Of a stretch of 34,838 nucleotides of DNA, positions 1 to 34,838 are shown piece by piece. The position numbers and the translations under genes are program-made. How positions within the stretch are numbered: position 1 is the first letter of the stretch; each line of letters starts with the position of its first letter. The notes under the pieces were generated by a model. That model ran no database searches. It saw only the letters and a program-made list of their open reading frames with translations, and was not told where the DNA came from. The stretch is from positions 1 through 34,838 of the forward strand of contig CANODU010000011.1 in assembly GCA_947565185.1 (NCBI GenBank), written 5' to 3'. The stretch is from an uncultured Eggerthellaceae bacterium. Its GTDB lineage: Bacteria; Actinomycetota; Coriobacteriia; Coriobacteriales; Eggerthellaceae.

Positions 1-43
1 CGGGTTATGAGCCCGGCGAGCTACCAGACTGCTCCACCCCGCA
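1..43 (-). tRNA. tRNA-fMet (initiator, anticodon CAT), 5' part only
   Basis: On the minus strand the first 43 nt of an initiator tRNA are visible; the 3' half lies outside the window. The acceptor 5' strand is (T)GCGGGG, the D-arm follows, and the anticodon stem has the three G:C pairs next to the loop that mark initiators (CGGG, then CTCATAA, then CCCG), with CAT at positions 7-9. In E. coli base 1 is C facing A72. Here the corresponding base is T, so a U1-A72 pair is possible, but base 72 cannot be seen. Confidence 0.93.
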
Positions 44-82
44 TCATCAAGCTTGCTGCTCAAGAGCCTCAAGCGAGGTTCT

Positions 83-110
83 ATGATACACGCAATCAAA
101 AGAAATGCAA
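83..110 (-). promoter_or_regulatory. Probable promoter of tRNA-fMet
   Basis: On the minus strand TTGCAT (105-110) lies 16 bp upstream of TATCAT (83-88). Initiation would fall near 76, about 33 nt before the tRNA. Both boxes match the vegetative consensus at four or five of six positions. It lies between the end of the stress-protein gene and the tRNA. Confidence 0.5.
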
Positions 111-118
111 GAGCGCAT

Positions 119-598
119 CTACTTAACGGTGACCACCGGGATATCGCACTCATGCAAGACGGCATAGCTAACGGAGCCGAGCATAGCCCGAAAGGCGCCG
201 AGCCCGCGCCTGCCCATGACGATCATGTCAATGGCATGTTCCGATGCATATTCGCAGATGCCATAAGCCGGCTTCGCCGCCGCACAAGCCGCGAACTCCA
301 CCTTGCAGCGCACGCTGCTGACCGCACCATCCACGTCTTCATGCAGGTTCGCCAACGTCTCCTCTTTGGCGTTCGCAAGAAGGGTGTTGAACGTGTCCAT
401 GTCCGTGTACACCTGCGACATGCCCACCACCGGCTGCACCGGCGAATCAAGCCCGATCCCCGCAGCACCGATGGGGATGATGGACACGATGTGCAGCGTG
501 GCATCCGCATCGTCGCCGATCATGTCCTTCGCCACCACGAGCGCCTCATTGGATGGTTCGCTGCCGTCGTATGCGACCATGATGTTCTTGTACAGCAT
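119..598 (-). CDS. Universal stress protein, UspA family
   Basis: A single-domain 159-aa UspA-type protein of usual length, cytoplasmic, predicted to bind ATP and act in stress tolerance. It opens with LYKNIMVAYDGS, the first beta strand with its conserved Asp. It ends with the nucleotide-loop signature MGRRGLG...LGSVS followed by IPVVTVK, the last strand. In this loop there are eight rather than the more common nine residues between the second Gly and the final Gly-Ser; binding is still likely. The start at 598 is chosen because AAGGAGG lies just upstream; a longer frame to 652 adds an unlikely N-terminus. The gene is divergent from the amidohydrolase. A TATACT box (629-634) and repeated GCATCCA words (640-660) lie between them. 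Specific stress or partner is unknown. Confidence 0.9.
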   Translation of the reverse strand: MLYKNIMVAYDGSEPSNEALVVAKDMIGDDADATLHIVSIIPIGAAGIGLDSPVQPVVGMSQVYTDMDTFNTLLANAKEETLANLHEDVDGAVSSVRCKVEFAACAAAKPAYGICEYASEHAIDMIVMGRRGLGAFRAMLGSVSYAVLHECDIPVVTVK

Positions 599-628
599 GA
601 TGCCCCTCCTTGCGGTAAGCTTTCCGTG

Positions 629-663
629 AGTATATCCCAAGCATCCAAGCATCCAGCATCACC
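629..663. promoter_or_regulatory. Divergent promoter region with short direct repeats
   Basis: The gap between the stress protein and the amidohydrolase holds a minus-strand TATACT (629-634), a good -10 box for the stress gene. Next to it are three direct copies of GCATCCA (about 643-660). The repeats sit where a -35 box or activator site would be. No known regulator site is recognised. Confidence 0.3.
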
Positions 664-678
664 GGAAGAAGGCGTTGC

Positions 679-1479
679 ATGAAGGTCATCGACTGCCATT
701 GTCACATCTATCCTGAGAAGATCGCGCAGCGCGCCGTTGCGGGCGTGGGCGCGTTCTATGGCCGCGAGATGCATGCACCGGATGGCACGGCCACAGGCCT
801 TTTGAAGGCGTGCGCCAACTCCCCCATTCGCCGCTTCATCGTGCATTCAGTGGCGACGAAGCCCGAACAGGTGCGCTCCATCAACGACTTCATCGCCAGC
901 GCTTGCCATGAGCATCCTGAATTCGTGGGCTTCATGACGCTACACCAAGACTTCCCGGATATCGAAGGGGAGATAGAGCGTGCCTGCGCCTTGGGGCTTC
1001 AGGGCATCAAGCTGCATCCAGATACCCAGCGCGTGAACATGGATGACCCGCGCCTTTTGCGCATCTACGAAGCCGCTGAAGGGCGGCTGCCCATCATCAT
1101 GCACTGCGGAGACTATCGCTATGACTTCTCGCACCCGCGCCGCATGGCGAAGATCTTGCGCACGTTCCCCGATCTGGTGGTGAATGCCGCTCATTTCGGA
1201 GGTTGGTCCATCTTCGACCTGGCACTGGAGCACTTGGAAGACGCCGATTGCTATCTGGATATGTCCAGCTCCATCGAATTCATAGGGCTGCGCCGCACCG
1301 CTGAGCTCTGTCGTGCCTATGGGTGCCACCGCATGATGTTCGGCAGCGATTTTCCCATGTGGCAACCAGTGGCGGAGCTGGAACGCTTCTTGGAGGCGGG
1401 CTTCACCGAAGACGAGCTTGCGCTCATGCTCTGGGACAATGCGCAGCGCTTCATCGCGAACGAGAAGCCTGCAGCGTAA
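679..1479 (+). CDS. Amidohydrolase family 2 metal-dependent hydrolase/decarboxylase-like protein
   Basis: A 266-aa TIM-barrel protein of the amidohydrolase-related family (PF04909 type), cytoplasmic. Metal-site candidates are visible in order: H7 and H9 in DCHCHIYP, H113 in GIKLHP, H142 in IIMHCGD, H172 in NAAHFGG and D224 in FGSDFPMW. Length and motif order are typical. Family members hydrolyse or decarboxylate varied small molecules, so the substrate cannot be named. The ATG at 679 has GAAGG about 8 nt upstream. The gene is single, divergent from the stress protein and convergent with the shikimate kinase-like gene, with only 12 bp between stops and no room for a separate terminator. Confidence 0.85.
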   Translation: MKVIDCHCHIYPEKIAQRAVAGVGAFYGREMHAPDGTATGLLKACANSPIRRFIVHSVATKPEQVRSINDFIASACHEHPEFVGFMTLHQDFPDIEGEIERACALGLQGIKLHPDTQRVNMDDPRLLRIYEAAEGRLPIIMHCGDYRYDFSHPRRMAKILRTFPDLVVNAAHFGGWSIFDLALEHLEDADCYLDMSSSIEFIGLRRTAELCRAYGCHRMMFGSDFPMWQPVAELERFLEAGFTEDELALMLWDNAQRFIANEKPAA

Positions 1480-1491
1480 GCATCACGCGCC

Positions 1492-2019
1492 TCACAAGCC
1501 AAGCGCTGTGCGCACCTGCCTGGCTGCTTCGGTGATGGACAACCCATTGATGTCCACCACGATGTCTGCATGCTGCTCATAGAGCGGCTCTCGCTCGGCA
1601 TAGAGCGCTTCTAAGCTCATGGCGCCCTCTTGGCGCATGACCACGCCTCGCTCGGAGAAATCTGACAAGCGCTCCTCCAGCTCTGGGAGCGCCACGCGCA
1701 GGTATACGATCACGCCTTCCTTCGCCAGATGCTCGATGGCATCATGCGAATAGACAGCACTGCCTCCTGTGGAGATGATGGTGTGTTCGAAATCCAGGCT
1801 TTGGAGCACCTCGTTCTCAACGTCGATGAAGCCCGCTGGGCCCAAAGCGTCGATCAGGCGCTGCAGCGTCTTGTCGCAACGCTGCTGGATGACCAGGTCA
1901 ACGTCCACGAATTCGTAGTTCAAGATCTTCGCCAAGACGATGCCGATGGTGGACTTGCCCGATCCCGGCATGCCGATCAACACGATGTTGTCCTTCGATG
2001 TCAGCGCACTTGGCTCCAT
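1492..2019 (-). CDS. Shikimate kinase-like P-loop kinase (atypical substrate site)
   Basis: A 175-aa kinase of the shikimate kinase fold. Visible are the Walker A loop GMPGSGKST (residues 16-24), the acidic DVD (39-41), where D41 would bind substrate in true shikimate kinases, a lid region (ERGVVMRQ) and the AEREPLY motif carrying a conserved Arg. Two substrate residues are changed. The Arg of the usual GFR motif is Ile (GFIDVE, I65), and the GGG loop is GGS (S87). Shikimate phosphorylation is therefore uncertain. The ATG at 2019 follows GGAAGAG; an alternative ATG at 2031 has a crowded ribosome site. It is the last gene of a leftward unit, 55 bp after the exporter. No other aromatic-pathway gene is nearby. 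Confidence 0.8.
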   Translation of the reverse strand: MEPSALTSKDNIVLIGMPGSGKSTIGIVLAKILNYEFVDVDLVIQQRCDKTLQRLIDALGPAGFIDVENEVLQSLDFEHTIISTGGSAVYSHDAIEHLAKEGVIVYLRVALPELEERLSDFSERGVVMRQEGAMSLEALYAEREPLYEQHADIVVDINGLSITEAARQVRTALGL

Positions 2020-2074
2020 GATCTCTTCCATCCTCTCTGGGCACGGACTCTTCAGTGGTGCACCTGCCCTGTTC

Positions 2075-3010
2075 TCACTCTTGCGCCAGCGCATCCTCGG
2101 CGATGGCTGCGTCCATATCCTGTGGCGGCTTCTTCAGCGGAAACGCTTCGCTCAGTATGACAGCGATCAGTATCAAGCAGAACCCGCATACCAAGGCCAG
2201 CGTCATCTGCTCTCCGTAGAGGATGATGCTCGCCGCCACGCCGAACACTGATTCCAAGGAGAGCAGGATAGCAGCTTGCGACGGCTGCACCTTCGCAACA
2301 GCGGCATTCTGGAAGCCCAAGGCGATGCACGAAGCGAAGACGACCAGGTAGACCATGTTGAAGAGGAAGTCCGGTGTCATGACGGACGCATCAGGGATGG
2401 GTTCGGTCAAAAGCCCCACGACGCAGCCCAACACGCCCGCAACAGCGAACTGGATGACGGTGAGCGCCATGATGTCCGACCGCTTCGCAATGAGAGATGT
2501 GGCCACGATATGAGCGGCGAACATGACGCTGCAGACGAGCGTCATGCCATCGCCGAATCCGATGGAGAGGTCATCCCCTGACAATGAGACCAATCCCACG
2601 CCGCCGATGCAGAGCACAGCAGCGCTCACGTTGTAGATGGTGGGGCGACGATGTGCGATGCCCCAGAAGAGGAAGGGGACGATGACGCAGTAGACCGCTG
2701 TCAAGAACGCATTCTTCCCTGGCGTAGTGAACTTGAGCCCCACGGTCTGCGTCCAGAATGCCAAGAAGATCAGCACGCCCAGCACCGCTCCCCCTTTGAG
2801 CAACGTGCGCCCGAAGCTGGCGCGCAGGCGCTTATGGAAGACCACGCCCAGGATGAGCGCTGTGAGGATGAAGCGCACGCCGATGAGCCATGCGGGTTCC
2901 ATGGCACCCACCGCATCCTTCATCACCACGAACGAGATGCCCCAGATGATGGTGGCGATGACGATCATCAGCTTGTAGACCGCTACAGGCAACGCCCTCT
3001 TCGCGCTCAC
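2075..3010 (-). CDS. DMT-superfamily (EamA) transporter
   Basis: A 311-aa inner-membrane protein with about ten hydrophobic segments in two homologous halves, the EamA-type layout. The N-terminal half begins KLMIVIATIIWGISFVVMKD. The second half contains the typical LLSLESVFGVAAS...YGE stretch (EamA loop Glu) near the C-terminus. Family members export metabolites or amino acids; the substrate is not predictable here. The start is GTG at 3010, three bases after the stop of the DUF2207 gene, implying translational coupling. An internal ATG (2968) has no ribosome site and would cut into the first helix. The C-terminal tail is short, charged and cytoplasmic. Confidence 0.88.
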   Translation of the reverse strand: MSAKRALPVAVYKLMIVIATIIWGISFVVMKDAVGAMEPAWLIGVRFILTALILGVVFHKRLRASFGRTLLKGGAVLGVLIFLAFWTQTVGLKFTTPGKNAFLTAVYCVIVPFLFWGIAHRRPTIYNVSAAVLCIGGVGLVSLSGDDLSIGFGDGMTLVCSVMFAAHIVATSLIAKRSDIMALTVIQFAVAGVLGCVVGLLTEPIPDASVMTPDFLFNMVYLVVFASCIALGFQNAAVAKVQPSQAAILLSLESVFGVAASIILYGEQMTLALVCGFCLILIAVILSEAFPLKKPPQDMDAAIAEDALAQE

Positions 3011-3013
3011 AGG

Positions 3014-4891
3014 CTATCCCCACTCATCCAGCTTCTTCGCCAGCTGGTCCGCAAGAGAGCACGCGGGCTTTCCACCGCGGCCGGTGCGCGGCTTGAGCCA
3101 GATGTCAGCAAGCGTTTCTGCATCCCCCGCTCTGGGCAGCGCGTTCCCTACGGCGAAGGCGTACGGTGCCCGATCATCAGGGATGTCATCCAGCGAAGGC
3201 GCAGCTGATGCCTTCGCCGCCAACGCGAGCGCAGACGCTTCGATATCCGCTCCTAAAGGCGTTCGCCGTGCCAGATAGTTGCCGATGGCCAAACAGCCAA
3301 CACCCGCGAACACGAGCGCACAACCGCGCACGAAAGAGCCACCCCCTACGCCGAAGAACAGCGCGCCTACCATGCAGACGCACCCCGCTATCAGGACCAT
3401 CCGCTGGATGCGCGCGCTGCGCTTATCGAAGAGGTGCGCCTCAGCCACTTCATGGCTCAAGACAACATCCCACGCAGCCAGCTCTTGGCGAAAACGGCTC
3501 GCATCTGCCTTGGCATGACGTGCGATGTCCGTAAGCGTGACGCTGGCATACCCCTCTCCCCAGACATCGAAGAGCAGTCGGAAAGCCTCCTGGTCAATAG
3601 GCGTGCGTACCAGATCCTTCGCGTGAGAGCTCGAACGGAAGCGCATATCCTCATACCCGCATCCAAGCGGGCCTTGTTCGCCGAGCGTCTCCACCATCAC
3701 GGCGCGGCGGCTGATGAGCTGCATGATGAGCGCCACCAGATCCGCCGAGGACGCATGATCCCACCGCAGCAGACGCCGGATGACAGGTGCCTCATACTGC
3801 ATGCAGAGGCTGCCTCCATCCGTTGCCGCCCGCCCGTCTGGCTCCGGTTCGCGCCCGAAGAAGAACCAAAGCGCAAGCGCACCGGCAAGGATGAGGATGG
3901 ATGCTGCTATGAACGCGATGTCCACCGTGAACGAATTCGCCAGCCACGCTGACCAGGTGTCGGTCCAAGCTGCTTCTTCCATCTTCGCGTCATCCAACCG
4001 CGTTCCCGTGTGCGCATAGATGGCCTTGAGGCTCAGATTCGTGAGCCACTGCTGCGGAAAGACGATGTGGGCTTGCGCATATTGTCCGGGTCTCACCTCA
4101 GGGACATGGAACGCGATGGTGCCGTCAGCCTTGACGTTGATGGAACCTGCCGCACCGTGGCCCCATGCGAACACGTTCTGCCCAGAGACCGCCTGCATGC
4201 CCTCGGGCATCGGGAGCTGGAAGGTGACATTCACGCTGGATGCCTGCACGGACGGATCCGCGGGAACGTAGTCCCAGTACAACTCCGCCACGTCGTCGAA
4301 GACGCGCACGGCATCGGTCACCGTCAGGTCGCAATCGAAGATCACACGCCCTTCGGTGGGAGGGAAGACCAGGTAGATCGCCTCATTATGCGGGTCCACG
4401 CAGAATCCCGGCGTATCCGGAATGGGGCTGTCAGAACCTGTTCCCGCATCCCCTTGGCCAGCCGCTGCAGCAGCAAGGTCTTTGGCAAGACCCTGAGAAT
4501 CCTCTATGGCCGTGCGCAACTCCGAGGTATAGGAGATGGGCGAAAGCGTTGTCCAATCGCCATCGATCCCACCCTGCACCGTGCAATGCGCGAAGCGCAC
4601 TGAAGACACGTCCAGCTTTGAGTCCGCCTCCATTGCCGTCACGGGCCATATGAGCGCCGAACGCGCCTCATCGAACAGATACGTGCGCTGCTCTGCCACA
4701 TGCAGAGCACCATCGGTCTGCATCTGTGCGATGGCCTTGATGTTGGCCACACCGAGCGCCGCGAAAGCAGCTTGCGGCAGCACAGCGACCGCAAGCGCAG
4801 CAGCCAGCAGCGCACCCAGCAAGCACGCCGATGCGCTCTTCGCTCTGTCCAGCAAGGATGGCAGCTTCTTCTCCCCTTCTCTGACGATCAT
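3014..4891 (-). CDS. DUF2207 predicted membrane protein
   Basis: A 625-aa secreted-then-anchored protein resembling the DUF2207 family. It has a signal peptide (positive RAK region, Leu/Ala core, cleavage near AAFA, residue ~44), then a roughly 280-residue extracytoplasmic beta-rich domain. A strong membrane segment (IAFIAASILILAGALALWFFF) precedes a cytoplasmic region, a second hydrophobic pair and a soluble C-terminus. Function is unknown for the family. The frame is open to a TTG at 4984, but that extension would overlap the divergent tRNA promoter and lacks a ribosome site. The ATG at 4891 is preferred because a TATAAT lies 13 bp upstream. There is no clear Shine-Dalgarno for 4891, so the start remains uncertain. 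It leads the unit with the DMT transporter. Confidence 0.8.
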   Translation of the reverse strand: MIVREGEKKLPSLLDRAKSASACLLGALLAAALAVAVLPQAAFAALGVANIKAIAQMQTDGALHVAEQRTYLFDEARSALIWPVTAMEADSKLDVSSVRFAHCTVQGGIDGDWTTLSPISYTSELRTAIEDSQGLAKDLAAAAAGQGDAGTGSDSPIPDTPGFCVDPHNEAIYLVFPPTEGRVIFDCDLTVTDAVRVFDDVAELYWDYVPADPSVQASSVNVTFQLPMPEGMQAVSGQNVFAWGHGAAGSINVKADGTIAFHVPEVRPGQYAQAHIVFPQQWLTNLSLKAIYAHTGTRLDDAKMEEAAWTDTWSAWLANSFTVDIAFIAASILILAGALALWFFFGREPEPDGRAATDGGSLCMQYEAPVIRRLLRWDHASSADLVALIMQLISRRAVMVETLGEQGPLGCGYEDMRFRSSSHAKDLVRTPIDQEAFRLLFDVWGEGYASVTLTDIARHAKADASRFRQELAAWDVVLSHEVAEAHLFDKRSARIQRMVLIAGCVCMVGALFFGVGGGSFVRGCALVFAGVGCLAIGNYLARRTPLGADIEASALALAAKASAAPSLDDIPDDRAPYAFAVGNALPRAGDAETLADIWLKPRTGRGGKPACSLADQLAKKLDEWG

Positions 4892-4904
4892 GGGTGACTT
4901 GAAG

Positions 4905-4910
4905 ATTATA
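4905..4910 (-). promoter_or_regulatory. TATAAT -10 box for the DUF2207 unit
   Basis: A perfect TATAAT on the minus strand ends 13 bases before the ATG at 4891, giving a leader of only about 7 nt. No good -35 box is seen at 16-18 bp. Confidence 0.4.
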
Positions 4911-4950
4911 TTGCAGCGCCTGAGGAAGCGTGCGGTTTCTGCGATCTTCA

Positions 4951-4980
4951 TTGACATCGGTTCTGCGGCTCGGGTATGAT
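4951..4980 (+). promoter_or_regulatory. Promoter of tRNA-Ser(GCT)
   Basis: A perfect TTGACA (4951-4956) is followed after 18 bp by TATGAT (4975-4980, five of six). Initiation near 4987 would precede the tRNA by about 15 nt. It lies opposite the start region of the DUF2207 gene. Confidence 0.75.
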
Positions 4981-5001
4981 TCAAAGCTGCTCAGCGCATG
5001 C

Positions 5002-5092
5002 GGAGGAGTGACCGAGAGGCCGAAGGTGCTCGCCTGCTAAGTGAGTATGCCCCAAAAGGGCATCTAGGGTTCGAATCCCTACTCCTCCGCCA
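5002..5092 (+). tRNA. tRNA-Ser (anticodon GCT)
   Basis: A 91-nt class II tRNA. The acceptor stem GGAGGAG (5002-5008) pairs with CTCCTCC (5082-5088), followed by discriminator G and an encoded CCA (5090-5092). The anticodon loop CTGCTAA carries GCT at 5036-5038. The long variable arm (ATGCCCCAAAAGGGCAT) and TTCGAAT T-loop are typical of serine tRNAs. Confidence 0.97.
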
Positions 5093-5203
5093 TTATTCGC
5101 TACGCGGCCGCGCGGCGGGCGAATCTCGTGTCCCAGAAGAACCCTCGCTAGCTTAGCCAAGATATGCATCTCCTTTTAATTCGTAGGTGCCGGTTCCAAC
5201 CCT

Positions 5204-5280
5204 CGTGGATGCTGGCAACCGCCAGCACGTTTGAAGACAGTGCCTTTTGCATGAATATGCAAAAGGCATAGCAAACATCC
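5204..5280. repeat. Intergenic hairpin repeat, copy 1 (double hairpin)
   Basis: Two adjacent stem-loops. TGCTGGC (5210-5216) pairs with GCCAGCA (5221-5227) around AACC. TGCCTTTTGCAT (5241-5252) pairs with ATGCAAAAGGCA (5257-5268) around GAAT. Between them lies TGAAGAC, and after them GGCATAGCAAAC. The same order, spacing and flanks recur at 16219-16290, with the second stem changed on both sides. Confidence 0.75.
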
Positions 5281-5292
5281 TGTGAGGACTTT

Positions 5293-5344
5293 GGTTGGAT
5301 GAGCGAAGCGAATCCAACCTTCTCGCGCAGTGCTTGCACTGCGC
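5293..5344. repeat. Two further inverted repeats
   Basis: GGTTGGAT (5293-5300) pairs with ATCCAACC (5312-5319) around an 11-nt loop containing GAGCGAAGCG. GCGCAGTGC (5325-5333) pairs perfectly with GCACTGCGC (5336-5344) around TT. Neither is followed by a T run, so they are not typical terminators. Confidence 0.6.
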
Positions 5345-5443
5345 TGTTAGTTTGTGCGGCGGAATTGCCTTTCAGGTCAGATGCCCTTTTGCGCCGCATC
5401 ACTTTCCAGGCAGCAACAGGATGAATGTTATAGGTTTGTGCAA

Positions 5444-5510
5444 GCGTATCAAGGGGACGGAGGAGTGAGACGTCCTACGGACGTCTCACTCCTCCGTCCC
5501 CTTGATACGC
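5444..5510. repeat. Perfect 32-bp inverted repeat with 3-nt loop
   Basis: Arms 5444-5475 and 5479-5510 are exact reverse complements around TAC. Each arm begins GCGTATCAAGGGGACGGAGG and ends with GACGTCC. The motif GGGGACGGAGGAG also forms the core of the 24-bp tandem repeat at 34736-34838. The arrangement of two inverted copies of a short motif resembles REP/REPIN-type or MITE-like non-autonomous elements; this is inference, as no transposase lies in the window. Confidence 0.85.
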
Positions 5511-5580
5511 GGCAGTTGCCGGCACCCACGACAACCAAAAGAGCAACAAGCAAGGAAGAGCTGCAGGTACCTGCCGGACC

Positions 5581-5628
5581 CCGCAGATCCTGTGCGCAGC
5601 CCTGAAAGGGTTGCCGCAGGATCTGCGG
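5581..5628. repeat. Long imperfect hairpin
   Basis: CCGCAGATCCTG (5581-5592) pairs with CAGGATCTGCGG (5617-5628). Inside it GCAGCCC (5596-5602) pairs with GGGTTGC (5608-5614, one G-T pair) around TGAAA. No T run follows on either strand. Confidence 0.65.
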
Positions 5629-5681
5629 CCTATCCATTTTCGTTACAGAGCCGAATGGGGTGATGGGGGCAGAAGGTTGCT

Positions 5682-5745
5682 ATAGGTTTGTGCAAGCACA
5701 AACCTATCGTTTTGGAAATGTGCCGCCCGTTGGCGGCACCCACGA
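5682..5745. repeat. Double hairpin with 26-nt block shared with 16178-16203
   Basis: ATAGGTTTGTGC (5682-5693) pairs with GCACAAACCTAT (5696-5707). Its left arm plus CAAG recurs at 5430-5444, where the 32-bp palindrome follows instead of the right arm. Next comes GTGCCGCC (5720-5727), loop CGTT, GGCGGCAC (5732-5739), then CCACGA. The block 5720-5745 is identical to 16178-16203. Confidence 0.75.
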
Positions 5746-5805
5746 GAACGAAAGACAGCCTGATCCCCAGTTGGCCGCACCCACGAAGGTTGAGCGCCCC
5801 AGCGA

Positions 5806-7389
5806 TCAGAGCATGCTGTCCAGCTTGGCGGCAACGTATTGATTGCCAGCCAGAGAGAGGCTGTTCAAGAAGATGACATCCTTGATGTCATTCTCACGGG
5901 CGAAATCCACCAGATTCATGTGCGAATACCTGAAGTCCAGAACATAGACGGTCTCATATGTGTCCACCAGGAAGGGCACGAACGCATTCCCGAACGAATC
6001 CTTCACGATCATGCACGAGGAGCCATCGGTGATCTTCGGATTCACGATCTTGGTGAGCGGATTGTCGCCATTGATGAAGGTGTTGTACAGCGTTCCCGGC
6101 GCCCAGCCAGTCACGTCCCCCACCACGTTACCCTCATGCTCCACGCCATCTTTGTCCCAATAGGTGGTCTCATTCGTACCGCTGGGCACATAGGCGCGCA
6201 CATAATCAGGGTTATCCGCCATCTGCGGATTGTTGTTCGTCTCGGTGTAGAACGTGCCCAGAAGCGGTGCGAACTCCATCTGCTCGAATTCGCCCAGATT
6301 CGCAGGCTCCACGCCCTTCTCTGCGCAGAACTCCAGGTAGGCATAGTATGCACCGAGCGCCGTCCAGTGGTGGTCCGTGCGGAAGTAGATGTATTCGGCA
6401 TTGTGATTGCGCAGCGTCTGCAGCATCTGCACGTCATGGACGTTGTCATTCATGAGCGAATAGAAGTAATCCGTAGCCTTCTGCTGATCGGTGCCCCCTA
6501 AGGATTCCACCTCGGAGGCGGGCAGCATGACCGCTGAATTCGTGGGCACGAGCAGCGAATACACCTCAGCCTGTCCCTCCAGCTCCTCAGCGCATTTGTT
6601 GATGGCTGCCGCGTATGCGTCCACCGAATCCTTGCTGAAGTAGTAGATGCTGTATGCCGCACCATTCTTCACATAGAGGCCGCTCATGATCTGGTTCTGC
6701 ACCTCAGCGGCCATCTGCTCCTCGGTGGGCACCTCTACCTGCGGGCGCGTGTTCTTCGGCTTCGGCGGCTCCTCTTCCTCGGGAGGCACCTCATCAGCCT
6801 GCACCTTGCCGCCCACCATCATCGTGTCGGTCTGCACGCCATAGAGATGCTTGAGGGACTGGTCCAACGTGACCAGTGGCTCCCGCAGCGGATAGGTGTC
6901 CGAATACCACAGCGATACATCGGAGAGGAACGAGCCGTCTAAGAAGCCGTCCAGCGTGAACTCCGGAAACGGCGTGAGCTCGCGCTTCTCCAGATCAGAG
7001 GTGGCGGGGCGCGCGAAGAACGCAAGCCCTATGACGAACCCGAGCGCCAACACGACGCCAAAGGCGCGAATGGCGAAGGCGTGGCCTGACCGCACGCGCT
7101 TCATCTGCTTGCGCGTGAACCGCTTCGGTGGCGCAGGGGTGCGCTCTCCATCTTCGGGAGCATCCTGACTGCCAAAAGCGTCCTCCACCTTCGGTTCGCT
7201 GGCTTCGTGCGGAACATCCACTGCCGCATGAGCGCCGCGTCCCGGTTCTGGCTCTGCCTCTTCGACGCCACCCAGATCGTTCATGATATCGCCAAAGAAA
7301 TCCTGTGAGAACGCATCTTCCATGATGGCGGCCAGTTCGCTCTTCTCGCGCTGCTTGTTGCCATCTTCGCGTTCCTCATCTTTGGTCAT
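5806..7389 (-). CDS. DHHW-family protein (AlgX/AlgJ-like SGNH acyltransfer partner)
   Basis: A 527-aa protein named for its DHHW motif, seen at residues 339-342 (YFRTDHHWTALG). A cytoplasmic, acidic, low-complexity N-terminus of about 100 residues is followed by one membrane segment (~105-125) and an extracytoplasmic SGNH-like domain. S465 in IVKDSFGN is the likely nucleophile, and DHHW would supply the Asp/His. A Pro/Glu-rich linker lies near 200-220. In related systems (alginate, cell-wall polymers) this type of protein works with an MBOAT protein to O-acetylate a surface polysaccharide. Here the MBOAT gene lies 15 bp upstream, strongly supporting that role. The polymer acylated is unknown. 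The ATG at 7389 follows AAGGGGGG. Confidence 0.88.
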   Translation of the reverse strand: MTKDEEREDGNKQREKSELAAIMEDAFSQDFFGDIMNDLGGVEEAEPEPGRGAHAAVDVPHEASEPKVEDAFGSQDAPEDGERTPAPPKRFTRKQMKRVRSGHAFAIRAFGVVLALGFVIGLAFFARPATSDLEKRELTPFPEFTLDGFLDGSFLSDVSLWYSDTYPLREPLVTLDQSLKHLYGVQTDTMMVGGKVQADEVPPEEEEPPKPKNTRPQVEVPTEEQMAAEVQNQIMSGLYVKNGAAYSIYYFSKDSVDAYAAAINKCAEELEGQAEVYSLLVPTNSAVMLPASEVESLGGTDQQKATDYFYSLMNDNVHDVQMLQTLRNHNAEYIYFRTDHHWTALGAYYAYLEFCAEKGVEPANLGEFEQMEFAPLLGTFYTETNNNPQMADNPDYVRAYVPSGTNETTYWDKDGVEHEGNVVGDVTGWAPGTLYNTFINGDNPLTKIVNPKITDGSSCMIVKDSFGNAFVPFLVDTYETVYVLDFRYSHMNLVDFARENDIKDVIFLNSLSLAGNQYVAAKLDSML

Positions 7390-7404
7390 GCGCTCTCACC
7401 CCCC

Positions 7405-8832
7405 TTAGAACTGAAAGTAGATGAACGGATTGTAGCTAGCCCCTGCCAGTGCCACGATGGAGATGAGCAAGAGCACAGGCGGCGTCACCGCCTCGGTCAC
7501 CGTATAGAGCGCAAGTGCGGCGCGGCTGCGCTTCGCTCGGCGGTTGAGAGCCTTGCGGATGCGCCGTCCCAGATCAGTGCTGGCAATGGCGCAGAAGATG
7601 AGCAAGAAGATGTTCTGCATGAAGATGGTCTGCACATCCAGCCCGATGAAGCCAGCATCCGTGAAGCCGAACAGAGCACCCACCACGTAGAGGAGCTCTG
7701 CGGGGTTCTCGAACTTGAAGAGCACCCAACCGAAATACACCACCAGCAAAGCGTAGATGTGCCCGATGGCGCCGTGCTTCTTGAGGAAGGGACCGATGAC
7801 GAACCGCTCCAGGAGCAAGAACACCAAGAAGAACAAGCCCCAGAAGATGTAGTTCCAGCTTGCGCCGTGCCACAGGCCCGTGAGGAACCAGACCACCGTC
7901 ATGTTGCGAACATACTTCGCGCGCGAGCAGCGGCTGCCGCCGAGCGGGATGTAGACGTAGTCCCGAAAGAAGCTGGACAGCGATATGTGCCAGCGACGCC
8001 AGAAATCCTGGATGGACTTGCAGAGGTACGGATAGTCGAAGTTCTCCAGAAAGCGAAAGCCCACCATGCGCCCCATGCCGATGGCCATGTCAGAATAGGC
8101 AGAGAAATCAAGGTAGATCTGGAGCATGAAGAAGGCCATTCCCAGCCAGCAGCCCGCCGTGGTCTGCATGGTGAGCTCGGGCGTCCCGATGGGCAAGAGC
8201 GTATCAGCGACGCTGGCGCACGAATTCGCCAGCACCGCCTTCTTGGCAAGCCCGATGCAGAACCGCCGCACGCCCGCATAGACATCCGCTTGCGTCACCT
8301 TGCGCTCGTCGATCTGGTCAGCCACCGTCTCATAGCGCACGATGGGACCTGCGATGCACTGATAGAAGAGCGACGAATACAAGAGCAGCTTCCAGAAAGC
8401 GGGCTGGGCTGCTATCTGACCGCGATAGACGTCCACCACATAGGAGATCAGCTGGAAGGTGTAGAAGGAGATGCCGATGGGCAGGAATATCTCCGGGATC
8501 AACTCAGGCGCACCGAAGATGGCCTGCACGTTGCCCAGGATGAAGCGCGTGTACTTGAAGTAAGCCAGAAGGCCCAAGAGCGCTACGCATTCCGCAACGA
8601 TCCAGAAGCGCTTGCCCTTGACCGTGGGCGCACGGCCGATCATGAGCGCCGCGAACCAGCTGATGAGCGTCTCACCCACCAAGAGCAGCAGATAGCGCGG
8701 GCCGCCCCAGGCGTAGAACACCAAAGAGAAGATGAGCAGCACCTTGTTCTTGGCATGCTCGGGTACGAGATGATAGACCGCCAGATTCAGGACGAGGAAC
8801 ACGAAGAGGAAGATCAAGCTAGAGAAGACCAC
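7405..8832 (-). CDS. MBOAT-family O-acyltransferase (AlgI/DltB-like)
   Basis: A 475-aa polytopic membrane protein of the MBOAT family. It would pass acyl groups, usually acetyl, across the membrane to an extracellular acceptor polymer. Key signatures are WRRWHISLSSFFRDYVYIPL (H282) and TGLWHGASWNYIFWG, where H322 is the invariant catalytic His. Length matches AlgI (about 470-520 aa). The start is GTG at 8832 with AAGGAGG about 13 nt upstream; the intervening ATG is out of frame. It is the first gene of a two-gene unit with the DHHW protein, driven by a TATAAT box at 8887-8892. No polysaccharide synthase lies nearby, so the acceptor may be made elsewhere. Confidence 0.92.
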   Translation of the reverse strand: MVFSSLIFLFVFLVLNLAVYHLVPEHAKNKVLLIFSLVFYAWGGPRYLLLLVGETLISWFAALMIGRAPTVKGKRFWIVAECVALLGLLAYFKYTRFILGNVQAIFGAPELIPEIFLPIGISFYTFQLISYVVDVYRGQIAAQPAFWKLLLYSSLFYQCIAGPIVRYETVADQIDERKVTQADVYAGVRRFCIGLAKKAVLANSCASVADTLLPIGTPELTMQTTAGCWLGMAFFMLQIYLDFSAYSDMAIGMGRMVGFRFLENFDYPYLCKSIQDFWRRWHISLSSFFRDYVYIPLGGSRCSRAKYVRNMTVVWFLTGLWHGASWNYIFWGLFFLVFLLLERFVIGPFLKKHGAIGHIYALLVVYFGWVLFKFENPAELLYVVGALFGFTDAGFIGLDVQTIFMQNIFLLIFCAIASTDLGRRIRKALNRRAKRSRAALALYTVTEAVTPPVLLLISIVALAGASYNPFIYFQF

Positions 8833-8886
8833 GGGTGCGCCGCATCCTCCTTCCTTCGGTTCCCATCAAGCGCAGAATCGTTCGTT

Positions 8887-8892
8887 ATTATA
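8887..8892 (-). promoter_or_regulatory. TATAAT -10 box for the MBOAT-DHHW unit
   Basis: A perfect TATAAT on the minus strand in CGCGTATAATAACG. Initiation near 8880 gives a leader of about 48 nt. The -35 region is poor (GCCTTC at 17 bp), so an activator or a weak promoter is possible. Confidence 0.5.
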
Positions 8893-8958
8893 CGCGTGAG
8901 AACGGCCTTGAAGGCGCATTGCAGCGCGAAAAGAGAACAGCCAGATCCCGGATGAGCG

Positions 8959-9381
8959 TCACTGCTTGGGACGGAACTTGCCCACGATGTCATAGAGCCA
9001 CCAAAAGGCGTCTGAACGCTTCACGGGCGCCTCTCCCGCCGGGGAGGCCTTCGCGTTCGCGGATGCGCGATAGTGCGGATGGTTCTTCTTGAATCGCCAC
9101 CGACAGATGAGCGTGATGACCAGCCCCAAGACGCCAACGGCAGCAAAGCTGGCTGCCAGCTCCAAGACTGGCTGATTGTCGTCGACCAGAGCATAGATGC
9201 TGGCCAAGACGAAGAAGATGCTCAAGGCCGAACAGAGCACCGTGAACAGGCGGATCAGCACCTCCTTCGCCCGGGTGGGCGAAGAGCGCCAAGACACCAC
9301 GAAGTACACGATGACCGCAAGGAGCACCAGCGCTATGAGAAGCGGGATGCTGCGAGAGAGTCGTGCCACCAGGTTGATCAT
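8959..9381 (-). CDS. Small hypothetical membrane protein
   Basis: A 140-aa protein with three hydrophobic segments (about residues 12-30, 44-66 and 73-94), then a basic cytoplasmic tail rich in Lys, Arg and Ala ending FWWLYDIVGKFRPKQ. No family is recognised. The ATG at 9381 has AAGGGAG about 12 nt upstream. It lies 25 bp after ispE on the same strand and is probably the last gene of the tadA-ispE unit. Conservation of this position elsewhere would be the best guide to its role. Confidence 0.7.
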   Translation of the reverse strand: MINLVARLSRSIPLLIALVLLAVIVYFVVSWRSSPTRAKEVLIRLFTVLCSALSIFFVLASIYALVDDNQPVLELAASFAAVGVLGLVITLICRWRFKKNHPHYRASANAKASPAGEAPVKRSDAFWWLYDIVGKFRPKQ

Positions 9382-9405
9382 CGCGCGGGAAAGCTCCCTT
9401 CCTGC

Positions 9406-10500
9406 CTAGAGGGCCTGCGCGCGCAACGAAGAGAACGACGTCGCCCGCGCTTGGTAACCTGCCTGCAACGCCCGAGCCGCCACCGCAGAGGCGTCAGCGA
9501 ACGTTGCCATCTGCGCGAAGAAGGCTGAGCCGCTCCCGCTCATGAGGACGTGGTCTGCACTCACGCCCGGCTGCGCGCAAAGCCATTCTCTCACGTGAGC
9601 AAGCTCCGGCTGCACGCTTTCGGCCGCGTTCGCCAGACTGTTGAACAGCGGCACCTGATCCGCATCCTGCGCGGCCTCCACGCGAGCCAAGAGCGCATCC
9701 GGCGCAAAGGCAGGATGAGCGTCGAAGGCTTCGTAGGCCGCCTTCGTCGACACGCCCGCCTGCGGCTTCACCACCACCAGCGGCGTGCGTAGAGGGGCAA
9801 GCGCGCGCACGAAGCGCTCACCTGCGCCGTCATAGAGGGCGGCGCCCCCCTCCAAGAAGAAGGCAACGTCCGCGCCGATGCTACCGGCCACGCGCGCCAA
9901 CAGCGCCGCATCATCCACGCCCCAGTGCCGCGCCAAGCAAGCCAGGACACAAGCTGCATCCGATGATCCCCCACCAAGACCTGCCTGCGCGAAGATCTGC
10001 TTCTCGATGCGGATGTGAACGTATTCAGCGCCTTCTCTTCCCAACGCCGAAGCCAGCGCGTGAGCCGCCCGGCATGCCAGATTGTCCTTGCACGCAAGGA
10101 CGCTACCCTCATAGCCACCGGCACCGGGCATCTCTCCCAACGCACCCACCTTATCCACCATATCCACGCGCACGAGCAGCTGCTGCTTTGGCCCCACGAG
10201 CGCCAAGCGCTCCGAAGCCGCCGCCTCTGCCGCAAGCGCCGCGTTGGCCGCTTCCGCTTCCGGGGAATCCGATGCATGCACATTCACGAACACGACGTCA
10301 TGCATGGCGAGCGCATGCATGACGTTCACCACCTCATGAAGCCCGTCTTCCCGCTTTCGGCCCACACCTAAGAACAGGTTCACCTTGGCAGGCGCCACGC
10401 CGCGGACGACGTTCGCTCCCATGAAATCAGCAGCTCTGAACTGGGCATTCGCTGCCTCCGCAAGGATATCGGTCAGGGGTGTGTCTGTGAGACCAGCCAT
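9406..10500 (-). CDS. ispE: 4-diphosphocytidyl-2-C-methyl-D-erythritol kinase, enlarged
   Basis: A GHMP-family kinase of the non-mevalonate (MEP) isoprenoid pathway, phosphorylating CDP-methylerythritol with ATP in the cytoplasm. Visible are APAKVNLFL (36-44), the ATP loop AGLGGGSSDAA (173-183) and the C-terminal MSGSGSAFFA (320-329). At 364 aa it is well above the usual 280-310. There are about 35 residues before APAKVN and an Ala-rich insertion of roughly 45-50 residues (about 76-135) before NLACRAAHAL. The start at 10500 has GAGGAG about 14 nt upstream. An ATG at 10422 would give a conventional N-terminus but has no ribosome site. The gene lies 9 bp after tadA. Confidence 0.92.
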   Translation of the reverse strand: MAGLTDTPLTDILAEAANAQFRAADFMGANVVRGVAPAKVNLFLGVGRKREDGLHEVVNVMHALAMHDVVFVNVHASDSPEAEAANAALAAEAAASERLALVGPKQQLLVRVDMVDKVGALGEMPGAGGYEGSVLACKDNLACRAAHALASALGREGAEYVHIRIEKQIFAQAGLGGGSSDAACVLACLARHWGVDDAALLARVAGSIGADVAFFLEGGAALYDGAGERFVRALAPLRTPLVVVKPQAGVSTKAAYEAFDAHPAFAPDALLARVEAAQDADQVPLFNSLANAAESVQPELAHVREWLCAQPGVSADHVLMSGSGSAFFAQMATFADASAVAARALQAGYQARATSFSSLRAQAL

Positions 10501-10509
10501 GAGAGCCGC

Positions 10510-11013
10510 TCATCTCCTCTGCTTGAAGAAGTCTTTCAACAACTGGGCGCACGCCGCTTCCATGACGCCCGCCGTGACAGCGAACCGATGATTCAGCCGC
10601 TCATCAGCATGCACCTGATACAAGCTGCCAAGCGCGCCCGCTTTCGCATCCGGCGCCCCGAACACGCATCGCGCGATGCGCGCCTGATGCATCAGCCCTG
10701 CGCACATGAGACAGGGCTCCAGCGTCACATACACGGTGCAGTCCTCCAACCGCCACGCATCCAGCACGCGCGACGCCTCCAGCATGGCAGCGAACTCCGC
10801 ATGAGCGGACGGGTCGCGCTTCGCCTCCCGTTCGTTATGGGCGCGCGCTATCACACGCGGATGAGAGGTGAACGTGCGCGTGGCGCGATCATAGGCCTGA
10901 TGCACCACGACCGCCCCGATGGGCACTTCGCCCTCATCCCATGCACGCTGCGCCTCTTCCAAAGCCAGCGCCATGAAGCGATCGTCATCAGGGAAAGCAA
11001 TGGTATCTGCCAT
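10510..11013 (-). CDS. tadA: tRNA-specific adenosine deaminase
   Basis: A 167-aa zinc deaminase converting A34 to inosine in the wobble position of tRNA-Arg(ACG). The catalytic motif SAHAEFAAM supplies the zinc His and proton-shuttle Glu, and LEPCLMCAGLM supplies the two zinc Cys (PCxxC). The C-terminal region KAGALGSLYQ and LNHRF is typical of TadA. A short insertion (YDRATRTFTSHPRV) precedes the ARAHNERE motif. The substrate tRNA-Arg with ACG anticodon is encoded at 13079 in this same window. The ATG at 11013 is chosen; a GTG three codons earlier is possible, and neither has a clear ribosome site. Probably co-transcribed with ispE. Confidence 0.93.
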   Translation of the reverse strand: MADTIAFPDDDRFMALALEEAQRAWDEGEVPIGAVVVHQAYDRATRTFTSHPRVIARAHNEREAKRDPSAHAEFAAMLEASRVLDAWRLEDCTVYVTLEPCLMCAGLMHQARIARCVFGAPDAKAGALGSLYQVHADERLNHRFAVTAGVMEAACAQLLKDFFKQRR

Positions 11014-11068
11014 GGTGTGCACTCAGGGATTCAGAGACGACACAGAGGGAGCGAACGAACCAAAAAGG

Positions 11069-11156
11069 TGGCGGAGGAAGTAGGATTCGAACCCACGGTA
11101 CCTTGCGGCACAACAGTTTTCAAGACTGCCGCCTTCAACCACTCGGCCATTCCTCC
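11069..11156 (-). tRNA. tRNA-Ser (anticodon TGA)
   Basis: An 88-nt class II tRNA on the minus strand. Acceptor GGAGGAA (11150-11156) pairs with TTCCTCC (11073-11079); discriminator G and an encoded CCA lie at 11069-11072. The anticodon loop CTTGAAA gives TGA. The long variable arm and GGTTCGAATCC T-arm support serine. Confidence 0.97.
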
Positions 11157-11175
11157 GCATCTGGCATGCAGCATA

Positions 11176-11415
11176 TCACATCAGGTCATCCAGGCTGAAG
11201 GGCACGCCATCGCGTTCGCACTGAAGCTGCTTGCGCAGGCGCATGCAGATGCTGGCGATGCCACCTTCTGGGATGAGGTAATTGCTCTTGAAGCCGCAGT
11301 TGCCATACCCACTGCAAGAGCGGCACTTGATGTCATTGAGGCTGAACCCGTCCAAGACGGCATCATCAAGGATGCGCAGGCTCTTCGCAGCGGGCCTCTT
11401 CGGCGCTTCTCCCAT
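11176..11415 (-). CDS. Small Cys-rich hypothetical protein
   Basis: A 79-aa protein with five Cys: C31, C34, C40, C57 and C66 (CX2C-X5-C-X16-C-X8-C), in IKCRSCSGYGNCGFKSNYLIP and ICMRLRKQLQC. This spacing suits a zinc or iron-sulfur site, but no family is recognised. There is no signal peptide or membrane segment. A longer frame begins at a TTG (11439), but the ATG at 11415 has AAGGGGGAG right before it and is clearly better. It lies 68 bp after citrate synthase and 19 bp before tRNA-Ser(TGA), all on one strand. A competing overlapping frame (11181-11429) lacks such a ribosome site and was rejected. Confidence 0.7.
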   Translation of the reverse strand: MGEAPKRPAAKSLRILDDAVLDGFSLNDIKCRSCSGYGNCGFKSNYLIPEGGIASICMRLRKQLQCERDGVPFSLDDLM

Positions 11416-11483
11416 AGCTCCCCCTTCACCTGAGCTCAACGTGCGGATATCTTACCCACGCAGGCACCTGGCGCGCAACCGCC

Positions 11484-12920
11484 TCAGCGCTCATCCATGG
11501 GCACGTAGGCTCGCACGCCCGTCTTCGTGTTCTTGTACGCAGGCCGGATGATGCGCTTACCGGACACGATCTCCTCGAAGCGATGCGCTGCCCAGCCCGC
11601 CATGCGCGCGCACGCGAACAGCGGCGTATACAGGTCCTCCGGAATGCCCATCATGGAGTATACGAAGCCCGAATACATATCCACGTTCGCGCAGAGCGTC
11701 TTGGTGACGCCGCGCTCTGAGGCCACGATCTCCGGGGCTACGCGCTCGATGGTGTTCAGCAGCTGGAACTCTTGTTCAAATGCGGTGCCCTGCGCCAGAT
11801 TGCCCGCGAACTGCTTGCAGACCACCGCGCGCGGATCCGACAGCGTATAGACCGCATGCCCCATCCCGTAGACCAGACCCGTCCGATCATACGCTTCCTT
11901 CCGGACGATGCGTCGCAGGTAGTCCCCCACCGCACCCTCATCGGTCCACTTCTCAGAAGGTACGTTCTCCTTGAGGTCGTTCTGCATGGCGCGCACCTTC
12001 AGGTTCGCCCCGCCATGCCGATATCCCTTGAGCGCGCCGATAGCCGCGGAATACGCCGAATACGGATCCGTATCGGCAGAGCTCAAGACGCGCGTGGCGA
12101 ATGTGGAATTGTTGCCGCCGCCATGTTCGGCATGCAAGCACAGCATGATATCCAGCATGGTCGCCTCTTCGGGCGTGTAGGACCTGTCAGGCCGAAGCAT
12201 GGACAGGATGGTCTCAGCGGTGGTCTCCCCCTCCACGAATCGGTGCATGATCATGGATTCGTGGAAGAAGCGCGCCCGCTTGCTGTAATACGAGAGCACC
12301 ATCACGCGCGGCAGGCGGGAGAGAAGCGACAGCGCCGTATGGATCTCGTGAGTGGGCGTGCGCTCTTCGGCATGCTCATCATAGGCGTAGAGTTGCAGCA
12401 CGCTGCGCGAGAGCACATTCATGATGGACGGTGCGGCGTCGCGCATGAGCATGGACGCTGTGAAGCCGTCGGGCAGTTCGCGGTTGCCATCTATGACAGA
12501 GACGAACCGCGCTAGGTCGCTCTGGGAAGGAAGCTCTCCCATGAGCAAGAGATAGGTGAGCTCTTCGAAGCGATAGCGCCGCAGAGGTGACGTATCTCCC
12601 AGAAGATCGTACAGGTCATAGCCGCGCAGGCGCAACGAGCCCTCCTCCGGCACCTTCACGCCGTCCTCCAGGCGGTAGCCATGCACGTTCGAGATGTTCG
12701 TGATGCCCGCCAGCACGCCCGAACCGTCCGCGTTGCGAAGGCCGCGCTTGACGTCGTGATCGCGATAGAGCTGTGACGGGATCTGGTTGATCTCTGCGAA
12801 CGTCTCGTACAGATCGACGCTCTCCGTTTCCTCTTCGCTGATGCGGATCGTCTCAGCGCTGCCCACTTTCACGGCGCCGTCGTCGGTGCGGATGAGGTCT
12901 CTGTCAATCTCTTGGGGCAT
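11484..12920 (-). CDS. Citrate synthase family protein
   Basis: A 478-aa citrate synthase-fold enzyme condensing acetyl-CoA with oxaloacetate (or a 2-methylcitrate-type reaction). The catalytic motifs are present: LHAEHGGGNNSTF (first His), YGMGHAVYTLSDPR (second His) and ANVDMYSGFVYSMMG (catalytic Asp). It has a longer, acidic N-terminus than the 370-430-residue bacterial enzymes, as in many anaerobe citrate/methylcitrate synthases. The ATG at 12920 has GAGGAG 7 nt upstream. No aconitase or isocitrate dehydrogenase gene adjoins, so a role in a partial TCA branch to glutamate is inference. Substrate choice between acetyl- and propionyl-CoA cannot be read here. Confidence 0.93.
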   Translation of the reverse strand: MPQEIDRDLIRTDDGAVKVGSAETIRISEEETESVDLYETFAEINQIPSQLYRDHDVKRGLRNADGSGVLAGITNISNVHGYRLEDGVKVPEEGSLRLRGYDLYDLLGDTSPLRRYRFEELTYLLLMGELPSQSDLARFVSVIDGNRELPDGFTASMLMRDAAPSIMNVLSRSVLQLYAYDEHAEERTPTHEIHTALSLLSRLPRVMVLSYYSKRARFFHESMIMHRFVEGETTAETILSMLRPDRSYTPEEATMLDIMLCLHAEHGGGNNSTFATRVLSSADTDPYSAYSAAIGALKGYRHGGANLKVRAMQNDLKENVPSEKWTDEGAVGDYLRRIVRKEAYDRTGLVYGMGHAVYTLSDPRAVVCKQFAGNLAQGTAFEQEFQLLNTIERVAPEIVASERGVTKTLCANVDMYSGFVYSMMGIPEDLYTPLFACARMAGWAAHRFEEIVSGKRIIRPAYKNTKTGVRAYVPMDER

Positions 12921-12953
12921 CGCGGGCTCCTCGCGTCAGAAGTTGAAACCGCT

Positions 12954-12959
12954 ATTCTA
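12954..12959 (-). promoter_or_regulatory. Possible -10 box (TAGAAT) for citrate synthase
   Basis: TAGAAT on the minus strand lies 33 bases before the ATG, with the ribosome site between. No convincing -35 hexamer is seen. Confidence 0.3.
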
Positions 12960-13028
12960 CCCTGAAAGGCGTGTGCCCATGCAGACCGATGCGCGCTTCG
13001 GTGCGAATTATTCTGCGCAAAAAGTGGG

Positions 13029-13057
13029 TTGACACGCGCGAGCGGCTTTGCGAGAAT
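13029..13057 (+). promoter_or_regulatory. Promoter of tRNA-Arg(ACG)
   Basis: A perfect TTGACA (13029-13034) followed after 17 bp by GAGAAT (13052-13057). Initiation near 13064 would be about 15 nt before the tRNA. Confidence 0.65.
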
Positions 13058-13078
13058 GTCATGCGCTGACTCTGATGT

Positions 13079-13155
13079 GCGCCATTACCTCAGCTGGATA
13101 GAGGAGCTGACTACGAATCAGACCGTCGGGGGTTCGAATCCCTCATGGCGCACCA
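13079..13155 (+). tRNA. tRNA-Arg (anticodon ACG)
   Basis: A 77-nt tRNA. Acceptor GCGCCAT (13079-13085) pairs with ATGGCGC (13145-13151); discriminator A and encoded CCA follow. The anticodon loop CTACGAA gives ACG, the substrate of TadA. A short T run (CCTTTTTC) follows and may end transcription. Confidence 0.97.
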
Positions 13156-13239
13156 CCTTTTTCATTCCATTCAACATCTCCGCACCTCACGACCATCGCG
13201 TCTGTTGCACGATGCACGGCCCGGTTGAGCGCTGCGCTG

Positions 13240-13248
13240 TGGTATCAT
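13240..13248 (+). promoter_or_regulatory. Extended -10 promoter for the Mg unit
   Basis: TGGTATCAT matches an extended -10 (TGnTATAAT type). There is no -35 box at 16-18 bp, as is usual for extended -10 promoters. Initiation near 13255 gives a leader of about 157 nt. Confidence 0.4.
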
Positions 13249-13293
13249 CTTCCAGCTGCGCCCATGGCTTTGGGCACAGCAGAACAGTTCCCC

Positions 13294-13411
13294 TCTTGAA
13301 AGGATACGTACGTGAAGGTTCGAAAACCGAAACCTCACAGTATGTAGCACCTGACCTCAAGCGGATACGCTGCCTGGAGTCGGGTGAACACTGCGACGAA
13401 GGACAGCGCTC
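13294..13411 (+). promoter_or_regulatory. Structured 5' leader of the Mg unit (candidate riboswitch)
   Basis: A long stem can form. TACGTAC (13306-13312) pairs with GTATGTA (13340-13346, one G-U). It continues as GTGA-(A)-GGTT with AACCTCAC, closing a loop around CGAAAACCGA. An outer CTTGA (13295-13299) can pair with TCAAG (13357-13361). Downstream, CGCTG (13368-13372) can pair with CAGCG (13404-13408), next to the AAGGA ribosome site. The stretch GGATACGCTGC recalls part of the Mg-sensing M-box consensus, but I cannot align the rest. Placement ahead of Mg-type transport genes makes metal sensing plausible; this is inference. Confidence 0.4.
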
Positions 13412-14773
13412 ATGCTCTACCTCTCTGAAATGCTGGGCAAGCCTGTCGTGGATGCCTCAGGTGAGAAGATCGGCACGATCTCTGACCTGGCCATCTCCAC
13501 CGGCGAGGTCTTTCCCCGAATAACCAGCCTTGCGTTCAAGGGCCCAGGCCGCGTGCCATTCATGATCTCATGGCGCAAGTACGTGGACCAATTCGACGAT
13601 GATGGCATCACCCTTTCGGTGGATTCGCCGGACATCCGCTTCAGCTACCTGCAGCCAGACGAAGTGCTCTTAGCACGCGACCTCATGAACCGCCAGATCG
13701 TGGACACCCAAGGACTCAAGGTGGTCCGCGTGAACGATCTCAAGCTCTCCCAATCCGGAAGCCAGCTCAGGCTCTTGGGCGCGGAGACGGGCATGCGCGG
13801 CATCCTGCGCGGGCTGCATCCCTATCTGGAGCGCGCCATCGTCGGGATAGCGCACCTATTCAAACGCGATGTGGACGAGCAGATCATCGCGTGGAACTAC
13901 ATGGACCTCCTTGACCGCGACCTCTCCGAAGTGCAGCTCTCCGTCACGCACAAGCGCTTGGATGAGCTGCATCCGGCGGACGTGGCTGACATCTTGGAGC
14001 AGCTGGATCCGAAGCAGCGCGCCAGCGTCTTCGAGCATCTGGACGAGGCTCAGGCCTCTGAGGCCGTCTCCGAGATGATGGATGACGTGCAGGCAGAATT
14101 CTTGGATGACCTGGACGATGCCACCGCCGCTCAGCTCATCGGCAACATGGACCCTGATGATGCAGCGGACATCGTTCGCGACCTACCCTATGAGAAGGCC
14201 GAGACGCTCCTGCGCCTCATGGGCGTGGAAGACGCCGTGGAGATCCAGCGCCTCTTGGGCTACAAGGACGGCACCGCGGGTGGCATGATGACCACGCAAT
14301 ACGTGGCCGTCCCCGAATCCACCACGGTGCGCGAGACCATCGAAGTGCTGCGCGGGCTCGATGAGGATCACCCTACCGTGCACTACGTCTACGCAACGGA
14401 TGACCAGGGGCGTCTGTCTGGCGTGCTCTCCATGCGCACCCTGGTGCTCTCCGCCGATGACGCCCGCATCGGTGACATCATGTATGACGAAGTGATCTCC
14501 GTCGCACCTGATGAAGAGGAAGACGACGTGGTGGCCGACATCTTCAAGTATGACATCCCCGCCATGCCCGTCGTGGACGAGCGCGGGATCATCTTGGGCA
14601 TCGTCACCACTGAAGATGCATGGGACGCCATCGAAGAGGAGGCCGCCAGCGAAAAGCGCCAGATGAGCGTGCTCAAGGCCATCGGCATCACGGTGGGCTG
14701 CATCATCATCCTGTTCGTCTACACCATGATCCTGATGCAGATCCTGCGGCAAACGGGGATCCCCAGCTTCTAA
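13412..14773 (+). CDS. PRC-barrel / MgtE-N / CBS-domain protein with C-terminal membrane anchor
   Basis: A 453-aa protein built like the cytoplasmic part of the Mg channel MgtE but lacking its five-helix pore. In order: two PRC-barrel-like segments (about 6-70 and 89-150; EMLGKPVVDASGEKIG and NRQIVDTQGLKVVRVNDL), the helical MgtE-N superhelix (about 183-285, repeated LDxxDD/DPDDAAD motifs), and two CBS domains (about 293-410). A single membrane segment (about 424-445) ends the protein. In MgtE the N and CBS domains sense Mg. The next gene, 21 bp downstream, is an NRAMP-related transporter, so this protein probably senses Mg or nucleotide and gates or stabilises that partner. The start at 13412 has GAAGGA about 9 nt upstream. 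Confidence 0.88.
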   Translation: MLYLSEMLGKPVVDASGEKIGTISDLAISTGEVFPRITSLAFKGPGRVPFMISWRKYVDQFDDDGITLSVDSPDIRFSYLQPDEVLLARDLMNRQIVDTQGLKVVRVNDLKLSQSGSQLRLLGAETGMRGILRGLHPYLERAIVGIAHLFKRDVDEQIIAWNYMDLLDRDLSEVQLSVTHKRLDELHPADVADILEQLDPKQRASVFEHLDEAQASEAVSEMMDDVQAEFLDDLDDATAAQLIGNMDPDDAADIVRDLPYEKAETLLRLMGVEDAVEIQRLLGYKDGTAGGMMTTQYVAVPESTTVRETIEVLRGLDEDHPTVHYVYATDDQGRLSGVLSMRTLVLSADDARIGDIMYDEVISVAPDEEEDDVVADIFKYDIPAMPVVDERGIILGIVTTEDAWDAIEEEAASEKRQMSVLKAIGITVGCIIILFVYTMILMQILRQTGIPSF

Positions 14774-14794
14774 CGGTCAGGCTTGCTGAACACC

Positions 14795-16060
14795 ATGGCG
14801 AACGCGATCAAAGAGACAGAGACCCCCAAGAAGGAGCGCCCCCGCGCGCTCTTGGTGCTGGCCGCCATGGGGCCTGGCATCGTGACCGCCATGGCCGGCA
14901 ACGACGCCGGCGGCATCTCCACCTATTCCACAGCAGGCGCCTCCTTCGGCTTCGCGACGCTGTGGGTCATCCCCATCATGTGCGTGATGCTCACGCTGGT
15001 GGAGCTCACGGCCGCGAAGATGGGTGCGGTCACTGGCAAGGGCTTCGCAGCGCTCATCCGCGAGCGCTTCGGCATCCGCGCTGCAGCTTTGGCCATGGTG
15101 GCGCTCTTGATCGGCAACATCGCCACCACGTTCTCCGAATTCGCTGGCATCGCCTCGGGCATGGAGATGTTCGGCGTCTCGCGCTATTTCTCCGTTCCCG
15201 TAGCAGCCGTAGCGGTGTGGCTGCTCATCGTAGGCGGCTCTTACAAGCGGGTGCAGAACGTGTTCATGGCGCTTTCGCTCGTCTTCCTGACCTACGTGGT
15301 GGCTGCCTGCATGGCAGAGCCCAACTGGGAAGATGCCGTGATCTCCACCTTCATCCCGCAGATGGAGGGAAATGCCTCGTACCTGTCCTTGGTGATCGCC
15401 ATGATCGGCACCACCATCGCTCCGTGGATGATGTTCTTCAACCAGTCGAACGTGGTGGAGAAGGGCATGGATACCTCCGAATTGCCGCTGCAACGCGTAG
15501 ACGTCATCTCAGGAACGGTGGCTGCGTGCCTGGTTGCATGGTTCATCATCGTGACCACCGGATCGGTCCTGTTCCCACAAGGCATCCATATAGACAGCGC
15601 CGCCGATGCCGCAGCTGCGCTGGAGCCTTTCGCCGGGCATTATGCGAAGGCGCTCTTCGCGGTGGGCCTCATCTCCGCATCATTCTTGGCTGCCTGCGTG
15701 CTGCCGCTGACCACCGCCTTCGTCATCTGCGAAGCATTCGGCTGGGAAGCGGGCGTATCGTTCAAATGGCGCGAGGCGCCCCTGTTCAAGGGCATCTTCA
15801 CGGCGGTCATCATCGGCGGCGCCGTGGTGGTCTTGGTGCCGAATCTGAATCTGCTCCAGATGATGCTCACATCCCAGTTCGTGAACGGCGTGATCCTGCC
15901 CATCCTGCTTGCCTTCATGGTCCTGATCGCCTCGGATAAGCGCATCATGGGAGCCTACCGCTTGAAGCGCGTAGGGCAGATCCTCATGTGGGCTTTGGTC
16001 GGTGCGGTTGCCATCCTGACCGTCGTGCTCTTCGCCATGCAAGCGCTTGGGATGGCATAG
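14795..16060 (+). CDS. NRAMP-related magnesium transporter (NRMT type)
   Basis: A 421-aa, roughly 11-helix membrane transporter of the NRAMP/SLC11 fold. The substrate motifs are changed from classical Mn/Fe NRAMPs. In helix 1 the DPGN motif is DAGG (residues 37-40, within AGNDAGGIST). In helix 6 the MPH motif is APW (209-211, within GTTIAPWMMFF). Loss of the metal-selective Met is the hallmark of NRAMP-related Mg transporters, including the structurally studied Eggerthella lenta protein, so Mg import is the best call. The upstream MgtE-N/CBS gene agrees. The ATG at 14795 is chosen; TTG at 14783 is possible, and neither has a strong ribosome site, suggesting coupling to the preceding gene. Confidence 0.88.
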   Translation: MANAIKETETPKKERPRALLVLAAMGPGIVTAMAGNDAGGISTYSTAGASFGFATLWVIPIMCVMLTLVELTAAKMGAVTGKGFAALIRERFGIRAAALAMVALLIGNIATTFSEFAGIASGMEMFGVSRYFSVPVAAVAVWLLIVGGSYKRVQNVFMALSLVFLTYVVAACMAEPNWEDAVISTFIPQMEGNASYLSLVIAMIGTTIAPWMMFFNQSNVVEKGMDTSELPLQRVDVISGTVAACLVAWFIIVTTGSVLFPQGIHIDSAADAAAALEPFAGHYAKALFAVGLISASFLAACVLPLTTAFVICEAFGWEAGVSFKWREAPLFKGIFTAVIIGGAVVVLVPNLNLLQMMLTSQFVNGVILPILLAFMVLIASDKRIMGAYRLKRVGQILMWALVGAVAILTVVLFAMQALGMA

Positions 16061-16177
16061 CGAAGAGTATTTCGTAGATGACATCTGTCTCTTTTGTTTG
16101 CTTTGGGTAGATGCGCATCTGCGAAAGGACGATTGCGGATGAAGGTTGGTGGCGCGTCTTGCGACGCGCATTCATTC

Positions 16178-16203
16178 GTGCCGCCCGTTGGCGGCACCCA
16201 CGA
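16178..16203 (+). repeat. Copy of the 26-nt hairpin block
   Basis: GTGCCGCC, loop CGTT, GGCGGCAC, then CCACGA; identical over 26 nt to 5720-5745. Related ends (GCACCCACGA after a GC-rich stem) occur near 5522-5531 and 5776-5785. Confidence 0.75.
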
Positions 16204-16218
16204 AGTCTGTGTCAGGTT

Positions 16219-16290
16219 GATGTGGGTGCTGGCAACTGCCAGCACATCTGAAGACTATGCCCTTGCATGCAATGCAAGGGCATAGCAAAC
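16219..16290. repeat. Intergenic hairpin repeat, copy 2 (double hairpin)
   Basis: GTGCTGGC (16226-16233) pairs with GCCAGCAC (16238-16245). After TGAAGA, CTATGCCCTTGCAT (16255-16268) pairs perfectly with ATGCAAGGGCATAG (16272-16285) around GCA. It matches copy 1 at 5204-5280 in order and flanks; the second stem differs on both strands so pairing is kept. Confidence 0.75.
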
Positions 16291-16343
16291 CTTCGCGATA
16301 CCAGCACATGTAAAAGGATCCAGTCGAAGGCGAGGATGACACA

Positions 16344-17006
16344 TCACGGAAGCGTGGTCTTGGATTCTATCTGTGCGGCAGGAGACTTGGATTCCACGGA
16401 GGGAACCTCTGCCGCTGAAGCTACAGCCGCAGGAGGTGCGAAGGGCTCGACCGGGATCACGGTCACGCTCTTCGGGTTGGGGATGACCGCAGACTCCTTC
16501 ATCGGGAGCGAATCTCCCGCTTCCATCTCAAGGCGCTTGCCCTCTTCTATGAGGCGCTCCGCCAGATAGAGATCTATATGCTCAGCATCCTTGGCACAGT
16601 TCGCCAGCATCTCGATGGTGATGCTATCCAAGTATGCATCGAAGCTGTTGAAGGCAAGATCCAGCGCCTTGTGCAACCCTTCCACCAAAGGAGGCTCTTT
16701 ATCCGCGGCAGGAGCGACATCCATGTCAAGCGGATCAGCTTTGGAAGACTTCGTCCCCTCTTCGATGGCGCGCATGACCTCCAAGAAGGTGATCTGCGAC
16801 GGCTCCTTCGCCAAGACGTAGCCACCGTTCTTGCCAGCGCGAGCTTCGATGATGCCGGCGTTGCGCAGAAGCTGGGATAGCTGGATCAGATAATCCCGCG
16901 GCACGGCGATGTCTTCGGAGATCTTCTTGGAAGAGGTGACCTTCCCTTCCAGAGCGAGATAGAGGACAGCGCGCAGCGCATAATCCGTTGATGCTTTCAA
17001 TTGCAT
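16344..17006 (-). CDS. Rrf2-family transcriptional regulator with long C-terminal tail
   Basis: A 220-aa regulator. The N-terminal winged helix is typical of Rrf2 (MQLKASTDYALRAVLYLAL, then IAVPRDYLIQLSQLLRNAGI and ARAGKNGGYVLAK, the wing). In IscR/NsrR three Cys following this domain hold an Fe-S cluster. None is present there; the only Cys lies in ANCAKDAEHIDL (about residue 136). This member therefore probably does not sense through a cluster. The tail beyond residue 160 is Pro/Ala/Val-rich and unusual, making the protein longer than the usual 140-165 aa. The ATG at 17006 follows GGAGG at ideal spacing. A small palindrome upstream may be its own operator. Targets are unknown; the neighbouring NhaC gene is a candidate. 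Confidence 0.88.
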   Translation of the reverse strand: MQLKASTDYALRAVLYLALEGKVTSSKKISEDIAVPRDYLIQLSQLLRNAGIIEARAGKNGGYVLAKEPSQITFLEVMRAIEEGTKSSKADPLDMDVAPAADKEPPLVEGLHKALDLAFNSFDAYLDSITIEMLANCAKDAEHIDLYLAERLIEEGKRLEMEAGDSLPMKESAVIPNPKSVTVIPVEPFAPPAAVASAAEVPSVESKSPAAQIESKTTLP

Positions 17007-17052
17007 GGCTGCCTCCAAGCAAGAGAGCCTTCAAGAGGCTCGGTCCGTTGAA

Positions 17053-17063
17053 TCTCCTGGAGA
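17053..17063. promoter_or_regulatory. Small palindrome upstream of the Rrf2 gene (possible operator)
   Basis: TCTCC-T-GGAGA is an exact 11-nt palindrome about 47 bp before the Rrf2 start, next to the AT-rich ACTAATATAT. Autoregulation through such a site is common in this family, but the sequence is not a known Rrf2 box. Confidence 0.25.
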
Positions 17064-17157
17064 CTAATATATCTGCTCAACGCTTAAAGATGATGCCTCT
17101 CCCTATCGAACGTTGCCGAGATGTCATGCTGGCACATGCACGCCGCTCATATGAAGA

Positions 17158-17183
17158 ACGCCGGGTCCATGAGGGCCCGGCGT
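17158..17183 (-). terminator. Probable terminator of the NhaC gene
   Basis: On the minus strand ACGCCGGG (17176-17183) pairs with CCCGGCGT (17158-17165), followed by TCTTCAT. It starts 26 bp after the antiporter stop. The stem is strong and the T run weak. Confidence 0.5.
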
Positions 17184-17208
17184 CAAGATGCCTCTAGCTA
17201 TCTGAAGA

Positions 17209-18918
17209 TCAGGCTTCTGCCTGCTTCTTAGCTTCTACCTTGCGGTAAGAGATCTTGTGCATCACGAACGTGGCCACCACCACCAAGACGATGCCCACGA
17301 CCAAGGGGATCCACGGCGACTTCGTGAAGCCAGCGATGACGTATCCCACGAAGCAGCACACCATGACCGTGGTGGCATAGGGGATCTGCGTGGCCACATG
17401 GCGCAGGTGATTGCACTTGGCACCTGCCGAAGACAGGATGGTGGTGTCTGAGATGGGAGAGATGTGATCGCCATAGACAGCGCCAGCCAGCGTTGCGCCC
17501 ACGGCCACCAAGAACAGCGGATCATTAGCATTGAACACGCCGATCACGATGGGCAGGATGAGCGCCACGGTTCCCCATGACGTGCCCATGGCGAATCCGA
17601 TGAATGCCGCCACCACGAAGATGATGCAGGGCAGGAAATCGAGCCCGACACCCAGATTATTCAAGAAGCCCGACACGAATTCGCCGGTGCCCAACAAGTA
17701 GCGGCAGACACCGCCCAAGCTCCATGCCAGCACCAAGATCATGATGGCACCCACCATGGAACGCACGCCTTCGCTCATGGCATCCATGAAACCACCCAAG
17801 GTTGCCAGCTTGCGCGGCAAGAATTGCACGGCAGCCCACACGAGCGCCACGCACGCGCCGATGCACAGGCCCATGACCGGATTCTCACCCACAGCCGTGG
17901 CGAAATCCACGCCTTCGAAGAAGCCGCCGCAATAGAGCATGCCCAAGATGGAGAACACGATGAGCACGACGATGGGCAGCACCAAGTCGAACACGCGGCC
18001 CTTGTCAGAGATGTCCAGGCCCTTGTATTCCTCGATAGCGCCCACAGCCGCATCATCGATATCCGCACGCTCGGTCACCTTCGGCGGAAGATCCACCTCA
18101 AGAGCAGCCTTCGCGCTGGCCTTCGAAGAGACGTTGCCACCCGTATCCGCGTCCAAGAGCGCCTGAGCGTGAGCCGCTTCGGCCTCCAGCTCCTCTTCCA
18201 CCAGCGCATCCTCAGCGGGAACCTTGTTGTGATCTGCGGCCAGCTGAGCTGCTTCCATGGTCCCGAAATCCCAATTCGTGGCCAGCATGAAGAACACGAA
18301 GAAGATGGTGAGGAGCGCATAGAAGTTATACGGGATGGACGCGACGAACGTGTTGAAGCCGCCTTCGCCCAGATAGCCACCCACGGCCACAGCCCACGAT
18401 GACACGGGCGCGATGATGCAGACCGGTGCCGCCGTGGAGTCGATGATCCATGCCAGCTTCTCATGGCTGATGTGGAAGCGGTCCGTCACCGGACGCATGA
18501 CCGCACCAACGGTCAGGCAGTTGAAGTAGTCATCCACGAAGATGATGATGCCCAGGATAGCCGTAAGGATCTGAGCCATCTTCGCGTTCTTGATGTGCTG
18601 AGAGACCCATTCAGCATAGGCGCGCGAACCACCGCTCACAGCGATGACCACGGTCAGCGCGCCCAATAAGGCAAGGAAGAGCAGAAGCGACCCATTCCCA
18701 GCTATCTGTTCCGCCATCATCTGCGGAACCATGGTGAACGATGCGATCAGCTGATCAGCACCAGCCCCATTCAGGGTGAACTGGTAGATGATCATGCCCA
18801 CGAACACGCCGATGGTAAGAGAGGAATACACCTCCTTGGTGATCAGCGCCAGGGCAAGCGCTAGCAGAGGCGGCACGATGGACCATGCGCCGCTGGAGAT
18901 CAGCTCGAAGCCTTCCAT
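17209..18918 (-). CDS. NhaC-family Na+/H+ antiporter
   Basis: A 569-aa polytopic membrane protein of the NhaC family (PF03553 type), exchanging Na+ for protons, or malate/lactate in some members. The conserved signature GDHISPISDTTILSSAGA lies near the C-terminal end, and an earlier IIFVDDYFNCLTVG motif supplies acidic residues. A large acidic, Ala-rich cytoplasmic insertion of roughly 90 residues (EEELEAEAAHAQALL...) sits between the two membrane halves. The start at 18918 has AAAGG just before the ATG; upstream starts at 18939 and 18972 are possible but less likely. The gene stands between Rrf2 and BioY with its own terminator, so probably single. Regulation by the Rrf2 protein is conjecture. 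Confidence 0.85.
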   Translation of the reverse strand: MEGFELISSGAWSIVPPLLALALALITKEVYSSLTIGVFVGMIIYQFTLNGAGADQLIASFTMVPQMMAEQIAGNGSLLLFLALLGALTVVIAVSGGSRAYAEWVSQHIKNAKMAQILTAILGIIIFVDDYFNCLTVGAVMRPVTDRFHISHEKLAWIIDSTAAPVCIIAPVSSWAVAVGGYLGEGGFNTFVASIPYNFYALLTIFFVFFMLATNWDFGTMEAAQLAADHNKVPAEDALVEEELEAEAAHAQALLDADTGGNVSSKASAKAALEVDLPPKVTERADIDDAAVGAIEEYKGLDISDKGRVFDLVLPIVVLIVFSILGMLYCGGFFEGVDFATAVGENPVMGLCIGACVALVWAAVQFLPRKLATLGGFMDAMSEGVRSMVGAIMILVLAWSLGGVCRYLLGTGEFVSGFLNNLGVGLDFLPCIIFVVAAFIGFAMGTSWGTVALILPIVIGVFNANDPLFLVAVGATLAGAVYGDHISPISDTTILSSAGAKCNHLRHVATQIPYATTVMVCCFVGYVIAGFTKSPWIPLVVGIVLVVVATFVMHKISYRKVEAKKQAEA

Positions 18919-19026
18919 TCGCCTTTCATCTCCCCTCATCTCAAGGGATGTGCGTCCCATGCCGTATGGCATATGGAGGTACTTTATTGCAATAGAGCGG
19001 AGATAGGGCCGAGAAGTCCCGTATTT

Positions 19027-19701
19027 TTAGGCGCGCGCACCCACGACGCTGGTCTGCGCCACCGGAGCAAGCGCGCGAGCCACGCACGCTGCCAAGACGA
19101 TCTTCAGCATGTCAGGGATGACGAACGGCACGACGCAGGTAGCCAGCGCCGCTTCGATGCCCACCTGCATCAGGTGCATGAACCACAGAAGACCGAACAC
19201 ATAGGACACCACCGTGAATACGATGCCAGCCACGATATAGAAGCCCATATCCTGCAGCATGCTCCGCACCCGCTGAGCGAATGGGACAGGTGCTGCCAGC
19301 GGGTCTGGCGCAAGGGCGCTGCCGACCCATCCCGCTTTGCGGGCAGCCTGCAAGAGCACGCAAGCCAGGGGCACCGCCAAGAGATACCCCCACAAGAATC
19401 CACCTGTCGGCCCCAGCAGCACGCCGATGCCGCCGCGCATCCCCGAGAACACCGGCACGCCCAATGCCCCGAGAAGCTCATAGCCATATATGGCGCTCAC
19501 CGCCACAGACGGGCGCAGGACGCAGATGGCGAGGGGAATGGCGAACATCTGCATGGTCACCGGAACCGGGCCGATAGGCACCGTGATCCACGCGCTCACA
19601 GCGATGAGCGCGATGAACAGCCCCGTGAACGCAACGCTGCGCGCCCGGCTCTCTGCTCTGTGAGGAGATGTGCCTGAAGAAGATCCCATGCGCTCCATCA
19701 T
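19027..19701 (-). CDS. bioY: BioY-type biotin ECF transporter substrate-binding component
   Basis: A 224-aa membrane protein of about six helices. Family signatures are ITVPIGPVPVTMQMFAIPLA, then GMRGGIGVLLGPTGGFLWGY (the conserved VLxGPTGG loop) and WFMHLMQVGIEAALATCVVPF. BioY binds biotin and works with energy-coupling (EcfT/EcfA) units, which are not in this window. The open frame extends to 19854, but that overlaps the histidine kinase gene, and the extension is rich in Arg and Trp and not BioY-like. ATG at 19701, 19698 or 19689 fit; GGAG before the last favours a start in this cluster. It follows the hybrid kinase by 13 bp on the same strand. Confidence 0.87.
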   Translation of the reverse strand: MMERMGSSSGTSPHRAESRARSVAFTGLFIALIAVSAWITVPIGPVPVTMQMFAIPLAICVLRPSVAVSAIYGYELLGALGVPVFSGMRGGIGVLLGPTGGFLWGYLLAVPLACVLLQAARKAGWVGSALAPDPLAAPVPFAQRVRSMLQDMGFYIVAGIVFTVVSYVFGLLWFMHLMQVGIEAALATCVVPFVIPDMLKIVLAACVARALAPVAQTSVVGARA

Positions 19702-19714
19702 AGCCCATCTCAGG

Positions 19715-21997
19715 CTAAATGGACGTGGGCCGCTCCCATTCGGTAGAGAGATAGGTCCGCAGCGTCTCTTCCAGCTCCCCCATGTCGATGGGCTTCGACA
19801 TGAATCCGTCCATACCCACCTCCAGCGCATGATCGCGGTCTTCGGCGAACGCATTGGCCGTCATGGCTACGATGGGGATGTGCGTGCGCCCGCGCTCTTG
19901 CGTGAACTTGCGAATGGCCTTCGTAGCTTCGAAGCCGTCCATGTGCGGCATCTTGCAATCCATGAAGATGAGCCCGTAGCATCCATCGGGCGCATCGCTC
20001 ACCTTGGCCACCGCCTCAAGGCCACCATGCACGCCCTCCACCTCAGGTCCCAGCTTCGAGATCAATTCGATGCCGATCTCCAGGTTGATCTCGTTGTCAT
20101 CCACCAACAGCACGCGTCCGGTGATGGCAGGACGCGCTTTCGCCGCGGCTTCCGCCAGCGGCTCTCCATCGATGCACAGCCGCTTCACCGTGCGATACAA
20201 CCGCGACCGGAACAGCGGCTTGGAGATGAGCGCTGCCGCACCTTCGGTCCGCGCGGCGCTATCTTCCGCATCCCAGCCATAGGACGCCATCACCACCATG
20301 GGCGCATCAGTTCCCGCTGCCTCTCGGATGCGGCGCACCGTCTCTGAGCCATCCACGTTCGGCATCTCCAGATCCACGATGACCATATCGAACGGCATGC
20401 CCGCATCCATCGCTGCCGTCACGAGCCCCGCTGCGTCCGCCCCTGACGTCGTGCCCTTCACGCGCACGCCGAAATCCGTCAGCGTGTGAACGGCATTCTG
20501 GACGACCAGGTAGTTGTCATCCACCACCAGCACATGGAGTCCGTCGAAGCCGGTCAGATCGAGCTTGGGCATGTCAGCGGCTATGCGCAAGGGGACGCAC
20601 ACCGTGAACTTCGTGCCTGCGCCCACTTCGCTCTCCACGCTGATGCGGCCGCCCATGAGATCCACCAGATTCTTGGTGATGGCCATGCCAAGGCCGGTGC
20701 CTTCGGTGAAGACGGTGTAGTCGTTATGCTCGCGCTCGAAGGGTTCGAAGACGTGGGCCAAGAAGCTTGGCTCCATGCCGATCCCCGTGTCCTCCACGAC
20801 GAATTGCAGGCGCGCCACGCCCTCGAGCTCAGAAGAGTCCTCAGTCACGATCATGCGCACCTCTCCGCCCTCATTCGTGTACTTGATGGCGTTCGACACC
20901 AGATTGAGGATGATCTGGCGCAGGCGCATGGTGTCGCCCACGAGCTCTTCATGATGGATGTCATTGATGATGATGTCCGTCTTCAGATGCTTCTCAAGGG
21001 ACTGGGGCTGGACGATGGCGATCAGCTCTTCGATGAGGTCAGGGAGGAAGAAGCGCTCTTCGGACAGGGTGGCTTTGCCGCTCTCTATCTTGTTCATATC
21101 CAACACGTCATTGATGAGGCTCAACAGGTGCTTCGATGAGGTCATGATCCGCGTGAGGCACTGCTTCACGCGGAGCGGGTCGTCGATGTTGTCATTGGCG
21201 ATGGTGGTCAGCCCGATGATGGCGTTCATGGGCGTGCGGATATCGTGGCTCATGTTCGAGAGGAAATCGCTCTTCGCCTCGTTCGCGCTCTGCGCCAACG
21301 CCAAGACATCCTCCAGATGCGTGCGCAGCTGCTCTTCTTGGCGGTTCTTGCGACGTAAGAGCGCCATGTAGAGGCAGAGCATGGCCACGACGCACACCAT
21401 CAGCACGCAGGCGAAGATGATGGTCTGCGTGCACGCATTCTTGACGATGGTGTAGGTGGATGCGATGTTGTCCGTGGTCTCATCCAAGATCTCGTTCGCC
21501 AAGGCGCGCATGTTCGTGGCAAGCGGCATGATGTTCTCATCCACATAGGCCTCGATCTGCTCGTTGGTGGCCTCTTCATCTTGGATGAGGCTCATCACGT
21601 TGGAGAGGCGCACATAGAGCGTGTCGTAATCTGCCTGCAAGACATAAGCCTCATGAGGGTCAGCCAGAGCATCAGGGTCGATCAGCGCCAATTGGGCACG
21701 CATGCTCTCATCAACATCCTGGAAGTGCTCCTCAAGGTCGTTGGAGCGATCCGGCAGGTAGCGGAAATGCGTGATGTGGATGGCCAGCGTCTCCACCTGC
21801 GCGATGTCCGTCTCCACATGACCCGCTGCCACAGAGGTGGGGAACGGACCATCTTTGAGCTCCTGCACCTGGTTGGAGATGGTGGCCATGTTGTTCACCG
21901 TCACCACGAAGAACGCCGCCAAGAAGATGGCCACGAATACGGCCGTCACGCGCACCGCGACGCTGAGCATATCCCTTCGCTGTTCCATCTCCCCCAC
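19715..21997 (-). CDS. Hybrid sensor histidine kinase with two receiver domains
   Basis: A 760-aa membrane kinase. TM1 (about 11-33) and TM2 (about 190-213) bracket a helical extracytoplasmic sensor of about 155 residues with long coiled segments, like four-helix-bundle sensors. HisKA has H251 (NMSHDIRTPMN). The ATPase domain has the N box (LNLVSNAIKY, N369) and G boxes (DTGIGM; GTGLGMAI). Receiver 1 has VVDDN and phosphate-accepting D542 (VDLEMPNVDG), with K593. Receiver 2 has LVDDNEIN, D680 (MDCKMPHMDG) and K735. There is no HPt domain or DNA-binding output, so a separate HPt or regulator must exist elsewhere. The start is GTG at 21997, with AGGAGGA just upstream. BioY follows by 13 bp. Signal unknown. 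Confidence 0.93.
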   Translation of the reverse strand: MGEMEQRRDMLSVAVRVTAVFVAIFLAAFFVVTVNNMATISNQVQELKDGPFPTSVAAGHVETDIAQVETLAIHITHFRYLPDRSNDLEEHFQDVDESMRAQLALIDPDALADPHEAYVLQADYDTLYVRLSNVMSLIQDEEATNEQIEAYVDENIMPLATNMRALANEILDETTDNIASTYTIVKNACTQTIIFACVLMVCVVAMLCLYMALLRRKNRQEEQLRTHLEDVLALAQSANEAKSDFLSNMSHDIRTPMNAIIGLTTIANDNIDDPLRVKQCLTRIMTSSKHLLSLINDVLDMNKIESGKATLSEERFFLPDLIEELIAIVQPQSLEKHLKTDIIINDIHHEELVGDTMRLRQIILNLVSNAIKYTNEGGEVRMIVTEDSSELEGVARLQFVVEDTGIGMEPSFLAHVFEPFEREHNDYTVFTEGTGLGMAITKNLVDLMGGRISVESEVGAGTKFTVCVPLRIAADMPKLDLTGFDGLHVLVVDDNYLVVQNAVHTLTDFGVRVKGTTSGADAAGLVTAAMDAGMPFDMVIVDLEMPNVDGSETVRRIREAAGTDAPMVVMASYGWDAEDSAARTEGAAALISKPLFRSRLYRTVKRLCIDGEPLAEAAAKARPAITGRVLLVDDNEINLEIGIELISKLGPEVEGVHGGLEAVAKVSDAPDGCYGLIFMDCKMPHMDGFEATKAIRKFTQERGRTHIPIVAMTANAFAEDRDHALEVGMDGFMSKPIDMGELEETLRTYLSTEWERPTSI

Positions 21998-22020
21998 ATC
22001 TCCTCCTGAATGCCGCGTTC

Positions 22021-22049
22021 AGGATAGGGGCAGCCGCGGATGTTGTCGG
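22021..22049 (-). promoter_or_regulatory. Possible promoter of the hybrid kinase gene
   Basis: On the minus strand CCGACA (22044-22049) lies 17 bp upstream of TATCCT (22021-22026). Initiation near 22014 gives a short leader containing AGGAGG. Confidence 0.35.
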
Positions 22050-22123
22050 AAAACGCTATCTTTTCGTTACCAATGCACGCACCCTCAGCGAAGCACGCTT
22101 CTGACCACGATCGACCCTCACAC

Positions 22124-22156
22124 TTGACGGCACGCAATCATGAGAGCGGTTATAAT
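22124..22156 (+). promoter_or_regulatory. Leaderless promoter of the polymerase-YolD pair
   Basis: A perfect TATAAT (22151-22156) ends six bases before the ATG at 22163, so transcription would begin at or next to the start codon. A TTGACG (22124-22129) lies upstream, but the 21-bp spacer is long. No Shine-Dalgarno is present. No LexA-type site of the CGAAC-N4-GTTCG kind is seen. Confidence 0.6.
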
Positions 22157-22162
22157 ACGTAC

Positions 22163-23701
22163 ATGGGTTCGCCTTTTCGCTACATAGCCATCGATCTCAA
22201 ATCCTTCTACGCATCCGTGGAATGCCGCGAACGCGGCCTTGATCCGCTCACCACCAATCTAGTGGTGGCAGACGTCTCACGCACGGAGAAGACCATCTGC
22301 CTGGCCGTGTCCCCTTCGCTCAAAGCCTATGGCATAAGCGGGCGAGCGCGGTTGTTCGAGGTGGTGCAACGGGTACGCGAAGTGAATGCAGAACGACTGC
22401 GCACCTTGAGGCGGACTGAGCGCTCAGGTACGGCCTCATTCAGCCACGCCTCCTTCGATGATGCGCTCGTTCAAGCAGATCCGCACCTGGAGCTAGGATA
22501 CCTTGCCGCAAAGCCACGCATGGCGCGGTATCTTGACGTTTCCACGAGCATCTACCAGATATATCTCAGGCATTTCGCACCGGAAGATATCCACGTGTAT
22601 TCCATCGACGAGGTCCTGATCGATGCAGGCGGCTATCTCAAGACCTCCGGCATGACCGCCAAAGAGATGGCGTCTTGTGTGGTGCGCGACATCTTCGAAG
22701 AGACGGGCATCACCGCCACTGCAGGCATAGGCACGAACCTCTACCTGGCGAAAGTGGCCATGGATATGCTGGCGAAGCACGAAGAGCCTGATGAGAACGG
22801 AGTGCGCATAGCCCAGCTGGATGAGGAATCCTATAAGCGCAGGCTCTGGGCTCATGAGCCCATCACGGACTTCTGGCGCGTGGGCGCGGGCATAGCCCGA
22901 CGCTTGGCCACCCATGGCATGACCACGATGGGAGATGTGGCACGCGCATCGTTGAGAGGTGCGCACGAACGGCCGAACCAAGAGACGCTGTTCGCGATGT
23001 TCGGCAAGAACGCAGAGCTGCTGATCGACCATGCCTGGGGCAGAGAGCCCGTCGGCATGGCTGACATCAAGGCCTATCGTCCGCAGACGCGCTGCATCGT
23101 GTCCGGACAAGTGCTGCAATGCCCATATAAGCCAAAGGATGCGCGGCTCGTAGCGTGGGAGATGGCCGAGCAGCTGGCCTTGGACCTCACAGCCAAGCAC
23201 CAGGCAACGGATACGCTCGTGCTCACGGTGGGCTATGACCGCGAGAGCCTTGAGCACAGCAAGATGCCTGGGCACGAACCGGACCTCATGGATGTCCAGG
23301 TGACGGAAGACCGCTACGGACGGCTCATCCCGAAGCATGCTCACGGCACGAAGCGCCTGAGCGCCCCTTCGTCATCCACGCATCAGATAGCCGATGCCGT
23401 GCTTGGCCTCTATGACGAATTGGTGGACGACCGGCTGCTCGTGCGCAGGGTGACCATCGCAGCCGAGCGCGTGGTCACCGAAGAGGAGATGGCCCAGGCA
23501 GCTCAGCACGAACAGCTTGCGCTCTTCGCTGAAGAGGACCCAGCCGCGGATGCTGAGCGCGCACGGGAGCGAAAGGTGCAAGAAGCCATGATCGGCATTC
23601 GCGAGCGCTTCGGAAAGAACGCGGTCCTGAAGGCAGCAAGCCTCCAGGAAGGTGCCACCGCACGCCAGCGCAATCAGCAGATAGGCGGACACAGCGCATG
23701 A
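22163..23701 (+). CDS. Y-family DNA polymerase (UmuC/UvrX-like)
   Basis: A 512-aa translesion polymerase. The palm motifs are IDLKSFYASVE (D11, first metal Asp) and HVYSIDEVLID (D149 and E150). The fingers and the insert between them (RTLRRTERSG..., about 80-115) match the UvrX/UmuC-like branch found in Firmicutes and gut Actinobacteria rather than DinB. GITATAGIGTNLYLAK is the conserved helical motif. QLALF (451-455) near the C-terminus is a classical sliding-clamp-binding pentapeptide. The frame is open to 22040, but the ATG at 22163 starts the conserved domain and follows TATAAT by six bases, with no ribosome site (leaderless). It overlaps the YolD gene by ATGA. The role is probably damage tolerance; SOS control is not evident. 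Confidence 0.92.
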   Translation: MGSPFRYIAIDLKSFYASVECRERGLDPLTTNLVVADVSRTEKTICLAVSPSLKAYGISGRARLFEVVQRVREVNAERLRTLRRTERSGTASFSHASFDDALVQADPHLELGYLAAKPRMARYLDVSTSIYQIYLRHFAPEDIHVYSIDEVLIDAGGYLKTSGMTAKEMASCVVRDIFEETGITATAGIGTNLYLAKVAMDMLAKHEEPDENGVRIAQLDEESYKRRLWAHEPITDFWRVGAGIARRLATHGMTTMGDVARASLRGAHERPNQETLFAMFGKNAELLIDHAWGREPVGMADIKAYRPQTRCIVSGQVLQCPYKPKDARLVAWEMAEQLALDLTAKHQATDTLVLTVGYDRESLEHSKMPGHEPDLMDVQVTEDRYGRLIPKHAHGTKRLSAPSSSTHQIADAVLGLYDELVDDRLLVRRVTIAAERVVTEEEMAQAAQHEQLALFAEEDPAADAERARERKVQEAMIGIRERFGKNAVLKAASLQEGATARQRNQQIGGHSA

Positions 23702-24105
23702 GCGCGCCGAAAGGATACGAGGACATCTTCGGCCTCTCGCGGCCGCCGTCTGCACGCCCTCCCATGCCCATGGCCGACCGCGCCGCACAGTTCTCCCCGT
23801 TCGCCGCCTTGACCGGCCATGAGGATGCTGTCTGCGAGGCTGGGCGCTTCGTGGAGGATCGCATAGCCTTGGGCGATGCCGAACAGGCTGAGCTCGACCG
23901 GCAATTGGCCCAGATCAGAGCCACGCTCTCTGAGCGTCCTCGCATCATCGCAACGTATTTCGTGGCTGACCTGCTCAAAGAGGGCGGCACCTATGCCACC
24001 TGCGATGGGCGCGTGCGCGCCTTCGATGAGCTGACAGGCGCCCTCGTGTTCGAAACAGGAGAGCGCATCAGCGTGGCTGACATCTTCTCCTTGGTCATCC
24101 TCTGA
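23698..24105 (+). CDS. YolD-like family protein
   Basis: A 135-aa protein. Its N-terminal motif MADRAAQFSPFAALTGHEDAV matches YolD-like proteins (RAxQFxPFAAL.G), which are encoded next to UvrX-type polymerases and thought to act with them, as UmuD does with UmuC. A helical middle and a small beta C-terminus (YATCDGRVRAFDELTG, RISVADI) follow. The ATG overlaps the polymerase stop (ATGA), so translation is coupled and the two products are probably made in step. YolD-type regulators may modulate polymerase activity; the exact biochemical role is unsettled. Confidence 0.88.
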   Translation: MSAPKGYEDIFGLSRPPSARPPMPMADRAAQFSPFAALTGHEDAVCEAGRFVEDRIALGDAEQAELDRQLAQIRATLSERPRIIATYFVADLLKEGGTYATCDGRVRAFDELTGALVFETGERISVADIFSLVIL

Positions 24106-24261
24106 TCCGTAGGTCAGGCGCCCGCACCTCTACCGATCCGAAAAGGTCACTGCTCTTTGATGCAGGGTCAACGCTTTCGCTACCCTTTGCCAACCTCCGC
24201 TTGCCAGCAGTGCGTCCTTGGCACAATCGGATGTCATGGAACCGAAGCGAAGGAAGCGCCT

Positions 24262-26187
24262 ATGTATTACTCAAGCGGAAACTACGAAGCGTTCGCCCAT
24301 CCCCTGAAGCCGGAGGGCGTCCAGGACAAGCATGCCTACATCATCGGCTCTGGCTTGGCCGGGCTCACCGCCGCATGCTATCTGGTGCGCGATGCCCAGA
24401 TGCCCGGCGAGAACATCCACATCCTTGAGCGTGACCCGCGCGCAGGCGGCGCTTGTGACGGTTGGGATTACGCACAGCTGGGCTACACCATGCGCGGTGG
24501 CCGTGAGATGGACAACCATTTCGAGGTCATGTGGGACCTCTATCGTGATATCCCCTCCATCGAAGATCCCGATGTGAGTGTGCTGGACTATTACTACTGG
24601 CTGAACAAGCGCGACCCCAACTATTCGCTCTGCCGCGCTACCAGAAACCGTGGCGAAGATGCCCACACGGACAACAAGTTCAACCTCTCGGACAAGGGAT
24701 GCATGGAGATCCTGCAGCTGTTCTTCACTCCTGAAGAGGAGCTCCAGGACAAGAAGATCACGGAATATTTCTCTGACGAAGTGCTCAACTCCAATTTCTG
24801 GCTGTACTGGCGCACCATGTTCGCCTTCGAGAATTGGCATTCCGCACTGGAGATGAAGCGCTACATCACGCGCTTCGTGCATCATCTGGGAGGCCTGTCG
24901 GACTTCAGCGCGCTTCGCTTCACGCGCTACAACCAATATGAATCCATGATCCTGCCCCTTGAGCGCTACTTGAAGGCTCATGGCGTTGACTTCCAGTTCA
25001 ACACCCATGTGCTGGATGTGCGCTTCTCATGCGACGACGCCAAAGACGATGCGCGCAAGGTGGCCACCCAGATCACGCTGCGCCATGAGGACGCTCAAGC
25101 CCAGATCGATGCATCCGTCGGCTTACCGGATGCCCCTACCACTGACAAGGCAACAAACCCCTCCCCGGAAGAGGTCATTTCCCTCACCGAGGATGACCTG
25201 GTCTTCATCACGCCAGGCAGCTGTGTTGCCCATTCCTCGTTCGGCAGCCAGACAAAACCGGCACAGTTCGCACCCGAGCTGGTGGAAGGCGATGGGTGGG
25301 ATCTCTGGAAGAGGATCGCTGCGCAATCCCCTGCCTTCGGCCATCCCGAGAAGTTCTGCTCCACTCCTGAGCTCTCCAACTGGGAGAGCGCCACGGTGAC
25401 CACGCTCGATGACAAGATCCTCCCCTACATCCAGAAGATCTGCCATCGCGATCCCCTCTCAGGTGGCGTGGTGACGGGCGGCATCGTGTCCGTAGAGGAT
25501 TCCAGCTGGCTGCTCTCTTGGACCATCAACCGACAGCCGCAATTCCGCAAGCAAGTACCCGGCACCGTCTGCGTCTGGGTCTACAGCCTGTTCACCGACA
25601 AGCCTGGAGACTACATCACAAAACCCATGCGCGACTGCACCGGCCAAGAGATCTGCGAAGAGTGGCTGTATCACCTGGGCGTTCCCGAGGATCAGATAGA
25701 GGAATTGGCCACGAACAGCGCCAACACGGTACCCTGCATGATGCCCTATATCACCGCCTTCTTCATGCCACGCGCTGCAGGCGATCGTCCGAAGGTCGTA
25801 CCCGATGGCGCAGTGAACTTCGCCTTCATCGGCCAGTTCGCAGAGACGCCCCGCGACACCATCTTCACGACGGAATACTCCATGCGAACCGGCATGGAGG
25901 CGGTCTACACGCTTTTGGATATCGACCGTGGCGTGCCGGAGGTGTGGGGGAGCTGCTTCGATCTGCGCGTGCTCCTGAATGCCACTGTGCTCTTGCGTGA
26001 CGGCAAGCCCGCAACGGATATGAACATGAGCCTCATCGAGAAGCTCTTGCTCTCCAAGGGATTGGATGCCATCGAAGGGACGGATATCTACGGGCTATTG
26101 AAGGAGTTCAAGGTCATCCCAACAGATGAGAAGAACGCTGATGTCCCTGAACCGGCCACCGGCGCTGTCTGGCCCGGCATCCATTAG
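24262..26187 (+). CDS. ohyA: Oleate hydratase (myosin-cross-reactive antigen family)
   Basis: A 641-aa FAD enzyme adding water to the cis-9 bond of oleate and linoleate to give 10-hydroxy fatty acids, a detoxification reaction of gut bacteria. The dinucleotide motif [17 protein letters not shown] begins near residue 29. [11 protein letters not shown] (family RGGREMEN-type motif) carries the catalytic Glu. Other family blocks include [15 protein letters not shown] and NCxxWVYSL-type [15 protein letters not shown], and [21 protein letters not shown] near the C-terminus, which contacts FAD. Length fits the family (560-650). The ATG at 24262 has AAGGA 8 nt upstream; the frame opens earlier but without a ribosome site. 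It is convergent with phoR (9-bp gap). A single-gene transcript is likely. Confidence 0.95.
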
Positions 26188-26196
26188 GCGGCTGGA

Positions 26197-27600
26197 TCAG
26201 ACGCTGGGCACGCGGATGGTGAACGCAGACCCTTGTCCTGGACGGCTCTCCACGATGATGGTGCCGCCCATCGCCTCCACAGCATGCTTGGCGATGGCAA
26301 GCCCCAATCCCGTGCCACCCGTCTCCTTCGAGCGGCTCTTATCCACCCGATAGAACCGCTCGAAGATCTTCTCCTGCTCATCGTAGGCGATGCCGCATCC
26401 TTCATCGCGCACGACGAGGACCGCCTCGGGCGTTGCATCCGCTTCCTCGGGATGGCACTCCTTGCGTACGCTCACGGTGACCACGCCCCCCGCATCGCTA
26501 TAGCGGATAGCGTTGCTGATGAGGTTGCCCACGGCCTGCTCCACAAGCTCACGGCTCGCGCATACATGCACCTCTGATCCCAGCACGCGCACATGCACCT
26601 CGCGCGTGCGCGCCAGCGGCTCCATCCGCTCCATGACATCGCGCGCCAGCGTAGAGAGTTCCACGTCGCTTCTCTGCTGCTGAGCATCCACGGGATCGTC
26701 TATCCGCGAGAGGGTGAGCACGTCATCGATCAGCGCCTGCATGCGCGCGGATTCGCCATGGATCATCTCCGCGAAGGCGCGCGCCTGATCCCCCTGCGCC
26801 ATGCCGCTTGCGATGACTTCCGACGCGCCGGAGAGGATCTGCAGCGGGGTCTTCATCTCATGGGAGACATTCGCAGAGAAATCCCGACGCATGCTCTCCG
26901 CCCGAGCAAGCTCCGCATTCTGCTGCTTGAGCATCTGCTGCTGCTCTGAGATGCGCACAAGCATCGGCTCCATCTCCACATACGCGTCCCCCGAGAGAGG
27001 ATCGGTCACATCCAGCGTGTCCAGCGGTGCCAGGATATGGCGCACCAGCAGGCGTGACGCCCCGATGCCCACCAGCACGAGCACGGCCAACGTGACGAAC
27101 ATGGGCAGCATGAACGAGCCTGCGAATGACGCGAACGACTCGCGCGCTTCCGAAAGGCGTACGACGCTCCCGTCGCTTAAGCGGCATGCCGCATAGATGG
27201 TGTCAACGCCTAGCGTCTGCGATCTGCGCATGACGGCAGCAGCACCGCTTTTCTGCGCCTCTTGTATCTCAGGCCTATCCTTATGGCTTGCCGGTTGGCT
27301 TTCCGCAGCGCTGTCGAAGAGCACCTCACCCGCTTCATTCACGAACGTGTAGCGCAGATGATCTGGGAACTGATCAGCCAATGCCGCCAGACGCGCCTCC
27401 TCCGACAGCCCATCGAGCCGAGAAGCCGTGCTCTTCGCCAAGGAGAGCAAGCGCGTCTCTTCTGCTTCCTCATGGGTGAAGTAATAGACCGACACCATGG
27501 CGATGGCAGCGATGAGCGCTGAGACCAACGCAGATGCCAGCACGACGCCAAAGACCGTGGCTGACAGGCGCCGGGGCCGCTTCTCACCCACGAGGCCCAT
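26197..27600 (-). CDS. phoR: Phosphate-type sensor histidine kinase (PhoR-like)
   Basis: A 467-aa membrane kinase. TM1 (about 16-41) and TM2 (about 163-187) flank a PAS-like extracytoplasmic domain of about 120 residues, followed by a short HAMP-like/linker helix. HisKA has H247 ([11 protein letters not shown]), the N box is [10 protein letters not shown], and the G boxes are DEGCGI and GTGLGLAI. Domain order and the adjacent phoB and pst genes support a phosphate sensor that partners PhoB. The start at 27600 overlaps phoB by 17 bp, so the two are translationally coupled. There is no phoU in the window, which is unusual for a locus of this type, though phoU may be elsewhere. Confidence 0.9.
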
Positions 27601-28279
27601 CCATCCGATAACCCGATCCGCGCACCGTCTCTATGCAGCCATCCGCTCCCACGCAGGCTTCGCTCAGCTTCTGACGCAGCGTCTGCACGTGAACGTCCAC
27701 CGTGCGCGTGCTGCCCAGAAACGACATGCCCCACACCCCTTCCAAGAGCTGAGCACGCGAAAGCACGTGCCCTGCATTGGCCATGAGCATGCGCAGAAGG
27801 TCGAACTCCTTCTTGGTGAGCGTTACTGGCGCGCCCCCCGCCGTGACCTCATGGGAGGCGGCGTCCAACGTCACGGGCCCTAAGGACATGCGCTCGTTCG
27901 GTGCCACCGCAGGCGTCTGCGACCTGCGCAAAAGCGCCCGCACGCGCGCCAAGAGCTCCACCATGCCGAATGGTTTCGCCAGATAGTCATCGGCTCCCGC
28001 ATCCAGCCCGCTCGCCTTGTCCAATTCGGTCCCTTTTGCGGTGAGCATCATGATGGGCAGATTCTTCGTCACGGCATTGCTGCGAAGATGGCGCAAGATC
28101 TCAAGGCCGTCCATGCCAGGGAGCATGATGTCCAGAAGCACCGCGTCAGGCAGGCGATGCTTGCACGCTTCGAAGAATGCCTCAGCGCGAGGGAAACCTT
28201 CGGCCTCGATGCCAGATTGCCGCAAGGTATAGAGCGTGAGCTCCAAGATGTGCTCATCATCTTCCACGTAGTAGATCAT
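27584..28279 (-). CDS. phoB: Phosphate-type response regulator (PhoB/OmpR family)
   Basis: A 231-aa two-domain regulator. The receiver has the acidic VEDDEHI and phosphate-accepting D50 (LLDIMLPGMDG), with switch T and K in MLTAKG and AKPFG. The C-terminal winged helix (VTLTKKEFDLLRMLMANAG, TVDVHVQTLRQKL and SGYRM) is of the OmpR/PhoB type. The ATG at 28279 is preferred over GTG at 28285: a TAGAAT box ends six bases before it, giving a leaderless mRNA, and no ribosome site exists for either. Its promoter carries a perfect palindrome and a Pho-box-like direct repeat. It probably activates the pst genes and itself under phosphate limitation. Confidence 0.93.
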   Translation of the reverse strand: MIYYVEDDEHILELTLYTLRQSGIEAEGFPRAEAFFEACKHRLPDAVLLDIMLPGMDGLEILRHLRSNAVTKNLPIMMLTAKGTELDKASGLDAGADDYLAKPFGMVELLARVRALLRRSQTPAVAPNERMSLGPVTLDAASHEVTAGGAPVTLTKKEFDLLRMLMANAGHVLSRAQLLEGVWGMSFLGSTRTVDVHVQTLRQKLSEACVGADGCIETVRGSGYRMDGPRG

Positions 28280-28283
28280 GGGC

Positions 28284-28315
28284 ACATTCTAGCGGCTGAC
28301 ATGCCGCTAGAATGT
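28284..28315. promoter_or_regulatory. Perfect 13-bp palindrome covering the phoB -10 box
   Basis: ACATTCTAGCGGC (28284-28296) and GCCGCTAGAATGT (28303-28315) are exact reverse complements around TGACAT. Read on the minus strand, the second arm contains TAGAAT (28286-28291), the likely phoB -10, six bases before the ATG. No T run follows, so it is not an intrinsic terminator for pstB; it looks like an operator or an RNA hairpin at the start of phoB. Confidence 0.65.
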
Positions 28316-28329
28316 AAGAGACAGGTAAA
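28313..28329 (-). promoter_or_regulatory. Pho-box-like direct repeat upstream of phoB
   Basis: On the minus strand TTTACC, 5 nt, CTTACA; this is close to the Gram-positive Pho box (TTHACA repeats spaced by about 5 nt). It lies just upstream of the phoB -10 region at about -35. The same CTTACA-N5 arrangement is seen upstream of pstS. Confidence 0.45.
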
Positions 28330-28348
28330 GTCGCAGCCGCAAACAGAG

Positions 28349-29197
28349 CTAACCGAACCGCCCCGCCACGTAGTCTGCAGTGCGCGGATCCACCGGCTCC
28401 GTGAAGATGTCCTCCGTTGGCCCCGCCTCCACCATCTCTCCCAGCAGGAAGAACGCCGTCTTGTCAGAGACGCGCAGCGCTTGCAGCATGTTATGCGTGA
28501 CCATGATCACGGTGTATGAGCGCTTGAGCTCTCCCACCAGCTCTTCGATCTTCGCCGTGGAGATGGGATCCAAGGCGCTCGTTGACTCATCTAACAAGAG
28601 CACCTCCGGCTTCACCGCCAAGGCGCGAGCGATGCAGAGGCGCTGCTGCTGACCACCAGAGAGCCCGAGCGCGCTCTTGCGCAGACGGTCCTTCACCTCA
28701 TCCCACATGGCCGCATCTCGAAGCGACTGCTCTACGATCCCATCCAGCTGCGCCCGGTCCTGCACCCCATGGGTGCGCGGGCCGAACGCCACGTTGTCGT
28801 AGATGGACATAGGGAACGGATTCGGCTGCTGGAACACCATGCCCACCCGGCGGCGCAGGCTGTTCACCGGGATATCCTCATAGGCGTTCTGGCCATCCAG
28901 CGTGACCAGGCCCTCCACCCGACAATCTGGCACCAGATCGTTCATGCGATCGAGCGTCTTCAGCAAGGTAGACTTCCCGCAGCCCGACGGCCCGATGAGC
29001 GCCGTCACCTGGCGCTCGGGGAAATCAAGGCTGACATCCTTCAGAACGTGGAAGCTCCCATAATGAAGATCCAGTCCGATCACGCTCATCTTCGACGCGC
29101 TCTCTTGCCCACGCTCAGCGCGAAGCCCCCGTAAAGCCTCTTCCACGCCGCCAGCTCCCATCAAAGCATCCCGCGTCCTTGCTACAGCCTCAAGCAT
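28349..29197 (-). CDS. pstB: Phosphate ABC transporter ATP-binding protein
   Basis: A 282-aa ABC ATPase driving phosphate uptake. Motifs: Walker [10 protein letters not shown] (69-77), Q-loop [16 protein letters not shown], which is PstB-specific, signature LSGGQQQRL, Walker [14 protein letters not shown] and the switch His in VTHNM. The N-terminal 36 residues (to SASK) are unusual, because most PstB proteins begin near [11 protein letters not shown]. The first ATG (29197) overlaps the pstA stop by 8 nt and has AAAGGAG directly against it, too close for normal initiation. ATG at 29089 is the alternative. Chosen by coupling to pstA, with low certainty for the first 36 residues. It is the last pst gene, 62 bp before the phoB promoter region. 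Confidence 0.95.
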
Positions 29198-30035
29198 CTC
29201 CTTTGGTCCTTCCGTTCAAGCGACCGACAGCCGCATTCGTTCCCACATTAAGCAGCATCACCACCACGAGCAGCACCACCGCAGTGGCATAGGCCTCACC
29301 CACATGCAAACCCTCGCTCGCCAGCACATACATATGCTCTGCCAACGTCCTGCATGAATCGAACAAGGCGAAGACGCCTTGGCTTGCAAAGTCTGGGACC
29401 TGCGCCACGGTACCCGCCGTGAACAGAAGCGCCGCCACCTCACCTACGCACCGACCAAGCGCCAAGAGCGCGCCCCCTAAGATGCCAGGAGCAGCCGAGG
29501 GCAACACGCATCGAAAGACGGTGCGCACGCGTCCCGCACCCAGAGCGAAGCCACCCTCCCGATAGGATCGGGGGACGGCCAGAAGAGCCTCTTCGGTGGT
29601 GCGCATGATCACGGGCAGCACCATCACGGCAAGGGTGAACGCGCCCGAGAGAAGCGACATGCCCCAGCCCAGAAGCGTCGTGAAGAACAGCAGCCCGAAC
29701 AGGCCGTAGATGATGGAGGGAATGCCTTGCAGGGTCTCTGTGGTCACCCTGACCAGGCGCACGAACCTGCTCGTTTCGGATGCGTACTCCACCAGATAGA
29801 TGGCTGAGGCTATGCCTGTGGGAACCGCCAGCAGGAGCGCGAGCGCTGCCATGAGGAATGTAGAGATGAGCGCTGGCATCAATGAGACGTTCTCTGAGGT
29901 GTATTCCCATGCGAACAGCGACGGCGTGAGGTATGGCACGCCCTTCACCAAGATGAATGCGACGAGCCCAACCAAGATGAGGGCTGTGATGGTCGCTCCC
30001 GCATAGACCAGTCCCCGCAAGACCTTGCTGCTCAC
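29190..30035 (-). CDS. pstA: Phosphate ABC transporter permease PstA
   Basis: A 281-aa inner-membrane permease with six hydrophobic segments. It carries the PstA-type loop [15 protein letters not shown], and the inner-face EAA motif ([20 protein letters not shown]) contacts PstB. The start GTG at 30035 overlaps the pstC stop (GTGA), showing tight translational coupling. It pairs with PstC to form the membrane channel of the phosphate importer. There are no missing segments. Length matches the family. Confidence 0.95.
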
Positions 30036-30889
30036 GAGCGCTCACCTCGATTCTTGATGGCATTGAAGAGGGCGCATATCAAAAGCACGAATACGAAGAG
30101 CACGACTCCTGTGGCAATGAGGGCACCACGGTGAAGATCCGCTGCATAGCCCATCTCCAACACGATGTTTGCCGTCATGGTGCGCACGCCTTCGAAGATG
30201 GATGTGGGGATCACGGCCTGGTTGCCGGCCACCATGACGACAGCCATGGTCTCGCCTATAGCGCGCCCCACACCCAGCACGATGGCAGCCATGATGCCGG
30301 AGATAGCCGCTGGAACGACCACGCGGAAGACGGATCGCTCATGGGTGGCACCCAAGGCCAGCGCGCCTTCGTAATACGCCTTCGGTACCGCATCAAGCGC
30401 ATTCTTCGCCACCGTGATGATGGTGGGGAGCACCATGATGCCCAAGATGATGGCTGCCGCCAAAAGCGAGAGCCCGCGCCCCGGCGCCAGCTCGCGGATG
30501 AGCGGCACCACCAGCATCAATCCGAAGAAGCCATAGACCACTGATGGGATGCCAGCCAAGAGCTCCACGCCAGAGCGCAAAAGGGAGGAGATGCGCCCAC
30601 CGGCGAACCGTGACAGGAAGATGGCCGTCAACAGGCCGGTCGGCACGCCGATGATGATAGCCCCTGCCGTCACGTAGATGCTGCCCACGATCATCGGGAA
30701 GATGCCATAGATGTCAGCAGAGGGCTTCCACGTAGTGCCGAAGAGGAAATCGGGCAAGCCGATCTGAGCCATGGCTGGGATGCCGTTCGCGAACAGGAAG
30801 AGGCAGATGAGCGCCACGGCAAGGGTGGATATGAGGGCGGCCGCGCCGAAGAGCACGCGCGCCAGCCCCTCTTTCATGTTCGTCTCCAC
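30032..30889 (-). CDS. pstC: Phosphate ABC transporter permease PstC
   Basis: A 285-aa permease with six hydrophobic segments. Markers are AGIPSVVYGFFGLM, the EAA-type loop VPKAYYEGALALGATHERS and the GVGRAIGETMAVVMVAGN motif typical of PstC. GTG at 30889 has AGGAA about 7 nt upstream; ATG at 30877 with GGAG is equally good. It lies 9 bp after pstS and overlaps pstA by four bases. Together these genes form the importer core PstSCAB. Confidence 0.95.
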   Translation of the reverse strand: METNMKEGLARVLFGAAALISTLAVALICLFLFANGIPAMAQIGLPDFLFGTTWKPSADIYGIFPMIVGSIYVTAGAIIIGVPTGLLTAIFLSRFAGGRISSLLRSGVELLAGIPSVVYGFFGLMLVVPLIRELAPGRGLSLLAAAIILGIMVLPTIITVAKNALDAVPKAYYEGALALGATHERSVFRVVVPAAISGIMAAIVLGVGRAIGETMAVVMVAGNQAVIPTSIFEGVRTMTANIVLEMGYAADLHRGALIATGVVLFVFVLLICALFNAIKNRGERS

Positions 30890-30898
30890 GACGCGTTC

Positions 30899-31819
30899 CT
30901 AGCCCAAGACCTCGGCCCACGTGAGGACATCCCCCGAGAAGATATCCTTGACCTGGTCAGTGGTGAGCGCGGCGATAGCGGAGGCGGGAGACACGATGAC
31001 CGCGATGCCATCCTGGGCGATGGCCTCAGCAAAGAGCCCTCTCCCCTCTTCCGATTCCTTGAGGTCGCGAGATGCCATGCCGATATCAGCAGTCCCTTCT
31101 GCGGCCATGTTCACCCCCGTGGTGGAATCCGATGTCTGGATCTCCACCGTGGCGTCAGGATTCAGCGCCTCATAGGCTTCCGCGAGCTTCTCCATCACAG
31201 GCGACACGGAAGACGATCCCGCCACCACGATCTTGCCCCCTTGTCCAGAAGCGACATACGGCTGAAGGTCTGTTGCCATGGATACATAGCCGTTCTCCTC
31301 CACCACAGCCTGCCCATCAGCGCTCATGATGTAGGTGATGAAATCCTGCGCGGGAGCGGAGAGCCCTTCCTTGGTGACGATATTGAACGGGCGCGCGAGC
31401 TTGTAGGTGCCATCCTTCACATGCTCCGCCGCAGCCTCCACGCCATCGATCTGGACCGCCTTCACGGTATCATCCAGCGAGCCAAGGGAGATGTAGCCGA
31501 TAGCTTCCGGATCAGAGGCCACTGACGCCATCATGACGGAGGTGGAATTCGTGATGGCGGCTGAATCGGTGGTCATATCCATCTTCTTGCCGTCCACCTC
31601 CTCTTCCAGTCCCACCAGCTCCACGAAAGCCGAGCGCGTGCCACTGCCGTCTTCGCGCGAATAGACCGATATTCCCGCGTCAGAGCCAGCAGAGCCCTGC
31701 TCCCCCTGCGCGCTTCCGCCAGATCCGCTCCCGTGCCCGCACCCAGTCACAAGAAGCGCCACGGCTGCTAGAGCAAGCGCCGTCGCTGCCATCACGGGTA
31801 TCCTCTTCATCCTTTGCAT
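30899..31819 (-). CDS. pstS: Phosphate-binding lipoprotein PstS, circularly permuted
   Basis: A 306-aa secreted lipoprotein with a signal peptide and lipobox LVTGC (Cys27). Its two halves occur in reverse of the usual order. Residues about 50-180 start with SVYSREDGSGTRSAF and run through AIGYISLGSLDDTVKA to MSADGQAVVEENGYVSM, which is normally the C-terminal half. Then a linker leads to KIVVAGSSSVSPVMEKLAEA, SDSTTGVNMAAEGTADIGMA, QDGIAVIVSP and TTDQVKDIFSGDVLTW at the very end, normally the N-terminal half. All phosphate-site blocks remain (SSSVSP, GSGTR, DSTTG). ATG at 31819 has GAAAGGA upstream; ATG at 31810 is possible. It heads the pst operon, with a Pho-box-like repeat at 31903-31919. 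Confidence 0.9.
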   Translation of the reverse strand: MQRMKRIPVMAATALALAAVALLVTGCGHGSGSGGSAQGEQGSAGSDAGISVYSREDGSGTRSAFVELVGLEEEVDGKKMDMTTDSAAITNSTSVMMASVASDPEAIGYISLGSLDDTVKAVQIDGVEAAAEHVKDGTYKLARPFNIVTKEGLSAPAQDFITYIMSADGQAVVEENGYVSMATDLQPYVASGQGGKIVVAGSSSVSPVMEKLAEAYEALNPDATVEIQTSDSTTGVNMAAEGTADIGMASRDLKESEEGRGLFAEAIAQDGIAVIVSPASAIAALTTDQVKDIFSGDVLTWAEVLG

Positions 31820-31902
31820 GGATCGTGCATCCTTTCCTCGTCGATGTGTTCTCCAACGTGAAAACAGCATCGCCTGTGGGCATCAAACTGATATCAGAGC
31901 TC

Positions 31903-31919
31903 TGCAAAATCCCTGTAAG
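31903..31919 (-). promoter_or_regulatory. Pho-box-like direct repeat upstream of pstS
   Basis: Minus-strand CTTACA, 5 nt, TTTGCA, resembling two TTHACA units. It precedes TGATATCAG, which could act as an extended -10. It lies about 84 bp before the pstS start and resembles the phoB site. Confidence 0.4.
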
Positions 31920-31927
31920 GCAATTTA

Positions 31928-31957
31928 CGCGACAGAATGTCGCGAATCTCGTATCAT
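31928..31957 (+). promoter_or_regulatory. Promoter with operator-like palindrome for the aldo/keto reductase
   Basis: GCGACA (31929-31934) and TATCAT (31952-31957) are spaced by 17 bp. The -35 box lies inside a perfect inverted repeat, CGCGACA-GAA-TGTCGCG (31928-31944), a likely repressor site. It is in the divergent gap with pstS, so the site could affect both directions. Confidence 0.5.
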
Positions 31958-31983
31958 GGCTCCATTGCAAAAGGAGGAGGATC

Positions 31984-33120
31984 ATGAGATACCGGGATCT
32001 GGGCAACACGGGGCTTCGAGTGAGCGAGATCGGCTTCGGTCCCGAATGGATGAAGGGAACCCCCGAAGAGACGCGCGCCATAGCAGAGGTCTTGCGCGAA
32101 GCAGGCGCGAACATCTTGGACTGTTGGATGTCGGATCCGCATATCCGATCGAATTTGGGATATGCCATCAAGGGACATGAGGACGAATGGATCATCCAAG
32201 CCCACTTCGGCGCTTGCTGGGTAGATGGCCAATATCAGCGCTCACGCGATCTTGACCTGGTAAGGCCCGCATTCGAAGATGAGCTGCACCGGTTGGGCAT
32301 AGATCATGCAGAGATCGGCATGATGCACTACATAGACAGCCTGGATGAGTTTCGCGCCTGCATGGAAGGGCCGTTCTTCGCATACGTCCAAGAGATGAAG
32401 GAAGCAGGCGTCATTCGCCATATTGGCCTTTCCACTCACAATCCAGACGTAGCGCTTGAGGCGTGCCGCACGGGCAGCGTGGAGGCCATCATGTTCTCCA
32501 TCAATCCCGCCTTCGACATGCTCCCCGCCTCTGACGATATCGATGACCTGTTCGGAGACTACGCTGATGCCGGAGAGAGCATCGACCCTGTGCGCGATGA
32601 GCTCTACCGCACCTGTGCCACCATGGGTGTGGGCCTTACGGTCATGAAGCCCTATGCTGGTGGGCGCCTGCTGTCAGCAGAGGAATCCCCCTTCGGCGTA
32701 GCCCTCACGCCGAAGCAGTGCATCCATTACTGCCTCACGCGCCCCGCCGTAGCAACGGTGCTGGCGGGCTATAAGACCATCCAGGAGGCGAAGGACGCGC
32801 TGGCCTATGAGGATGCTGCGCCCGAAGAGCTGGATTATGCCAGCGTGCTGGCCAAGGCGCCCGCTCATGCCTATTTCGGCCAATGCACCTATTGCGGGCA
32901 TTGCCAACCTTGCGTGGAAGGGATCGACATCGCCACCGTGAACAAGTTCGCCGATCTGGCGTTGGCTCAGGACGAGGTGCCCGCAAGCGTGCGCGAGCAT
33001 TACCGGGCGCTAGACAAAGATGCCTCTGACTGCATCCAATGCGGCAGCTGCGAACCGAATTGCCCCTTCGGCGTGAAGATCGCCGAGCGCATGGTCCAGA
33101 CCGCAGCGCTCTTCGGTTGA
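31984..33120 (+). CDS. Aldo/keto reductase fused to a ferredoxin domain (COG1453-like), atypical active site
   Basis: A 378-aa cytoplasmic protein. The TIM barrel of the aldo/keto reductase family begins MRYRDLGNTGLRVSEIGFG. The usual catalytic tetrad (Asp, Tyr, Lys, His) is only partly kept: D46 and H115 (MMHYID) remain. The Tyr position in the DxxxxY motif is Asp (LDCWMSD), and the Lys position appears to be H74 (WIIQAHFG). The C-terminus has two [4Fe-4S] motifs: C301, C304, C307, C310 (CTYCGHCQPC) and C350, C353, C356, C360 (CIQCGSCEPNCP). Electron transfer through Fe-S clusters is therefore likely and classical carbonyl reduction doubtful. The ATG at 31984 follows a strong AAAAGGAGGAGG. 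Single gene; substrate unknown. Confidence 0.9.
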   Translation: MRYRDLGNTGLRVSEIGFGPEWMKGTPEETRAIAEVLREAGANILDCWMSDPHIRSNLGYAIKGHEDEWIIQAHFGACWVDGQYQRSRDLDLVRPAFEDELHRLGIDHAEIGMMHYIDSLDEFRACMEGPFFAYVQEMKEAGVIRHIGLSTHNPDVALEACRTGSVEAIMFSINPAFDMLPASDDIDDLFGDYADAGESIDPVRDELYRTCATMGVGLTVMKPYAGGRLLSAEESPFGVALTPKQCIHYCLTRPAVATVLAGYKTIQEAKDALAYEDAAPEELDYASVLAKAPAHAYFGQCTYCGHCQPCVEGIDIATVNKFADLALAQDEVPASVREHYRALDKDASDCIQCGSCEPNCPFGVKIAERMVQTAALFG

Positions 33121-33152
33121 AACCACAACGCGCATCTCGCGAAAACCGTAGC

Positions 33153-33170
33153 GCAGAACTTCAGTTCTGC
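33153..33170. repeat. Inverted repeat between convergent genes
   Basis: GCAGAACT (33153-33160) and AGTTCTGC (33163-33170) pair perfectly around TC. It lies 33 bp after the reductase stop; no T run follows on either strand. It may help end transcription in both directions. Confidence 0.4.
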
Positions 33171-33204
33171 AAACCAAGGAAACGATGGACGCGGGCAATG
33201 GAGG

Positions 33205-33223
33205 CCAAAAATCCTCACGAAGA
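33205..33223 (-). terminator. Weak terminator of the LysR-PAP2 unit
   Basis: On the minus strand CCTC-TTCGT-GAGG then ATTTTTGG. The stem is short and includes the PAP2 stop codon, but the T run is in the right place. Confidence 0.35.
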
Positions 33224-33751
33224 GGTGCTGTCCTTTGCTGCGCATCGGCGCCTGAGAGGCAATGCCACTGCCAGACCGATAGCAACACCTAAAAGGATGC
33301 CGGTACCCACGTCAGAGGGGTAATGCACGAAAAGATACAACCGGGAGAAGGCGATCATCACCGCCAGCACGCTTGCGGGGATCACGAGCCCCTTCGGCAT
33401 TCGAAACGCGATGAGGACCGTCAAGGCTGCAAAGGCTGCCGTAGCGTGACCCGAAGGAAAAGAAGTGCCGAAAGGCCGAGGTATGAGCAGCACCACGCTC
33501 GGATCCACGTCGCAGGGGCGCGGACGCACCACCACTTCTCCGATGATGAGCTTGCTGATCACCCCTGCTAGGATGACCGCAACCACCACGCCTATGCCGC
33601 ACCAGCGGAAGCGCCTGCAACAGATGAGCACGATGCCCAGCACTACCCAACCTGCCCCCAGGTTGCCGAATGCAGACACGGCCACCATGATCGCATCAAG
33701 CCAAGGCGCATGCATCGCCTGCAGAGCGTCCAGCACCGCCATCTCATCCAT
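33215..33751 (-). CDS. PAP2-family membrane phosphatase
   Basis: A 178-aa membrane phosphatase of the type-2 phosphatidic acid phosphatase superfamily. The three signatures are present: KLIIGEVVVRPRP (KX6RP), SFPSGHATAAF (PSGH) and SRLYLFVHYPSDV (SRX5HX3D), with the catalytic His in the last and five or six hydrophobic segments around them. Members act on lipid phosphates or undecaprenyl pyrophosphate; with this length the latter (BcrC/PgpB-like) is possible. The ATG at 33751 overlaps the LysR stop by 8 nt, so it is translationally coupled to the regulator, an unusual pairing. An AAGG lies about 11 nt upstream. Confidence 0.88.
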   Translation of the reverse strand: MDEMAVLDALQAMHAPWLDAIMVAVSAFGNLGAGWVVLGIVLICCRRFRWCGIGVVVAVILAGVISKLIIGEVVVRPRPCDVDPSVVLLIPRPFGTSFPSGHATAAFAALTVLIAFRMPKGLVIPASVLAVMIAFSRLYLFVHYPSDVGTGILLGVAIGLAVALPLRRRCAAKDSTSS

Positions 33752-34649
33752 GATCGGATGCCTTACTGTCCCGAACCGCGGTGAAAGCCCCTTCTATCTT
33801 CCCGACCACATGACCATAGAACCGATCGATGGCGCTCCCTTTCGGCCCGCTCGTCTTCCCGGAACGCTCCACGCAAAGCACGCGCACGAATTCCCTATCG
33901 CGAATGCGCGCCCAACGGACCTCCTCTGAGGCCACGGGGCCCCAGCTGAATTCAGGCCAAAAGCCCACGCCCAAGCCCAACCCGATCATCTTCTTGACGA
34001 TGGCAGGGCTATCGCTATCGAAGGCTATCTGCGGTGAGAATCCACGCTTTGCGCAAAGCTCGTCACACAGATGGCGAAAGCTGCGCGAGCCCGCCAAGCT
34101 GATGAACCGCTCGTGCTCCAGATCCTCAAGACCAACCGCTTCTCCGAATGGGCGATCCGCAGGAATGGCAACGCCGATGGGCTCAGCGAATCGGGCAACG
34201 TCATGTCCATCGGCCCGCACGCCCCTGCGAAGCCGGAATGCTGATTCCGTGCGCACAGCCACGTCGTAGCGCGCATTCACATCGCTTTGGACCACTTCGA
34301 AGGCAACCTCCGGCTCAGAGCCCATGAAGTCAGCGATGGCATCCACAACGAGCCCCGATGCTGCAAAGATGCCTACCCGGATCACGGGAACGCACGAACC
34401 AGCAGAAGCCTTCGCCTCGCAGACTGCCTCATCGAGCCCATCCAGAAGAGGTCGGATGCGCCCCTTGAGGCGCATCCCCTCTGCAGTCAGGCAGATATTG
34501 CGCCCCTTGTGGGCGAAGAGCTGAACGCCCAGCTCAGCCTCCAAGCGATGGATGGACTGGGAAAGCGCAGGTTGTGCGATATGGAGCTTTCGCGCGCTGC
34601 GCGTCATATGCTGCGACTCTGCCACTTCGCAGAAGTATTTGAGCTGCAT
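33744..34649 (-). CDS. LysR-family transcriptional regulator
   Basis: A 301-aa regulator. The N-terminal winged helix is clear (QLKYFCEVAESQHMTRSARKL, HIAQPALSQSIHRLEAELG, then VQLFAHKGRNICLTAEG). An effector-binding domain with VIRVGIFAASG, AIPADRPFG and GLGVGFWPEF follows. Start: ATG at 34649 has GGAG close upstream; a GTG at 34658 is possible. The stop overlaps the PAP2 start, so the two share a transcript. LysR proteins usually control a divergent gene, but upstream here lie only an AT-rich stretch and tandem repeats before the window ends. The ligand is unknown. Confidence 0.92.
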   Translation of the reverse strand: MQLKYFCEVAESQHMTRSARKLHIAQPALSQSIHRLEAELGVQLFAHKGRNICLTAEGMRLKGRIRPLLDGLDEAVCEAKASAGSCVPVIRVGIFAASGLVVDAIADFMGSEPEVAFEVVQSDVNARYDVAVRTESAFRLRRGVRADGHDVARFAEPIGVAIPADRPFGEAVGLEDLEHERFISLAGSRSFRHLCDELCAKRGFSPQIAFDSDSPAIVKKMIGLGLGVGFWPEFSWGPVASEEVRWARIRDREFVRVLCVERSGKTSGPKGSAIDRFYGHVVGKIEGAFTAVRDSKASDHG

Positions 34650-34735
34650 CAACTCCACTGCGTCTATCCATCCTATAACTGAAACCTATCGCTTTCATCA
34701 TAACAATATATTTGAAATTATCATTCTTGCAGCTA

Positions 34736-34838
34736 GGCTGTATCAGGGGGACGGAGGAGGGCTGTATCAGGGGGACGGAGGAGGGCTGTATCAGGGGGAC
34801 GGAGGAGGGCTGTATCAGGGGGACGGAGGAGGGCTGTA
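34736..34838 (+). repeat. Perfect 24-bp tandem repeat array, open at the window edge
   Basis: Four exact 24-nt units (34736-34759, 34760-34783, 34784-34807, 34808-34831) plus 7 nt of a fifth. Each unit is GGCTG followed by TATCAGGGGGACGGAGGAG. The 18-19 nt core differs by one base from the arm of the 32-bp palindrome at 5444-5510. There are no spacers, so it is not CRISPR. The array continues beyond the window. Confidence 0.95.

Follow-up and report, generated by a model that had tools for sequence, protein, structure and literature searches.

In Streptococcus pneumoniae, SP_2084 is the PstS of the Pst1 transporter (PMC6722419), a system that is induced by low phosphate and required for optimal uptake of inorganic phosphate (Pi) at low Pi; the two pneumococcal Pst systems have been called evolutionarily distinct, in a paper that makes no mention of any permutation (PMC4913102). 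The names are crossed: SP_2084 is 'pstS 2' in the PDB sequence record, yet its operon is named Pst1. In its structure, PDB 4H1X (released in 2012), the two halves follow the same order as in the PstS described here, with which it is collinear end to end. The canonical short PstS proteins (TIGR02136; 4gd5, 4q8r, 1twy and the pneumococcal 4exl) share with the latter the homologous halves, the phosphate-contact positions and the operon, yet their halves run N-C rather than C-N, they lack a linker between the old termini, and their lipid anchor would be located on the other lobe. MglB-2 of Treponema pallidum, which serves an ABC importer as its lipid-anchored binding protein, is likewise circularly permuted, although it belongs to another family, exhibits a type I fold and is concerned with glucose; its authors proposed the class 'Type Ic' and considered tethering a possible reason for the topology (PMC4990184). 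The open-access literature yielded no relevant paper on PstS together with circular permutation or on the code 4H1X, nor was a paper behind the Synechocystis entry 9L8J ('evolutionary hotspot') found there.

The window, i.e. the whole stretch of 34,838 nucleotides of Eggerthellaceae DNA that was analyzed, codes for a pst locus with the following features:

31739..31819, minus strand: signal peptide and lipobox LLVTGC, read from the sequence, with the lipidated cysteine at C44 of P0001
30899..31819, minus strand: pstS, coding for the circularly permuted phosphate-binding lipoprotein (306 aa when started at M18)
31271..31678, minus strand: residues 65-200, the half that comes first and corresponds to the C-terminal half of canonical PstS, ISVYSREDGSGTR...VVEENGYVSM (profile and PDB-chain matches)
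31241..31270, minus strand: linker from the old C-terminus to the old N-terminus, about residues 201-210 (HMM boundaries)
30902..31240, minus strand: residues 211-323, the half that comes last and corresponds to the N-terminal half of canonical PstS, GGKIVVAGSSSVSP...DIFSGDVLTWAEVLG (profile and PDB-chain matches)
30032..30889, minus strand: pstC permease (TIGR02138, 281 bits, cut-off 196)
29190..30035, minus strand: pstA permease (TIGR00974, 244 bits, cut-off 193)
28349..29197, minus strand: pstB ATPase (TIGR00972, 387 bits, cut-off 343)
27584..28285, minus strand: phoB-type response regulator (Pfam PF00072 and PF00486; TIGR02154, 219 bits, below the cut-off of 296)
26197..27600, minus strand: phoR-type sensor histidine kinase, H-box present (ORF sequence)

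The permuted gene thus heads a pstSCAB-phoB-phoR operon, as the first-pass annotation had proposed: pstC, pstA and pstB each score above their NCBIfam cut-offs and are followed by the PhoB-type regulator and the histidine kinase. A comparable setting is found for other permuted pstS genes: at 72 of 79 named loci, genes for pst permeases follow downstream. SP_2084 also belongs to a pst operon adjoining a PhoB/PhoR-type two-component system (PnpRS), yet its host is of another phylum and its operon ends with phoU, whereas PhoU (TIGR02135) was not found in the whole genome of the window, although pst-phoBR is present. Of 60 genomes from the window's family, just 6 reach the TIGR02135 cut-off. An alternative ATG at 31870 would open a 323-aa ORF (P0001; 30899-31870, minus strand). 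The start at 31819 (M18), which had been chosen earlier, is the likelier one because a ribosome-binding-like GAGGAAAGG lies about 11 nt upstream of it. The lipobox had been described as kept, and it does precede the permuted fold, ending at C44.

The earlier claim that the two halves of this PstS are swapped was borne out by comparison with canonical proteins. NCBIfam TIGR02136 matches in two stretches, residues 213-321 on profile positions 40-155 and, at the DNA level, about residues 63-198 on positions 160-295, and hence in swapped order. Canonical PstS chains of the PDB behave in the same manner (in 4q8r, for example, chain residues 6-113 are matched by query residues 214-321 and chain residues 114-240 by query residues 61-193), and the match to Pfam PF12849 is likewise split into two stretches. 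The first-placed half does match the canonical C-terminal half. Both halves are complete, as had been noted; they are joined by the linker ATDLQPYVASGQGG, and the canonical N-terminal half runs to the stop codon. A profile comparison of the two PstS halves, bearing on whether the cut lies at a pseudo-twofold equivalent position, detected no similarity. The protein falls outside the canonical subfamily TIGR02136, in that its whole-protein score of 187.2 bits is below the cut-off of 206.6 and its N-half does not precede its C-half. The permuted order explains why the NCBI PstS subfamily model ranks it under the cut-off, and permuted PstS proteins may therefore be under-annotated.

The predicted structure leads to the same picture. 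The AlphaFold model, for which the input was an alignment of 57 permuted proteins, is a single intact PstS fold (pLDDT 94.4, pTM 0.86), and its top fold match is the permuted 4H1X over the whole length (Z 37.4, rmsd 1.0 Å over 257 residues, 22-279 on 35-291). The canonical structures 1twy and 4gd5 superpose on the model across one half only. By sequence, too, 4H1X is the best match in the PDB; the window PstS is 46% identical to it (64-321 on 8-264), with E values of 3e-65 for the single sequence and 3e-110 for the profile. A misassembly or local rearrangement of one contig could in principle generate such an order, and the window does come from a 94-contig draft genome. This explanation has virtually no chance of being correct: the same order is shared with 39 other Coriobacteriia genomes, mostly at 56-66% identity and several of them in a single contig, and it recurs in 80 named genomes and in 4H1X. 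Independent genomes, among them the single-contig G030, G070, G090 and G203, and a solved structure thus refute the artefact, and the recurrence of the order in 127 ORFs also excludes chance. The window PstS has undergone a genuine circular permutation; it is not the product of misassembly, nor is it the only one of its type, and it belongs to an existing, little-noticed clade of permuted PstS proteins of the 4H1X/SP_2084 type.

The phosphate-contact residues of E. coli PstS, which we take to be T10, F11, S38, D56, R135, D137, S139, G140 and T141, map one to one, in an alignment restored to canonical order, to S220, S221, S249, S267, R72, D74, S76, G77 and T78 of the window protein. The first-placed half carries R72, D74, S76, G77 and T78, and the last-placed half carries the four serines. 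The position of E. coli D56 is a serine, as in canonical relatives (e.g. GASSREL in L147); the contact positions hold family-typical residues, and the contact blocks are kept as had been proposed. It is very improbable that the gene is degenerate and non-functional, retained by chance at the head of its operon. Its low TIGR02136 score (187 bits against 206.6) could be read in that manner, yet it accompanies the splitting of the match into two stretches; moreover, the frame is open, the contacts are kept, and 28 alignment columns are invariant across the 57 permuted proteins. A second PstS was not found in the window's genome (92% complete, 94 contigs), which also speaks against a degenerate gene. 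We infer that the window PstS is functional, and we are highly confident in the overall reading of a working high-affinity PstS and true permutant, with a single origin in Bacillota, probably via duplication, and a later, probably horizontal, spread.

Such a protein would hold Pi between its lobes and pass it to PstCAB (through the PstCA permease), as ordinary PstS does. The break in the chain lies in a short loop, directly ahead of the lobe 2 strand from which the SREDGSGTR phosphate loop follows, and the old C- and N-termini are bridged by the linker of about 10 residues. If the lobes of the PstS fold are assigned as we presume them to be, the lipid anchor would lie on lobe 2, before the strand into SREDGSGTR, rather than before the first strand of lobe 1 as in canonical PstS.

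The earlier description implied that the permuted form is rare. A survey of half order in Coriobacteriia, other Actinomycetota and Bacillota and in named genomes supported the reality and recurrence of the order but not the implied rarity, since the order is common and a solved structure has been available since 2012. At the 163 loci examined, the architecture is C-N in 127 ORFs, N-C in 33 and N-C-N-C in one; these and the following figures are sampled counts rather than a census. The C-N order is carried by Streptococcus, Carnobacteriaceae, Aerococcaceae, Peptoniphilus, Lachnospiraceae, Ruminococcus, Fibrobacter and most of the Eggerthellaceae sampled, and the named carriers include Streptococcus, Granulicatella, Trichococcus, Aerococcus, Peptoniphilus, Blautia, Ruminococcus bromii, Anaerotignum and Fibrobacter. 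Forty of 248 Coriobacteriia genomes contain it (36 from the window's family, 4 from other families of the order), as do about 13 of 348 Bacillota genomes, the centre genome included; among 246 Actinomycetota genomes it is confined to the window's family. All but 2 of the 36 carriers in the family are devoid of a second PstS match, and the permuted protein is therefore usually the only PstS found there.

For the phylogenetic analyses the permuted proteins were reordered beforehand to the canonical order. They form one clade, the window protein included, in a tree of 156 sequences (SH-aLRT 99) and in a careful tree of 74 (96/81). In the latter, this clade is nested in a mainly Bacillota canonical group (100/98), and the permuted rows of Eggerthellaceae and Coriobacteriia are nested within the clostridial ones. 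The sequences thus support a single permutation event in Bacillota, which is not proven because the canonical sample is small (35 rows), and the form was probably transferred later, horizontally, into Eggerthellaceae and Fibrobacterota. The C-N order could also come from a deletion spanning two different pstS genes that lie side by side, such that half-genes of two paralogues were fused, and the half trees, which are weaker than the joint ones, are weakly resolved. We consider this very unlikely, given the single clade of the joint tree and the single clade of all permuted rows in the C-half tree (85). Taken by itself, the N-half tree requires two changes, yet its starred branches force no more than one, and a route from the same gene exists.

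A single-gene permutation would probably have proceeded by tandem duplication of pstS, followed by loss of the outer halves. In nearly all permuted proteins the joining linker is 9-15 aa long (HMM boundaries), and the opened loop comprises 4-7 residues in canonical proteins. Genome G572 codes for a 544-aa head-to-tail canonical PstS (L128:1050-2681, minus strand) of N-C-N-C architecture with two similar complete copies. Head-to-tail duplication of one PstS therefore happens, and is the expected first step of this route; L128 is from another lineage and is not a direct ancestor of the permuted clade. Five proteins of 382-397 aa (L124-L127 and L130) were considered as C'-N-C remnants and rejected, the best score of their N-terminal extension against the C-half being an unconvincing 5.5 bits. 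All five are canonical PstS proteins extended at the N-terminus by a further domain, about 100 residues long and Ig-like by sequence reading.

The extent, the single origin and the lipid-anchor shift of permuted PstS seem to be undescribed. With somewhat less than even confidence, we propose that these proteins constitute a large clade of single origin, spanning Bacillota, Eggerthellaceae and Fibrobacterota and not previously described as permuted, in which the anchor has moved and which, in most of the Eggerthellaceae that carry it, supplies the sole PstS detected; this would point to a selective benefit for binding proteins that are tethered. Permuted PstS provides a clean natural case of circular permutation in the binding protein of a core transporter. 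Ordinary and permuted forms share phyla and at times a single genome (G291, G060, G193), which opens questions about permutation, the position of the anchor and docking to the transporter to testing.

Several additional observations concern individual loci. A very divergent permuted PstS in genome G406 (L129:608-1561, plus strand; 35% identity, long branch) could be an old member of the clade or an independent permutation. In Streptococcus ictaluri (L036:5863-6483, plus strand) the C-half is located in a separate ORF, and the gene may therefore be frameshifted. In the window itself, a 676-aa ORF at 24157-26187 (plus strand), oleate hydratase (MCRA family)-like by eye, converges on the end of phoR, and a perfect 24-bp tandem repeat, GGCTGTATCAGGGGGACGGAGGAG, occupies 34736-34838 in 4.3 copies and reaches the contig end.
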